This document shows positions 1 through 48,277 of a stretch of DNA of 48,277 nucleotides, in pieces. A model generated the notes under the pieces. It was not told where the DNA came from. It made no database searches and saw only the letters and a list, made by a program, of their open reading frames with translations. Numbering within the stretch: position 1 is the first letter of the stretch; each line of letters starts with the position of its first letter. The position numbers were made by a program, and so were the translations under genes. Source of the DNA: a virus; the IMG/VR virus record IMGVR_UViG_3300005262_000092, positions 1 to 48,277 of that record. One strand, given 5' to 3'.

Positions 1-1092
1 CTACTCGCCGATGGCTTTTCCCCGGATATTCCCCGTCAGCGCTTCCATGGACGGGAGGTCGTCGACCCGGTTCCATTCTTCGCTGGGAACGACGTGGCTA
101 TAGCGTTCGGCGCTGCGCACATTACGCCAGTTGCGGGTCGCAGCTAGCCCTTGCACGTCAGCCCCGCCATACCGGCGCATCCATGTCGCCCAGCTGTGGC
201 GGAAGACGTGGCAGGTCACGAAGTCGAGCCGATAAGGCGGGGCCTTCCACCCCTTGGTCCAGTACTTCGGGCACTCCAGGCCGCATGCGGCCATCTTGGC
301 GCGCTTGAGCAGCCAGTCGATCGAGCTGCCGCCGCGCCAGCGAAACAGGAACTTGCGGTTCGGGTTGCGGGCCATGTGCGCGAACAACGGGCCGACGAGC
401 TCGGCCTTGAGGTGCAGCATCCGCGGATCCTCGTTCTTCGAGGTCCGAAGCCAGGCCGCGCGCTCCTCCGGCCGCACATCGGCCGCCAGCAGGTTCTGCC
501 CCTCGCTCTTGCGGACGCCCGTATAGATCAACATGCGCAGGTACAGGCCGAATTCCTCCTCGATCTTGTCGGCCTCGCCGATGATCAGGAAGGCGTCCTC
601 CGGCCACATGAAGATGTTGCGAGGCCTGCCGCCGGCGCCCTTGGGGCGGCGGATCGTCGGGCAGTTGTCGCCCATGACGTGGTGAAGGATCGCTGACACC
701 GGCGTGTGGACATAGGCGTTGAGTGTGCCGCCGTTGCTGATGTGAGGGTAGAGCGCGCCGGCGGCGCCGTCGATCGCCTGCTGATCGATGTTCTTCAGGG
801 GCGTCTCACCGAAGTGCGTGACGAGATTGGCGACATGGCGGACGGCGCCGCCGGAGCGGAGGTAGGTTTCGACGGCGTCTAGGAAGGTTGGCTCTCTCGG
901 ACCAGCCTCAGCCTCGGGCGGGGGGTATTGGCCGTGGTCGTCGATACTTCGCTCGATCTCTTTGAGCTTTTTCTCAGCGACGGCTCGCCGAGGAGATCCG
1001 CTACTGCATTCCACGTGGACTCCGAGGTAGGTGCCCCGGATTTCGAAGTTTGGCGTTTTGCCCTTCCGCGGCGGCCTGAGCTTGAGCGGCAC
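1..1092 (-). CDS. int: Tyrosine-recombinase integrase
   Basis: Site-specific recombinase expected to integrate and excise the phage. The 363-residue protein has an N-terminal DNA-binding part (about 1-150) and a C-terminal catalytic domain. The catalytic set is readable: R194 (TGVRKSE), K219 (TSKN), H295-x-x-R298 (HVFRH), W322 in the place of the second His, and nucleophile Y331 (ERYSH). The GTG start at 1092 is chosen because a strong Shine-Dalgarno (GGGAGGGG) lies about 6 bases upstream. The 5' end overlaps the excisionase-like gene by 214 bases. The stop codon is at the very edge of the window, so attP/attL should lie just outside. Confidence 0.95.
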   Translation of the reverse strand: MPLKLRPPRKGKTPNFEIRGTYLGVHVECSSGSPRRAVAEKKLKEIERSIDDHGQYPPPEAEAGPREPTFLDAVETYLRSGGAVRHVANLVTHFGETPLKNIDQQAIDGAAGALYPHISNGGTLNAYVHTPVSAILHHVMGDNCPTIRRPKGAGGRPRNIFMWPEDAFLIIGEADKIEEEFGLYLRMLIYTGVRKSEGQNLLAADVRPEERAAWLRTSKNEDPRMLHLKAELVGPLFAHMARNPNRKFLFRWRGGSSIDWLLKRAKMAACGLECPKYWTKGWKAPPYRLDFVTCHVFRHSWATWMRRYGGADVQGLAATRNWRNVRSAERYSHVVPSEEWNRVDDLPSMEALTGNIRGKAIGE

Positions 1093-1286
1093 TTCAACCC
1101 CTCCCGTAACGCATACTCGATGCGGGCGATGTCATCGGAACGGAACACCTTATCGCGCCCCATCGGCGTGTAATAGGGTTCCCCCGAGTTATCCCGGGGG
1201 TGTGCACGCAGCCATTCCGCCAGCCAACGGGCTGAAGGGGCCCTGAGCTCGGCGGCGGCCTCGGCCAAGGTGAAGCGCTGGGTCAT
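879..1286 (-). CDS. Excisionase-like HTH protein overlapping integrase
   Basis: A 135-residue protein whose first ~75 residues look like a winged-helix/excisionase DNA-binding domain (FTLAEAAAEL at the start, then a basic YYTPMGRDKVF wing and DDIARIEYAL helix), followed by a Ser/Arg/Lys-rich tail. The position directly upstream of int fits a recombination directionality factor. The ATG at 1286 overlaps the stop of the preceding gene (ATGA). The last 214 bases are also the first 71 codons of int in another frame. I recall similar proteins in Bradyrhizobium prophages, but the tail could be partly accidental reading of int. Confidence 0.7.
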   Translation of the reverse strand: MTQRFTLAEAAAELRAPSARWLAEWLRAHPRDNSGEPYYTPMGRDKVFRSDDIARIEYALREGLKCRSSSGRRGRAKRQTSKSGAPTSESTWNAVADLLGEPSLRKSSKRSSEVSTTTANTPRPRLRLVRESQPS

Positions 1287-1534
1287 CGTGGCTGCCGGCA
1301 GTCGCCGCCCTGATCCGCCCCGCAGGCCATGCAGCTGCCGTCCAGGTCGACCTCGTCGCCGGCGCAGCGCCGGGGCGTCTCGTCCTCGTCTCGGGTGCCG
1401 CGCTCGATTGTGCCGACGCAACCGACCAAGCGGGCGACGATCGCCTCGCAATCGTCGATGCCGATGTGCTGGACGCCGCGGGCGAGGAGATCCCGACGGA
1501 GCGCGCTGGCCATGACGGCGCTGACGATGCTCAT
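1283..1534 (-). CDS. Small Cys-rich protein, possible Zn-binding
   Basis: An 83-residue protein of unknown function. The N-terminal half is predicted helical. The C-terminal half contains several cysteines (C58, C68, C71, C79, the core being GSCMACGADQG), which suggests a small metal-binding knuckle. It overlaps both neighbours by 4 bases (ATGA junctions), so it belongs to the leftward integrase operon. No family is recognised. Confidence 0.7.
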   Translation of the reverse strand: MSIVSAVMASALRRDLLARGVQHIGIDDCEAIVARLVGCVGTIERGTRDEDETPRRCAGDEVDLDGSCMACGADQGGDCRQPR

Positions 1535-1974
1535 TGCTGCTTGCTCCGTTCGGCGATCGCCACCATGACGACGGCCCGCATCGCGACCAGGTCGCCGCGC
1601 TGCGCGTAGAGCCGCTGGGCGACCAGCAGCGGGTTGATGCCGAGCTGCGCCCAGAACATCCGCTCGCCCTGGCCGTGCTGCGCGTCTCGATCGAGACGAT
1701 GGCAGCCGGCGCACAGCGGGACGGCATAGGCATCGTCGGGCTTCTTCTGCATCCCTGACGACTTACCGAGAGCGGCGCTCGCGAAGCGGACATGTGCCGC
1801 TTCGCTGGGCTCCATGCCGCACTTCAAGCAGGGCAGCGTGCGCACCGCTTCAAGGTAAGAGGGATCACCTCCTTTCGGTTCTGCGCGTCGCGGTGCGGCA
1901 ACCGGGGTGATGCGCTTCAGCAGCGATCCCGGAGGCTCTGGGATAGAGATGCGTTGGGGGCGTGAGGGGGTCAC
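1531..1974 (-). CDS. HNH-type nuclease-like protein (Ref/DUF968-like)
   Basis: A 147-residue protein with a Cys/His pattern typical of HNH endonucleases related to the Ref/DUF968 groups: LPCLKCG, then EAAHVRF, then VPLCAGCHR and a downstream GERMFWAQ segment. The expected fold is a beta-beta-alpha metal finger cutting or nicking DNA. The GTG start at 1974 is preferred because it overlaps the upstream stop (GTGA) and has AGAGG about 8 bases upstream. A longer form from ATG at 2025 is possible. It is the second HNH gene in the phage and sits with recombination genes, not terminase, so a role in DNA processing is inferred. Confidence 0.8.
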   Translation of the reverse strand: MTPSRPQRISIPEPPGSLLKRITPVAAPRRAEPKGGDPSYLEAVRTLPCLKCGMEPSEAAHVRFASAALGKSSGMQKKPDDAYAVPLCAGCHRLDRDAQHGQGERMFWAQLGINPLLVAQRLYAQRGDLVAMRAVVMVAIAERSKQQ

Positions 1975-2246
1975 CGCTGATCCTCTGGCCGGTGGGACGT
2001 GTTTAGCTGCTGGGGCATGCCGCACGGGATTGGGAAAAAGTGCGTGGCCGTGTGCTCGGCGAAAGTGAGACTATGCATTTCGACGACGTTACCGCCGCCA
2101 ATATGCAGATTGGTCCGGCAGTCGAGCCAGCGGCGCCGACCATCGGTGCAGACAACCATTTGGTCGACTGCCGGCTGATCGGCAGTCACAGGCAGCCAAA
2201 CGTGCGACACGGTTTGCGTCGGTGATTGTCGGGTTTCGTCGGTCAT
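1971..2246 (-). CDS. Hypothetical protein, 91 aa
   Basis: A small protein with no recognised family. It contains a central block reading VCTDGRRRWLDCRTN that suggests a short beta-rich fold. The ATG at 2246 is chosen over longer in-frame starts because GGGAAG lies about 7 bases upstream and the coding-like sequence begins there (MTDETRQSPT). It overlaps the HNH gene by 4 bases and is divergent from the small secreted protein gene at 2284, with a 37-base gap between them. Confidence 0.65.
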   Translation of the reverse strand: MTDETRQSPTQTVSHVWLPVTADQPAVDQMVVCTDGRRRWLDCRTNLHIGGGNVVEMHSLTFAEHTATHFFPIPCGMPQQLNTSHRPEDQR

Positions 2247-2283
2247 GTTAGCTTCCCGCCATGCCGAAGAGGGGTGCCATAAT

Positions 2284-2646
2284 ATGCGGCTGGGAATCGT
2301 TGTCGGCTTGGTAGCACTGAGCACAGCCGCAAATGCGCAGATCGACACCTCAATGTATCCACGACCTGCGCCAGTCTCTCCACTCGACACGGCGCAGCAA
2401 ATCCAACGACTGGAGTTGCAGCGGCAGCAGATTGAACTTCAGCAGCTGCAGATCGAGCGGCAGAAGATGCAAATGCAGCAGGGCGAGATGGCTCGCCAAC
2501 TCGAATTCGAAAGGCAGCAGGCCGAACTCTATCGGCAGCGGCATCAGCCGGGCGCTCAACCGACGGCACCGATCGCGAAGAAGCCCGCTTCCAAACCTGT
2601 AGCGCTACAGCCAGGTCAATCACCGGCAAAGCCCTCCGACCGGTGA
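2284..2646 (+). CDS. Small secreted Gln-rich coiled-coil protein
   Basis: A 120-residue protein with a clear Sec signal peptide (residues 1-17, hydrophobic core GIVVGLVALS, predicted cleavage after ANA). The mature part contains a long Gln/Glu/Arg-rich heptad region (about 40-90) expected to form a coiled coil, then a Pro/Lys-rich tail. Start ATG at 2284 follows GAGGGG. It is the only rightward gene in the leftward integrase-side operon, so it probably has its own promoter and may be expressed in the lysogen. Function is unknown; a periplasmic or envelope role is inferred. Confidence 0.75.
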   Translation: MRLGIVVGLVALSTAANAQIDTSMYPRPAPVSPLDTAQQIQRLELQRQQIELQQLQIERQKMQMQQGEMARQLEFERQQAELYRQRHQPGAQPTAPIAKKPASKPVALQPGQSPAKPSDR

Positions 2647-2912
2647 GAGGCGAATACCGGCTCCGGCTCGCACATCTCCATCGCCACCACATGCTCTGCC
2701 GCGACCTGCCTCGCATCAGCGATCAGCGCGTGAACCTCGAACGGTGAGTAGCCTGCTTCCACCAGCACCATGATGGAATCGCCGAGGTCGACATGGGCGC
2801 CGGTCTCGACCAGGCGGGAGGCCATCTCGGCGACCTTGGCGATGCGCTGGGCGCGGACCGCATCGAGGCAGAGCGGGGCGTCGATCAATGGATGGATCGT
2901 GGCGATGCTCAA
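2616..2912 (-). CDS. Hypothetical protein, 98 aa
   Basis: A mostly helical protein of unknown function with a VRAQRIAKVAEMASRLVETG helix and an acidic C-terminus. No ATG fits well. A TTG at 2912 has GAGGGG about 8 bases upstream and is the likely start; the longer in-frame reading from 2963 runs through a stable hairpin. The 3' end overlaps the convergent secreted-protein gene by 31 bases. Confidence 0.6.
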   Translation of the reverse strand: MSIATIHPLIDAPLCLDAVRAQRIAKVAEMASRLVETGAHVDLGDSIMVLVEAGYSPFEVHALIADARQVAAEHVVAMEMCEPEPVFASHRSEGFAGD

Positions 2913-2943
2913 GATTGTCCCCTCAGGTTGTGATCCGCGAGGA

Positions 2944-2975
2944 GGGCGGCGGCGATACGCCACGTGCCGCCGCCC
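2944..2975. other. GC-rich hairpin between leftward genes
   Basis: A perfect 10-bp inverted repeat (GGGCGGCGGC, 12-base loop, GCCGCCGCCC) lies between the stop of the 140-aa gene and the start of the 98-aa gene. There is no T-tract, so an attenuator or mRNA-processing/stability element is more likely than a canonical terminator. Confidence 0.45.
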
Positions 2976-2989
2976 GGCCGCGCTGGTGA

Positions 2990-3412
2990 TCAGGCGAACT
3001 GATTCTGGTTGTCGTGACGGGCGTGCGGCGAGCGATGGCCGCGATAGGCATTACGCTTCGAGGCCGCGCGCTTGACGGCTTCCTCGAGCACGTCGCGCGT
3101 GGCCTCGTTGAACAGCGTCGGGTCGATGAAGCGCTCGTGAAGGTTCTTCTGGGCGGCAAACGCCTTCGACATCGTCGCGACCAGCACGCCGCGGTCGGAC
3201 GGCAGATGGATCGTCACCATCGACTTCGGGACCCACACCGCCTTGGCGTAGATTCCGCAGTCGGAGACGAGCAGGGCCTTTTCGGTGCGGCCATGGACGA
3301 TCAAGGGCAGGCAGGTCATGCCGGGGCTGGAGGGCATGACCTGCCTGCGGTCGGCGCCACCGCGCGGGCGGCCGACGTAGACGACGTTGTTCGATCGAAG
3401 AAGGGTACGCAT
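2990..3412 (-). CDS. Hypothetical protein, 140 aa
   Basis: An unrecognised protein. The N-terminal two thirds look like a compact alpha/beta fold (VVYVGRPRGG, LIVHGRTEKALLVSDCG, MVTIHLPS). The C-terminal third is basic and helical with an Arg/His/Asn-rich end. Start ATG at 3412 has AGGA about 6 bases upstream. It is 8 bases from the PP-loop gene and probably cotranscribed with it. Confidence 0.75.
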   Translation of the reverse strand: MRTLLRSNNVVYVGRPRGGADRRQVMPSSPGMTCLPLIVHGRTEKALLVSDCGIYAKAVWVPKSMVTIHLPSDRGVLVATMSKAFAAQKNLHERFIDPTLFNEATRDVLEEAVKRAASKRNAYRGHRSPHARHDNQNQFA

Positions 3413-3420
3413 GACTGTTC

Positions 3421-4488
3421 CTATGCTGCGGTACGAAGTTTGGCCTCGCGCTGCGCCAGCAGCTCGGCGTAGCGGCCATGGATCGACGGGACGTCGAGAT
3501 AGAGCGGCTTGATGTCGAACAGCGCGCCCATGCTCTGCCGCGCGCTAGCGAGGATCTCGGCCTCGGCGTCCGTCAGCATGCGCGTCGGCCAACCGCTGAC
3601 GTAGCGCATGGGCTTCGTGATCTTCGCCTCGATTGCGATGCGCTTCAGCGCGGCAATCTTGGCATTCTGGAACGCTGCCAGCCGCTCCGCGCCGAGCAAG
3701 TCCGGCCGGACGTCGCCGAGCCATTTGTTGCCTTGGAAGGCGAAAGTACTCGCTATCTCAAGATCGACGACGCGGTGAAGCACCGGCAGCGTTTCAGGCA
3801 CTGAGACGGACGCGATCAGATCGGCAGCGTTCGACATGATGCAGACTTTGCAACCGACCCTTGAGACGCCGAACTCGGTATAGGCTTCATGGACTTCAAG
3901 GCCGTTCTCGGCGATGAAGTGGAAGACCTCGGCCTCGCGCCAGTCGACGATCAACCGCCAGTCCGCGTTGCCGAAGGGATCAAGGCTCGCGATCGGGCTC
4001 TTGGAGCGCGCCGAGCTTTCCTGCCGACGGATACCCGTGACGTTGATGAACACGCATTTCTTGAACCTGCGCCGCAGTTCGGCGCGGATCGGCTGCGTCT
4101 TAAGCTCGCTGGTGCAGAAACGCATCCCGGGCGTCGAAAATGGGAGCACCAGGCAGACGGTCGACAACTCGATGTAGCGGCGCAGGCTTGACTGCCAGCG
4201 CGCTTCCCAGCGCTCCAATAGGCCCCCAGCGGCTCGGCGCACGACGATCAGCTCGGCGCCGAGATGGCGCGCAAGGGTCTCGCAAACGGGGAGGGAAGCG
4301 CTCCACTCGATCATGCCGAGATCGGCGTGCACCAGAACGCGCGGGCCTTGGTGGCCGACGCTATTGAGATGAGCGAACGTCGCAAGCGCTGCCGCTTGGC
4401 TGTCCTTGCCGCCGGAAATACCGATCGCGACCGGCGCGCCGGATGCGATCAATGCGTCGATTTCGTTAGTGCTTGCGATCGAGGCCAT
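3421..4488 (-). CDS. PP-loop ATPase, PAPS-reductase-like protein
   Basis: A 355-residue member of the adenine-nucleotide alpha-hydrolase/PAPS reductase superfamily. The PP-loop SGGKDS is at residues 25-30 in the context AIGISGGKDSQAA. A second conserved block (TPGMRFCTSELK) and a CxxC (GCKVCIMS) follow, as in phage and DndC-like relatives. The family activates substrates through adenylylation, in sulfate assimilation or sulfur transfer to nucleic acids. No partner sulfur genes are visible, so assimilatory sulfate reduction is less likely than modification of DNA, RNA or a small molecule (inference). It directly follows the 125-aa gene in the repressible leftward operon. Confidence 0.9.
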   Translation of the reverse strand: MASIASTNEIDALIASGAPVAIGISGGKDSQAAALATFAHLNSVGHQGPRVLVHADLGMIEWSASLPVCETLARHLGAELIVVRRAAGGLLERWEARWQSSLRRYIELSTVCLVLPFSTPGMRFCTSELKTQPIRAELRRRFKKCVFINVTGIRRQESSARSKSPIASLDPFGNADWRLIVDWREAEVFHFIAENGLEVHEAYTEFGVSRVGCKVCIMSNAADLIASVSVPETLPVLHRVVDLEIASTFAFQGNKWLGDVRPDLLGAERLAAFQNAKIAALKRIAIEAKITKPMRYVSGWPTRMLTDAEAEILASARQSMGALFDIKPLYLDVPSIHGRYAELLAQREAKLRTAA

Positions 4489-4865
4489 CAGGCGGACTCC
4501 GCCGGCAGCGCGTCGAGCGCGGTTTTGCAGAACGATTTGACGAACGCGATCGCGGCGGCCTGCGCCTCGGCCTCGGTGGCGTAGCCGCCGCGCTGCGCGA
4601 GGCTCTCATCGCAATGTTCGATCGAGGCGTACCAGACCCAACCGTCGCGACCCTCTCGCGGGCCTATTGTTGAAAGCCGCACCTCGCCAGCGAAGAGCTC
4701 GTGGCCGCCATAGGATCGTGCCGTCCATTCACGACGCGGGCAGCAATGCCAAACATCGCGCTGGTTGCGGCGCCAGTCCTTGGGTTCGTCGAGGAAGAGC
4801 GTCCCGAAGGTCGCGATCCAACCGGTCGCTTCGCGCTGAATGACAACAGAGGCGGCGGACGGCAT
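4488..4865 (-). CDS. Hypothetical protein, first gene of leftward operon
   Basis: A 125-residue protein of unknown family, rich in Trp and Cys (WHCCPRREW), with a helical Ala-rich C-terminus. It is the first gene after the operator-controlled leftward promoter, and its stop shares one base with the start of the PP-loop gene, so the two are probably translationally coupled. Its GGGAG ribosome-binding site is partly inside a hairpin (4874-4893). Confidence 0.75.
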   Translation of the reverse strand: MPSAASVVIQREATGWIATFGTLFLDEPKDWRRNQRDVWHCCPRREWTARSYGGHELFAGEVRLSTIGPREGRDGWVWYASIEHCDESLAQRGGYATEAEAQAAAIAFVKSFCKTALDALPAESA

Positions 4866-4873
4866 GGAAGGCT

Positions 4874-4893
4874 CCCGTGAAGTGATTCACGGG
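4874..4893 (-). other. 5' UTR hairpin near the leftward operon start
   Basis: Perfect inverted repeat CCCGTGAA-GTGA-TTCACGGG just before the ATG at 4865 and just after the predicted -10 box. Its 3' arm on the transcript contains the GGG of the Shine-Dalgarno GGGAG, so folding would partly hide the ribosome-binding site and could also stabilise the 5' end. Confidence 0.55.
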
Positions 4894-4896
4894 AAG

Positions 4897-4925
4897 AATA
4901 TCGGGACATTATGTCCCAATGTCAA
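4897..4925 (-). promoter_or_regulatory. Leftward promoter with operator in its spacer
   Basis: On the minus strand a consensus -35 TTGACA (4925-4920) is followed after 17 bases by GATATT (4902-4897) as -10. The spacer contains the perfect palindrome GGGACAT-T-ATGTCCC (4903-4917), which matches the operator in the repressor/Cro-like promoter region. A protein bound there would exclude RNA polymerase. The promoter points at the 125-aa/PP-loop/integrase operon. Confidence 0.8.
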
Positions 4926-4930
4926 GGCCA

Positions 4931-4952
4931 CATTGTCCCAATGCAAATTGGG
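4931..4952. promoter_or_regulatory. Second operator-like element upstream of the leftward promoter
   Basis: A further TGTCCCAATG copy (4934-4943) repeats the half-site found at 4912-4921, 22 bases apart, i.e. about two helical turns. It overlaps another palindrome, CCCAAT-GCAA-ATTGGG (4937-4952). This suggests cooperative binding of repressor at adjacent sites. Confidence 0.5.
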
Positions 4953-5591
4953 CTATATCGGACCTCGTTGCTCCAGCGGGGGTGGAGAGACCGGCGGCGG
5001 CCCCATATAGCTCACGATCGAGGACCATCTGATGGACAACACGCCGATGTCGGTATCGACGGTGATGAAATCATCGCCGTTGTGGGCGTAAGGGGCGATT
5101 TCGGGCAGCAGCACAGTGCCGTTTTCAAAGACGTCGGCTTCAGAGACATGGTTTGCAGCCAGAAAGTCGGCTCGCTGACGGCGGCCCATATGATGCACTG
5201 GCGTAGCCCGCCGCGCATGTGCGGAGGCCGTCCATCGGGCCGGGATGGGCCGATCGATGCCGGCGATTTCGGCTACTCGAAACATGCGCCCGCGAGTCAG
5301 AAAATCCCTCTCGAACTCGTCCGCCTTGTTGAGGATCGTTATTCCTTCGCGGCGGGCGGCGTTCGACGCGGCGCCTTCCAAGAGCCCCAAGGCCGCGCTT
5401 GCACCGATCGCCCATGCGGGCGAGCCAATAAAGCCTATTCCAGAGGAGACGCTGCCCAGCTTCGTGGCAGCTTCGGCTCGCAACGCGGCGACCCGAGCCA
5501 GGGCTTCCGCTGGATACAGGGTTATTCCCGCGATCTTCAGCATATGACCGGAGGTGAGGACGACGACCGCGCGATTATCGACCCGCTCCAT
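4953..5591 (-). CDS. Hypothetical protein with Gly/Ala hydrophobic segment
   Basis: A 212-residue protein with no recognised family. Residues ~48-75 form a Gly/Ala-rich hydrophobic stretch (GIGFIGSPAWAIGASAALGL) that could be a membrane helix or glycine-zipper region. The C-terminal part looks like a soluble beta-rich domain. It starts 5 bases after the stop of the HTH repressor gene, so both are probably on one lysogenic transcript. A superinfection-exclusion or lysogeny role is possible only from position. An internal start at 5542 is an alternative. Confidence 0.7.
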   Translation of the reverse strand: MERVDNRAVVVLTSGHMLKIAGITLYPAEALARVAALRAEAATKLGSVSSGIGFIGSPAWAIGASAALGLLEGAASNAARREGITILNKADEFERDFLTRGRMFRVAEIAGIDRPIPARWTASAHARRATPVHHMGRRQRADFLAANHVSEADVFENGTVLLPEIAPYAHNGDDFITVDTDIGVLSIRWSSIVSYMGPPPVSPPPLEQRGPI

Positions 5592-5595
5592 GTCT

Positions 5596-5910
5596 TCAGC
5601 TTGCTTTGCGGGCGGACTGCTTTGCCGGGGCGGCTCGCTTCCGATATCGCTGCACCGGAGCCGGGAGAGCGTCGTCTTGGTCGCCCTTGATCAGGCTTTC
5701 CACCGGGATGCCCGCGAGCAGGGCGAGGCGGGGCAACTTACGGATGGGAAAGCTGTCGCCCCGGTTGACGCACTTCTTCCAGCTCTCGAGCGGCATCTCA
5801 AGGTACTCGGCCATGGCTTCGTGCGTGCGCTTGCCCTGGATGCGGCGGAGCCTTTCCTTGAAGGCGTCCTGCCACTCACTTTCGGCAAGTTTTTCGTGGT
5901 CTTTTCCCAT
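5596..5910 (-). CDS. HTH repressor candidate (CI-like)
   Basis: A 104-residue protein with a helix-turn-helix-like core (THEAMAEYLEMPLESWKKCV), then a basic C-terminal tail. The position and divergence from the Cro-like gene, across a region with palindromic operators, fit the lysogeny repressor. It lacks any LexA-like peptidase domain, so induction would need another route. Start ATG 5910 has no good Shine-Dalgarno. ATG 5952, with AAGGG nearby, is the alternative (118 aa) but would put two operator half-sites inside the coding region. Confidence 0.75.
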   Translation of the reverse strand: MGKDHEKLAESEWQDAFKERLRRIQGKRTHEAMAEYLEMPLESWKKCVNRGDSFPIRKLPRLALLAGIPVESLIKGDQDDALPAPVQRYRKRAAPAKQSARKAS

Positions 5911-5920
5911 GGGGCCAGAA

Positions 5921-5945
5921 TGTCCCACAGGCAATTCAATGTCCC
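5921..5945. promoter_or_regulatory. Paired operator half-sites before the repressor gene
   Basis: Two direct copies of the half-site GGGACATT (read on the minus strand), at about 5919-5926 and 5938-5945, lie between the full operator and the repressor start. They could be weaker sites for autoregulation of the repressor. Confidence 0.45.
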
Positions 5946-5959
5946 GGACCATGATGCCC

Positions 5960-5989
5960 TTGCAAATCGGGACAGTGTGTCCCAATAAT
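5960..5989 (+). promoter_or_regulatory. Rightward promoter with operator in its spacer
   Basis: TTGCAA (5960-5965) and AATAAT (5984-5989) are separated by 18 bases that contain the operator GGGACA-GTG-TGTCCC (5969-5983). This is the same 15-bp dyad as in the leftward promoter. Transcription would start close to the ATG at 5996, giving a very short or absent leader for the Cro-like gene. Confidence 0.75.
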
Positions 5990-5995
5990 CCGGGC

Positions 5996-6238
5996 ATGGT
6001 TGCTGATTCGCCACTCACCTCGTTCCGCTCAGTCATTGCCTTGTGGGATACCCGTGAGGCGATGGCGGCCGACGTCGGCGCGTCGAACTGGTCGGTGATC
6101 AAGTGGTTCAAGCGGGACATGATCCCGTCGGAGTGGTGGACCAGGGTTTGTGCAACTGATCGGGCCAAATTGGCTGGCGTCGATGCTGATCTTCTCGCTC
6201 GCTTCGCTGCCAGAACTGCTGAAGAGGCCCGCGCATGA
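5996..6238 (+). CDS. Cro-like HTH protein
   Basis: An 80-residue DNA-binding protein candidate. The block TREAMAADVGASNWSVIKWF resembles a helix-turn-helix, with the recognition helix around NWSVIKWF. It is the first rightward gene across from the repressor, the usual place of cro. The start has no Shine-Dalgarno, and the predicted transcription start falls at or within a base or two of the ATG, so it may be translated from a leaderless mRNA. Its stop overlaps an ATG (ATGA), but no convincing gene follows directly. Confidence 0.8.
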   Translation: MVADSPLTSFRSVIALWDTREAMAADVGASNWSVIKWFKRDMIPSEWWTRVCATDRAKLAGVDADLLARFAARTAEEARA

Positions 6239-6506
6239 CGCCGCCCGGGAAAGCGAACCACAGAACCCATACTCAACCCCAACTAAGTTTCTGTTTTTGC
6301 TTGTTGGGTGAGGGAACCACAACTTCGGCGGTGCATCCACAAGTAATTGGTCGCATTTGGAAACATTCGATTCCGCGGCGCCAAAATCCTTTCGCGAGTC
6401 CAATCGCGTGCCGTCAACTTGTGCGAGTCCCGACAGGAATACCGCAGCATCACGTGTGCGGGCCTGCATCTCGATCGACAGTGTTGCGTTGCGTAGGGGG
6501 TGTGTT
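6239..6506. other. Stretch without a convincing gene (268 bp)
   Basis: Open frames exist on both strands here, but none has a good start signal or protein-like composition. It is less GC-biased than its surroundings, with runs such as AACTAAGTTTCTG near 6282, and may hold regulatory sequence for the HTH gene at 6507. Confidence 0.4.
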
Positions 6507-6785
6507 GTGTCCATTGCCGAATCGTGCACGCTGCCACCGGCACGGCCTAGGAGAACACTGCGAACAGTTGTTCGGAGAAAGTTCGAGCGAGAAAATCTTT
6601 CCAAGTTCGGGCGCGTCTGCGCCGAGCTTTGGCCCGACCAAAAGATCGACGTCGTCCTGGCGCAGCGCATCGGCTGCTCGGAGCGGGCGGCGCAGTTTTA
6701 CATCAGCGGTGGCCGCGAGCCTTCGTACGAAGCGCTCATGGTCGTGCTCGACGAACTACGGCCCCGTAAGCGGGCCGTGGGTTGA
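6507..6785 (+). CDS. Small HTH regulator
   Basis: A 92-residue basic protein. The C-terminal 65 residues read as a helix-turn-helix domain (VVLAQRIGCSERAAQFYISG, then EPSYEALMVVLDEL), similar in layout to Cro/CII or YdaS-like phage regulators. A GTG start at 6507 is chosen because TAGGGGG lies about 6 bases upstream. Longer in-frame readings are not protein-like. As the second rightward regulator it may activate the downstream early genes (inference). Confidence 0.65.
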   Translation: MSIAESCTLPPARPRRTLRTVVRRKFERENLSKFGRVCAELWPDQKIDVVLAQRIGCSERAAQFYISGGREPSYEALMVVLDELRPRKRAVG

Positions 6786-7277
6786 AGGCGAGCCACGTGA
6801 ATGCGACGGGTCGGCATGGGATCGCCTGCCACCGTTGATCAAGAGTTCTGACGGGCGGACGGACGAGGCTTTGGCCCGTGAGACCGGCTCTGTTGTGGAA
6901 GGATCAGCACCTCGTCATCGACGGTGCCCGCACCACGAGGGCGTCGGTCAAGCCGGGGTGGGAAGCGAGCGGTCCAGCCCGTCAGAAGCCATTTTCGAAT
7001 GCCGTAGCGAAAGCAACCAGAGGCAAGTCCGATCGGCTGGGTGGCCCAAGGCGCCCGTAAGATCTCGGTCAATCCCGGTCGGTTGGGTTGCGAGTAGGCG
7101 CGACTGCCGCGCAGCAGTCTGCGCGCGGGGTGACGAGCCCCGCGCGACCATTACCCAGAGAGGCGTCTGGTACTCCCCGCAAAGGACCCAGCGGAAAGGC
7201 CGTAAGCACCTCGGTGCCGATGACCGATCCCTCGCGGCACTCAGTGCGCGCCTCGCTTTTTCTGCCGGGAGGGCGGC
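6786..7277. other. Long untranslated region with a GC hairpin
   Basis: About 490 bases without a gene I can support. Frames on both strands are open but low quality. A strong hairpin is present: CGCGCGGGG (7122-7130), 7-base loop, CCCCGCGCG (7138-7146), with no T-tract. It may be the leader of the early operon that starts at 7278, or hold a structured RNA. Confidence 0.45.
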
Positions 7278-7799
7278 GTGAGCGAGACCGAGGGCGATCT
7301 GAACTTCGAACCCGCCAACATGGGCCAGGCGCTCGCCGTGCTCGCCGATGTCGTCGGCTGCTACATCAGCGCAGCCAAGACAGCGGCCTTGGGCGACGAT
7401 CCGAAGAAATCGGCACAGCTCAACCTGACGCTCTTTCTGCATCAACTCTGCATGCGATCGAAGTACAAGGCCGAGACGGCCGACATCCTGGACATGATCA
7501 GCGCCGAGTTGCGCCGGAAGCCGGACGAAGAGGGGGCTGATCCGACGACCTCGGAGTTGCTCAAGCCCAACGCCAATGACGGCGCTGTTAATGCAGCGAT
7601 CTGCTTCAACTCGCTGCTTCTCGTCGGCGACGTCGATGTGAGATGGGAGACCGTCTCAACATGGTCACAGGATCAGATGGATCGCGCCTACGACTGGGCT
7701 CTGCGGGTCCATCTTCACGCGAGCGATAATCCGGACGTCTTTGTACCCGATCGACCCGACTTCGTTCCGACTTGCGCGAGGGCTCGCACCGATAGCTGA
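7278..7799 (+). CDS. Hypothetical protein, first early gene
   Basis: A 173-residue, mostly helical acidic protein of unknown function, with predicted helices around residues 10-35 and 50-80. Start GTG at 7278 is supported by GGGAGGG about 7 bases upstream. Asp/Glu-rich composition and position at the head of the rightward operon are all that can be said. It is followed by a 119-base gap. Confidence 0.75.
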   Translation: MSETEGDLNFEPANMGQALAVLADVVGCYISAAKTAALGDDPKKSAQLNLTLFLHQLCMRSKYKAETADILDMISAELRRKPDEEGADPTTSELLKPNANDGAVNAAICFNSLLLVGDVDVRWETVSTWSQDQMDRAYDWALRVHLHASDNPDVFVPDRPDFVPTCARARTDS

Positions 7800-7918
7800 A
7801 GCCCTCGTTTCCAGTTCCCAGTAAGCGTCCAGCGTATCCCGACATCACCTGCAGCTGCACCCGTCCGGTCATTTCCGGGCGTGAGCTTCTGCGTCCCTGC
7901 AACAGGAAGGGCAACACG

Positions 7919-8158
7919 ATGCTCGCCGACCAACCGATGCTGCACGATGCCATCACCGCGTGCCTGATCAACGTCATGATCGGCTCGCTGGTCTGGATGT
8001 TCGTCTACTGCCGCGGCTCTCTCAAGCGCGTCTACGCGACCGAGCCGACCGGCTCCGGCCCCGTGCTGGACTTCCTGGGCAACGCGCTGATCACCCTGCT
8101 GCTGATCGCCAGCTGGCCGGTGATGCTGATCGGGCTTCTCAAGGGCAGGCTGCACTGA
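7919..8158 (+). CDS. Small membrane protein, 79 aa, two TM segments
   Basis: Two hydrophobic helices are evident: residues ~12-30 (ITACLINVMIGSLVWMFVY) and ~52-74 (FLGNALITLLLIASWPVMLI). Between them is a short loop containing RGSLKRVY, so the loop is probably cytoplasmic. AGGAAGGGC precedes the ATG. The stop shares one base with the next start (TGATG), linking it to another small membrane protein. Function unknown; a holin is conceivable but the early location argues against it. Confidence 0.8.
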   Translation: MLADQPMLHDAITACLINVMIGSLVWMFVYCRGSLKRVYATEPTGSGPVLDFLGNALITLLLIASWPVMLIGLLKGRLH

Positions 8159-8493
8159 TGGACATCATCGACATCCTGATCGCCCTGGTGTGCATCGCTC
8201 TCATCGTGATCGCGCTCCTGTTGGCGTGCGCGCTATGGATCGTCCGCCGAGGGACCGCGCTGTCTCCTTCGCCTCGCGCGGTGGCGGACGATCCATTCTT
8301 CTTCCCGTTCGGCGAGATGCCGACAGTTCCGCGCGAGCGCCTCATGGTGGCGCGCGACTTCCGCGCTTGGGGCCTTCCGGATCGTGTTTCGCCTTCCGCA
8401 GCGGTTGCCCACCGGCGGAAAGGGAGCGGCGGCCGTCCTGCATCCACACCGGGGACGGCCGTCGTTCTCACCTTCAAGTCGAGGAGGGCGTGA
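8158..8493 (+). CDS. Small single-TM protein, 111 aa
   Basis: An N-terminal membrane helix (residues ~3-29, IDILIALVCIALIVIALLLA) is followed by a Pro/Arg-rich soluble region with no recognised domain. It is translationally coupled to both neighbours by TGATG junctions. Topology is probably N-out/C-in from the WIVRR basic residues after the helix. Function unknown. Confidence 0.7.
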   Translation: MDIIDILIALVCIALIVIALLLACALWIVRRGTALSPSPRAVADDPFFFPFGEMPTVPRERLMVARDFRAWGLPDRVSPSAAVAHRRKGSGGRPASTPGTAVVLTFKSRRA

Positions 8494-8831
8494 TGCAGCA
8501 GCACCTCACCCGCATCGAGCAGGCCAACCTGATCGCAGGCCACGCCGTGGCGTATGCGACGGCCTATCTCGACGGCCGCCACACCGCGCATCAACTCGCT
8601 GACAATGCCAACCGGCTGATCGTCGATCTCTTGGTCATCCAGGACGCCGAGAACAGCGCCTTCCTCGTTCCCGTGCAGCTGCTCGCCTTCACCATGTTGC
8701 GCACCTCGCGAAGGAAGATCCCCGAAACGCTCGAAACCGACGCGCTGGCGGAGCGCTGGCACGCGGTGATGGCCTCGCTGGTCGAGCTCGTGCAGCACGA
8801 AAGCCGCAACCTCAACAAGGACCGCGCATGA
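8493..8831 (+). CDS. Hypothetical protein, 112 aa
   Basis: A soluble, all-helical protein (two or three long helices, e.g. IVDLLVIQDAENSAFLVPVQ). No family recognised. It starts inside the stop of the previous gene and overlaps the next by 4 bases, so its translation is coupled on both sides. Confidence 0.75.
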   Translation: MQQHLTRIEQANLIAGHAVAYATAYLDGRHTAHQLADNANRLIVDLLVIQDAENSAFLVPVQLLAFTMLRTSRRKIPETLETDALAERWHAVMASLVELVQHESRNLNKDRA

Positions 8832-9160
8832 AGCCGCTCTCCGAGCATCTGACCGTGCTGATCGCAACCGCAGAAGACATGATGCGGCGGCCGATCCATC
8901 AGATCCCGACGCATCTGCCGGCGGGCTTCGTCGAGATCTCCGCTGCGGTGAAGAAGGCGGACAGCACCCCTTGCGACGGCGATGTTCGCACGACGCGCGC
9001 CGCGGTCGTCATGTGCACCTCGATCGAGGCCTACTTCGCCGAGCCGCAGTCGCAGGACTACTGGCAGATGCTGATCGGAGCCACGCTGCCGCTGCTGCGG
9101 CGCGCAGCCTGGCAGGCGTTCCGGAACGAGAAGGCGGTCACCGAGGAGACCCGGCGATGA
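8828..9160 (+). CDS. Hypothetical protein, 110 aa
   Basis: Helical protein of unknown function, ending in an Arg/Trp-rich helix (LLRRAAWQAFRNEK). ATGA overlaps at both ends place it in the early operon. Nothing diagnostic is visible. Confidence 0.75.
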   Translation: MKPLSEHLTVLIATAEDMMRRPIHQIPTHLPAGFVEISAAVKKADSTPCDGDVRTTRAAVVMCTSIEAYFAEPQSQDYWQMLIGATLPLLRRAAWQAFRNEKAVTEETRR

Positions 9161-9771
9161 CAGATCGCTCGACGCCCCAGGCGCAAGCCTATCCGCTGCA
9201 ATGGCCGTCCGGCTTCCCGCGCTGGAAGAATGGCCGCGGCTCCGGCGCGTTCAAGACGAACTTCGAGTCCGCCTTGCGCAACGTCAAGAAGAGCCTCGAA
9301 CTCTTCGCCAAGGACAGCGGCAAGAAGATCGAGAGCCCGGTGCTGTCGAGCAACATCGACTTCAACCCGCTGACGATCAACACCGGTACGCGGCCCCTCG
9401 ACCCCGGCGTCGCGGTCTGGTTCTCCTGGGACGGCCTTCAGGTCTGCATCCCCGTCGACCGCTACGACACGCCGGCGGCGAACCTGCAGGCGATCCATCA
9501 CATCATCGAGGCTCGCCGCGTCGAGCTGCGCCACGGCACGCTCGCGCTGGTGCGCGCGACCTTCTCCGGCTTCGTGGCGCTGCCGGCGCCGAAGGGCAAG
9601 CACTGGCGGGACGTCCTCGAAATCACGGCGCCGATCCCGACGCGCTTTCACATCGAGGATCAATACAAGACGCTGTCGCGCAAGCGTCACCCCGACGTCG
9701 AAGGCGGCAGCACCGAGGCAATGGCCGACCTGAACAACGCGCGCGAGACAGCGCTGAAAGAGGTTGGCTGA
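9157..9771 (+). CDS. J-domain-like protein
   Basis: A 204-residue protein. The C-terminal ~35 residues resemble the end of a DnaJ J domain: YKTLSRKRHPDVEGGSTEAM, with the HPD motif at residues 178-180, then a helix like the J-domain helix III (ADLNNARETALK). The N-terminal ~150 residues are an unrelated alpha/beta region beginning PLQWPSGFPRWKNG. J-domain proteins recruit and stimulate Hsp70 (DnaK), so this could redirect host chaperone to replication proteins, as in some phages (inference). I recall the same architecture in rhizobial prophages. Confidence 0.75.
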   Translation: MTDRSTPQAQAYPLQWPSGFPRWKNGRGSGAFKTNFESALRNVKKSLELFAKDSGKKIESPVLSSNIDFNPLTINTGTRPLDPGVAVWFSWDGLQVCIPVDRYDTPAANLQAIHHIIEARRVELRHGTLALVRATFSGFVALPAPKGKHWRDVLEITAPIPTRFHIEDQYKTLSRKRHPDVEGGSTEAMADLNNARETALKEVG

Positions 9772-9956
9772 TGAGTCAGGTCGCACGCCTCCGGGCCGAA
9801 TACGCTGAGCTACATCGAGAGGTCCTCGATCTCTCGCGCAACGAAATGCGCAACCGTCCGGCGCTCGACCGCCTGCAGCTGCGCGAGCAAGAGATCGTCG
9901 ATGCGCTCCGGCGTCTCAATGCAACGGTCTACCCGGGCGAGACGAGGGCGCACTGA
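9771..9956 (+). CDS. Small coiled-coil protein, 61 aa
   Basis: A short, Arg/Glu/Leu-rich protein whose first ~50 residues form heptad repeats (VARLRAEYAELHREVLDL). It is coupled to the genes on both sides by 1-base stop/start overlaps. Function unknown. Confidence 0.7.
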   Translation: MSQVARLRAEYAELHREVLDLSRNEMRNRPALDRLQLREQEIVDALRRLNATVYPGETRAH

Positions 9957-10138
9957 TGCACGATCCCGCCCATCCCGACACGATCAGGCTCGTCGACGCA
10001 AGGCTGGAGGTGGCGCTGCTCACGGCGCGCAGCAGCGCGCTCGGCATGCCGTCATCGGTCGAGACGCTGCGGGCGATGCTGGCACGGGCAGGGCTTGCAC
10101 TGGTGCCGGTGACAAAGTCTGAGGGCGCAGCCCGATGA
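9956..10138 (+). CDS. Small hypothetical protein, 60 aa
   Basis: A 60-residue helical protein (RLVDARLEVALLTARSSALG). No family seen. The 4-base overlap with the ParB-like gene suggests coupled expression. Confidence 0.65.
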   Translation: MHDPAHPDTIRLVDARLEVALLTARSSALGMPSSVETLRAMLARAGLALVPVTKSEGAAR

Positions 10139-11355
10139 GCACGCTCCGCACCATCGATCCGGCGCCATACCTCTCGCGCATCCCTCGCGGTCCGAAGCCC
10201 GACGCCGGCGATCGGCCTGAGCTGCAGTGGCTCAAGATCGCCAAGCTGCGTATCGACCCGCGCTACCAGCGCGAGATCGGCCGCCGTGGCGCCGACAACA
10301 TCGTCGCGATTGTGCCCCAGTTCAAATGGGCCAAATTCACACCCGTGGTGGTGGCGCCGATCGGCGAGGGCCTGTTCGCCATCATCGACGGCCAGCACCG
10401 CACCACGGCGGCTGCCGCGTGCGGCTTCGAGTCCGTGCCTTGTGTCATTATCCAGGTCGACCACGCCGACCAGGCGGACGCCTTCGTCGCGATCAACGCC
10501 AACGTCACGGTGATGTCGCCGCTGCAGATCCACGCCGCACGTCTCGCCGCCGGCGACAAGTCCGCCGACGAGCTGACGCAGGCTTGTGCCGAGGCGGGCG
10601 TCACCATCTGCCGTTACCCGGTGCCGGCCAGCAAGATGAAGCCCGGCGACACGCTGGCGGTCGGGATGCTGCATGCGACGTTGAAGAAGTACGGCCGCGA
10701 CGTCTTGGTCGCCGCCCTCTGCTGCATCACCAGGACCCGCCGCGGCAATGCCGGCATGATCCGCAAGGCGATCGTCCAGGCCCTGTGCTCCGTCCTCGAG
10801 GCCGAGCCTGGTTGGCTGGCCGATCGAGCGAAGCTCATCTTCGCGATGCAGACCTTCGACTTCGCGGCTCAGTTTACCGCGGCCTCCGCGCGCTCAATCG
10901 AGAGCGGCGATAGCGTTTCGAGCACGCTGGTCGAGGCCATCGCGGCCCATCTCGACGACAAGGTCGAGGCGGAGCCGCCCGCGGTCGCCCCGCCAGCCCC
11001 GGCGGCCGCGAAGTCACCGCCGGCGCCGAAAGCAGCACCCGCCGCGCCGGCTGCACCGCCCAAGGCCGCGCGCCGCGGCGTGCTCACCATCGGGCCCGCG
11101 GAGGTCAGCGCCAACGGCCGGCGCCTCCGCATCGCCCCGCGCGCCTCCCTGTTGCTACAGATGCTCGACAAGGCCAAGCCGAACAATGTCGGCGACGAAT
11201 GGCTGGTCCAGAAGCTGTGGAGCACGGGCCGCCCCTCCAACGCGGTCGACCTCATCGACCAGATCATTCGCGGGCTCAATGAGGGCCTGAAAGACCTCGG
11301 CTTTGAGATCCGCACCCATCGCGGTGTCGGCCGGCAGTTGGTGGAGGTGGCATGA
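10135..11355 (+). CDS. ParB-like nuclease domain fused to OmpR-type winged helix
   Basis: A 406-residue two-domain protein. Residues ~30-130 are a ParB/sulfiredoxin fold with the active-site motif IIDGQHRTTAA (DGQHR at 85-89). A helical middle (130-270) and an Ala/Pro-rich linker (~275-312) follow. Residues ~312-406 look like the C-terminal winged helix of OmpR/PhoB regulators (LTIGPAEVSANGRRLRI, DEWLVQKLW, IIRGLNEGL, IRTHRGVGRQLVEV). ParB folds bind CTP or cleave DNA, and the winged helix would provide sequence-specific binding. The arrangement suggests a DNA-binding regulator or partition-like factor. No receiver domain is present. Confidence 0.85.
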   Translation: MSTLRTIDPAPYLSRIPRGPKPDAGDRPELQWLKIAKLRIDPRYQREIGRRGADNIVAIVPQFKWAKFTPVVVAPIGEGLFAIIDGQHRTTAAAACGFESVPCVIIQVDHADQADAFVAINANVTVMSPLQIHAARLAAGDKSADELTQACAEAGVTICRYPVPASKMKPGDTLAVGMLHATLKKYGRDVLVAALCCITRTRRGNAGMIRKAIVQALCSVLEAEPGWLADRAKLIFAMQTFDFAAQFTAASARSIESGDSVSSTLVEAIAAHLDDKVEAEPPAVAPPAPAAAKSPPAPKAAPAAPAAPPKAARRGVLTIGPAEVSANGRRLRIAPRASLLLQMLDKAKPNNVGDEWLVQKLWSTGRPSNAVDLIDQIIRGLNEGLKDLGFEIRTHRGVGRQLVEVA

Positions 11356-12449
11356 CCCTGCTTGCCGCCTACGATCGCATCTGTACGGCCTTGGTGGACG
11401 CAACGCAGTTCAACCGACAAGTCATGGCTGCACGCACGGAAGTGGAAGCCATCCGCAACGAGATCGAGCACCTGAAGCTGCACGCCCGGCTTATCCGCGA
11501 TCGCGAATTGCTGGCGAAGGCGACGGTGGCGCAGATGAAGTTCGAGCGCGAGCTTGGCACAATGCTTTCCGTCGCAATCGACGCCGGACATATTGTCGAG
11601 GGGCGTCCCCCGAAGAACCGCGAGCCGGGCAGGTTCACGCTGAAGGAAATCGGCGTCGACGTTAAATTGTCATCGCGCGCCCAGAAAGCCGCGGCATTGG
11701 ACGATGAGGCATTCGAACAGCTGGCCGAATCCGCTCGCGACAAGATCAAGAGCGGCGGCGCCATCCTCGTCGATCCGATCAAGGCCGCGGCCAAGGACGC
11801 CGAAGTTGCCGATCGGCGCGCGCAGCACGCGCGGCGGACCGAGAAGGGCGGCTGCGTCGCGGATCTCGGAGCGCTGGCGCTGACCGGCAAGCGCTTCGGT
11901 TCGATCGGCTCCGATCCGCAATGGAAGTTTCTGACACGTTCCGCCGCCGGCGAGGGCCGATCGGCGAACGTCCACTACAAGACCGAAGAGGTCGACAAGA
12001 TCAAGGACCTCCCTGTCAACGAACTCCTCGCCGACGACGGCGCCTTCTACATGTGGATGGTCGACTGGTGCCCGCAGGATGCGCTCGATCTCCTCGCGCA
12101 CTGGGGCCTCCGCCATGTCACCACGGCCTTTACCTGGATCAAGACGAACGGCGAGGGCGCCCTCGATATCTGGGACAAGTCGACCTGGCACATGGGGCAG
12201 GGCTACTGGACCCGCGCCAACCCCGAGCAGTGCTGGCTTGCCACCAAGGGCAACCCGAAACGCCTCTACGCCGACGTGCGCCAATTGATCGTCGCCCCGG
12301 TGATGGAGCACTCCCGCAAGCCCGACGAATGGCTCGACCGCATCGAGCGCCTCACCGAGGGCGATTACCTTGAGCTGCAGGCAAGGCGGCCGAGAAGAGG
12401 ATGGGTTTCGTGGGGAGACGAACTCGAATGGACGGGAGTTGCAGCATGA
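11352..12449 (+). CDS. MT-A70 adenine methyltransferase with extra N-terminal domain
   Basis: A 365-residue protein. The C-terminal ~185 residues match the MT-A70 family of N6-adenine methyltransferases. The motif IV position reads SDPQW (188-191) instead of DPPW. Later family blocks are present: FTWIKTN, EQCWLATKGNPKR, APVMEHSRKPDEW and YLELQARRPRRGW. The N-terminal ~150 residues are a helical domain shared with the stand-alone protein at 21510 (RDRELLAKATVAQM here, RDRQLLADATEFQM there; both have an LKEIGVD/LREIGVD block and KLSS-AQ-AAA). It may methylate phage DNA against restriction. The Pro-to-Gln change may lower or alter activity. Confidence 0.9.
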   Translation: MTLLAAYDRICTALVDATQFNRQVMAARTEVEAIRNEIEHLKLHARLIRDRELLAKATVAQMKFERELGTMLSVAIDAGHIVEGRPPKNREPGRFTLKEIGVDVKLSSRAQKAAALDDEAFEQLAESARDKIKSGGAILVDPIKAAAKDAEVADRRAQHARRTEKGGCVADLGALALTGKRFGSIGSDPQWKFLTRSAAGEGRSANVHYKTEEVDKIKDLPVNELLADDGAFYMWMVDWCPQDALDLLAHWGLRHVTTAFTWIKTNGEGALDIWDKSTWHMGQGYWTRANPEQCWLATKGNPKRLYADVRQLIVAPVMEHSRKPDEWLDRIERLTEGDYLELQARRPRRGWVSWGDELEWTGVAA

Positions 12450-12799
12450 ACGGAAGGCCATGGACCTCAGACGATTGGGCCACTCTTCAGCGCATGCACG
12501 CTGATGGGGAGACCTGGGCGGCCATCGATAAGGCGCTCGGACGTGCGCCCAGGACCTCCCGGAGCAAATGGGAGAACGAGCGGGCGAAGGATCGCACGCT
12601 CACCAAAATAGCCGCCCGACGCATCCCGACTGTGCCTGCAGAGCATCACTCCTTGACCGCCGCTTTCTTCGGCGACCCGCTTCCGGGCCGGAGTGCGCTC
12701 GATCGCAGTCGGGCCGGCGCCGTCGATCCCGACTATTTCGACCGGCGAACGGCGCATCTGCCTAAGAAGCCCACGCTTTACACGGGACAGGCCCGATGA
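12446..12799 (+). CDS. SANT/Myb-like small DNA-binding protein
   Basis: A 117-residue protein. The N-terminal ~50 residues resemble a Myb/SANT helix-turn-helix (PWTSDDWATLQRMHADGETW, then AIDKALGRAPRTSRSKW). A basic linker and a C-terminal motif GDPLPGRSALD follow. The same motif ends the neighbouring gene. The start is the ATG overlapping the methyltransferase stop. Role unknown, likely DNA binding. Confidence 0.75.
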   Translation: MNGRPWTSDDWATLQRMHADGETWAAIDKALGRAPRTSRSKWENERAKDRTLTKIAARRIPTVPAEHHSLTAAFFGDPLPGRSALDRSRAGAVDPDYFDRRTAHLPKKPTLYTGQAR

Positions 12800-13134
12800 C
12801 CTCTCGCACCAAGGAAGAGAATCGCGAGTATATGCGCGACTACATGCGTGATCGCCGCCGGCTGCGACGCGCCGCGGGGCTCAAGAGCAACACTGCGGCT
12901 GATCGAGCCTACAAGCGCGCCGAATACAAATCGGAGGCGCCGGGCTGCCACACCAAGGGCGACTTCGTACGCCGCGACCTCGCGCTCTATGACCCGATGC
13001 GCGACGCACCCGTGCGGCATGCCGACCTGACCGCGCTGGTGATGGGCGACCCGCCGATCGGCCGGCGTGCGATCGACCAGCACCAGGCGCGGACAGGAGT
13101 CCGGTCGATATCGTTGGCGGGAGCACGGCCATGA
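12796..13134 (+). CDS. Hypothetical basic protein with shared C-terminal motif
   Basis: A 112-residue very basic protein. It begins with a charged helix (EENREYMRDYMRDRRRLRR), as seen in many small phage proteins. The C-terminal region has MGDPPIGRRAID, matching the GDPLPGRSALD of the preceding gene, so the two share a short module. Coupled by ATGA overlaps. Function unknown. Confidence 0.7.
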   Translation: MTSRTKEENREYMRDYMRDRRRLRRAAGLKSNTAADRAYKRAEYKSEAPGCHTKGDFVRRDLALYDPMRDAPVRHADLTALVMGDPPIGRRAIDQHQARTGVRSISLAGARP

Positions 13135-13352
13135 AAGCAGAGCCTCCATTTTTCAACGCGGACAGCATCGTCATCGGAAGCTGCCCGAACCCGGCTTGCA
13201 GGGCCGTGCACATTCATCTGCTCGATGAAGACGATCGTCCGCACGCTCAGCTGACTATCCACTGCGACAAGGTCGAGGAACTGATCGCGGACATCCGTAC
13301 CGTGCGCGACCGCATCGCGATGGGTGGCGACAAGAAGGGGCTCGACAATTGA
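13131..13352 (+). CDS. Hypothetical protein, 73 aa
   Basis: A small protein with a CPNPAC motif near residue 18 and an alternating beta-strand pattern (AVHIHLLDEDDRPHAQLTIH), then one helix. One Cys pair alone is not enough for a zinc site unless it dimerises. No family recognised. Confidence 0.7.
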   Translation: MKAEPPFFNADSIVIGSCPNPACRAVHIHLLDEDDRPHAQLTIHCDKVEELIADIRTVRDRIAMGGDKKGLDN

Positions 13353-13555
13353 CCCGGCGCATTCCCGACTTTGCACCCAAGCTTGACCGCGCGGCGGCAT
13401 GCCGTGGCGCCGCGGCGCTGATGCAGGCCGTCGACGTAATCGGCGGCCCTGGTGATGACGCCGACTTGGTGAAGGTCATCGTCGACGAGGAGATTGCTCT
13501 GAGGGAGCTGATCCGTTTTGCCCTCGTGAAGCTTGCGAGCGAGGATCAGCAATGA
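13349..13555 (+). CDS. Hypothetical helical protein, 68 aa
   Basis: A short helical protein with an acidic centre (GGPGDDADLVKVIVDEEIAL). The TTG start overlaps the upstream stop (TTGA), which suggests translational coupling. No family recognised. Confidence 0.65.
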   Translation: MTRRIPDFAPKLDRAAACRGAAALMQAVDVIGGPGDDADLVKVIVDEEIALRELIRFALVKLASEDQQ

Positions 13556-13893
13556 TCCGCCATCGCCTAGCCGCCCGCCGGCGCCACGAAACCATCGCGA
13601 TCGAGCACGAAGGCCAGCGCTACAAAGTCGGACTCGGCCGGGAACTGCTCTGCAACGGCAGCTGCGGCGGATCTGTACGCTTCGGCCCGATCGCGGAGGT
13701 CTTCATCAGTGCACAGAAGGTCAACACGCAGGCCGATGTGCTCGCAAAGGACGGCGCAATCCTGATGTCGCTGGCGCTGCAGTTCGGCTGTCCGCCGGAC
13801 GTTATCGCCCACGCCATGAAGCGCAACCCGGACGGCTCGCCGGCGTCGCCGCTCGGGCGTGCCGCGGCTTACTTGGTCGAGGGCGGATCATGA
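13552..13893 (+). CDS. TSCPD-domain protein
   Basis: A 113-residue protein whose central and C-terminal parts resemble the TSCPD domain found at the C-terminus of some ribonucleotide reductases: GGSVRFGPIAEVFISAQK, then MSLALQFGCPPDVIAHAMKR and DGSPASPLG. It stands alone here, without a reductase catalytic domain in the window. A role in nucleotide metabolism or in modulating the host reductase is possible but inferred. Confidence 0.75.
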   Translation: MIRHRLAARRRHETIAIEHEGQRYKVGLGRELLCNGSCGGSVRFGPIAEVFISAQKVNTQADVLAKDGAILMSLALQFGCPPDVIAHAMKRNPDGSPASPLGRAAAYLVEGGS

Positions 13894-14159
13894 GGCCCTT
13901 GGGAAAGCATCAGCTTGAGCGATTGATGGGTCTCGCATCCCCGTCATGCCTGATGGTCATCGGCGACAAGACATCAGCATCGCTGGTCGCGCGCGGGTTG
14001 CTTAAGGCTCATTTCTCGGAACGGCCGGAGGCCTGGCACCGCATCACACCAGCCGGCCTCCGTGCGCTCGCTGACGCCTATGAAGCTGGGCGTCTAGATC
14101 AGTTCATGAAGGATTTTCCGCAACCGAAAGGGCGCGTTGCCACCGGGGCAAAGCAATGA
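13890..14159 (+). CDS. Small winged-helix-like protein, 89 aa
   Basis: The central block (ASLVARGLLKAHFSE, then HRITPAGLRALADAYE) has the pattern of a winged-helix domain of the MarR/PadR type, where the second helix is followed by a beta hairpin ending in ITPAGLRAL. It overlaps both neighbours by 4 bases. Probably DNA-binding; target unknown. Confidence 0.7.
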   Translation: MRPLGKHQLERLMGLASPSCLMVIGDKTSASLVARGLLKAHFSERPEAWHRITPAGLRALADAYEAGRLDQFMKDFPQPKGRVATGAKQ

Positions 14160-14326
14160 CCGACATCGAGCGCCAGATCCTCCTCAACCACATCGCCATC
14201 TTGGAGGCGCTGATCCCGCTGTCGCCGCCCGCGAATGGTCCGTCCTCGACCCGCGAGATCCTGCGCCAGCGCTACCGAGAGAGCGCCGAGCTGGTGCGCC
14301 AACATCACCCAACCCCGCAACGCTGA
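14156..14326 (+). CDS. Small hypothetical protein, 56 aa
   Basis: A short gene starting at ATG 14156, which overlaps the previous stop (ATGA), and ending 15 bases before the large ParB-like gene. The product starts MTDIERQILLNHIAILEALI and is mostly one amphipathic helix followed by an Arg-rich helix. No family recognised. Codon use matches its neighbours. Confidence 0.65.
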   Translation: MTDIERQILLNHIAILEALIPLSPPANGPSSTREILRQRYRESAELVRQHHPTPQR

Positions 14327-14341
14327 AGGGATTCCACCGCC

Positions 14342-16183
14342 ATGGATATCAAGGTCCCGCTGAAGATGCTCAAGTTCGGCCACGAAGACGGCGAGGGGAT
14401 CAATGCCCGCGTCGCCGGCCGGGAAGACGGCATCGCCGCACTTGCGGCCAACATCTTCGCCAACGGCCAGATCGAGAACCTCGTCGTCAAGGATGCCGGC
14501 GGCGGCTTTTTCGCTGTAGCGAATGGCAACCGGCGCCTTGCCGCCTTTCACATGATTCACGGTAAGAATTCCGATCAGCCGATCGGCTGCACGCTGCACG
14601 AGGTCGATGCGGCCAAGGCTTTTGAATATTCGCTCGCGACCGCGATCACGGCCGAGCAGCTCCATCCGGTCGACCAATATGAAGCCTTCGCCAAGCTGAA
14701 GGAGCGCGGCCAGTCAGAAGAAGAGATCGCAGCGCACTACGGCATGTCGGTCAAGTACATCCGACAGCGGCTTGCGATGGGCGAACTGTCACCAGCGATC
14801 CGTCAAGCATGGCGCGCCGGAGAATTCGACGAGGAGGCCGCCCAGGCGTTTACGCTGGCGTCCGACCACGCCCAGCAAGAGAAAGTGCTCGAAAAGCTGC
14901 GCAAGGACGTGGCCGAGCAGAGCTGGGGCGATGGCAAGATCGACGCCGACGAGGTCGAGGACGAGCTCAAGGTTGATCCGAACAGCGTCGGCTATCTCCT
15001 CCGGTTTGTGGGGACCGAGGCCTACGAGGCGAAGAAAGGCAAGATCATCACGCGCGATCTGTTCGGTCACCGACACAAGGTCTCCGACGAAAAGCTGTTG
15101 AAGAAGCTCGCCGACGACAAGCTCGAGGAAGCCTGCAAGCAGCTGAAGAGCGAGGGCTGGTCGTTCGCGACGATCGGGCGCCCGAACAATTACTGGGACT
15201 ACGGCACCACCAAGATCGAGCCGGCGCCGACCTCGGAGGAGGCGGCGCGGATCGAGCATCTCGAAGCGATCATCGGCGACGACAACAGCCTTCTCTCGTC
15301 TGAGATGACCATTGACCAGGTCAGCGCCTATTCCGAGCTTCAGACGATCGACAAGGCCATTCTCGATCGAGCCTATACGGTCGAGATGCGCGCTAAGAGC
15401 GGCTGCTGGGTCGACATCGACCACAACGGCGCACTGAAGGTCGAGTATGGCAAGATCAAGCCGAAGGAGAAGGCTGCCGCCGCTGCCGTCGAGCGCACCG
15501 AGCGCAAGAAGGCAGCATCCAACCAGGCGGCGGCTGAAGCTAAGCCGGCGCCGGCATCAAAGGTGATCTCGAATGCGCTTCGCCAGCGTCTCGAAGCCCA
15601 GTTGATCACCGCTACGCGCGATGCGATCGCCGGAGATCCGCTGCTTGCAGAATCGCCCTTCGCCGAAGTCATGGCCAAGACGATCTGCGGGATGATCACG
15701 CCCGATCGCGCGTTCTCGATGCCAGACGGCGTGCGCACCAAGTTGCCCTCGATCCGGCAGGCGCTCGATCAGAACGTTTTCAATGCCGCGATGGCAAAAC
15801 GCTTCGACGCGCAGGACTACTTCTCCAATGCGCCGAAGCCGCTGGTGCTCAAAGCCATCAGCGAGGCGATCAATCCGGATGAGGCCCGAAGGCTGACGAG
15901 CAAGACGAAGGTCGACGTCTGGAAATGGGCGCTGGACAATCTTGCGAAGACTGGTTGGCTGCCGAAGGAGCTGCGAACAGTCCATTACCGCGGGCCCGGG
16001 TCCGATGGCTACAAGAAGCCGGCGGGCGACGAGGCAAAACCTGAGGTCCCAACGGCGATGCGCGACGCATTGTCGAAGGCCGAGACTGCACTGAAGCCAC
16101 TGAAGCGCGCGGCGGCCGCGCGGAAGAAGGTCGCAAAGGCGGCCGCCAAGAAGCCCGCCAAAAAGCCGGCGAAGAAGAAGTAG
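14342..16183 (+). CDS. ParB/RepB/Spo0J-family protein with basic tail
   Basis: A 613-residue ParB-family protein. The N-terminal ParB fold includes NGNRRLAA (61-68), matching the GERRLRAA-type motif. A helix-turn-helix follows at ~127-155 (EEEIAAHYGMSVKYIRQRLA). The middle (200-420) is an unassigned helical extension. The last ~25 residues are Lys/Ala/Pro repeats like histone H1 (AKKPAKKPAKKK), expected to bind DNA nonspecifically. No ParA is visible, so plasmid-type partition is unlikely. Such proteins in phages are candidates for replication or transcription control. It is the second ParB-fold protein in this operon. Confidence 0.85.
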   Translation: MDIKVPLKMLKFGHEDGEGINARVAGREDGIAALAANIFANGQIENLVVKDAGGGFFAVANGNRRLAAFHMIHGKNSDQPIGCTLHEVDAAKAFEYSLATAITAEQLHPVDQYEAFAKLKERGQSEEEIAAHYGMSVKYIRQRLAMGELSPAIRQAWRAGEFDEEAAQAFTLASDHAQQEKVLEKLRKDVAEQSWGDGKIDADEVEDELKVDPNSVGYLLRFVGTEAYEAKKGKIITRDLFGHRHKVSDEKLLKKLADDKLEEACKQLKSEGWSFATIGRPNNYWDYGTTKIEPAPTSEEAARIEHLEAIIGDDNSLLSSEMTIDQVSAYSELQTIDKAILDRAYTVEMRAKSGCWVDIDHNGALKVEYGKIKPKEKAAAAAVERTERKKAASNQAAAEAKPAPASKVISNALRQRLEAQLITATRDAIAGDPLLAESPFAEVMAKTICGMITPDRAFSMPDGVRTKLPSIRQALDQNVFNAAMAKRFDAQDYFSNAPKPLVLKAISEAINPDEARRLTSKTKVDVWKWALDNLAKTGWLPKELRTVHYRGPGSDGYKKPAGDEAKPEVPTAMRDALSKAETALKPLKRAAAARKKVAKAAAKKPAKKPAKKK

Positions 16184-16190
16184 CACGGCG

Positions 16191-16460
16191 ATGGCGGGCG
16201 AGGCACACGAGGGCGTCGTAACGTTTGAGCCGCTGCCGTTCGGCCGGGAGGCCGTGCTGCTCGGCAAGGTGCAGGTCGGAGAGATCCACGCGATCGAGGG
16301 CGATCGCTACGGCGCTTGCTTTCGCCTCAACCTGCCGGATGCATCGGCCTCGACGGGCTTTCGACCGGCAGCCGACGTCGACGACGCCAAACGCCTCGCC
16401 CTGATCAAGATCAACGATTGGCTCAATGCGGCTGGCCTGGTGCCGGCGGGAGGGGTCTGA
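16191..16460 (+). CDS. Hypothetical protein, 89 aa
   Basis: A small beta-rich protein (VTFEPLPFGREAVLLGKVQV, then YGACFRLNLPDA) with a C-terminal helix containing DDAKRLALIKINDWL. It is possibly a single-domain binding protein; I do not recognise the family. Its stop shares one base with the next start. Confidence 0.7.
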   Translation: MAGEAHEGVVTFEPLPFGREAVLLGKVQVGEIHAIEGDRYGACFRLNLPDASASTGFRPAADVDDAKRLALIKINDWLNAAGLVPAGGV

Positions 16461-16690
16461 TGTGTGACTGCGTCAAGCGCGTGAACGAGAACCTCAAGCA
16501 GCACAACACCGTGCTGACTGAGCTGACGATGGTCAACATGACCACCGGCGCCGGTCGGCAGAGCCTGCAGATTGCAACCCAGCGCCTCAAGCGCGGTCGC
16601 ACGAAGGTCTACACGGTGGTGCCGAGCTTCTGCCCGTTCTGCGGCCAGCGCTGCGTTCCTAAAGGCAAGCCGAAAGCGGAGAGGAAATGA
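16460..16690 (+). CDS. Small zinc-binding-like protein, 76 aa
   Basis: Contains an N-terminal CDC and a C-terminal SFCPFCGQRC, so four to five cysteines could bind one zinc as a rubredoxin-like knuckle. Basic C-terminus (KGKPKAERK). Coupled to neighbours by TGATG and ATGA. Function unknown. Confidence 0.75.
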   Translation: MCDCVKRVNENLKQHNTVLTELTMVNMTTGAGRQSLQIATQRLKRGRTKVYTVVPSFCPFCGQRCVPKGKPKAERK

Positions 16691-17175
16691 GATCGCCGCT
16701 GAAGCTGCGCGCGCTGTCTGTTCGCCAGCCATGGGCCTGGGCGATCATTCACGCCGGCAAGGACATCGAGAACCGTGGCCATGTTGCGGTTTGGAAGGGT
16801 GGGATGAAGCCCCAACGTATCGCCATCCACGCGTCGAAGGGCATGACGCGCGATGAATATGAGAGTGCGAGCGACTTCATGCGGTCGATCGGTATTATCT
16901 GCCCGCCGGCGGGCGCGCTGATACGCGGCGCCGTCATTGGCATGGTCGAGGTGGCCGATATCGTGACCAGGAGCTCGAGCCCGTGGTTCTTTGGGCCGCG
17001 TGGTCTGGTGCTGAGAGATCCCGAACCGTGCGAGCCTATCGCGGCGGCCGGTCAGTTAGGCTTCTTCGTCTGGTCGGCCGGCGGTGCGATTGAGCAGCCG
17101 CTGAAGTGGATGCGTCTAAAGGACGAGCCGAATTCGCCCGACAAGACGGCGGTTTCAGACGATCTTTTCGGCTGA
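16687..17175 (+). CDS. ASCH-domain protein
   Basis: A 162-residue protein of the ASCH (PUA-like) fold: LRALSVRQPWAWAIIHAGKD at the start is the family signature, followed by DIENRG, HASKG and the VIGMVEVADI strand. ASCH proteins bind RNA or modified bases; some act as RNases or amidohydrolases on modified nucleosides. Phages carry them often. Proximity to the methyltransferase is suggestive but no substrate can be assigned. Confidence 0.85.
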   Translation: MRSPLKLRALSVRQPWAWAIIHAGKDIENRGHVAVWKGGMKPQRIAIHASKGMTRDEYESASDFMRSIGIICPPAGALIRGAVIGMVEVADIVTRSSSPWFFGPRGLVLRDPEPCEPIAAAGQLGFFVWSAGGAIEQPLKWMRLKDEPNSPDKTAVSDDLFG

Positions 17176-17186
17176 AGGTAGTGAAG

Positions 17187-17507
17187 ATGAACCCGCCCGG
17201 CAAAACCACGCTCCCCCGCATGCAGCACACCGCCATGATCGAGGCCGAGCGCATCGAGATCACCCAGGACTACTGGGTCAAGGAGGGCCGAATCAAGGCA
17301 CCCGAGCCGCACATGGTCGAGCGCCGCGACGATCTCTCCGGCATCGTCCGGCTGATCGACGCCATCAACAGCGACCCGGATCTGCTCGATCGCGTGAAGA
17401 AACGCATGATCGCGATGGCGAAGGCGGCAGATGCGCCGCCGGCGGCGCCGCCGTCGGAAGAGTCCGACGCTGCTGGCGAAGTGCAAGAGACCGAGGCTGC
17501 CGACTGA
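17187..17507 (+). CDS. Hypothetical protein upstream of primase
   Basis: A 106-residue protein. Residues 14-60 look folded (AMIEAERIEITQDYWVKEG), and the C-terminal ~40 residues are an Ala/Pro/Glu-rich tail. ATG 17187 is chosen with AAGG upstream; GTG 17181 is an alternative. Its stop shares one base with the primase start, so a replication-linked role is plausible. Confidence 0.7.
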   Translation: MNPPGKTTLPRMQHTAMIEAERIEITQDYWVKEGRIKAPEPHMVERRDDLSGIVRLIDAINSDPDLLDRVKKRMIAMAKAADAPPAAPPSEESDAAGEVQETEAAD

Positions 17508-18709
17508 TGGCGCGCATCTCCGAAGACGAGCTCGACGACATCCGCGCTCGCAACGCGATCTTCGACGTCGCGTCGGGCTACACCAAGCTGCGCCGATCAG
17601 GCGGCAAGCTGCTCGGCGCGTGCCCGATGTGCGGCGGCAAGGTGAACTCCGGACGCTTCGAGGTCTTCGAGAAAGACAACAGCTGGGCCTGCTACGCCTA
17701 CTGCAACACCGGCGGCGACGTCATCAGCCTGGTGCAGCAGGTCGAGGGCTGCGACTTCCGCGCCGCGATCGAGAAGCTCGGCGGCCGCACCGCGATCGAC
17801 GCCACGCGCGCCAAGGAACTGTTCGAGGAACGCGAGCGAAAGCGCCTGGCGCGTGAGAAGACGTCGGCCGATTACCGCGAGGCCGAGCGTAAGCGGCTGC
17901 ACCGGACATGGAAGCAGACGCAGCCGATCCACGACACCATCGCGGCCCGCTACCTCCAGGGACGAGGACTGCAGCTGCCGGAGCGCTGCCCTGGTCTGCG
18001 CTTTGCGCCGGCGATGCCGTACTGGCACGGCGAGACGGTCGACGATCACGGCCGCAAAGCCGGCCCGCGCAAGATCCACGAAGGCCCGGCGATGGTTGGC
18101 GCCTTCATCCGCCCGGACGGCAAATTCGGCGGGTTGCATCTGACCTGGCTGAACGTCATTACGTCACCTGATGACGTAACGCCGGCGGCGCCGACCAAGG
18201 CTGCGATCCACGACCCCGACACCGGCGAGATACTCAACTCCAAGAAGATGCGCGGCTCCAAGACCGGCGCCTATATCGCCATCGTGATGCTCGACGCCCC
18301 GAAGCGCCTGGTGATCGGCGAGGGGATCGAGACCGTGCTCTCGGTCTGGACGGCAATGCACCAGGCGGGCCGGCCGCTCGACGACATGGCCTTCTGGGCC
18401 GCCGGCGACCTCGGCAATCTCGCAGGCCGGGCGAACAAGACGGTCAACCACCCGTCCTTGAAGCGTCCGAACAACCAGCCCCAGAAGGTGCCCGATCGTT
18501 TTCCCGATCTCGACGACCCCGGCCTGTCGATCCCTGATTCCGTCGAGGAGCTGATCCTGCTCGGCGACGGCGACAGCGAACCCGTGCTGACCGAATACGC
18601 CATGGAACGCGCTGCGCGCCGCTACGCGCGGGAAGGGCGCGTGATCCGGATCGCGTTCGCGCCGGCGGGGCTGGACTTCAATGATTTGCTGAAAGCTGCT
18701 GCTGCATGA
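17507..18709 (+). CDS. DNA primase-like protein (CHC2 zinc finger and TOPRIM)
   Basis: A 400-residue protein. The N-terminal zinc-binding domain has Cys at 39, 42, 62 and 66 (ACPMCGG and ACYAYCNTGGD), the CHC2-type motif of DnaG-like primases with the usual His replaced by Cys. The C-terminal half has TOPRIM-3-like motifs (RLVIGEGIETVLSVW near 262-276 and LILLGDGDSE near 345). It would make RNA primers or recognise the origin together with the helicase encoded next, whose start overlaps this stop by 4 bases. Confidence 0.9.
   Translation: MARISEDELDDIRARNAIFDVASGYTKLRRSGGKLLGACPMCGGKVNSGRFEVFEKDNSWACYAYCNTGGDVISLVQQVEGCDFRAAIEKLGGRTAIDATRAKELFEERERKRLAREKTSADYREAERKRLHRTWKQTQPIHDTIAARYLQGRGLQLPERCPGLRFAPAMPYWHGETVDDHGRKAGPRKIHEGPAMVGAFIRPDGKFGGLHLTWLNVITSPDDVTPAAPTKAAIHDPDTGEILNSKKMRGSKTGAYIAIVMLDAPKRLVIGEGIETVLSVWTAMHQAGRPLDDMAFWAAGDLGNLAGRANKTVNHPSLKRPNNQPQKVPDRFPDLDDPGLSIPDSVEELILLGDGDSEPVLTEYAMERAARRYAREGRVIRIAFAPAGLDFNDLLKAAAA
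18159..18179. repeat. Inverted repeat inside the primase gene
   Basis: Perfect 8-bp dyad TTACGTCA-CCTGA-TGACGTAA within the primase coding region, in the linker before the TOPRIM part. It could be a protein-binding site or an mRNA hairpin; chance is not excluded. Confidence 0.35.
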
Positions 18710-21030
18710 CCCTCGAGGCCGTCCTCGACCTGGTCGACAACGCCCCCGCGTTCGTCGACATCGATCCCGCAACCCTCGCGCAGGCGGAGCGCAAGTTCGG
18801 CCTTGAGCAGATGGCGGCCGCCTTAGCGCGCCTGAAGGCCACAGAGGGCGACGATCGCCTGCCGGCGTTGTCCGCGTTGGCCGAGCAGCTCGGCGCGCTG
18901 GCGGCCGCCGGCGCGATCGCCGAACCGCTCGCCAAGGCCTCCCTCGAGGCCGCCGTGGTCGATATCGGCCTGATCCGGGATCTCGGAGCGAAGGCCGTCA
19001 AGGCCGCGATCGCCGCCGGCCTCAAGCTCGGCAAAAAGACTCCCGCGGATCTATCGGAGGTGCGACGCGCCGCTTCAGCGGCGCTTGGAGCACCTCACAT
19101 CAATGGGCGCCCGCGAGAGGCGGGCGACCGCACGGGTTCTGCCCCCGTTTCGGCTTCCCCGGCTTCCTCGCCCTCTGGCGAAGCAGACGATTTAGATCAA
19201 ACCCTCGCGCCTTCATCTTCGTCTTTCGCTTCATCCGCCCCCCACACCCCCGTAGGGGAAGAAGGCGAGCGAGATGAAACCCTCGAAAACGATGAGGACG
19301 AAGACGACGAAGGTCTGCCCGACGAACCGATCAGCGACGAGACCTTCCGCGAGTGCGCGGGCCTCGATCAATCCGACGTCGACAACGGCAAGCGCCTGAT
19401 CGCCTATTTCGGCCGCGACCTGATGGTGCGGCAGGAAGACGACGTCGCGGCAGGTCAAATGCTGGCCTGGACCGGCACGCACTGGGACCTCGCGGGTGGT
19501 GAGGCCTTGGCGCATCTGATCGGCCAGCGCGTCGGCGATCTGATCAAGCTGGAAGCGGCCTACATCGAGTTCTCGAATTCGGAGGCGCGCGCGGTCAACG
19601 CGGCCGAGGCGGCAGCCAAAGAGCTGAAGGACATCGTTCCGGACGACACGGCGGAGCAGCATGCGAGGGTTGAGGAGCTGCTCGCCATCGTTGGCGCGGG
19701 GAAAAAGGCGCGGACAGCGCTCTCGACGCGGCGCGCGAACCGCAAGAAATGGGGCATCTCGACCAAGAATGCGGGCCGCATCGCCGCGATGATCAAGTGC
19801 GCGGCGCCACACCTGCGCCGGCATCCGGACGCGTTCAACGCGGACCCGCTCAAGGTCGCGACCTTGACGCACACGCTATCATTCGTGCCGAAGCTGGATC
19901 CGGAGAACCCGGACCCCGATGGCAAACGTCCGCTGGTGATCGACGGCCGCGTCCAGTATGAGCTCGTCGCCAAGCCCGGTCACGATCGGGAGGACCTGCT
20001 CACTGCGGTCATCCCGTACGCCTACCGGAAAAATGCGACGGCGCGCGAGTTCAACATCTTCCTCGATCTGTTCCAGCCCGAGGCCAAGAAGCGCCGCACC
20101 GTGCAGCAGTATTCGGGTATGAGCCTGACGGCGCAGCCGGTGCAGCGCGTGATGTTCCACACCGGCACCGGCGGCAACGGCAAGAGCGTCTTCCTCGAGG
20201 TGCTCGCCCGCGTGTTCGGCGACGGGCTGTCGGTCGGCGTACCCGCTGAAACAGTCTCCGGCGTGGTGGCGAATAACCCGAGCGCACCCACGCCTGACAT
20301 CGCTCGCTGCTACGCCAAGCGCTACCTGCGCATCGCTGAGCTGCCGAAAGATGCTCCGCTCAAGATGGAGACCATCAAGAAGCTCACCGGCGGCGAGCGC
20401 TGGCCGGTTCGCACGATGTACAAGGGCTACTTCGAGTTCAAGCCGACCGCCAAGCCGCACATGAGCGGCAACGGCGAGCCGAAATTCGACGGCTCAGACG
20501 GCGGCATGCGCCGGCGTCTGGCGATCGTGGAATGGTCGGTGACGCTGCCGCCCGAACGGCATCGCGACTTCGAGGACGTGGTGTCCGAGATCGTCGCCGA
20601 AGGCTCCGGGATCCTGAACTGGCTGATCGCTGGCGCGCTCGATTTCCTCAACAACGGCTTCATCCTCTCCGAGGACATCCTGCAGACGACCGCAGAGCAC
20701 TTCGCCGAGATGGACCCCGTTGGCCAGTTTGCCGACGCGCACGTGAAGCCTGATGCCGGCGGACCAGGCGTGCCGGCGCGCCAGATGTTCCTTGCCTACA
20801 AGGCGTGGAGCGAAGCCAACGGCAAGGCGCACATGCACGAGACGCGCTTCGGACGCACGATGAAGAAGAAGTTCAAGCGCGACGACAGCGGCCGCATCCA
20901 CCGCTACGTCGACGTCGCATTGCACGACGTGCCCGAAAGCCCGACGCAGCCTCACTCGCAATCATCACCGCCTGACGACGGCTACCAGCCGCCGAGCAAC
21001 TATCCCGACGCCGGAGACGAGGAAATCTGA
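18706..21030 (+). CDS. P4-type SF3 helicase (phage/plasmid primase-helicase)
   Basis: A 774-residue replication protein. The N-terminal ~140 residues are helical and unassigned. Residues ~145-205 form a Ser- and Asp/Glu-rich linker. The middle corresponds to the D5-N region. The helicase domain has Walker A GTGGNGKS at 487-494, then the ALPKDAPLK-type region (ELPKDAPLKMETIKKLTGG) and the sensor-like PHMSGNGEPKF. The family (P4 alpha, D5) forms hexameric 3'-5' helicases that load at iteron origins. With the upstream primase gene it forms a split replication module. The iteron field directly downstream fits this. Confidence 0.9.
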   Translation: MTLEAVLDLVDNAPAFVDIDPATLAQAERKFGLEQMAAALARLKATEGDDRLPALSALAEQLGALAAAGAIAEPLAKASLEAAVVDIGLIRDLGAKAVKAAIAAGLKLGKKTPADLSEVRRAASAALGAPHINGRPREAGDRTGSAPVSASPASSPSGEADDLDQTLAPSSSSFASSAPHTPVGEEGERDETLENDEDEDDEGLPDEPISDETFRECAGLDQSDVDNGKRLIAYFGRDLMVRQEDDVAAGQMLAWTGTHWDLAGGEALAHLIGQRVGDLIKLEAAYIEFSNSEARAVNAAEAAAKELKDIVPDDTAEQHARVEELLAIVGAGKKARTALSTRRANRKKWGISTKNAGRIAAMIKCAAPHLRRHPDAFNADPLKVATLTHTLSFVPKLDPENPDPDGKRPLVIDGRVQYELVAKPGHDREDLLTAVIPYAYRKNATAREFNIFLDLFQPEAKKRRTVQQYSGMSLTAQPVQRVMFHTGTGGNGKSVFLEVLARVFGDGLSVGVPAETVSGVVANNPSAPTPDIARCYAKRYLRIAELPKDAPLKMETIKKLTGGERWPVRTMYKGYFEFKPTAKPHMSGNGEPKFDGSDGGMRRRLAIVEWSVTLPPERHRDFEDVVSEIVAEGSGILNWLIAGALDFLNNGFILSEDILQTTAEHFAEMDPVGQFADAHVKPDAGGPGVPARQMFLAYKAWSEANGKAHMHETRFGRTMKKKFKRDDSGRIHRYVDVALHDVPESPTQPHSQSSPPDDGYQPPSNYPDAGDEEI

Positions 21031-21064
21031 TCATTAAAGGGATTGTCTGTTGCAGATAAGTCAC

Positions 21065-21358
21065 CGAGGGTTCGCTTTGCGAGGGTCTGTCGAGGGTTCG
21101 CTGTCAAACCCTCGTCATTCGACATGTGCCTGTGCCGCAACGGCTTTTGCGATCATGTCGAGGGTTTCGAGGGTCTCGCGCGCGCATACACATGCGAGAG
21201 GGGAAGCGGACGCACATGACGTCGGCCCATCAACGGAGTTTCAATAAATGAAGTTGACTCAGGCGTTACACGGAAAAACCGTCTCTACCCTCGAACTCTC
21301 TATTTTCTAAGGCTAAAACCCTCGACTAAACCCTCTCCAAAACCCTCGCAAACCCTCG
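21065..21358. repeat. Iteron-like field, candidate replication origin
   Basis: About eleven copies of the 9-mer CGAGGGTTT or close variants, in both orientations, fill the non-coding region after the helicase gene. Forward copies begin near 21065, 21080, 21091, 21159 and 21168. Reverse copies (AAACCCTCG or variants) begin near 21106, 21287, 21316, 21328, 21340 and 21350. The last cluster is spaced 10-12 bases, about one helical turn. Two more exact copies lie inside the helicase gene at 19199 and 19277. P4-type helicases bind such repeats at ori, so this is the best origin candidate. The region has no gene and is locally richer in A+T. Confidence 0.75.
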
Positions 21359-21425
21359 AAAGATCAAAATGGACTGAATCTAGAGATGTTCTGAAGCTAT
21401 CGAAGGTCCCGGGCAGACCTTTCGA

Positions 21426-21456
21426 GAGAAACGATACCCGCTCGGTATCGTTTCTC
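21426..21456. repeat. 13-bp perfect hairpin before the 226-aa gene
   Basis: GAGAAACGATACC (21426-21438), 5-base loop, GGTATCGTTTCTC (21444-21456). A second small palindrome CTCGATCGAG (21454-21463) follows. There is no T-run on the plus strand after the stem, so an operator, an origin structure or an RNA element is more likely than a terminator. Confidence 0.6.
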
Positions 21457-21509
21457 GATCGAGATTTGAGAAAGTACCAAAAGCGAACCGGTAGCACGAA
21501 GAGGGAACG

Positions 21510-22190
21510 ATGATGGCAAACGGCTCGATGTTGACGCATTACGATGCTGCCATGCGATTGCTTTCAAATGCCCTGAATTCCAGGGATATGACCGTGGTGA
21601 TCAAAAGCCGCGATGATCTCGGACTGCTAAAGCTGCGAGCTAAGCAGGTGCGTGATCGTCAGCTTCTGGCGGATGCCACCGAATTCCAAATGCGGGTAGA
21701 GCGATGGCTCGGATCTCTCCTGAGCGAGACGAAAAATGCCGGCATCTTGGCGAACGGACCGCGACCTAAGGGGATCGACGACAACAAAGTCACCCTTCGG
21801 GAAATCGGGGTCGATAAAAAGCTGTCTTCAGCAGCCCAACGCGCCGCTGCGATGAACGACACCGCATTCGAGGACAAGATCAGGGATGTTCGTGCGACGG
21901 TGGTGCTCGGCCGAAAGGCGCGGACGATCGGACGCATTAAATCGGCAGACGCCGAGTTGGGCGAAGATAGCGATCCCTTCGTGTATCGGCTTTTGGATGG
22001 AACACCATTGGGTATCGTGAGGCTCGGAAGCGTCCAATCCCGCATTCGTCGTGCAGAAGTCGAATTGGCCTTGCTCAATGCCGTGGCCGCGCATATCGGC
22101 GGAGCGGCCGACCAATTGTCGAGCGTGCAGCAAAGCATATCTGCGGAGCAACTCGATAACATGATCAACGCAGCAACAAAGGAAAGTTGA
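21510..22190 (+). CDS. Stand-alone homologue of the methyltransferase N-terminal domain
   Basis: A 226-residue protein. Residues ~30-130 align by eye with the N-terminal domain of the MT-A70 protein at 11352: VRDRQLLADATEFQMRVERW, then LREIGVDKKLSSAAQRAAAM. This domain is common in alphaproteobacterial prophages; I recall it as unannotated and helical with an HTH-like end. The C-terminal ~90 residues are unique. Start ATG 21510 follows GAGGGA. It lies just downstream of the iteron field and hairpin, so it may act there (inference). Confidence 0.75.
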   Translation: MMANGSMLTHYDAAMRLLSNALNSRDMTVVIKSRDDLGLLKLRAKQVRDRQLLADATEFQMRVERWLGSLLSETKNAGILANGPRPKGIDDNKVTLREIGVDKKLSSAAQRAAAMNDTAFEDKIRDVRATVVLGRKARTIGRIKSADAELGEDSDPFVYRLLDGTPLGIVRLGSVQSRIRRAEVELALLNAVAAHIGGAADQLSSVQQSISAEQLDNMINAATKES

Positions 22191-22288
22191 GAGATCTCGG
22201 CAGACCGTCTGGGCAACGGTGTGCGCGTAAAGATGTGACGTGACGGCCAGCAAATCGGTGTGGAAAATCGAGATGTTGGAGCTAACGA

Positions 22289-22951
22289 ATGAAGCCGATC
22301 GCGGACGAGCTGGAAAAGCTCTCGCCGGAGGTGCGCGCCGAACTAGCGAAGCCGTTCGAGCCGCGTGATCCACGCCATGCGGAGATCGTCGCCGGTAAGG
22401 ACGCGAGGTGGTACGTCGTCGAGGTGTTCGCCTCTGAGCAGGTTGCGGTTGCCAATGCTCTCGCCGAACATCGCTTTGGCGTCTACGTCCCGGAGGTCGA
22501 AGAGGAGATCATCCGGCGCGGCCGCAAGGTCGAGCGTCGCGTGCCGATGTTCTCCGGCTATCTGTTTGTGTTTATGTGGTACAGCGACGCGCACTGGCAG
22601 TGCATCAGCAGCCTTCCTGGCGTGGTCGAGATCGTCGGCGCTTTGCCTGATGCCGAGATCGACGTCGTGCGCGAGATGGAGAATTCGAAGCGCCCGGTGA
22701 TCATCGATATCGAACCGGAGCTGGAGCCCGAACCCGAGCCGGTGAAAGCGAAGTCGAAGAAAAAGCGGCGATGGAAAAACCGCAAGGGCGCGAAGGCGAA
22801 GGCCAAAGCAGCTAAGCCGAAGGTGATCACCGAGGCCGACCTGCGAGCGCAGATCATAACTACCCGTGCATGGTCAGCCTTCGATGACGTACTACAGCTT
22901 GACAGCGAAGGACGGAATCAGACCTTGATGCGCGCCTTGGGACTGTCCTAG
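22289..22951 (+). CDS. NusG-like protein, NGN domain with basic tail
   Basis: A 220-residue protein. Residues ~45-125 match the NusG N-terminal (NGN) domain: WYVVEVFASEQVAVANALAE, FGVYVPEV, RVPMFSGYLFVFM, then LPGVVEIVG. A Lys-rich segment (~152-175) and a short tail replace the KOW domain expected in NusG. NGN domains bind RNA polymerase and suppress pausing or termination. Position just before two strong hairpins and the late operon suggests a Q-like late antiterminator (inference). GGAG lies 9 bases before the ATG. Confidence 0.85.
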   Translation: MKPIADELEKLSPEVRAELAKPFEPRDPRHAEIVAGKDARWYVVEVFASEQVAVANALAEHRFGVYVPEVEEEIIRRGRKVERRVPMFSGYLFVFMWYSDAHWQCISSLPGVVEIVGALPDAEIDVVREMENSKRPVIIDIEPELEPEPEPVKAKSKKKRRWKNRKGAKAKAKAAKPKVITEADLRAQIITTRAWSAFDDVLQLDSEGRNQTLMRALGLS

Positions 22952-23071
22952 TACCGACCGCATCACACGGAACGCCGGAACGGACAGACCATCGAAGCAG
23001 GTTGATGCTTCTCAAATCCGGCAATGTGTCCAAAGTTAAAATAGCCGGGTGAGTTGGGAGATTACATGGCG

Positions 23072-23108
23072 AAGCCCGGACACGGAAACGTGCCGGGCTT
23101 TCGTGTTT
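23072..23108 (+). terminator. Probable intrinsic terminator after NusG-like gene
   Basis: Stem AAGCCCGG(A)CACG, GAAA loop, CGTG-CCGGGCTT (23072-23100) with one bulged A, followed by TCGTGTTT. It has a strong GC stem and a weak T-tract. It separates the early operon from the late genes and would be a natural target for antitermination. Confidence 0.65.
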
Positions 23109-23176
23109 GCGTAGGATGTGCGGTAGCTCGGTTGGTTGCCGCTGCCCTCCTTGGGCGTTTCCTCCCTAGACTTGGC

Positions 23177-23212
23177 CCGCCGCCTGCAACCACTGCGTCC
23201 TGCAGGCGGCGG
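23177..23212 (+). other. Second strong hairpin before the late operon
   Basis: Twelve-bp perfect stem CCGCCGCCTGCA / TGCAGGCGGCGG with a 12-base loop, followed by CCCTTTCGG. It lies just upstream of the HNH-terminase genes. It could be a second terminator, a leader element for late genes, or part of the packaging start site. Confidence 0.5.
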
Positions 23213-23227
23213 CCCTTTCGGTGGTTG

Positions 23228-23515
23228 ATGTCAGGTCCTAGGCCACCTTGGAAGCGCTGGTACAACACCGCTCGATGGCAGGCACTGAGGGTCAAGACGT
23301 TCGAGCGTGACCTGTTCACATGCCAGATGGCTGACTGCGGTCGGCTGGAAGGCAACACCAGCCTGCTGGTGTGCGACCACAAGCTTCCCCATCGTGGTGA
23401 TGAGCGGCTGTTCTGGGATGAGGCGAACCTCCAGACGCTCTGCAAGTCCTGCCATGACACGGTGAAGCAGGCAGAGGAGCAGGGCACGCTGCACATGCGC
23501 GGCGTGTGGAACTGA
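23228..23515 (+). CDS. HNH endonuclease (terminase-associated)
   Basis: A 95-residue HNH nuclease, typical of the small proteins next to terminase in HK97-like phages (gp74-type). Visible motifs: WKRWYNTARWQALR at the start, FTCQMADCG, the CDHKLPHRGD catalytic strand-turn and NLQTLCKSCHDTVK. The metal site is formed by two Cys pairs and the catalytic His is in CDH. Such proteins are needed with TerS/TerL for specific genome cutting during packaging. ATG 23228 is chosen because the longer frame runs through the upstream hairpins. Confidence 0.9.
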   Translation: MSGPRPPWKRWYNTARWQALRVKTFERDLFTCQMADCGRLEGNTSLLVCDHKLPHRGDERLFWDEANLQTLCKSCHDTVKQAEEQGTLHMRGVWN

Positions 23516-23594
23516 CGGGGTGGGGGTAGGTAAAAGTTCAGAATGGCGGCCGAGCCCGGACCGGCGCCACCTACACTCAAGGATTTTTTTCGTC

Positions 23595-24083
23595 ATGGCC
23601 GAGATTTTAGACCTGTTCGGTGACCCGGTGCCGGCCAACTGGGGACAGCGCGGGCGCCCCGAACATATCGCGAGTCAGAAAAACCGGAATCTCGTCAGCA
23701 TGTTGGTGGCGTGGGGTTGGTCCAATCCGCGGATTGCGGCGGCGCTCTACATCACGCAACCAACGCTTCGGAAGCATTATTTTTCAGAGCTGAAATTCCG
23801 CGAGGTCGCGCGCGACCGGCACGACGCTCAACTCGGTGCCATGCTTCTCCAGCAGGGTGCCGGCGGCAGTGTCGCCGCCACGAAACTTTATTTCCAGATG
23901 GTCGAAAAGAATGACCGGATGGAGATCGAACGCACCATGGGCGCCACCGCAGCGGACAAGCCAGCGGCCGAGCGCCTTGGCAAGAAGGTGATCGACGAGC
24001 AGCGTGCTATTGATGCCGACGCCGACCTGATGGCTGAGCTCGATCGCGAAGCGGCCGGCCAGAATGGCGACGCCGTCCACTGA
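23595..24083 (+). CDS. terS: Terminase small subunit
   Basis: A 162-residue protein between HNH and TerL genes. It has a helix-turn-helix near residues 35-60 (MLVAWGWSNPRIAAALYITQ, then PTLRKHYF), typical of DNA-recognising small terminase subunits, and a helical acidic C-terminus for TerL contact. It overlaps TerL by 20 bases. Upstream AAGGA is separated from the ATG by a T-run. It binds the packaging site and recruits the motor. Confidence 0.85.
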   Translation: MAEILDLFGDPVPANWGQRGRPEHIASQKNRNLVSMLVAWGWSNPRIAAALYITQPTLRKHYFSELKFREVARDRHDAQLGAMLLQQGAGGSVAATKLYFQMVEKNDRMEIERTMGATAADKPAAERLGKKVIDEQRAIDADADLMAELDREAAGQNGDAVH

Positions 24084-25782
24084 GGCGCTCCCTCGGTTTG
24101 CCTGTCCGGATTGGTGGGAGAAAATCCAGGCCGGCGAGACGCCGATGGCAAGCGTTCCGCTCAACGAGAAGCGCGCCGCCAAGGCACTGGCGTTCTTCAA
24201 TCGCCTCCGGCTCCCGGACGTGCCTGGCAATCCGCCGCTGTCGGAAGCATGCGGCGACTGGTTTCGTGACATCCTCGTCGCGTTCCTCGCCAGCGAAGAT
24301 CCCGAGACGAAGAAACGGCTCGTCTGGGAAATCTTCTGCATGGTGCCGAAGAAGAATTCGAAGACGACCTATATCGCTGCCCTCGGGCTAACGGCGCTGT
24401 TCATGGAGGAAGCGCCGAACCGGCAGATGATGATCGTTGCCCCGAGCCAGAAGATATCGGTTCGGTGTTTCGGGCAGGCTCAAGGCATGATCCGCCTTGA
24501 TCAGAAGCTAAAGGCGATCTTCAGGGTCCGCGATCACATCAAGTCGATCGAGCGTCGTAAAACCGGAACCAAGCTCGATGTTCTGACGTTCGGCGCTGAA
24601 ATCGTCACAGGTGAGATCCCGGTTTTAACAATCATCGACGAGGTCCACGAACTGGGGAAGGTGGCGGGGGCCACCAACGTGATGCAGCAGATCCGCGGTG
24701 GCGGCATCACCATGGTGCCAGGCCAAGTGGCGATGATCACTACCCAGGCGCCGGAACAGCCGGCGGGCATCTTCCTCACCGAACTCGAGAAGGCGAGAAA
24801 AATTCGGGACGGCCGCGGTGGCGCCAGCCCAATCTTACTGCCGGCGATCTGGGAATTCCCGAAGCACCTGCAGAAAGACAAGGAATATTGGCGCAACCCG
24901 CGACACTGGTCGCCGCTGCTGCCAAACCTGAACCGGTCCATAGACCCAGAACGCTTGCTGGCCGACTACACGGAAAACGGCACGGTAAACGACGAAGCCG
25001 AGCAGATTTGGGCTTCGCAACATCTCAACATCGAGATCGGCGTCGGCCTCGGTAGCACGACTTGGAATGGCGCCGAATATTGGGAATCCGGCGCGGTTAA
25101 GGCGCTCGCCGATCTCGACGAGCTTCTGCGAAGGTCCGAGGTTGCGACATTCGGCGGTGATGGCGGCGGTCTCGACGACCTGCTCGGCGCGGCTGTCATC
25201 GGCCGCGAGAAGGGTACCAGGCATTGGCTGTGCTGGAACAAGGCCTTCGCACACCGCAAGGTGCTGAAGCTGAGGCAGGAGATCGCGCCAGCGCTGCTTG
25301 ATTTCGAGAGGGAAGGGACGCTCAAACTCTGTGACACGCCGGCCGAACTGATCAAGGGATTCGGCGACGTGTTCGAGAAGGTGCTCAAGAGCGGACTGCT
25401 GCCCGAAAAGGATGCTGTTGGCCTCGACCCGAACAACGTGGCCGCGATCATTGAGGATCTTTCTGCGCGCGGTATGACGGATCAGATGCTCCGCCGGCTG
25501 CTTCAAGGCAAAGCGCTCTCGCCGGCCTGGTGGGGTATCGAGTTCAAACTCGCCGACGGCACGTTTTTTCATGGTGGCACTGCGTTGATGAACTTCTGCG
25601 TCGGTAACGCGAAGGTTGAGCGCTCCGGAAATGGCATCATCATCACAAAGCAGGTCGCCGGAAGTGCCAAGATCGACCCGTTGATTGCTACCGCCTGCGC
25701 CGCGATCCTGATGAGCTGGAATCCGACCGCAGCCGAGCGTGTCGATATCGACGAGTGGCTGCGCGGCGCAGTCATGCGCTAA
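24064..25782 (+). CDS. terL: Terminase large subunit
   Basis: A 572-residue packaging motor. The ATPase part carries a variant Walker A (MVPKKNSKTT, about 97-106), the GRQM/APSQK-type adenine region, and Walker B VLTIIDEVHEL. The C-terminal nuclease domain starts near FGGDGGGLDDLLG, with the acidic metal-binding residues. The length and order fit the HK97/Terminase_1 group. It translocates DNA into the prohead and cuts it. Confidence 0.95.
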   Translation: MATPSTEALPRFACPDWWEKIQAGETPMASVPLNEKRAAKALAFFNRLRLPDVPGNPPLSEACGDWFRDILVAFLASEDPETKKRLVWEIFCMVPKKNSKTTYIAALGLTALFMEEAPNRQMMIVAPSQKISVRCFGQAQGMIRLDQKLKAIFRVRDHIKSIERRKTGTKLDVLTFGAEIVTGEIPVLTIIDEVHELGKVAGATNVMQQIRGGGITMVPGQVAMITTQAPEQPAGIFLTELEKARKIRDGRGGASPILLPAIWEFPKHLQKDKEYWRNPRHWSPLLPNLNRSIDPERLLADYTENGTVNDEAEQIWASQHLNIEIGVGLGSTTWNGAEYWESGAVKALADLDELLRRSEVATFGGDGGGLDDLLGAAVIGREKGTRHWLCWNKAFAHRKVLKLRQEIAPALLDFEREGTLKLCDTPAELIKGFGDVFEKVLKSGLLPEKDAVGLDPNNVAAIIEDLSARGMTDQMLRRLLQGKALSPAWWGIEFKLADGTFFHGGTALMNFCVGNAKVERSGNGIIITKQVAGSAKIDPLIATACAAILMSWNPTAAERVDIDEWLRGAVMR

Positions 25783-25803
25783 CCACGAGAAGGTGACGAG
25801 CGA

Positions 25804-27054
25804 ATGGGCCTTCTATCGTGGCTCGGCAAGACGATCCGGCCGACCGATGGTCAGTTCTGGTCAGCTTACTACGGCGGCGGGACGTGGGCCGGCAAGCCTG
25901 TCAGCCTGCAGAATTCGCTGAACCTGTCTGCATGGTGGTCCTGCGTTCGATTGAACGCCGGCGTCTGCGGAACGATACCGCTCAAGCTGTATGAAAGGCT
26001 TCCGGACGACGATCGCCGTCAGGTTCGCGACCATCAAGTTGCCGAGCTGATCGGCAGCAGCCCAAACGATGATCAGACCACGCAGGAATTCTGGTCTGGT
26101 ATAGGCGCCAGCCTCTCCGGTCTCGGCAACGGCTATGCTGAGAAGCGTTTCATCGGCAAGCGTGTCGTTGCGCTCGACCCGCTGCCCGTCAACACTGTGC
26201 CCGATCGCACACATAACCGGGACGGGGAGCTCGAATACCGCTTTATCGATCGCGGCAAGGAAGAGTGGCTGCCGCGCGACCAGGTGTTCCACGTCCGCGG
26301 CTTCACGTTCGGGAAAAGTGACTGCGGTCTGTCGCCGCTTGACGCGGCTCGTCAATCCCTGAGCATTACCCTCGCGACCGAAGAGGCCGCCGGCAAGACA
26401 TTTGCGCAGGGCATGCGGGCCTCCGGCTTCTTCACGGGCCCCAAACTTAACAAGGAACAGCGCGAGGATTTTACCAAGACGTTTATCGACCCGCTGATCG
26501 GCAACGACGCGCAGGCTCATTACGGCATCCTGGAGAACGGCTTCGAATTCAAGCCGGTGAACATTCCGCCGAAGGATGCCGAGATGCTGCTGTCCCGCCG
26601 CTTCAACGTCGAGGAAATCTGCCGCTTCATGGGCACGCCGCCGATCCTCGTGGGTCACGCTGGCGAGGGGCAGACGATGTGGGGCAGCGGCGTCGAGGGA
26701 ATCATCAACGCATGGCTCGTGCTCGGCCTCGACGCTTTTCTCTCAAGCATCGAAAAATCCGTCAACAAATGGCTGCTGTCGCCCGGCGACCGGCAGCGCT
26801 TCTACGCTGAATTCGACCGTGACGCGCTGTTGCGAGCCGATCTGACCGCAAAGGGCGAATTCATCTCGAAGATGATCGGAGTCGCGCAGATGACGCCGAA
26901 CGAGGGCCGCAAGAAGGCCAACCGGCCCGCGAAGCCCGGCGGCGACGTCTTGCTCGTCAACTCGACTCTCATTCCGCTTACTGAAGCAGGCCGAGTTCAG
27001 CGCGCGGCGTTGCCGGCGCCCGACAGCGTCAAGCCGTCCGAGGAGAAACCATGA
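25804..27054 (+). CDS. Portal protein (HK97 family)
   Basis: A 416-residue portal forming the dodecameric DNA gate. Typical family features are LNLSAWWSCVRLNAGVCGTI at the start, then PLKLYERLPD, an NGYAEKR strand and the helical crown region with FNVEEICRFMGTPPILVG. It follows TerL and overlaps the S49 protease gene by 4 bases. AAGG lies upstream of the ATG at 25804. Confidence 0.95.
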   Translation: MGLLSWLGKTIRPTDGQFWSAYYGGGTWAGKPVSLQNSLNLSAWWSCVRLNAGVCGTIPLKLYERLPDDDRRQVRDHQVAELIGSSPNDDQTTQEFWSGIGASLSGLGNGYAEKRFIGKRVVALDPLPVNTVPDRTHNRDGELEYRFIDRGKEEWLPRDQVFHVRGFTFGKSDCGLSPLDAARQSLSITLATEEAAGKTFAQGMRASGFFTGPKLNKEQREDFTKTFIDPLIGNDAQAHYGILENGFEFKPVNIPPKDAEMLLSRRFNVEEICRFMGTPPILVGHAGEGQTMWGSGVEGIINAWLVLGLDAFLSSIEKSVNKWLLSPGDRQRFYAEFDRDALLRADLTAKGEFISKMIGVAQMTPNEGRKKANRPAKPGGDVLLVNSTLIPLTEAGRVQRAALPAPDSVKPSEEKP

Positions 27055-28199
27055 GGTACATGAACATCATCATGGCCTGCGCGGCCGAGCCGTGGGCCCT
27101 CGAGAAGGGCAAGCTTGTCAGCGTCGCGAACTTCCTGAAGTTCAAGGCCGCCGGCGGGCAGTATTCGGCCGAGGAGGTTGCCCGCGTGACGCAGAAGCGT
27201 GCGCGCGAGGTTACCAAGGCGGAAGGCTCCGTCGCTGTGCTGCCGATCAATGGTGTGATCGGCGAGCGGATGAACCTGTTCGATGACATCAGCGGCGGCA
27301 CGTCCAGCGAGCTGATCGGCAAGCAGATGAGCTCGCTGCTCAACGACACGTCCGTGAAGGCCATCGTCGCGCGGATCAATAGCCCGGGTGGTGTGGCGCG
27401 CAGCATCCAGGAGCTCGGCGACGACATCTACAACGCCCGCGGCATCAAGCCGATGGTCGCCGTGATCGACACCTGCGCGGCGAGTGCGGCTTATTGGCTG
27501 GCAACCCAGTTCGACGAGGTCATCGTCACGCCCTCCGGCCAGGCCGGCTCGATCGGCGTCTACACCATCCACGAGGACATCTCCGAGATGCTCGCCAAGG
27601 AAGGTATCAAGGAGACCCTGATCTATTCCGGCGAGTACAAGGTGATGGGCAACAGCTTCGAGCCGCTCGGCGACGAGGCGAAGTCCAAGATGCAGCAGAA
27701 CGTCGACGAGCTCGCCGCCGTCTTCGTGCGCGACGTCGCCCGCGGCCGCGGCGTCAGCCTCTCCGAGGTCAACGACCGGTTCGGCCGGGGCATGATGTTC
27801 AACGCAGATGAGCTGATCGAGCGCGGCATGGTCGATACGATCGCGACCTTCGCCGACACGCTTGAACGCTTTGGCGTTCAGACCAACCCCGCGCTCTCGC
27901 GCGCCAAGGCCGGCGCCCAGGCAAGTCTGCCAGAGAGCGGCGCGACCACATTGAAGCGGCTGGAAGACTGGGGGCGACGCGTGAGCGCCGCCGAGGTCCC
28001 GCCGCCGTCCGAGTTCGACGATATCCTGCGTGACGTAGGTATCTCGAAGAGCCAGCGTTCACGCATCGCCTCGCGCGTGCACGCGGCACTCCGGAGTGAG
28101 TCCGGAGGTGATGAAGAGGTGAATGAACCATCTGCCGTCGAGACCGCGCTGGCCGAGTTGCGCCAGCGAGCCGAAGGCTTCGTCATCCCCAAGCTTTAA
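27051..28199 (+). CDS. Prohead protease, S49/SppA family
   Basis: A 382-residue serine protease of the ClpP/SppA clan, used as head-maturation protease in many HK97-like phages. The Ser-Lys dyad is visible as S145 (DTCAASAAYW) and K197 (GEYKVMGN), 52 residues apart as in SppA. Upstream blocks INGVIGER and INSPGGVARS are the substrate-binding strands. The C-terminal ~90 residues are a low-complexity tail that may act as scaffold or delta-like region. It should remove the N-terminal region of the capsid protein encoded next. Confidence 0.93.
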   Translation: MRYMNIIMACAAEPWALEKGKLVSVANFLKFKAAGGQYSAEEVARVTQKRAREVTKAEGSVAVLPINGVIGERMNLFDDISGGTSSELIGKQMSSLLNDTSVKAIVARINSPGGVARSIQELGDDIYNARGIKPMVAVIDTCAASAAYWLATQFDEVIVTPSGQAGSIGVYTIHEDISEMLAKEGIKETLIYSGEYKVMGNSFEPLGDEAKSKMQQNVDELAAVFVRDVARGRGVSLSEVNDRFGRGMMFNADELIERGMVDTIATFADTLERFGVQTNPALSRAKAGAQASLPESGATTLKRLEDWGRRVSAAEVPPPSEFDDILRDVGISKSQRSRIASRVHAALRSESGGDEEVNEPSAVETALAELRQRAEGFVIPKL

Positions 28200-28218
28200 C
28201 TCCCCAAGGAGAACATCT

Positions 28219-29574
28219 ATGAAGCGTTACGTTTTCGCGGCGGCAATCGCCTTCGCGGTGGTCGCCCTCGCGGCCGTCCTAACGACGCATGGCGTCGTCG
28301 GCGATCATTCCCTCATTGTCGCCATGGCCGGCACCGCCGCCGTGTCGGCCGACGATCTCAAGGCCCTCACAACCCAGCTGACGACGATCGAGAAGTCGAT
28401 GGCGCAGGCTGCCGATGATGTGAAGAAAAACGGCGAGACCATGCAGACCGAGATCAAGAATCTCGGCAAGGCCACGTCCGAGACGACCGAAAAGGTCGAC
28501 AAGGCCCTGAGCCAGCATGGCGAGCTCGCAGGCAAGCATGGCGAGGTCGCCGCGCGCGTGACCGAGATCGAGCAGAAGCTCGCGGCGCGTCGCTCGGAGC
28601 AGGAGCCGGCGGGCCAGAAGTCCATGGGCGAGCGCTTCGTCGAAAGCGCCGAGTACAAGGGCTTCAAGGGCAAGGGCGCCGTCCGCGTCGAGATGAACCG
28701 CGCGGATATCACCAGCGTCACCGGCACCGTCGGCAACAACACCTCGCCCGCCAACTCGCTGGTCGGTTCGATGCGCATTCCGACCATTGTTGCGCCCCCC
28801 GAGCGCCGGCTCACGATCCGCGATCTGATCGCGCCGGGCGAGACCGATCAGGGCAACGTCGAGTATCCGCAGGAGACCGGCTTCACCAACAACGCGGCCG
28901 TTGTCACCGAGGGTGCGACAAAGCCGAAGTCCGATCTCACCTTCGAACTGAAGAACGCGCCGGTTCGCACCATCGCGCATATCTTCAAGGCCTCGCGTCA
29001 GATCCTCGACGATGCCAAGCAGCTCCGTTCCTATATCGACGCCCGGGCCCGTTACGGACTGCGGTTGTCGGAGGAGGCAGAACTGCTCAACGGTGACGGC
29101 ACCGGCGTGCATTTGAAGGGGTTGGTGCCGAGCGCCAGCAACTTCGATGCGGCCTTCACCCCAGCGAACCAGACCAACATCGACGTGATCCGTCTGGCGA
29201 TCCTGCAGGTGTTCCTGGCCAACTTCCCGCCGAACGGCATCGTGCTACATCCGACCGACTGGGCGAAGATCCAGCTCACCAAGGACGGCCAGCAGCGCTA
29301 CATCATCGGCAATCCGCAGGACGGCAACACCCCGCGCCTGTGGAATCTGCCGGTCGTGGAGTCGCAGTCGATGACCTACACCGAGTTCCTGGTTGGCGCC
29401 TTCGACCTCGGCGCGCAGATCTTCGATCGCATGGAGATCGAGGTGTTGCTGTCGACCGAGAACGTCGACGACTTCGAGAAGAACATGGTGACGCTGCGCG
29501 CCGAAGAGCGCCTGGCGCTCGCCATCTATCGTCCGGAGTCGTTCGTTCACGGCGACTTCGACACCGCGACCTGA
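28219..29574 (+). CDS. Major capsid protein (HK97 fold)
   Basis: A 451-residue HK97-type capsid protein. Residues ~46-125 are a coiled-coil delta/scaffold region (LKALTTQLTTIEKSMAQ onward). The shell domain begins near 135 and contains typical blocks (RIPTIVAPPERRLTIRDLI, VEYPQETGFTNNAAVV, LRSYIDARARYGLRL, EEAELLNGDGTG). The start is fixed by a perfect AGGAG 8 bases upstream of ATG 28219. Oddly, the first ~25 residues look like a signal peptide or membrane anchor (RYVFAAAIAFAVVALAAVL). The S49 protease encoded upstream probably removes it with the delta region. Confidence 0.95.
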   Translation: MKRYVFAAAIAFAVVALAAVLTTHGVVGDHSLIVAMAGTAAVSADDLKALTTQLTTIEKSMAQAADDVKKNGETMQTEIKNLGKATSETTEKVDKALSQHGELAGKHGEVAARVTEIEQKLAARRSEQEPAGQKSMGERFVESAEYKGFKGKGAVRVEMNRADITSVTGTVGNNTSPANSLVGSMRIPTIVAPPERRLTIRDLIAPGETDQGNVEYPQETGFTNNAAVVTEGATKPKSDLTFELKNAPVRTIAHIFKASRQILDDAKQLRSYIDARARYGLRLSEEAELLNGDGTGVHLKGLVPSASNFDAAFTPANQTNIDVIRLAILQVFLANFPPNGIVLHPTDWAKIQLTKDGQQRYIIGNPQDGNTPRLWNLPVVESQSMTYTEFLVGAFDLGAQIFDRMEIEVLLSTENVDDFEKNMVTLRAEERLALAIYRPESFVHGDFDTAT

Positions 29575-29640
29575 TCGCAGTACGACGGATCCGCGCGGGC
29601 TACGGCTCGCGCGGTTGTCTTTTGAGTGAACGAGGCCCGA

Positions 29641-29964
29641 ATGCTGATCAGGATGAAGTCGCTGAAGCCTTTCGGCGTCGCCGGCGTCAACGAAGGCCAC
29701 GTCAAGCGTGGCCGGGAGTTTTCCGTCGGCAGCGATCATCGCCGCCGTGAGCTCGAGGCCCACGGGCTGGCCTATCGCCTCGATCAGCCCGCCGGTGCCG
29801 GTTCGCCGCTTTCGTCTGCCGTCGAGAATGAGGCCGCCGATCTCGGCCCTTTCGTTTCAGCTGGTGGCGGGACTGGCGCGGCGGGGCCTGCGCCATCATC
29901 GCCTCAGGGCCGTCGGCGGCGATCGCGCCGATCGGACGGCTCCAAGGACGGCTTCCTGCCTTAG
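29641..29964 (+). CDS. Small protein downstream of capsid gene
   Basis: A 107-residue protein. The first ~55 residues look folded (KSLKPFGVAGVNEGHVKRGR, EFSVGSDHRRRELEAHGLAY), a pattern seen in small SH3-like phage head proteins. The rest is an Ala/Gly/Pro/Ser-rich basic tail. ATG 29641 has GAGG upstream; GTG 29626 is an alternative. Its frame contains the heptamer C CCT TTC at 29847, from which a -1 shift would enter the following glycosyltransferase-like frame. Confidence 0.75.
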   Translation: MLIRMKSLKPFGVAGVNEGHVKRGREFSVGSDHRRRELEAHGLAYRLDQPAGAGSPLSSAVENEAADLGPFVSAGGGTGAAGPAPSSPQGRRRRSRRSDGSKDGFLP

Positions 29965-30476
29965 CCATCAAGGAAAACGTCCGGCTCTGCCCATGGGCAG
30001 ACGTCGTCTACGGGTGCGACGGGCCATGGTGGAAGGCGAGGAAGGGGCTTCCCGACTATCACGGGGTCAAGCTCGCGCATGACAGCTCGGTGTGTGCGGC
30101 GTTCCACGATGTTCACAAAATCGAAGTCGCCGACGACGACCGGCTCCGTTTCGATGTGCCCGGGCTCGTCGGGTCCGGCGGGAATTCAGGGTTTCAGGCG
30201 CTCAATCTGGCAGTGCAATTCGGCGCCAGGCGTGTGCTGCTGATCGGCTTCGACATGCATGTGGGTGAGGGCGTGCACTGGTACGGGCGCAACACCTGGA
30301 GCGGGGCCAACAACCCTGCGATGAAGCATTTGATGCGCTGGCGGGACGCTTTTGCGACGCAGGCGCCGAAGCTGCGCCGGATGGGTGTCGAGGTGATCAA
30401 CGCCTCGAAGGACAGTGCGCTCCGGTGCTTCGATATTGCGAGCGTCGAGGCTGCGATCGACAGATGGGGTCTCTGA
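29832..30476 (+). CDS. Glycosyltransferase/MptE-like protein without a normal start codon
   Basis: The frame from an in-frame stop at 29829-29831 to 30476 encodes a clearly protein-like product: CAIIASGPSAAIAPI, IKENVRLCPWADVVYGCDGP, SGGNSGFQALNLAVQFGARR and VLLIGFDMH. It resembles phage proteins annotated as glycosyltransferase- or DUF115/MptE-like. No ATG, GTG or TTG occurs between the stop and the conserved ASGPS block; the first is GTG 30090, too far inside. Expression must use a rare start, a -1 frameshift from the upstream gene, or the gene is broken. The given start is the first open codon, not a start codon. Confidence 0.7.
   Translation, partial: GRRSRPFRFSWWRDWRGGACAIIASGPSAAIAPIGRLQGRLPALAIKENVRLCPWADVVYGCDGPWWKARKGLPDYHGVKLAHDSSVCAAFHDVHKIEVADDDRLRFDVPGLVGSGGNSGFQALNLAVQFGARRVLLIGFDMHVGEGVHWYGRNTWSGANNPAMKHLMRWRDAFATQAPKLRRMGVEVINASKDSALRCFDIASVEAAIDRWGL
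29847..29853 (+). other. Possible -1 slippery heptamer C CCT TTC
   Basis: In the frame of the upstream 107-aa gene the codons read ggC CCT TTC, a fit to X XXY YYZ. A -1 slip here leads directly into the glycosyltransferase-like frame, with no stop before 30476. It is only a candidate, because no stimulator structure was established. Confidence 0.35.
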
Positions 30477-31267
30477 TGGGACTGGGCGACAATCTGATGG
30501 CGACCGGGCTTGCCCGCGGCGCCGCCAGCCGCGGCAAGAAGATCGCCTTCGGAGATGGCCGCAAGATCATCTGGGACCGGAATAGCGCGCCCGTCTTCCA
30601 CAACAACCCGAACGTCGCCAAGCCCGGCAGCGAGACCCGGAAGCAGATCGAGTGGATCGACTTCTACATCGGTCATCGGCTGTACAATCGCCGGGTCGGC
30701 GAGCGCTGGGAGTGGAATTACGATTTCCGCGCCGTCCCCGGCGAGATGTTCTTCTCGCGCGCCGAGCGGGAGTTTGCGGGCAGAATTGCCACTGGCTTCG
30801 TGCTGATCGAGCCCAACGTGCCACAGTTCAAGTCTGTTGCGCCGAACAAGACCTGGCCGCTGGAGCGATATCAGGACGCTGCCGATCGACTTGTGAGGTC
30901 CGGCCACGCGGTCCGGCAGTTCGTCTACAAGGGCGGGCATCGCCTCGATCGGGTGAAGGGTATCGAGGCGCCGAATTTCCGGCATGCGCTCGCCGCGCTC
31001 TCGCGGGCGGCTCTCTACCTCGGGCCCGAGGGCGGGCTGCATCATGGTGCTGCCGCCGTGAACGTTCCGGGCGTCGTTCTGTTCGGAGGGTTCATCCCGC
31101 CGCAGGTGACGGGCTACGATAGCCACATCAACCTGACCGGGGGCGCCGAGGCCTGCGGATCGTTCAACCGCTGCCCGCACTGCGAAGCCGCCATGGCGGC
31201 GATTTCGGTCGACGAGGTTGAGGGCGCCTGCTCGTCCGTGCTGGCCCGCCAGAAGCTCGCGAGCTGA
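30476..31267 (+). CDS. Glycosyltransferase family 9-like protein
   Basis: A 263-residue protein. The C-terminal half has the nucleotide-sugar-binding pattern of heptosyltransferase-like GT-B enzymes: TWPLERYQDAADRLVRSG, HALAALSRAALYLGPEGGLH, HGAAAVNVPGVVLFGG. The N-terminus (MGLGDNLMATGLARGA) also fits the family start. It ends with a CPHC motif. TGATG coupling to the previous gene and a 1-base overlap with the next make it part of the cassette. It may add a sugar to virion protein or to an envelope glycan. Confidence 0.8.
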   Translation: MGLGDNLMATGLARGAASRGKKIAFGDGRKIIWDRNSAPVFHNNPNVAKPGSETRKQIEWIDFYIGHRLYNRRVGERWEWNYDFRAVPGEMFFSRAEREFAGRIATGFVLIEPNVPQFKSVAPNKTWPLERYQDAADRLVRSGHAVRQFVYKGGHRLDRVKGIEAPNFRHALAALSRAALYLGPEGGLHHGAAAVNVPGVVLFGGFIPPQVTGYDSHINLTGGAEACGSFNRCPHCEAAMAAISVDEVEGACSSVLARQKLAS

Positions 31268-32016
31268 TGTTGATCGCAGTCTATCTCGAGCCCGGTGTCA
31301 GCGGCACAGCCCCGAAATGGTCTCAGGCCTTCGCCAGGGGCTGCGGGGGCGAGTTGAAGTGCATGCGCCGTTTTGATGCGGGTCGGCCGTTTGCGTTCTG
31401 GGGGCAGCCGCAGCTGTGGCGGGAGTTTCTCGCGGCAAAGGGAACTGCCGGCACCTGGTTCTACGGCGACCACGCCTTCTTCGGCCGCGGCCGCTACTAC
31501 CGTTGTGCGAGAAACGCGTATCAGTTTGCGGGCGATGTCGGTGAAGATGATCCGGCCCGCTTTCGCCAGTTCGGTATCCCCGTTCGGGACTGGCGCGCCG
31601 GCGGTTCGCACATTTTGCTGTGCCCGAACTCGGAAACCTTCTTCGGCCTGCACGGCTTTGCGCCTGGCCAATGGCTCGCGGAGACGACGGCCCAGATCCG
31701 CCGGCACTCCGACCGGCCGATCAAGGTGAGATGGAAGTCTGATGCGGCCGATCGGCCGCTGGTTGAGGATCTGAAGGATTGCTGGGCGGTCGTGACGTTC
31801 ATGTCGAACGCCGCGGTGATGGGCATCCTCGCCGGGGTGCCCGCCTTCTGCACAGCCGCCTGCGCAGGCAGGACAATGGGGAGCGGCGATCTCGCCGCGA
31901 TCGAGCGGCCTGCGATGCCCGAGGGACGAGAACGATGGGCGGCCCGGTTGGCCAACCATCAATGGACACTGGATGAGATGCGCGCTGGCGCACTCTGGAA
32001 TGCGATCGGTGGATGA
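31267..32016 (+). CDS. Glycosyltransferase-like cassette protein
   Basis: A 249-residue protein of no certain family. Patterns suggest a GT-B-like Rossmann half: ILLCPNSETFFGLHG, then VVTFMSNAAVMGILAGVPAF, which resembles the donor-binding region of capsule or O-antigen transferases. The N-terminal part has AFWGQPQLWREFLAAKG and WFYGDHAFFGRGRYYRC. It is coupled on both sides. I infer a sugar-transfer function from fold and context. Confidence 0.65.
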   Translation: MLIAVYLEPGVSGTAPKWSQAFARGCGGELKCMRRFDAGRPFAFWGQPQLWREFLAAKGTAGTWFYGDHAFFGRGRYYRCARNAYQFAGDVGEDDPARFRQFGIPVRDWRAGGSHILLCPNSETFFGLHGFAPGQWLAETTAQIRRHSDRPIKVRWKSDAADRPLVEDLKDCWAVVTFMSNAAVMGILAGVPAFCTAACAGRTMGSGDLAAIERPAMPEGRERWAARLANHQWTLDEMRAGALWNAIGG

Positions 32017-32693
32017 TGCAGCAGCAGCTCGGTTGGTATTTTCCGGACGGCGAGACGCACCTGCCGGAATGGATGGCGAGGGTAGGTCAGACGCGCGACG
32101 GGCTGCTGCAGTATCAGTTCGCGAAGTACACGGCGGCGCTCAAATTCGTCCGCCCAGCCCGGAGAGTTGCCATCGATGTCGGCGCTCATATCGGACAGTG
32201 GTCGCGAAACATGGCTGCCGATTTCGATGTCGTGCACGCCTTCGAGCCGGTTCCGGACTACGCGGCATGCTGGCAGGCGAACGTGGGCCAGATGCCGAAC
32301 GCGTTGCTGCACCCCGTCGCGCTCGGCGCGCAGACCGATATCGTCTGCCTGAAATGCGGCACGCACGGTTCGCACGGCGACACGTTCGTCGCGCCGAAAG
32401 CTGACGCCGCCCTTGTCGCCTTCGACGTATCGATGCGGCCGTTGGACTCCTTCGACCTCGCCAATGTCGACTTCGTCAAGATCGATTGCGAGGGCTACGA
32501 GCTCTTCGTGCTTCAAGGCGGCGAGAAGACGATCCGGCAAAACCGGCCTTGCATTATCGTCGAGCAGAAGCCGGGCAAGGCGCAAACCTATGGCCTTGGT
32601 GAGACCGATGCCGTCAGCCTGCTGAAAAGCTGGGGCGCCAAAGTGCGCAAGGTCCTGTCGGGCGACTACATCCTGTCCTGGGATGCCGCGTGA
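32013..32693 (+). CDS. FkbM-family methyltransferase
   Basis: A 226-residue SAM-dependent methyltransferase of the FkbM group. Motif I is AIDVGAHIGQWSRNM, followed by VVHAFEPVPDYAACW and the late FkbM block VDFVKIDCEGYELFVLQGG. FkbM enzymes methylate hydroxyl groups on sugars or polyketides, so it may cap a sugar added by neighbouring transferases. 4-base overlaps on both sides. Confidence 0.88.
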   Translation: MMQQQLGWYFPDGETHLPEWMARVGQTRDGLLQYQFAKYTAALKFVRPARRVAIDVGAHIGQWSRNMAADFDVVHAFEPVPDYAACWQANVGQMPNALLHPVALGAQTDIVCLKCGTHGSHGDTFVAPKADAALVAFDVSMRPLDSFDLANVDFVKIDCEGYELFVLQGGEKTIRQNRPCIIVEQKPGKAQTYGLGETDAVSLLKSWGAKVRKVLSGDYILSWDAA

Positions 32694-33274
32694 CCCGTCA
32701 CGGCTGGTTCGAGATCGACGGCGTGCAGACCGGCGAGCGGAAGCTCAAGGAGCGCATCCGGGGCCTGGCGCCACTCCTTCCTGCTGCCAAGGGCGCTTCC
32801 GTGCTCGATCTCGGTTGTGCAGAAGGCTTGATCGGCAAGTGGCTCCTCGAGGCGGGCGGGGCGAATTCGCTGCTCGGTCTCGACAAGCACGAGCCATATC
32901 TGGAGACGGCGCGGGAAGTCTTCGGCGAGGATCCCCGGGCATCTTTCGCGGTGTGCGACTTCGACGATTTCGAGGCCTGGCTGACGGACCACCAGCTCGC
33001 CGGTCGCTACGAATTGGTGCTGGCCTTGAATATCATCCACAAGCTGGCGCGGCCGGCGCAGTTTCTGACGAGCATCGCCGGTCTTGCCGGAAAGATGCTC
33101 GCGATCGCATTGCCGGCGGACGTCATCAACGACGTACGCAGCGGCAATGCGCCGGTCGATCCGGTTGCAGAGCTGCGGGGCAAGTTCAGGCTGGTGTCGC
33201 GGTTCGAGGGCGCCCGGCATCCCAGGAAGGGCCACCTCGGCATCCGGATGATCTTCGAGCGGGTGGCGGCATGA
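32690..33274 (+). CDS. Class I SAM-dependent methyltransferase
   Basis: A 194-residue protein with motif I VLDLGCAEGLIGKWLLEAG, an acidic motif II (SLLGLDKHEPYLE) and FAVCDFDDFEAW. Like Ubi/Tam-type enzymes it may methylate small molecules or sugars. Last gene of the five-gene cassette; it overlaps the head-tail connector start by 4 bases, so it is expressed with the structural genes. Confidence 0.88.
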   Translation: MTRHGWFEIDGVQTGERKLKERIRGLAPLLPAAKGASVLDLGCAEGLIGKWLLEAGGANSLLGLDKHEPYLETAREVFGEDPRASFAVCDFDDFEAWLTDHQLAGRYELVLALNIIHKLARPAQFLTSIAGLAGKMLAIALPADVINDVRSGNAPVDPVAELRGKFRLVSRFEGARHPRKGHLGIRMIFERVAA

Positions 33275-33885
33275 ACCATTGGCACGCAGACTGCGACATG
33301 AGGCCGCCGGCGTCGGCGCTGTACCTGATCGATGCGCCGAGCTCGCCGGTGGTTTCACGCACAGAGATGAAGGCCCATCTGCGCGTCGACTACGACGACG
33401 ACAATCTTTTGATCGACTCGTTGACCGCCGCGGTCACGCAGCATCTCGACGGCAAGGACGGCATTCTTGGCCGGGCGCTGCAGGAGCAGAGCTGGGAATT
33501 GCGGATGAGTTTCTTTCCGCGATCGATCCGGTTGCCACTGCCTCCGCTGATCAGCGTGGATGCCGTGCAATATCTGGACTTAAGCGCGGCGCGCGTGACG
33601 ATCGACAAGTCGCGCTATGTGGTCACTGGCGAGCAGGGACGAGGGGTGATCAGTCTGGGGTCAGGCGCCGCCTGGCCGGCTCAGCTTTGCAACCATCCTG
33701 AAGCTGCGATCGTTTCGTTTACCTGCGGCTACGAAAAGGTGCCGGACCCGATCAAGGCAGCGATCAAGCTGATGGTCGCTACCCTGTACCAAAACCGCGA
33801 GCACGTGGTCGTGGGCCAGACCGCGATTGAATTGCCATGGGCGGCCGAGGCGCTGCTCAGGCCGTACATCGTGATCGGCGCCTGA
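33271..33885 (+). CDS. Head-tail connector protein (gp6-like)
   Basis: A 204-residue protein typical of the gp6/gp15 connector family: it begins with EMKAHLRVDYDDDNLLIDSL, a long-helix pattern repeated in the family, and ends with DPIKAAIKLMVATLYQNREH, then WAAEALLRPYIV. It forms the first ring below the portal. The N-terminal ~30 residues are an extension. Coupled to the methyltransferase gene by ATGA. Confidence 0.88.
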   Translation: MNHWHADCDMRPPASALYLIDAPSSPVVSRTEMKAHLRVDYDDDNLLIDSLTAAVTQHLDGKDGILGRALQEQSWELRMSFFPRSIRLPLPPLISVDAVQYLDLSAARVTIDKSRYVVTGEQGRGVISLGSGAAWPAQLCNHPEAAIVSFTCGYEKVPDPIKAAIKLMVATLYQNREHVVVGQTAIELPWAAEALLRPYIVIGA

Positions 33886-33944
33886 CGGCACGGCCGTGAG
33901 ATCTTTCTTTTCGTTCAACGCTGCAATCTGAAAGGACGCTCCAG

Positions 33945-34382
33945 ATGGCGACATATACGAAATACGAGAATTTCGTTCAGGTTCTCGCCAACAAGGAAGT
34001 GGATGCCTTTGGCGCGACCGATACATGGAAGGCGGTCATCCACACCGACGCGCCGGTCGTTGCCACCGACACGACGTTGACCGACCTGACGCAGATCGGC
34101 GGCTCGAACGGCTACACCACCGGCGGCGCCAGCATCGCGTTCAACTCGACCAGGTCGGGCGGCACGGTGACTGCGACGTCGACCGATGTGGTCTGGACGG
34201 CATCGGGCGGCAATCTCGGCGGCTCGACCACGGGGCGTTACATCAGCTATTACGACGACACGCCGACCGCGCCGACTGCCGACCCGCTCGCGGCGTCGTG
34301 GGACTACGGCTCGACCTTCACGATCGCCGATGGCGAGACGCTGACGCTCGACTTCGGCGCCAGCCTGTTCACGCTGGCCTAA
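33945..34382 (+). CDS. Phage structural protein, probable decoration/tail-fibre-like
   Basis: A 145-residue Thr/Gly/Ala-rich protein with an alternating beta pattern (VTATSTDVVWTASGGN, GRYISYYDDT). Low charge and high Thr suggest a virion surface protein. AAAGGA lies upstream of the ATG. It is separated by 59 bases from the connector gene. I do not know the exact family; a head decoration protein is inferred. Confidence 0.75.
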   Translation: MATYTKYENFVQVLANKEVDAFGATDTWKAVIHTDAPVVATDTTLTDLTQIGGSNGYTTGGASIAFNSTRSGGTVTATSTDVVWTASGGNLGGSTTGRYISYYDDTPTAPTADPLAASWDYGSTFTIADGETLTLDFGASLFTLA

Positions 34383-34385
34383 GCC

Positions 34386-34781
34386 ATGAAGCCGCATTCC
34401 CTGCAATCCGTGCAGCGTACGCTGCCGTCCGCAAAGCAACGCTTCGAGGCGCTCGGCCCAATCGCCGCGCGTCATGGCCGCATCGAGAAGGGCGCGCAGT
34501 TGCCCGAAACGCGCGTGCTCGCTTGTCCGCGCGTCAAGGTCGCGGATTTTCCGGATGGATTTATCCCGACCAAATATTTCGAGGCGCTCGAGCAGAACCA
34601 GCTGATCAAGAGCTGCTGCCGGCATCCGGAAAATCACGAGATCGAGGCGCACAAATCGCATCCGGACGAGGAGGCGCCGGACATCTACATTTTCATCTGC
34701 GACGGCTGCGGCCGGAGGCATCGGCGCCTGATGCTCGGCGCCGTCGATGACGTGCCGCGTCCGATCTGGGATGCGAGCTAG
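34386..34781 (+). CDS. Small Cys/His-rich protein in structural module
   Basis: A 131-residue protein with a C-terminal zinc-ribbon-like set: CCRHPENHEIEAHKSH and FICDGCGRRHRR. The N-terminal half is basic. It is unusual among virion genes and lacks a clear family. It starts 3 bases after the preceding stop, so it is probably coupled. Confidence 0.7.
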   Translation: MKPHSLQSVQRTLPSAKQRFEALGPIAARHGRIEKGAQLPETRVLACPRVKVADFPDGFIPTKYFEALEQNQLIKSCCRHPENHEIEAHKSHPDEEAPDIYIFICDGCGRRHRRLMLGAVDDVPRPIWDAS

Positions 34782-34793
34782 GCCAAGCCGTCG

Positions 34794-36680
34794 ATGGCGT
34801 TGTCGCAGACACTGACGCAGCAGGGTGGCGCTACCACAGGTAGCGACACCTATACGGCTGCGGCGATCGGAACCGCGGCGGCCGGCCGCCTGGTGGTTGC
34901 GCTGGTCTCGCCCACCAACGCCGGCACGACCACGTCGGCGACGATCGGCGGCGTCTCTGCGACCTACACCAAAAACACCACGTTCGGCGCCGAGGTTGGC
35001 TTTGTCTCGGCAATCGTGCCGACGGGTACGACCGCCAATATCGTCCTCAACGGCTCCGGCGGCTTCTCGCTGCTCGGCGTCTGGGCCATCAGCGGCGGCG
35101 GTGCCGTCACGCCAACTGCAACTGCGGCTGACGCGACCGGAAGCGCTTCGCCGACGATCGCGGTCGGTGCCGGGGGCGTTGTCGTCGGCGCGGCATTCGA
35201 CGCGGCCGGCGCCGGTCCGGTCTCGTTCGGCTCCGGGCTCACGACTGAGGGCACGTCCTGGAGCTTCGGGCCGTCGCCTGGTCGCAACGGCGGCGCCGAT
35301 TTCGCCTCGGCGCAGACGGTGACCTGCGGCATCTCGGGCGCCACGTTCCCGGTCAGCCAGTTTGCGGCGTTCGGGCCTGGCGTTACGCCGAAGATCTTGA
35401 CCGCGGCCGGCGGCGGTTACGCGATTACGGGCACGGCGGCGACGATCAAGCGAGGTCGCAAGGTCCCGGCTGCAGTGGGTGCCTATGCGATCACCGGCGC
35501 AGCGGCCACCATCAAGCGCGGTCGCAAGCTGCCGGCCGCGGCGGGTGCTTACGCGATCGCCGGCGCCGCAGCGGCGCTGCTGCATGGTTTGAAGGTTTCG
35601 GCCGTGGCCGGATCCTACGCCTTGTCGGGGGCGGCCGCCACGCTGCGGCACGGCTTGCGTCTGCCGGCGAGCGCCGGCGCCTATGTGCTGGCGGGCGCGG
35701 ATGCTGGGCTGACGAAAACTTCGGTCAAGCTCCTGGCGGCCGGCGGCGGCGCGTATGCGATCGCCGGTACGGCGGGCAGCCTCAAGCGCGGCTGGAGGCT
35801 CGCCGCCAGCGCGGGCGGCTACGCACTCACGGGCGCCTCGGTCGGCCTCCGGCGCACATACGTGCTCGGCGCCTCCGCAGGCTCCTATGTCCTGGCCGGC
35901 AGCGCGGCTGGCGTTACGCGCGGCCGCAAGGTTGCGGCGCTTCCCGGGGCCTACACCCTGACCGGCAGCGACGTCGCGCTGCTGGTCGGGTCGAACAAGG
36001 TACTGGCCGCGGGCGCAGGTGCCTACAGCCTGACGGGCGCTGCCGCCACGCTGCGCCATGCCTGGCGTGTCCAGGCTGGCGCCGGATCTTACGTGCTGTC
36101 GGGTGCCTCGGCGTCGCTGAAGCACGGGTGGACGGTGGCGGCCGTCACCGGCGCTTACACGCTGATCGGCGCTGCGGCGACGTTGAGGCAGGCCCGGCGC
36201 CTGCCGGCGATCGGCAGCTCCTACGCTCTGGCTGGAAGTGCTGCGACGCTGACGAAGTCGACCACAAAGCAGCTCGCTGCCGGTGCCGGCGCCTATGCGC
36301 TGTCGGGAGTGTCCGCGACGCTGCGGCGAAGCACAAGGGTCGTCGCCGGCGCAACGTCCTATGTGCTGTCCGGCTCGGCCGCGAGCGTTCGCCGCAGCTT
36401 TCACCTGTCGGCGCCAGCTGGTGCCTATCTGCTCACCGGCGCGAATGCCGCGCCGCTGGTCGCGCGGCGCCTGGTGGCCACGCTGGGCGCCTATGCGCTG
36501 TCAGGCGCCGATGCCGGGTTGATCTGGAGCGGCGCGATATTCGAGGAGTCGGCGCGGGCTGTCATGGCCATGGGTGAGTTTCGCTTGGTCATCGTCGACG
36601 GCGAGCTCCGCGTGGTTGCGCCCGATGGATCTGCGCGCCTAGTGATGCCGCCCGGCGATGGCCGGTCGATCGACATCTAG
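34794..36680 (+). CDS. Large Ala/Gly/Ser repeat protein, probable virion surface protein
   Basis: A 628-residue protein. Residues 1-~195 are a beta-rich, low-charge domain (PTNAGTTTSATIGGVSATYT). Residues ~203-580 are seventeen tandem 22-residue repeats with consensus AGAYALTGAAATLRRGRKLPA. The C-terminal ~48 residues form a small domain (EFRLVIVDGELRVVAPDGSA). Similar low-complexity beta repeats occur in phage fibres and decoration proteins. Position between head-connector and tail-tube genes supports a virion role. It has almost no charged residues except the Arg/Lys at each repeat turn. Confidence 0.8.
   Translation: MALSQTLTQQGGATTGSDTYTAAAIGTAAAGRLVVALVSPTNAGTTTSATIGGVSATYTKNTTFGAEVGFVSAIVPTGTTANIVLNGSGGFSLLGVWAISGGGAVTPTATAADATGSASPTIAVGAGGVVVGAAFDAAGAGPVSFGSGLTTEGTSWSFGPSPGRNGGADFASAQTVTCGISGATFPVSQFAAFGPGVTPKILTAAGGGYAITGTAATIKRGRKVPAAVGAYAITGAAATIKRGRKLPAAAGAYAIAGAAAALLHGLKVSAVAGSYALSGAAATLRHGLRLPASAGAYVLAGADAGLTKTSVKLLAAGGGAYAIAGTAGSLKRGWRLAASAGGYALTGASVGLRRTYVLGASAGSYVLAGSAAGVTRGRKVAALPGAYTLTGSDVALLVGSNKVLAAGAGAYSLTGAAATLRHAWRVQAGAGSYVLSGASASLKHGWTVAAVTGAYTLIGAAATLRQARRLPAIGSSYALAGSAATLTKSTTKQLAAGAGAYALSGVSATLRRSTRVVAGATSYVLSGSAASVRRSFHLSAPAGAYLLTGANAAPLVARRLVATLGAYALSGADAGLIWSGAIFEESARAVMAMGEFRLVIVDGELRVVAPDGSARLVMPPGDGRSIDI
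35400..36533 (+). repeat. Seventeen 66-bp coding repeats (22 aa)
   Basis: In-frame tandem repeats in the 628-aa protein gene. Each has Gly-Ala/Ser-Tyr (GAY/GSY), a short hydrophobic strand (ALTG/VLSG), A-A-x-L and a basic turn. Three copies are 24 residues long (insertions near residues 309, 404 and 493). DNA copies have diverged, so the array is old or selected at protein level rather than freshly amplified. Confidence 0.85.
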
Positions 36681-36692
36681 GGGATTGGGGCA

Positions 36693-37016
36693 ATGCTGAC
36701 CTGGCCGCCGAAAGATCCGAACGAGGTTCTCGATTTCGACATCGACTGGACCATGCGGCTCTATTCCGCCGACGAGCTGGCACAGGTCGAGGCCGGTGCT
36801 ACGATCGTGCCGGCGGACGCGATCGCCAGCTCTCAATTCACGCTGCCTGACGGCGCCACGCTGGTCGCCAGCAGCTCGACCTATTCGGCGACGCGCACCA
36901 AGGTCTGGTTGCGCGATGGCGATGACGGGACGTCCTATGAGGTGCTCAACCGCATCACCACAACCGGCGGCCGCACGATGGACCAGTCGGTCAGGCTCAG
37001 GGTCAAGAGCAAGTGA
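36693..37016 (+). CDS. Small structural protein (phage fibre/tail adaptor-like)
   Basis: A 107-residue protein starting LTWPPKDPNEVLDFDIDWTM, a pattern I associate with short phage tail or fibre-adaptor proteins with WPxKDP starts. The rest is beta-rich (TKVWLRDGDDGTSYEVLNRI). ATG 36693 follows GGGG. It is probably a virion component next to the repeat protein. Confidence 0.7.
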   Translation: MLTWPPKDPNEVLDFDIDWTMRLYSADELAQVEAGATIVPADAIASSQFTLPDGATLVASSSTYSATRTKVWLRDGDDGTSYEVLNRITTTGGRTMDQSVRLRVKSK

Positions 37017-37119
37017 CGTGTCGATCGAGCGGCTGGTCGCGAACGCGCATCGGCGCCTGGCGCTGCGCCGCCTGCTGATCTCGATCGAACGAAATCCGTT
37101 AATCTTGGAGGCTATCGAC

Positions 37120-37434
37120 ATGGCGACCGGGCGAACCATCGCAAGGCCGATCAATCTGGCCGGATTCTCCGGCCATCTGCAGCGCGCCGAGAAACTGGAG
37201 CAGCGCCTCGGCGTCACCGGCGAGCGCTACGCCTCGGTGCTCGACGACATCGAGGATCAGGAAAAGGCGCTGGCCGAGCACGTTGGTTCGCTCGAGACCA
37301 CGCGCGCCAGCCTCGACCAGGTCATCAACCGGATGCAGCCGGGGAGCAATGGCGGCCCAAACGGTGGCGGGCAATCCTCGACCGCCTCGACCGTCACCGG
37401 CTCCGGCCAGGTCATTGACGGAAAAGCCGTCTGA
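37120..37434 (+). CDS. Coiled-coil protein, 104 aa
   Basis: Heptad-like helix at residues ~15-70 (LQRAEKLEQRLGVTGERYAS, VLDDIEDQEKALAEHVGSLE), then a Gly/Ser/Asn-rich tail. Start chosen at ATG 37120 because GGAGG lies 8 bases upstream. An in-frame GTG at 37018 would add 34 plausible residues but lacks a good ribosome-binding site. No family recognised. Possibly a scaffold or chaperone for the neighbouring virion proteins. Confidence 0.65.
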   Translation: MATGRTIARPINLAGFSGHLQRAEKLEQRLGVTGERYASVLDDIEDQEKALAEHVGSLETTRASLDQVINRMQPGSNGGPNGGGQSSTASTVTGSGQVIDGKAV

Positions 37435-37461
37435 TCTGCCGGATCGGGTGAGAGCACTGAC

Positions 37462-38184
37462 ATGAAGCAATCCGTCTGGATCGGCTGGGATCCCCGCGAG
37501 GCCGATGCTTATGCCGTCGCGCGGGCCTCGGCGCGCCGCCATATGACGCTGCCGCTGCAGACGCGGGGTGTTGTGCTGTCCGAGCTGCAGAGGGCCGGGC
37601 TCTACAGGCGGCCGATCGAGATGCGCGCGAGTGCCGCTGACAGGCCGATCATGTGGGACACCATCTCGGATGCTCCGATGTCGACGCAGCATGCCTGCGC
37701 GCGCTTCCTGGTGCCGCACCTGGCCCGAACGGGATGGGCGGTGTTCATGGACGGGGACGTGCTGGTCCGCGGCAATATCTGCCGCATGTTCGACAAGCTC
37801 GATCGGCGGAAGGCGGTCTATTGCGTCAAGCACCGCTTCGATCCGCCCGTCGGCGTCAAGATGGACGGCCAGCAGCAGACGCGCTACGCGCGGAAGAACT
37901 GGAGCTCGGTGGTCGCGTTCAACTGCGACCACGAGGCCAACCGTGCGCTGACGCTCGATCTCATCAACAGCGTCCCGGGGCGAGATCTGCATGCGTTCTG
38001 CTGGCTGGAAGACAGCCTGATTGGCGAACTGTCCCCGGAATGGAATTTCCTGGTCGGGCACACCGATCCCTCGGTCGAGCCGAAGATTGTCCACTTTACC
38101 GACGGCACGCCATCGATGCCGGGATATGAGCATGTGCCGTTTGCCGACGAATGGCGGGCCGAGCTGGAGCACTGGGCGGCATGA
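37462..38184 (+). CDS. GT-A glycosyltransferase (GT8-like)
   Basis: A 240-residue protein with a DxD metal/nucleotide-sugar motif (FMDGDVLVRGN, D97-G-D99), preceded by a family-like SVWIGWDPREADAY start and STQHACARFLVPHL. Later blocks WSSVVAFNCDHEAN and WNFLVGHTD are the acceptor side. It is a retaining-type GT-A transferase inserted between tail and head-closure genes. It overlaps the next gene by 4 bases, so it is made with virion proteins. The target may be a virion protein, e.g. the repeat protein encoded just upstream. Confidence 0.85.
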   Translation: MKQSVWIGWDPREADAYAVARASARRHMTLPLQTRGVVLSELQRAGLYRRPIEMRASAADRPIMWDTISDAPMSTQHACARFLVPHLARTGWAVFMDGDVLVRGNICRMFDKLDRRKAVYCVKHRFDPPVGVKMDGQQQTRYARKNWSSVVAFNCDHEANRALTLDLINSVPGRDLHAFCWLEDSLIGELSPEWNFLVGHTDPSVEPKIVHFTDGTPSMPGYEHVPFADEWRAELEHWAA

Positions 38185-38540
38185 CCCCGACCCGCGCAGG
38201 CGAACTCCGTCACCGCATTGCCTTCGACAAGCGTCAGGACGTCAATCCCGATGCTCCGCTCGATCTCGGCAACACGCAGTCGGAATTCGTCGAGCAGTTC
38301 GTCGTCGCGGGCAAGGTCGAAGCGCGGTTTGGCGGGGAGACGGTGACAGCGGCGCGGCTTACAGGGCAGCAGCCGGTGAACATCACGGTTAGGCAGAGCG
38401 CCCAAACGCGCATGATCACCGACGATTGGCGGGCCCGCGACGTGCGGAGCGGAACCGTTTACGCCATTCGATCGATTGTTGATCCCGATGACCGGCGCGC
38501 ATGGCTGGAGCTCCTTTGCCAGACGGGCGTGGCAGCATGA
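38181..38540 (+). CDS. Head closure / head-tail adaptor protein
   Basis: A 119-residue protein of the SPP1 gp16/HK97 gp7-type head closure family: RAGELRHRIAFDKRQDVN at the start, the central VEARFGGETVTAARLTGQQP and C-terminal VYAIRSIVDPDDRRAWLEL. It seals the head after packaging. 4-base overlaps on both sides. Confidence 0.9.
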   Translation: MTPTRAGELRHRIAFDKRQDVNPDAPLDLGNTQSEFVEQFVVAGKVEARFGGETVTAARLTGQQPVNITVRQSAQTRMITDDWRARDVRSGTVYAIRSIVDPDDRRAWLELLCQTGVAA

Positions 38541-38926
38541 GCAATATTGCGTTGTTCAAGATCGGACTGCAGGCGCTTGCCGCAGCGATGGACAAATCCG
38601 CGCCGAAGCTCGTCGAGACCGAGGCGGACGGCTTAGCGCAAGCCATGCGCCAAAAGGCGAGTGCGCACAGCAAAAGCGGCAACACCGTCAAGTCCATTCA
38701 GGTGCTGAAGACGTCCAAGCCTGGCCGCGTGAAGATTGTCGCCGGCGGCGACTTGACCACCAAGGAGGTCAGGAAGGGCTCGGGCAAGCCGTATGACTAT
38801 GTCCGAGCGGAAGAGTTCGGTACCGCCGACACCAAGGCAATCCCGTTCTTTTTCAACACCTATCGAGCGCGGGAGGCCGGGATCAAGCAGCGGGTGAGCT
38901 CGGCGCTGCGGAAGTCGATCGACTGA
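38537..38926 (+). CDS. HK97 gp10-family protein
   Basis: A 129-residue protein of the tail-completion/gp10 family. Family-like pieces are SGNTVKSIQVLKTSKPGRVK, YDYVRAEEFGTADTKAIPFF and the final helix. It joins head and tail. Start is ATG 38537 overlapping the previous stop; the stop shares one base with the next start. Confidence 0.85.
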   Translation: MSNIALFKIGLQALAAAMDKSAPKLVETEADGLAQAMRQKASAHSKSGNTVKSIQVLKTSKPGRVKIVAGGDLTTKEVRKGSGKPYDYVRAEEFGTADTKAIPFFFNTYRAREAGIKQRVSSALRKSID

Positions 38927-39321
38927 TGCCTATCGACGATCCCTCGATTCAACTACAGGCGGCGATTATTGCGGCGCTGAAGGCAGCCAGCACGGCCGCC
39001 GGCGCGCGGGTCTATGACGAGGTGCCTGATAAGGCGGAATTCCCCTACATCTCGCTAGGCCAGATGCAGGTTCTCTCCGAGAAAGCGGAATGCGTCGAAG
39101 GCGCCGAGCTATACGTCACAATCGACGCTTGGTCGCGTTCGAAAGCCAAGTCCGAGATTCTTTCGATCGGCAAGGCCATCATTGCCACCCTGGATAACGC
39201 CGGTCTGTCGGGTGCCGGCGTCGACATCAATTGCTGCGAGCTCGACGATGCGACGTATCTTACCGATCCCGATGGCCTGACACGCCATGGCGTTTTCACC
39301 TTTCACATCCTGACCGACTGA
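38926..39321 (+). CDS. DUF3168 tail terminator-like protein
   Basis: A 131-residue protein of the DUF3168/gp17 tail-completion group: IQLQAAIIAALKAASTAAGA, RVYDEVPDKAEFPYISLGQM, then TIDAWSRSKAKSEI and HGVFTFHIL. It caps the tail tube and attaches to the head. Its start overlaps the previous stop by one base. Confidence 0.9.
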   Translation: MPIDDPSIQLQAAIIAALKAASTAAGARVYDEVPDKAEFPYISLGQMQVLSEKAECVEGAELYVTIDAWSRSKAKSEILSIGKAIIATLDNAGLSGAGVDINCCELDDATYLTDPDGLTRHGVFTFHILTD

Positions 39322-39333
39322 GGAGATCGTGCC

Positions 39334-39753
39334 ATGGCGCGCGCAAAGACCGCTAAATTCTCGGAGTTTCTGATCCAGCTCGGCGATGGCTCATCGCCTG
39401 AGATCTATAACGCCCCGTGTGGCGCAACCTCACGCAGCTTCAAGCGCACGTCGGCGATGGCCGAGACCAACGTGCCGGACTGTGACGACGAGGATCTCCC
39501 GTCGTGGCTCGAGCGTGATGTCACTTCGCAGTCGGCGAGCTGCGAATTCTCGGGTGTCGTCGACAAGGACGATTTTGAAGACTGGGACGATTACTGGAGT
39601 TCCGGTGACACCAAGAACGTGAAGATCACGCTCGGCACACTGACATGGGTCGGGCCGTTCAAGCTGGCCGACCTCGAGGTGACCGGCCAGAAGGGGCAGC
39701 GCGTGAACTTCACCGCGACGCTTCAGTCCGACGGTGAGGTCGCCAAGCAGTGA
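39334..39753 (+). CDS. Major tail tube protein
   Basis: A 139-residue tail tube protein, with a typical beta-sandwich pattern (FLIQLGDGSSPEIYNAPCGA, LTWVGPFKLADLEVTGQKGQ, NFTATLQSDGEV). The expected position is directly before the chaperone genes. GAGGAG lies 9 bases upstream of the ATG. The stop overlaps the chaperone start by 4 bases. Confidence 0.9.
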   Translation: MARAKTAKFSEFLIQLGDGSSPEIYNAPCGATSRSFKRTSAMAETNVPDCDDEDLPSWLERDVTSQSASCEFSGVVDKDDFEDWDDYWSSGDTKNVKITLGTLTWVGPFKLADLEVTGQKGQRVNFTATLQSDGEVAKQ

Positions 39754-40202
39754 CGACACACGGCACGATCCGCCTGCCGTTCGGCAACGACGAGTACGAC
39801 TTCAACGTCGCAAAGCACAAGCAGCTGTTCGAGCTCCAGGACAGGTGTGGACTGCAGGCTCTCGGCGCCGATGGCGAGCGGATCCTAATTCCCTGCGGGC
39901 CGTTCGAGATTTTCGAGAGGCTTCGCGGGCATCGCTGGCGTGAGGCCGATGTGATTGCGCCGATCGAGCTCGGCCTGGTCGGTGGGGGCATGGACCCGAT
40001 CCAGAAAAACAAGCTGATCAGGGAATTCGTTACCGATCAACCGCTAGGCCCGCTCGCGCCCCTGGCCGCGCGGATCGTCCATGCCGCGATCTTCGGCGTT
40101 CAAGGTGACGACCTCGATAAAAAAAAACGGAAGCGGAGGACGAAGAAGCCGGGCGCTTCTACTTCACCCGCTCCGAACAATACGGGACCGGAGCCGCGCT
40201 GA
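39750..40202 (+). CDS. Tail assembly chaperone, short form (gpG-like, GTA-type)
   Basis: A 150-residue protein similar in type to the GTA-family tail chaperone: IRLPFGNDEYDFNVAKHKQL, FELQDRCGLQALGADG, then IELGLVGGGMDPIQKNKLI. The C-terminal ~25 residues after the A-run are basic and low quality (KKKRKRRTKKP), which suggests that the important product leaves this frame at 40119-40127. It overlaps the tail tube gene by 4 bases. Confidence 0.88.
   Translation: MTTHGTIRLPFGNDEYDFNVAKHKQLFELQDRCGLQALGADGERILIPCGPFEIFERLRGHRWREADVIAPIELGLVGGGMDPIQKNKLIREFVTDQPLGPLAPLAARIVHAAIFGVQGDDLDKKKRKRRTKKPGASTSPAPNNTGPEPR
40119..40128 (+). other. Programmed -1 frameshift site (A9C)
   Basis: Nine A residues (40119-40127) followed by C give A AAA AAA C in the chaperone frame (codons AAA AAA AAA CGG). 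A -1 slip continues as ACG GAA GCG and stays open to 40354, two bases before the tape measure start. This is the usual lambda G/GT arrangement. Confidence 0.85.
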
Positions 40203-40354
40203 ATTTCACGCCTCGGCAGGTCGACGACATGACGCCATGGGAATTGGCAGCGTGCGTCAAGGGGTGGAATGCCGCGCAGGACGGCGAAGCCGTTCCCGAA
40301 CCGATGACCGACCACAGGTTCGAACAACTCAAGAGAGAAGCAGGGCTCAGTTGA
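40127..40354 (+). CDS. Tail assembly chaperone, frameshift extension (gpGT-like)
   Basis: The -1 frame after the A9 run reads as good protein: RFYFTRSEQYGTGAALNFTP, then MTPWELAACVKGWNAAQDGE, similar to the small rcc01693-type tail chaperones of gene transfer agents. It ends at TGA 40352-40354. It has no strong start of its own near the joint, so it is expected as a fusion with the upstream chaperone (39750-40127 plus this segment, about 201 residues). A separate start at ATG 40229 is a weaker alternative. Confidence 0.8.
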   Translation, partial: TEAEDEEAGRFYFTRSEQYGTGAALNFTPRQVDDMTPWELAACVKGWNAAQDGEAVPEPMTDHRFEQLKREAGLS

Positions 40355-40355
40355 G

Positions 40356-42341
40356 ATGGCCGTCCCGGCACTATCGATCGACGTCGAAGCTAAAACCGAC
40401 AAGTTCAAGCGCGGCATGGATACGATCGGCGCGCAGGCAGACAAGGCCGCGGCCGATATCGAGGCAAAGTTTGCCGATTTCGATCCGCAGCTGAACACTG
40501 AGAGCTACACCAAGTCCGTCACCAGCATGGTGGTCGGTTTTGGCGTTGCCGGAGTCGCGGCTGCTGCGGTAATCGGGCTGGTCGTAAACCTCAACAAGAG
40601 CCTCGCTGATACTGCCTCGCTTGCTGACAGGGTCGGACTTTCAACCGAACGGCTTCAACAGCTTAAGTTCGGCGCAAATTCGCTCGGCATCTCCGACAGC
40701 GACTTCAATGGCGGTCTCGATAAATTCGCTTCGAACCTGCAGAATGCGAAGTTCCAGGCCAACGATCTCACGCGCGTGTTCGAGGCCAATGGCGTCGCGA
40801 TCAAGAACAATAATGGCCAACTGAAGGACACCAATTCGCTGTTCACCTCGGCGGTGGATATCATCAAGCGCGCGCCGACATTGCAGGATGCGATCCAGAT
40901 CGGGAGCTTTCTCGGATTCTCCCGGGAGTTTTCACAGAGCATCAAGGAGGCGGGCGACAACTATTTGTTGCTCGCGTCACAGGCCAACGCTGCCGGCGCG
41001 GTCATCGACGACGCCACGATCAAGAAGGCGAAAGAGTTCAATTCGGAGTGGCAGAAGGCCTCGGCGCTCTGGGGAGCGAATATGAAGGCCGCGATTGGCG
41101 ATATCCTGCCGCTCCTCAACGATGCTGTGAACGGCGCTGTTGCCGTCGTCAACGCGGTCAAGTCGGTCTACAGCTTTATCTCGTCGATCAAGGATTTTGC
41201 CTTCGCTCCCGACATCGAGACGGCGAGCCTTTCGCAACTTAACTCGCTGCTGAAGGAATACGAGGACATCGGCAAGACGCTGGATGCCGGCAAGAAGCTG
41301 AACCCCATTCAGCTGTTCCAGGGCTCGAACATCCAGAACGCGGACCACGAGATCACCAAGGATGCGGTCGACGACGCGATTCAGGACATCGAGCTCGAGA
41401 TCGAGCGGCGCAAGGCGAACGGCACACTTCCTCGGATCAGGGTGACGGCCGACGTTCCGAGCAAGAACCCCGGACCTAAGCCGCCTGATGGCGGAAGGGA
41501 CCAGTTCGACATCACCGTCGACCAGATCACCAAGCGGACCGCGACGATCAACGCTGACACCGCCGCGACCTTCCAGAATAACGCCGTGCAGGCGCAATTC
41601 CGGGCCGAATTCCAACTGCTGACGGCCATCATGCGCGACAGCGGCGAGGTCACCAAAGAGCAGATCGAGCTTTACGAAAAGTATCGGCAGTCGATGTCAG
41701 CGCAGCAGGCGCTGGTCGCCGCCGGCATCACCCTAACCAAAGAGCATGGTGCGGCTTTCATTTCCGCGTCAGAAGGAATCAAGACGGCAACGGCTTCCTA
41801 CGATTCCGCGCGAGACGCGTTGAACAGGATCAATTCAGCATCCTCACAGGTCGGCAGCGCACTATCGAGCGCGTTTAGTGACGCGGTTGTTGAGGGTAAG
41901 AATCTGAACGATGTGCTGTCCAACTTGCTCAAGACGCTCGAAAAGGCGGCGATCAACTCTGTCTTCTCCTCGCTCTTCAATGCGCCCGCAGCCGGAGGGC
42001 TTTCTCCGGTGACATCGTTCCTCAGCTCCATCTTCGGCACCGGCCACAACGCTGGCGGCAGCGAGGATTGGCGCGGTGGCCCGACGTGGATCAACGAGAA
42101 CACGCCGAATTCCGAGATCGTGAATCTTCCTCGCGGGTCGCGCATTTCGCCTAGCGCCGCCGTGGCGGGTGCGCGGGCGGCAAGTTCCACGCTCAACATC
42201 ACCAACTACGTCGCTGGCGAAATATCGCCTGCTACGATCGACAGCCTGCAGCGCTCGCAGATCGCGACCCAGAAGCAGCTTGGCCAGATCAACAAAGTGC
42301 TGGTCTCGACGCAGCGCATGCAGGCGACGGGCGTGGGTTGA
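40356..42341 (+). CDS. Tail tape measure protein
   Basis: A 661-residue long helical protein with hydrophobic segments (SMVVGFGVAGVAAAAVIGLV near 58-77). LADRVGLSTERLQQLKFGAN and GANMKAAIGDILPLLNDAVN are typical of siphophage tape measures. C-terminal residues from ~540 (FGTGHNAGGSEDWRGGPTWI) match the end of many GTA-like tape proteins. At ~1.5 A per residue the tail would be about 100 nm (general rule, not measured). The start follows the frameshift stop by two bases. Confidence 0.92.
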   Translation: MAVPALSIDVEAKTDKFKRGMDTIGAQADKAAADIEAKFADFDPQLNTESYTKSVTSMVVGFGVAGVAAAAVIGLVVNLNKSLADTASLADRVGLSTERLQQLKFGANSLGISDSDFNGGLDKFASNLQNAKFQANDLTRVFEANGVAIKNNNGQLKDTNSLFTSAVDIIKRAPTLQDAIQIGSFLGFSREFSQSIKEAGDNYLLLASQANAAGAVIDDATIKKAKEFNSEWQKASALWGANMKAAIGDILPLLNDAVNGAVAVVNAVKSVYSFISSIKDFAFAPDIETASLSQLNSLLKEYEDIGKTLDAGKKLNPIQLFQGSNIQNADHEITKDAVDDAIQDIELEIERRKANGTLPRIRVTADVPSKNPGPKPPDGGRDQFDITVDQITKRTATINADTAATFQNNAVQAQFRAEFQLLTAIMRDSGEVTKEQIELYEKYRQSMSAQQALVAAGITLTKEHGAAFISASEGIKTATASYDSARDALNRINSASSQVGSALSSAFSDAVVEGKNLNDVLSNLLKTLEKAAINSVFSSLFNAPAAGGLSPVTSFLSSIFGTGHNAGGSEDWRGGPTWINENTPNSEIVNLPRGSRISPSAAVAGARAASSTLNITNYVAGEISPATIDSLQRSQIATQKQLGQINKVLVSTQRMQATGVG

Positions 42342-43087
42342 TGGCGACTTACGAATTCCCACGCGCGCTGCTGCGTGCAAAATCCGATCCGTGGAATCTC
42401 ACGGGCACCGCCGTCGCCGGCGGCTCCGCGGTTGCTGGCGTCGGCACGCTGGCGCGGTCGGATGGCGGCGGGTGGTGGACCTGCCGGATGTCCGATGTCA
42501 GCCTCTCCGGCCGCTCCGGTCTGGCCGTGCCCGATCGCGGCCGCGACCGGCAACGCAATGCGACGCTGCTCTGGCGCGCGGTGCGCCAGCTCGCCGCCGG
42601 CGGCGTCAACCAGCTGATCGTGCCGCGCAATGACGCGTTGTACCGGCCATGGCCGGCAGGGGTGGCAAAGAAGGCCGGGCTCGGCATTCCGCACAGCGAC
42701 GGGACGCTGTTCGATGACGGGACTGGATATTACCAGTCGGTGATTGACATCGTCACCGGTGATGACGCCGCCCTGCGTGATACGTCGCTCGACATCATCG
42801 TTAATTATGCCGGCGAGCTGATCGGCGGCGAAAGCTTCTCGATCGAGCATCCGACATGGGGCTGGCGGCTCTACGAGATCGGGACCGTCGAGATGACGTC
42901 CGATACCGAGGCGACGATCACGTTCAATCCGCCGCTGCGCGAGGATGTTGACGCCGGCACCGCGCTCGAATTCGACCGTCCGCGCTGCGCGATGCGGCTC
43001 GCCTCGCCGTCGTCGATGGACTTCTCGCCGCAGCCCTGGACCTTCAATAGCGCCAGCGTCGACTTCGTCGAGGCGCCGATCACATGA
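42341..43087 (+). CDS. Distal tail protein (GTA-like)
   Basis: A 248-residue protein at the place of the distal tail protein. It is beta-rich, with LAAGGVNQLIVPRNDALYRP and FSIEHPTWGWRLYEIGTVEM. The last is a pattern of phage hub-proximal proteins. Its ATG shares one base with the tape measure stop and its end overlaps the next gene by 4 bases. Confidence 0.8.
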   Translation: MATYEFPRALLRAKSDPWNLTGTAVAGGSAVAGVGTLARSDGGGWWTCRMSDVSLSGRSGLAVPDRGRDRQRNATLLWRAVRQLAAGGVNQLIVPRNDALYRPWPAGVAKKAGLGIPHSDGTLFDDGTGYYQSVIDIVTGDDAALRDTSLDIIVNYAGELIGGESFSIEHPTWGWRLYEIGTVEMTSDTEATITFNPPLREDVDAGTALEFDRPRCAMRLASPSSMDFSPQPWTFNSASVDFVEAPIT

Positions 43088-43686
43088 ATTTCTCCGACGC
43101 AGAACTCGCCGTGCTGAAGTCCGGCGTCTACAACACGGGCGTGTTCTTTCGACTGGATACGGCCGAGCCGGTGCGGCTCTGGCTGGGGTTCGGCGACATC
43201 AAGCCCGGCGCCGACATCTACGATCCCGCAGGCGCGCTCTATCGTGGGCTCGGCGAGATCAGGGACGTCCCTTCGTGGAAGCAGCTGCTCAACGGCGCCG
43301 CCGAGCGCGTCGAATTCATTATGAGCGGTGTGTCCGGAAAAATGCTCGAGGTCGCGTCCGGTGACGACGCCGATGCGATTAAGGGATGCGCCACCACAGT
43401 CGGATGGGCGCTGATGGACGACCGCTTTGCCATGATCGGCGACGTCCATTGGTCCGCCTTCTACATCGCAGACTTCCTCAGCGGCCAGCAGGCGCCGGCC
43501 GACGGCGATTCCGTGCCGGTCAGGACCATCAGCCTGTCCTGCGGCACGCGCTTCACCGGCCGCCGCAGGGCCTCTTTCGGTTATCTCACGGACCAGGACC
43601 AGCAGGGTCGGCATCCCGGCGATCGCGCCTGCAGCCTGGTCGGAGACTACGCCCACGGCTTCACCAAGCGCTGGCCGGTCTATTGA
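43084..43686 (+). CDS. Tail protein, GTA/DUF2163-like region
   Basis: A 200-residue protein that sits where GTA-type phages carry DUF2163-type hub components. Readable pieces: VYNTGVFFRLDTAEPVRLWL, DIKPGADIYDPAGALYRGLG, and the C-terminal GDRACSLVGDYAHGFTKRWP. Probably a baseplate hub or tail-tip component. Coupled by ATGA to the preceding gene. Confidence 0.75.
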   Translation: MNFSDAELAVLKSGVYNTGVFFRLDTAEPVRLWLGFGDIKPGADIYDPAGALYRGLGEIRDVPSWKQLLNGAAERVEFIMSGVSGKMLEVASGDDADAIKGCATTVGWALMDDRFAMIGDVHWSAFYIADFLSGQQAPADGDSVPVRTISLSCGTRFTGRRRASFGYLTDQDQQGRHPGDRACSLVGDYAHGFTKRWPVY

Positions 43687-43688
43687 CG

Positions 43689-44114
43689 ATGCAGCTTGCC
43701 GATTACCTCGACGACGTCGCCGGGCGGCCCTGCGCCTATGGCCGGCTCGACTGTGCGACGCTGATGGCGGATTGGCTGATGGCCCTCGGCTGGGGTGACG
43801 CAATGGCCGATCGCCGCGGCACCTATGCGACCGAGCGGGCCTATCGCGCCGCGATCCGCAGCGAGGGTGGCATGGTCGCATCCTGCCGCCGGCGCTTCGC
43901 GCGGCTCGGACTGGCTGCAGCCGCGGCGCCTGGCGGCGGCGACGTCGCGCTGGTGCTGGCGCCGTTCCTGCTGCGCGAGGGCCGGCCGTCGCTGTGCCGG
44001 CCGACCGGCGCCATCATGGGCGAGGGCGGCTTCGTCTTCGTGCTGGATTGGCCGCGCGGCGTCGTCGGCGTGCGGCTGCCCGTCATCGCGGCCTGGAGCG
44101 CGGCGCGTGCCTGA
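43689..44114 (+). CDS. NlpC/P60-like tail protein (DUF6950-like)
   Basis: A 141-residue protein at the place of the tail-associated peptidase. The N-terminal motif YGRLDCATLMADWLMALGW has a Cys (C22) in the NlpC/P60 catalytic context. The later GEGGFVFVLDWPRGVVGVRL fits the C-terminal strands. No clear catalytic His is evident, so activity is uncertain. It would cut or bind peptidoglycan during DNA entry and could also serve in lysis if no endolysin exists (inference). Confidence 0.75.
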   Translation: MQLADYLDDVAGRPCAYGRLDCATLMADWLMALGWGDAMADRRGTYATERAYRAAIRSEGGMVASCRRRFARLGLAAAAAPGGGDVALVLAPFLLREGRPSLCRPTGAIMGEGGFVFVLDWPRGVVGVRLPVIAAWSAARA

Positions 44115-45603
44115 GACGGTAGGTCTTGCCCTCCTGGCCGCCACGGGCGTCACGGATTCGTTCATCGGCTTCGGCACGGCCAGCGCGCTGTCGGTTGCGG
44201 GCTTTACGGTCAGCATCTCGGCGGCGGCGACGGTCGTTGGCACCGCGGCGATCGTCGGCGCCTCGATCGGCCTGCAGTACGCGCTCAACAATCCGGAGGT
44301 GCCGCGGCCGGAAGCCGGCGCAGTCCCGATCAAGCAGGCGATCCCGCCGCGCCAGCGCGGCTATTGGGTCAACCGGCTGTCCGGGCAGTATCTGCTGTTC
44401 CTGGCCGCCGGCGGCGACTCCCAGGACGTGATCGCGTTTCACAGCGGCCGGATCGAGCAGGCTTATCAGCTCTATCTGCACGATAACGCCGTCAGCGTCA
44501 GCAGCTCGCTGGGCCATGCCGTCTACAACACCGTGGTGCCGCCTTTCGGCATCGCCTATCAGTTTATCAATCTGCAGGTGTTCTACGGCACCGATACGCA
44601 GAACGTCTGCGACGTCTCGGTCAACAATTCGAACACGTCGGGGGTCTGGACATCCGCACATTCTGCGAAGGGCCTCGCCTGCATCGCGATGAATTGCGGG
44701 GCTCCGGCCGATCCTGAACAGTTTACCAAGGTCTATCCGCAGCAGCTGCCGCTGCCGTCGCTGGTCGCGGCCTGCGCGCCGATCTGGGATCCGCGAGACG
44801 AGGATCAATCGCTCGAGGATCGCGACAGCTGGCATGCCTCGCCGAACCCGGTCCTGCAGCTGATCGACTACATCACCGAGCCCGATGGCGGCATGGGCGA
44901 GGATCGTGACATCCTGTTTCCGCCGGCGACCTTGACGCAGTGGATGGCGGAGGCCGACATCTGCGATCAGACGGTCGGCGCCCGCAAGCGGTATGCCTGC
45001 GCCGGTGTCTACCAGTTCGATAATTCGCCCGAGAACGTCATCAACAAGATCCTGGCGAGCTGCGACGGCTGGCTGGCCGAGGACGGCGAGGGCGCGCTGG
45101 TCCTGACGGTCGGCTACTATCGCGAGCCGACCGACCCGCCGCTGACGGCCGAGCACATCAAGGGCTGGACCTGGCGCAAGGGACAGGCCGACGAGGAGCA
45201 GGTCAACCGGCTCGACGTCAGCTTCACCAATCCGGCGCTCGGCTACGTCACCGACCAGATCGATGCGATCCGCGACGAAGCCGCGATCTCGGCGGCCGGC
45301 ATCGAGCGGGCCAAGCCGCTCGATCTGTCCTGGGTGCAGGATGCCGACCAGGCCGAGACGCTCGGCGAGCGTGCCATGCTGCGCGTCAATCCGGCCATAT
45401 CAGGCACGTTCATCTGCACGCTCTATGCGGCGCGCTACGTCGGCAAGCGCTGGATCAAGGTGCAGTTTCCGACCGTGCGCGGGCTGGAAGATTGCGTCGT
45501 CGAGATCCAGGACAAGAGCGAGATCGACGTGCTCGCCGGCACCGTCACGCTCAACTGGAGCGTGGTCGATCCGGATGCACTGGCGGGGCTCGACAACACG
45601 TAG
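44107..45603 (+). CDS. Tail tip / host-specificity protein (J-like)
   Basis: A 498-residue protein. The N-terminus has a hydrophobic Ala/Gly/Ser-rich stretch (~15-55), then PRQRGYWVNRLSGQYLLFLA, and the hub region NVINKILASCDGWLAEDGEG, followed by C-terminal beta-sheet domains. It fits the tip attachment proteins of GTA- and lambda-like phages. The GTG start at 44107 overlaps the previous gene by 8 bases. Confidence 0.85.
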   Translation: MPETVGLALLAATGVTDSFIGFGTASALSVAGFTVSISAAATVVGTAAIVGASIGLQYALNNPEVPRPEAGAVPIKQAIPPRQRGYWVNRLSGQYLLFLAAGGDSQDVIAFHSGRIEQAYQLYLHDNAVSVSSSLGHAVYNTVVPPFGIAYQFINLQVFYGTDTQNVCDVSVNNSNTSGVWTSAHSAKGLACIAMNCGAPADPEQFTKVYPQQLPLPSLVAACAPIWDPRDEDQSLEDRDSWHASPNPVLQLIDYITEPDGGMGEDRDILFPPATLTQWMAEADICDQTVGARKRYACAGVYQFDNSPENVINKILASCDGWLAEDGEGALVLTVGYYREPTDPPLTAEHIKGWTWRKGQADEEQVNRLDVSFTNPALGYVTDQIDAIRDEAAISAAGIERAKPLDLSWVQDADQAETLGERAMLRVNPAISGTFICTLYAARYVGKRWIKVQFPTVRGLEDCVVEIQDKSEIDVLAGTVTLNWSVVDPDALAGLDNT

Positions 45604-45620
45604 GTTTATCGAGGATCATT

Positions 45621-47846
45621 ATGGGCATCATCAAGACGGCGGCTGAGGTCTGGCGCAAGTATGTCATTCCGAATGTTCCTGTGTCGGGCGACAATCAGCC
45701 TGACAAGGGGCAGATCGTGTCCTGGGGGACCTGGCTCGAGTCCATGCTTGGATCAGGCGCGGCGGGGCTTGCCTACCAGTCACTTGCGCTTCTTTCCGCT
45801 GACCTCGCGCATGACGCCAACACGGCGGCGATCGTCTGGAATGACGGCACGGCGGCCAACAACGGCCTGTACAGCAAGGTCGGCGCCTCCGGCACCGGTT
45901 CCTGGACGCGCCTCGGCGACCTTCCGAACGGCGTGGTGCGCTTGACGGTGACGGGCGGGACCGCAAACGCGATCGTCGCGACCGCGCCCGAAAGTCCGAC
46001 CTTGCCCGGCAGCAAGCTCTATCTGCTAACGCCTGCCGCGAACAACACGGGCGCAACAACGATTGTCGTCAACGGCGGCGCCGCAGTCGCGATCAAGAAT
46101 ACGCTCAATTCGTCGCTGGCGGCGAATTCGCTGATCGACGATTCCACGGTGCTGATGGCCTGGGTGGTCGATCACTATCAGCTGATGGTGTCTGTCCCTG
46201 TCGACGCGACAGGCGTGCTCAACGATACGCTGGCCGCGCGCGACGCCGCAGCGGCGTCGGCGGCCGCGGCGGCGACCTCCGCGGCTGCGCTGGGCAACCA
46301 GGTGCGCCAGTACGACACGCGCGCGCAGGCGGCGGCTGCGACCGTCCCAGCAGGCGTGAACGCGCTCCGGCTCCTCGGCTATTCGGCTGTCGGCGATGGC
46401 GAACCATCGTTCTACAAGAAGCTCGGCAGCACGCCGTCTCCGGTCAAGGCGTGGCACCTGCAGACCGCGGACGGCGCGTATTGGATACTGGTTCCCCTGC
46501 CGTCGTTGCGACCGGAGTGGCTGGGTGCCTTTCCCGACGGAACGGACGCCGGTCCCGGCATTAGGGCGTGCCGTGACTACATCGTTGCGCTCGGTGGCGG
46601 TACGATCGACTTCGGCCCGGCCGGGCGAACCTTCACCATTTCGACCCTGCGCACGCAGCGCATGTTTGAGCCCGCAAGCAACATGGCGGTCGAAGGGAGC
46701 GCGACCATCAAGCTCGGCAACGGCGTCGTGACCGGTAGCAATTCGTTTTTCGGCATCGGCGTGCAGAATTTTACGTCGGATATCTGCGACAACTTTCGCG
46801 CGGAAGACATCACGCTCGATTTCAACGGCGCGAACAACCAGACCACCGGCTACTGCGCGGGCATCCTGATCGGCATTGGCAAGGACATTGCCCTTGACGG
46901 CATCACGGTCAAGAACCATCCGAGCTCGCAGCCGATCTGCCTTGGCGTTAACGCTGGGTTGACCGGGCAGCCGTCGACGCCGCAGATTGTGCGGCCCATC
47001 GTCAGTAATTGCCGCGTCCTGAACTGCGGTAAGGTGGTCAACAGCAGCGTAACCGACTGCTCGGCGATCTATGTGGTCGGCACTGACTTCGTGATCGAGG
47101 GGAACGTCATCGCAAACGATACCCAGGACACGGTCGGCACGGGCATCGAAGCCAAGGGGGCCGGGACGATCCGCAACAACGTGATCCGGAAGGTCTCCAA
47201 GGGTTACAATATCGGCGCTCATCCCGACACCGACGTGACGATCGGGGGCAACAAGATCACCGATTGTTATGCGTATGCGATGTTCTGGAACCATCTGTCG
47301 GGTGAGGCGACTTACGGGCTCTCGGCCGTCATCTCCGGCGACCACGTGGTGACGAGCCTGGTCAACTCGTCGTATTTTATCGATATGTCGAGCCAGCTCA
47401 CGGGTACGGCGGCCGAAGAGATCAAGTTCTCCGGGTGTTACTTCGAGAGCACCGTGGCGCCTGGCAATGCCGCGTTCATTCCCGTCGCCGCTGTCGGGCC
47501 GGCGAAGCACTTCGAGTTCAATTCGTGTACCTTCAAGGGCTTCCCCGGTGCTGCGATCGCGCTCGGCGGCAACGACATCATCAATAACAAAACCAGCCTC
47601 CACATCAGCGGCAACTATTTCATCAACTGCTGCACGACGGTGACGGCCGGTCATGCCAACGTCATCGATATCGCCGGCTCCAATGCATTGGCGTCGTTCA
47701 TCTCGGTCGGTAATACGTTCCAGAGCGACGGCGGGACTTATGCCGCAAAGTGTTTCAACGGGGGAACGCTGACGACGGCGGTCGGCGCAAGCCTGGGCGC
47801 GGTAGCCAACAACATCAAAAACGGGATCGCCAACTACGGACTTTAG
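45621..47846 (+). CDS. Tail spike with right-handed beta-helix (pectate-lyase fold)
   Basis: A 741-residue receptor-binding protein. Residues 1-~200 form the virion-attachment part (AAEVWRKYVIPNVPVSGDNQ, later TLPGSKLYLLTPAANNTGAT). An Ala-rich coiled coil (~200-225) leads into a pectate-lyase-like beta-helix (from ~295: RPEWLGAFPDGTDAGPGIRA, later VTIGGNKITDC and SLHISGNYFINC, with repeated N/C stacks). Such spikes bind and often cut surface polysaccharide. Start ATG 45621 has GAGGA upstream. Given the glycan genes in this phage, spike and host glycan may be coupled. Confidence 0.9.
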   Translation: MGIIKTAAEVWRKYVIPNVPVSGDNQPDKGQIVSWGTWLESMLGSGAAGLAYQSLALLSADLAHDANTAAIVWNDGTAANNGLYSKVGASGTGSWTRLGDLPNGVVRLTVTGGTANAIVATAPESPTLPGSKLYLLTPAANNTGATTIVVNGGAAVAIKNTLNSSLAANSLIDDSTVLMAWVVDHYQLMVSVPVDATGVLNDTLAARDAAAASAAAAATSAAALGNQVRQYDTRAQAAAATVPAGVNALRLLGYSAVGDGEPSFYKKLGSTPSPVKAWHLQTADGAYWILVPLPSLRPEWLGAFPDGTDAGPGIRACRDYIVALGGGTIDFGPAGRTFTISTLRTQRMFEPASNMAVEGSATIKLGNGVVTGSNSFFGIGVQNFTSDICDNFRAEDITLDFNGANNQTTGYCAGILIGIGKDIALDGITVKNHPSSQPICLGVNAGLTGQPSTPQIVRPIVSNCRVLNCGKVVNSSVTDCSAIYVVGTDFVIEGNVIANDTQDTVGTGIEAKGAGTIRNNVIRKVSKGYNIGAHPDTDVTIGGNKITDCYAYAMFWNHLSGEATYGLSAVISGDHVVTSLVNSSYFIDMSSQLTGTAAEEIKFSGCYFESTVAPGNAAFIPVAAVGPAKHFEFNSCTFKGFPGAAIALGGNDIINNKTSLHISGNYFINCCTTVTAGHANVIDIAGSNALASFISVGNTFQSDGGTYAAKCFNGGTLTTAVGASLGAVANNIKNGIANYGL

Positions 47847-48277
47847 AGATCGCGCGACGATAGGTGACGTTTCACGGCGTGTATGGCCCATGCGACGAGC
47901 AGAGACACGCTGAAGATATAGATCACATGCTTAAGATAGATGATCTCGATGAACAGGTCGTTGCGGTGAAAATAGAAGCCGGCCCAGGCCGAGGTGATGG
48001 CGATGCCGGCCCTTAGCGCACCGCCTGTCACATTGAACAGGAGGGTCAAAAGGCCCAGCACTATCGCGTATCCGACGGCAAAGGCCGCAACCATCCATAG
48101 TCCTCCAGCAGCGTAAGCCTGCGCCCACGGGTTGGAAGCCATCCCGAATGTGACCTGAGGAAACAGCGCCGGCTGTACCATCGAGTTGAACAGCGGGACG
48201 TTGCTGCTGTCGATATCGAACAGGGTTTTTCCGAGAGGAACGGCTGACGCCAGTTGCGCGACGAGATAGGTGGTTTC
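47843..48277 (-). CDS. Partial membrane protein, cut by the window edge
   Basis: The last 144 residues of a leftward gene that is still open at the window edge; the true N-terminus lies outside. At least three hydrophobic segments are seen: LWMVAAFAVGYAIVLGLLTL, ALRAGIAITSAWAGFYF and HVIYIFSVSLLVAWAI. A basic C-terminus follows. The pattern resembles the C-terminal part of O-antigen or oligosaccharide repeat-unit polymerases, which some prophages use for serotype conversion, but this is not proven. It runs against the late genes and overlaps the spike stop by 4 bases. Confidence 0.7.
   Translation of the reverse strand, partial: ETTYLVAQLASAVPLGKTLFDIDSSNVPLFNSMVQPALFPQVTFGMASNPWAQAYAAGGLWMVAAFAVGYAIVLGLLTLLFNVTGGALRAGIAITSAWAGFYFHRNDLFIEIIYLKHVIYIFSVSLLVAWAIHAVKRHLSSRDL

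Follow-up and report, generated by a model that had tools for sequence, protein, structure and literature searches.

The primase and helicase genes and the repeats behind them

The window, by which we mean the whole 48,277-bp stretch of viral DNA analysed here, encodes a CHC2/Toprim primase (17507–18709, + strand), recognised by Pfam and synteny as a separate gene, and a P4/D5-type (SF3/AAA+) helicase of 774 aa (18706–21030, + strand), which we propose to be an origin-binding initiator. The helicase matches the Pfam families D5_N (4e-8), DUF5906 (4e-6) and, as a C-terminal winged helix, Pox_D5 (2e-6), as well as the PHROG 'DNA primase' (1e-119); the same D5_N/SF3 and Pox_D5-type families are present in P4 alpha. 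The model of its core has a pLDDT of 91.5 and matches the hexameric structures of AsfvPrimPol and the SaPI5 primase-helicase. At three homologous loci primase and helicase form one reading frame (L013:6065-9532, L017:8762-12262 and L024:8765-12259), which recreates a P4-alpha-like protein, and at another (L034) a fused Prim-Pol is found in place of the Toprim primase, with CGAGGGTTT-type iterons retained. In a Microvirga locus (L033:9296-12145) the helicase reading frame, as delimited, has an internal stop codon.

The helicase gene is followed directly by an array of repeats of 294 bases (21065–21358), and downstream of it lie genes for a protein without known function, a NusG-like protein, the terminase and the portal. 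As TerL and portal are encoded in the 48 kb record, it does not belong with the satellites, which are defined by having no TerL or capsid genes of their own. The NusG-like protein (22289–22951), a possible phage antiterminator, occurs in roughly ten relatives. In many relatives the homologue of the gene at 21510–22190, which follows the array here, is found 7–12 kb upstream of the array, so that its position is mobile. Past the array a strong hairpin (21420–21464, + strand; -24.9 kcal/mol, z -5.1) has no T-run, and its stem is kept in several relatives; it is probably separate from the origin proposed below and is perhaps a terminator or an operator. An Rfam search gave no match, the single DnaA box match in the window (22259) is within chance, and a nucleotide search found no close relative among cultured phages.

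A preliminary description of this DNA had spoken of about eleven 9-mers in both orientations after a P4-type helicase. Eleven clear copies, near matches included, were indeed counted in the gap (21065+, 21080+, 21091+, 21106-, 21159+, 21168+, 21285-, 21316-, 21328-, 21340- and 21350-), together with a degenerate twelfth, AGACGGTTT at 21276-, where all aligned relatives have AAACCCTC. Exact copies of CGAGGGTTT number seven in the 48,277-bp record, against 0.19 expected and a maximum of two in 100 shuffles, and all seven fall within 19.2–21.4 kb. Five of them lie beyond the helicase stop (21106-, 21159+, 21316-, 21340- and 21350-), and the two others were found where they had been placed, at 19199- and 19277- in the coding region of the helicase. 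Counting the copies genome-wide against chance had been set beforehand as a test, in which equal frequency elsewhere would have spoken against the candidate. The heptamer CGAGGGT occurs 19 times in the window, 15 of them inside 18.7–21.4 kb, and the four copies outside, compared with about ten predicted from composition alone, amount to a depletion, so that this objection fails.

The left six-iteron module (21065–21176) has the orientations +++-++ with spacings of 15, 11, 15, 53 and 9 and is conserved in 13 close relatives. It is followed by a centre (21177–21275), which includes the lowest-GC 30-mer of the array (21228–21257, GC 0.33), and by the right six-iteron module (21276–21358, - strand), which consists of the degenerate site at 21276 and of 21285, a gap, and 21316, 21328, 21340 and 21350, with spacings of 9, 31, 12, 12 and 10. 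The reverse cluster had been described as spaced by one helical turn; the cluster is there, and with distances of 12, 12 and 10 bp its spacing fits one turn only approximately. The A+T-rich gap of the right module (21294–21315) is a candidate unwinding element, which measures about 50 bp in most relatives and is shorter here. At the start of the centre a block, TCGCGCGCGYRTAYRCRYGYGAG (21176–21198), hardly varies within the Bradyrhizobium-type clade and is not an iteron.

Arrays behind homologous helicases

In 13 viral relatives, whose helicases are 47–91% identical, the same array follows the helicase gene and at least one copy lies inside it. A profile search extended the sample to 41 GTDB loci, nearly all from Hyphomicrobiales, and 80 viral loci. 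Arrays were scored by seed counts against 1,098 control windows drawn from the same loci, as unsupervised EM motifs had partly caught A+T-rich or CG-rich runs. The region 3' of the helicase stop exceeded the 95th percentile of the controls in 95 of 123 loci and the 99th in 63 of 123. At 28 of the 123 helicase loci no array rose above the 95th percentile, and some of these may perhaps be explained by weak iterons or by a displacement as in L018, where an insertion of about 0.8 kb (L018:12347-13143) separates the helicase from an array with intact layout.

The arrays start at a median of 42 bp past the helicase stop and span 270 bp. The iteron motif varies by clade (GCGAGGGTT, ATGGAGGGTT, ATGCAGGGTT, TCACAGGGTT, GCGATAGTT, GCGACAGTT, CTGACAGTT, GCACCAGTT and GGTGAGGGT), most of these motifs sharing an end in (A/G)GTT, while place and layout are constant. 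Downstream of the helicases of L047 and L130 the arrays contain both TTTGCGATA and GCACCAGTT iterons and are perhaps caught in transition. When the search was reversed and array DNA patterns were used as the query, five more array contigs were obtained, in four of which a helicase (33–38% identical) is adjacent. A full mirror array at L168:6003-6278 has terminase genes alongside and no helicase within the 0.5 kb left to the contig end.

With regard to synteny, the helicase is the sole neighbour present at all array loci, and the ParB-like, NusG, P0004 and terminase genes are missing from many array-bearing loci. ParB, NusG and terminase were thus ruled out by synteny as binders of the array. 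No published description of such arrays in Hyphomicrobiales phages was found in the literature searched, which includes few subscription journals, and the arrays have apparently not been reported in these phages before.

Across clades the array consists of two six-iteron modules in mirror image, typically +++-++ / --+---, with left-module spacings in the relatives near 10, 10, 15, 51 and 9 and a centre of about 70–110 bp. In the Rhizobium/Brucella-type clades the single iteron is not inverted, which gives four, a gap and two. If weak sites are included, the number of iterons is exactly twelve in 26 of 57 arrays and between eleven and thirteen in 41 of 57. An array has on average 9.9 strong sites, of which 7.3 are matched by a mirrored partner, compared with 4.8 in shuffles, and 25 of the 57 arrays show individually significant mirror symmetry (p <= 0.05). 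For the array of the window the mirror test gave p 0.55; its right gap has shrunk to 31 bp, and the single iteron is not inverted. In 75 of 80 arrays iterons stand on either side of the lowest-GC 30-mer, which usually falls in the right module's gap and has a median GC of 0.23 versus 0.64 for the loci. No inversion of GC skew across the array was found in 52 related loci, so that the skew does not favour an origin here; the cumulative skew of the window climbs after about 21 kb, a rise that is confounded by the coding strand.

The helicase as probable reader of the iterons

The preliminary description had named the helicase N-terminus for a gel shift. The N-terminal 200 residues are variable and of low complexity near the linker, which argues against this part as the binder. 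The iteron spelling instead tracks the C-terminal winged helix, a domain that folds like its P4 counterpart, and we conclude that this winged helix, and not the N-terminus, is probably the binder. The proposed origin-binding domain comprises residues 664–745 (20695–20940, + strand). With VIA-align, an AlphaFold2 model of residues 655–748 (pLDDT 85.6) aligned over 77 residues to 1ka8, the origin-binding domain of P4 (Z 8.7, rmsd 2.4), and also to the RFX DNA-binding domain (Z 9.2).

Co-variation was analysed in 64 dereplicated loci with automatically derived iteron matrices. Iteron distance correlated with the distance of the recognition helix and wing at 0.54 and with that of the whole winged helix at r 0.44, compared with 0.10 for the ATPase core. 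The winged-helix signal persisted when controlled for the core (0.48) or for D5_N (0.27), with p = 0.003 being the floor of 300 permutations, and D5_N retained a weaker residual correlation of 0.13. Manually assigned iteron classes gave the same picture. Where a primase homologue is present (47 loci), the winged helix performs slightly better (0.44) than the primase (0.40), and the partial correlation persists for both. At the level of residues, R730 in the wing is accompanied by GC at iteron positions 2–3 (49 of 49 loci), and E/Q712, with which the recognition helix begins, by G at position 7 (38 of 40). These columns were picked post hoc, the winged helix did not stand out in a co-change scan over all columns, and small p values were also obtained for some ATPase-core columns (P551, A385); we therefore treat this residue code as a lead only.

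Iterons are also found within the helicase gene, the two exact copies in its disordered linker. The copy at 19199–19207 (- strand) is read as the codons CAA ACC CTC Gxx and the one at 19277–19285 (- strand), 78 bp beyond it, as GAA ACC CTC Gxx; T192 and L193 are invariant within the otherwise drifting linker. A weaker match, CGAGGGTTG (18770–18778, - strand), is kept in the closest relatives only, and other weak copies lie at 18707- and 19664+. Taken together, 17 helicase genes contain 37 ACCCTCG sites versus 7.7 +/- 2.5 under synonymous-codon shuffling (maximum 17 in 2,000 trials). The main sites lie in the disordered linker and nearly all read (C/G)AA ACC CTC G, and L018 and L019 have one copy in a different reading frame (GAA CCC TCG). 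The excess and the out-of-frame copies show that selection acts on the DNA. The in-gene sites may be additional binding sites of the initiator, though whether as a helper resembling P4 crr, for titration or for the autoregulation suggested in the preliminary description is uncertain.

The origin reading and its relation to known replicons

The idea that a candidate iteron origin lies beside a P4-type helicase is strongly supported by the comparison, as most homologous helicases have an array at this position, the helicase is their one constant neighbour, and position and layout recall P4 crr and ori1, respectively. We consider it probable, at about 0.85 as judged from these sequence comparisons, that the array is the phage's replication origin and that the helicase encoded immediately upstream is its initiator. 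We infer that binding, melting, the loading of a double hexamer and bidirectional forks would be involved. The C-terminal winged helix of each helicase subunit would read one iteron (here TNCGAGGGTT), the six plus six mirror iterons and the A+T-rich element would place two oppositely oriented hexamers, the helicase would melt the DNA at the A+T-rich gap, and the neighbouring primase would start synthesis, probably in both directions. A more specific version holds that the twelve iterons seat one subunit each on a double-hexamer platform, six per half, that the winged helix reads them by a code of E712, R730 and their neighbours, and that the sites in the linker codons act as a distal helper; this we put forward tentatively, with the odds somewhat against it.

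The best of the other explanations is that the array is a helper site like P4 crr and that initiation occurs elsewhere, for example at the in-gene sites. P4 crr lies directly 3' of alpha, as the array does of its helicase gene, and ori1 is about 4.4 kb away. A further P4 origin, without type I iterons, is said to have been located inside alpha by Tocchetti and colleagues in 1999, and the window has iterons within its helicase gene. However, there is no second array in the window, where elsewhere just isolated in-gene copies occur, and the array itself has the layout of P4 ori1 with its A+T-rich gap. In addition, the array is general while the in-gene sites are mostly limited to the Bradyrhizobium-type clade, and we regard a pure helper function as unlikely.

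Considerably less probable still is an operator that controls how the helicase operon or the genes downstream are transcribed. Such a role would suit an array placed between co-directional genes and followed by a NusG-like antiterminator, and the in-gene copies could then block read-through, but a scan of 20900–21700 revealed no sigma-70 promoter-like or terminator-like site, the downstream genes vary among loci while the array is constant, and an origin accounts better for the mirror layout of six plus six iterons and its A+T-rich element. That the array might instead be a parS-like centromere is suggested by the ParB-like protein encoded far upstream of the primase (14342–16183; PHROG ParB-like partition protein, 8e-19) and by the repeated sites typical of centromeres; we give this very little weight, as the gene is mostly limited to the Bradyrhizobium-type clade and was undetected at most array loci, many of them with a flank of 9–10 kb on each side. 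A packaging (cos/pac) site is the least credible, since, although the terminase genes start about 2.5–3 kb downstream, homologues of the window's terminase and portal occur in only some array-bearing loci and the array lies next to the helicase gene, with whose winged helix it co-varies.

Read as an origin, the array shares several features with the system of satellite phage P4. P4 alpha, too, is a D5/P4-type helicase with a C-terminal winged-helix origin-binding domain, its iterons are short and occur in both orientations, and the roughly ten iterons of crr occupy the position of the array here. P4 ori1 (9310–9413), with the orientations +++-++, spacings of 10, 11, 22–23, 42–43 and 10, and an A+T-rich gap, has the layout of one half of the arrays; if the double-hexamer platform were real, ori1 would represent one half of an ancestral mirror origin. 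There are differences as well. The P4 iteron is GGTGAACA(GT) and that of the window CGAGGGTTT, which does not qualify as a type I iteron of P4, the nearest array class being GGTGAGGGT/GGTGACAGT in Methylobacterium. No type I iterons were found in the P4 alpha gene, whereas the helicase gene of the window contains in-gene iterons. P4 is bipartite, with 4.4 kb between ori1 and crr, whereas here a single site is made of two mirror modules, and the primase, fused to the helicase in P4, is usually separate.

A second parallel is provided by the SaPI/PICI satellites, in which the origin lies directly 3' of rep and comprises two iteron sets and an A+T-rich region, and in which Rep, apparently as two hexamers, binds by means of its C-terminal domain (PMC7581432, PMC6092414). 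The array, too, immediately follows the gene of the proposed initiator and combines two sets of iterons with an A+T-rich stretch, here in temperate phages of full size that have capsid genes of their own rather than in satellites. The A+T-rich region of SaPI/PICI is located between the two sets, whereas here it is usually inside the right module, a comparison made by description and not by bases. The SCCmec protein Cch2 is a D5-family helicase as well, and its C-terminal domain binds to short direct repeats that follow closely on the gene for Cch2 (PMC7581432); unlike the window, its putative origin has three 5-nt iterons only and no mirror array.

Among more distantly related cultured phages, Aurantimonas phage AmM-1 has 12 copies of GGGAGGCAA 3' of a helicase that is 28% identical, in the orientations +++-++---+--. 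This iteron differs in sequence from that of the window and the array is unannotated in the AmM-1 record. Microcystis Mae-JY02, also cultured, has 10 copies of GGGAAGATA. At least eight spellings of the iteron, each matched to its own helicase, form a natural series in phages and prophages, cultured ones included, and this series opens the specificity of P4/D5-type self-loading helicases, which are relatives of poxvirus D5, to direct testing.

As iteron sequence and bipartite arrangement differ, the array is better described as working like the P4 and PICI origins than as being a P4 origin. The mirror layout of six plus six iterons offers a concrete and falsifiable model for the loading of a double hexamer, and the design with an origin behind the initiator gene, known from the SaPI/PICI satellites, would extend to full-size phages.

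Follow-up and report, generated by a model that had tools for sequence, protein, structure and literature searches.

A predicted −1 frameshift joins a sialyltransferase-fold enzyme to a small phage head protein in a cassette that may glycosylate the virion

Two questions are raised by a block of glycan-modifying genes that lies inside the head module of a viral genome, namely how its first gene is translated when it has no start codon, and on which molecule the encoded enzymes act. The block is found in virus record IMGVR_UViG_3300005262_000092, the 48,277-base stretch analyzed here and referred to as the window. A tyrosine integrase gene in the window makes it probable that the phage is temperate. 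A preliminary description of this DNA recognized five genes for glycan modification, took them to be expressed with the virion proteins, and proposed that capsid or tail proteins are glycosylated and O-methylated or, as an alternative, that a surface glycan is changed. It missed the predicted frameshift, the missing start codon, and a displaced sixth gene.

Family matches confirm that the five genes lie between those for the capsid and the connector, and all of the genes described here are on the plus strand. The gene for the HK97-type major capsid protein (28123–29574; PF05065 2.6e-60, phrog_10 8e-84), the true start of which is probably internal, is followed by an open reading frame (ORF) for a small head-module protein, termed smallX (29641–29964; 107 residues in frame 0), which is placed with the head completion genes. 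The cassette then consists of the MptE-like gene (29853–30476; phrog_4603 1.3e-35), which is predicted to encode a GT42 (CstII)-like transferase, a GT9 (heptosyltransferase-like) gene (30476–31267), a GT-B transferase gene designated orfC (31267–32016), an FkbM-family methyltransferase gene (32013–32693), and a class I SAM methyltransferase gene (32690–33274; PF08242 2.3e-8), and it is followed by the gene for the head-tail connector (gp6-like/Ad1; 33271–33885; PF05135 1.5e-4, phrog_442 1.7e-27). Overlaps of one to four bases had been claimed throughout, and stop/start overlaps of this kind are indeed read from the sequence at the internal junctions and at the connector (1, 1, 4, 4, and 4 bases), the GT9 start sharing one base with the preceding MptE-like stop and the class I methyltransferase gene having 4-base overlaps at both ends, but at the 5′ end the small head ORF overlaps the MptE-like gene by ∼112 bases, with the latter in its −1 frame.

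The gene identities first proposed hold for the MptE-like gene, for GT9 (PF01075 9.6e-7, 28.8 bits with a cut-off of 22; TIGR02193 0.0014), for FkbM (PF05050 1.2e-18, 68.3 bits with a cut-off of 22.7; TIGR01444 2.7e-23, 83 bits with a cut-off of 37.7), and for the class I methyltransferase, the PF01075 score and both FkbM scores being above threshold. The third gene, orfC, is a GT-B transferase without a sequence-family match but with a predicted KpsC-like fold, and no Pfam or NCBIfam identity was obtained for it, for the small protein, or for a GT8-like transferase (phrog_28018; DPREA motif, DGD) encoded at 37462–38184. The latter is a displaced member of the cassette, which is accordingly larger than the five genes originally counted. 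No cassette enzyme shows a clear transmembrane segment (maximum KD19 of 1.9 or less), and there is no flippase or membrane protein within the cassette.

Position 29832, previously taken as the start of the cassette, is merely the first base after an in-frame TGA and not a start codon, and no in-frame ATG, GTG, TTG, CTG, ATT, ATC, or ATA occurs between it and the conserved AIIASGPS motif, which rules out an ordinary or near-cognate start for the MptE-like gene. Codons 69–71 of the small head ORF are GGC CCT TTC and include the slippery heptamer C_CCT_TTC (29847–29853), which in the −1 frame reads CCC TTT CGT. A one-base backward slip would re-pair both tRNAs with CCC TTT, which conforms to the canonical X_XXY_YYZ pattern, and it is exactly at this heptamer that the MptE-like frame becomes readable. 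The transframe reading is predicted to be ...LGPF-RFSWWRDWRGGACAIIASGPS..., giving a fusion of 278 residues (30.4 kDa) with residues 1–71 of the small head protein as its N-terminus, compared with 107 residues (11.2 kDa) for the unshifted product. The locus therefore has an overlapping downstream ORF in the −1 frame without its own start, together with an in-phase, conserved X_XXY_YYZ heptamer at the overlap, as is characteristic of −1 frameshifting.

This arrangement extends to relatives gathered from viral contigs, bacterial genomes, and annotated phages, which comprise 73 loci that are non-redundant at 90% DNA identity. With start-less defined as having no start 6–40 codons before the motif, 31 of the 73 loci are start-less, and 21 of these contain an in-phase X_XXY_YYZ heptamer, compared with 1.9 expected from the background rate (binomial p ∼1e-18), with 2 and 2 in the off-phase controls, and with 4 of the 42 start-bearing loci. 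In some ten of the start-less loci there is no perfect heptamer. For clustering, phiNP (L015) was removed from the start-less set as it has a GTG five codons before the motif, and the site was then present in 14 of 24 representatives at 70% protein identity (p 1e-11), in 7 of 15 at 60%, and in 4 of 5 at 50%. The dominant heptamers are C_CCT_TTN and C_CCA_AAN. At one locus (S20), no start could serve, because four in-frame stops lie just ahead of CCC TTT and close the −1 frame right up to the site.

Constraint at the site is seen at both the nucleotide and the codon level. The stretch GGCCCTTT is invariant at the slippery site among eight aligned relatives, and the frame-0 proline is CCT in 15 of 15 cases (background 13%, 5e-14) and the −1-frame phenylalanine TTT in 15 of 15 (background 23%, 2.5e-10), both values being derived from codon usage and ignoring shared ancestry. 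That CCT and TTT would be invariant by chance in GC-rich genomes seems unlikely from this comparison. Several imperfect sites retain CCCT followed by ACG, ACT, or TCT, a pattern that would fit re-pairing by the P-site tRNA alone. Among eight relatives, identity in the −1 frame rises from 0.33 upstream of the site to 0.60 downstream, where the other reading frames are partly conserved too (0.45 and 0.57), as is expected because the DNA is overlapping and closely related. RNA folding near the site gave a mean z of −1.1 vs −0.64 in controls and covariation was about zero, so that no conserved stimulatory structure was demonstrated by these two measures in the aligned relatives. The sequence comparison makes programmed −1 frameshifting the best account of the locus, and very probably the correct one.

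The protein that would be extended in this way belongs to a recognizable group. Phages that have a related capsid but lack the cassette carry a short gene at the same place, encoding 57 residues in Sinorhizobium phage NV1.1.1 and 70 residues in Mesorhizobium phage P1, and these two proteins, as well as the small proteins of three start-less loci (L003, L071, and L095), match phrog_2616, related members of which are 57–77 residues long in cassette-free phages. At the start-less loci, the phrog_2616-type protein carries an additional tail, which overlaps the transferase. The MptE-like gene also lacks a start codon in L002, L003, and L010, where smallX homologues lie directly behind the capsid gene.

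The nature of the enzymes was addressed by structure prediction. The MptE-like protein, modeled with AlphaFold2 on 63 relatives with one annotated-phage row left out, gave a pLDDT of 96.7, and its six best PDB matches are all CstII chains (prob 1.00, best E 1.4e-4, TM 0.51–0.61), so that the model has a GT42 fold, with a moderate best TM of 0.61 at 10% identity to CstII. GT42 membership is not seen at the sequence level, where a profile against PDB sequences gave no CstII match and phrog_4603 carries the name only; nor does the protein reach the gathering threshold of PF01973 (MptE-like/Maf), scoring 13.8 bits (E 0.05) against 34.6. The residues invariant among its relatives are G16, D53, N115, G129, H139, and P152. 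The orfC model (pLDDT 90.8) matches KpsC and WbbB, which are CMP-Kdo transferases, and has a KpsC-type fold, KpsC being the nearest (prob 1.00, E 1.1e-5) at a moderate TM of 0.47. Neither protein has a sequence relative in the PDB. CstII is a CMP-sialic-acid transferase and GT9 enzymes are heptosyltransferases, and CMP-ulosonic acid and heptose precursors are commonly available in Gram-negative cells. Because of the CstII-like and KpsC-like folds and the GT9 enzyme, the set, insofar as it is defined by the models, points to a glycan of CMP-ulosonic acids and heptose.

The cassette is not confined to the window. A core in the order MptE, GT8-like, GT9, and methyltransferase is found again in dozens of contigs, where it adjoins portal, capsid, or connector genes and is often accompanied by KpsC-like and FkbM genes. 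The GT8-like gene is second in most relatives, and the displaced copy in the window shares ∼60–68% identity with the gene after MptE there (45 loci matched). A collagen-like gene is found within 2.5 kb upstream in 30 of the 42 start-bearing loci vs 1 of the 31 start-less ones (Fisher 1e-9), and its repeat often ends close to the MptE-like gene. The first enzyme is therefore tied to a virion protein in two ways, by the predicted −1 fusion or by a collagen-like gene upstream. Natural in-frame fusions of the small head protein and the transferase were considered and rejected, as the long upstream extensions in start-bearing loci resemble alternative-frame readings of upstream, often collagen-like, genes. 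The PAJU2 homologue of the MptE-like protein is annotated as a structural protein.

A mechanism can be proposed in which, during late expression, most ribosomes would translate the small head protein in frame 0, while at C_CCT_TTC a fraction would move back by one base and read on in the −1 frame to yield the 278-residue fusion. During assembly, its head-protein part would bring the GT42 (CstII)-like transferase to the capsid or neck, where the enzyme would initiate a glycan on a virion protein with a CMP-activated ulosonic acid as donor. This glycan would be extended by the co-translated GT9, KpsC-like, and GT8-like enzymes and capped by the two methyltransferases, FkbM and class I. Two proteins encoded nearby are candidate acceptors: one of 145 residues and 27% Ser+Thr (33945–34382), which is inserted between the connector and head closure genes and has a homologue adjoining the cassette only in L073, and a 628-residue Gly/Ala/Ser repeat protein whose gene interrupts the head-tail junction (34794–36680) and which may alternatively be a fiber.

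The original proposal that the cassette is expressed with, and acts on, virion proteins is strengthened by the apparent frameshift extension of a head protein, by the collagen-like neighbors, and by the recurrence in virion modules, and glycosylation and O-methylation of the capsid or tail remains the best reading, with the acceptor, sugar, and modification all putative. If frameshifting occurs, its product likely glycosylates the virion. That the fusion delivers the enzyme to the assembling virion, and that the cassette builds a methylated glycan of the ulosonic-acid/heptose type, is somewhat more probable than its opposite. The chances are evenly balanced that this represents a widespread and previously undescribed form of virion glycosylation, in which a −1 frameshift joins a sialyltransferase-fold enzyme to a head protein for delivery in cis at a fixed low copy number and a second lineage achieves targeting via collagen-like head-fiber genes.

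Both halves of this proposal can be compared with known systems. Frameshifts into the −1 frame are reportedly used for the major head protein of Lactobacillus phage A2 and for gene 10A/10B of T7, and as is predicted for the window, a head-module ORF is there extended to a longer virion-related product. The extension in A2 and T7 yields a structural variant of the capsid protein, whereas in the window a small accessory head protein would acquire a complete glycosyltransferase-fold domain of 200 residues. A further likeness is to orf6.5–orf7 of phages D3 and PMG1, which share with the window the position between capsid and connector, phrog_4603, the −1 frame overlap, and an in-phase C_CCA_AAG, with orf12 (GT9-like) and orf13 (methyltransferase) a few genes downstream. 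They differ in having fewer cassette genes, split by connector genes; in D3-like Pseudomonas phages, a GTG/TTG preceding C_CCA_AAG could serve as a start, and homology between the window GT9 and D3 orf12 is not significant by BLASTP.

Phage-encoded glycosyltransferases, as in the window, are present in mycobacteriophages Che8 and Rita, where glycans are reported on capsid and tail-tube subunits (Freeman 2023, as summarized in PMC11256854 and PMC12619734). In the related F1 phage Maravista, the glycosyltransferase genes are located toward the genome's 3′ end (PMC11256854), unlike those of the window, which lie in the head module with a predicted head-protein fusion and two methyltransferases. 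Maf flagellin glycosyltransferases contain a domain distantly related to the MptE-like protein. One of them, Maf1 of Aeromonas caviae (PF01973), is proposed to transfer nonulosonic acid in the cytoplasm directly onto Ser/Thr of a structural protein, and a link of Maf to the CstII/thiamine pyrophosphokinase fold has been noted (PMC3426422). The phage domain differs in being only ∼200 residues long, in lacking a flagellin, and in a similarity below the Pfam cut-off. Each half of the proposal thus has a precedent, the frameshift in A2 and T7 (Garcia 2004 and Sipley 1991, as cited in PMC10885494 and PMC5009743) and the virion glycans in Che8, but the combination, a frameshifted phage glycosyltransferase, has none in the literature searched, which covered few subscription journals.

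The main rival explanation accepts the fusion as real but holds that it only sets a low dose of the transferase, the target being the host surface (LPS core, O-antigen, or capsule), such that re-adsorption to infected cells and debris is prevented. This keeps some probability because the GT9, KpsC-like, and GT42-like folds are those of LPS-core and capsule enzymes that use ADP-heptose, CMP-Kdo, or CMP-nonulosonates, and it would suit a phage with an integrase. However, the block is inside a late virion operon, with a 4-base overlap to the connector gene and counterparts in many unrelated head modules, its first enzyme is either joined to a head protein by the predicted fusion or encoded behind a collagen-like virion gene, and the cassette lacks a flippase or membrane protein. 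A host-surface target is accordingly considered improbable, and less likely than the virion. Less probable again, and doubtful at best, is that the first gene is expressed by re-initiation or from a non-canonical start, with CCCTTT an incidental codon pair. The start-less loci without a perfect heptamer and the lack of a proven stimulator would fit this, but the window has no near-cognate start, the stops in S20 extend up to the site, the heptamer is enriched in the correct phase only, and the rare codons CCT and TTT are invariant. Glycosylation of phage DNA bases is very unlikely; DNA-modifying glycosyltransferases are known from phages (Pyle 2024, as cited in PMC12619734), but the folds here are of the LPS, capsule, and sialic-acid type, and neither the virion-module location nor the predicted head-protein fusion favors such a role. 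A sequencing or assembly error that broke one gene into the small ORF and the transferase, which the indel-like frame change resembles, is rejected as the same −1 arrangement recurs in ∼30 contigs that are independent and non-redundant, and also in the genome of an isolate (Mesorhizobium jarvisii, L095).

If virion glycosylation by a frameshifted head-protein fusion is correct, phages of Alphaproteobacteria, and probably D3 too, carry a hidden fusion protein that annotation pipelines have missed or assigned a wrong start, and an enzyme-bearing extension would join the short list of frameshifted head proteins. Phage glycosyltransferases would then be linked directly to virion assembly. The locus offers a specific test of particle glycosylation in phages of Gram-negative bacteria, with a bearing on their adsorption, stability, and immune recognition.

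In the five relatives L096, L080, L084, L089 and L063, in which the MptE-like transferase gene is likewise start-less, a full slippery heptamer such as that of the window (C_CCT_TTC, 29847-29853) is replaced by C_CCT_AC[GT] or T_TTT_ACG, and it is possible that −1 slippage at these sites involves the P site only. Public annotation of the transferase is truncated in two other relatives, as is expected when the frame is start-less: the D3-type gene of L101 (BK061477.1, 758-1162) is labelled 'gp6-like head-tail connector' and runs from an internal start, and the homologue in virus S20 is truncated likewise.

Within the head module, an early in-frame ATG of the capsid ORF (28123-29574), at about 28219, would give a hydrophobic, signal-like N-terminus (MKRYVFAAAIAFAVVALAAVLTTHG...), and a start further inside the ORF, ahead of the coiled-coil delta region, is the more likely one. 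Some 4.2 kb of inserted genes (33945-38184) part the head-tail connector from head closure (38151); among them are the GT8-like gene displaced from the cassette and the genes for a Ser/Thr-rich protein and a repeat protein. The repeat protein (628 aa, 34794-36680) consists of many degenerate Gly/Ala/Ser-rich repeats (GAYALTGAAATLRHG...) and matched no family; it has weak homologues in the relatives L073, L039 and L040.

A NusG-like transcription factor gene (22289-22951; PF02357, 4e-16) lies immediately 5′ of the terminase region, a position similar to that in Mesorhizobium phage P1. Two ParB-related genes (10135-11355, weak ParB_N; 14342-16183, HTH_ParB, 7e-8) sit in the phage early region, and a tyrosine integrase is encoded at 88-549 (− strand).

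The head module of 'Tetraselmis viridis virus S20' (L014, NC_020840.1) is of the ordinary tailed-phage type, and the naming of an alga as its host may stem from an associated bacterium.
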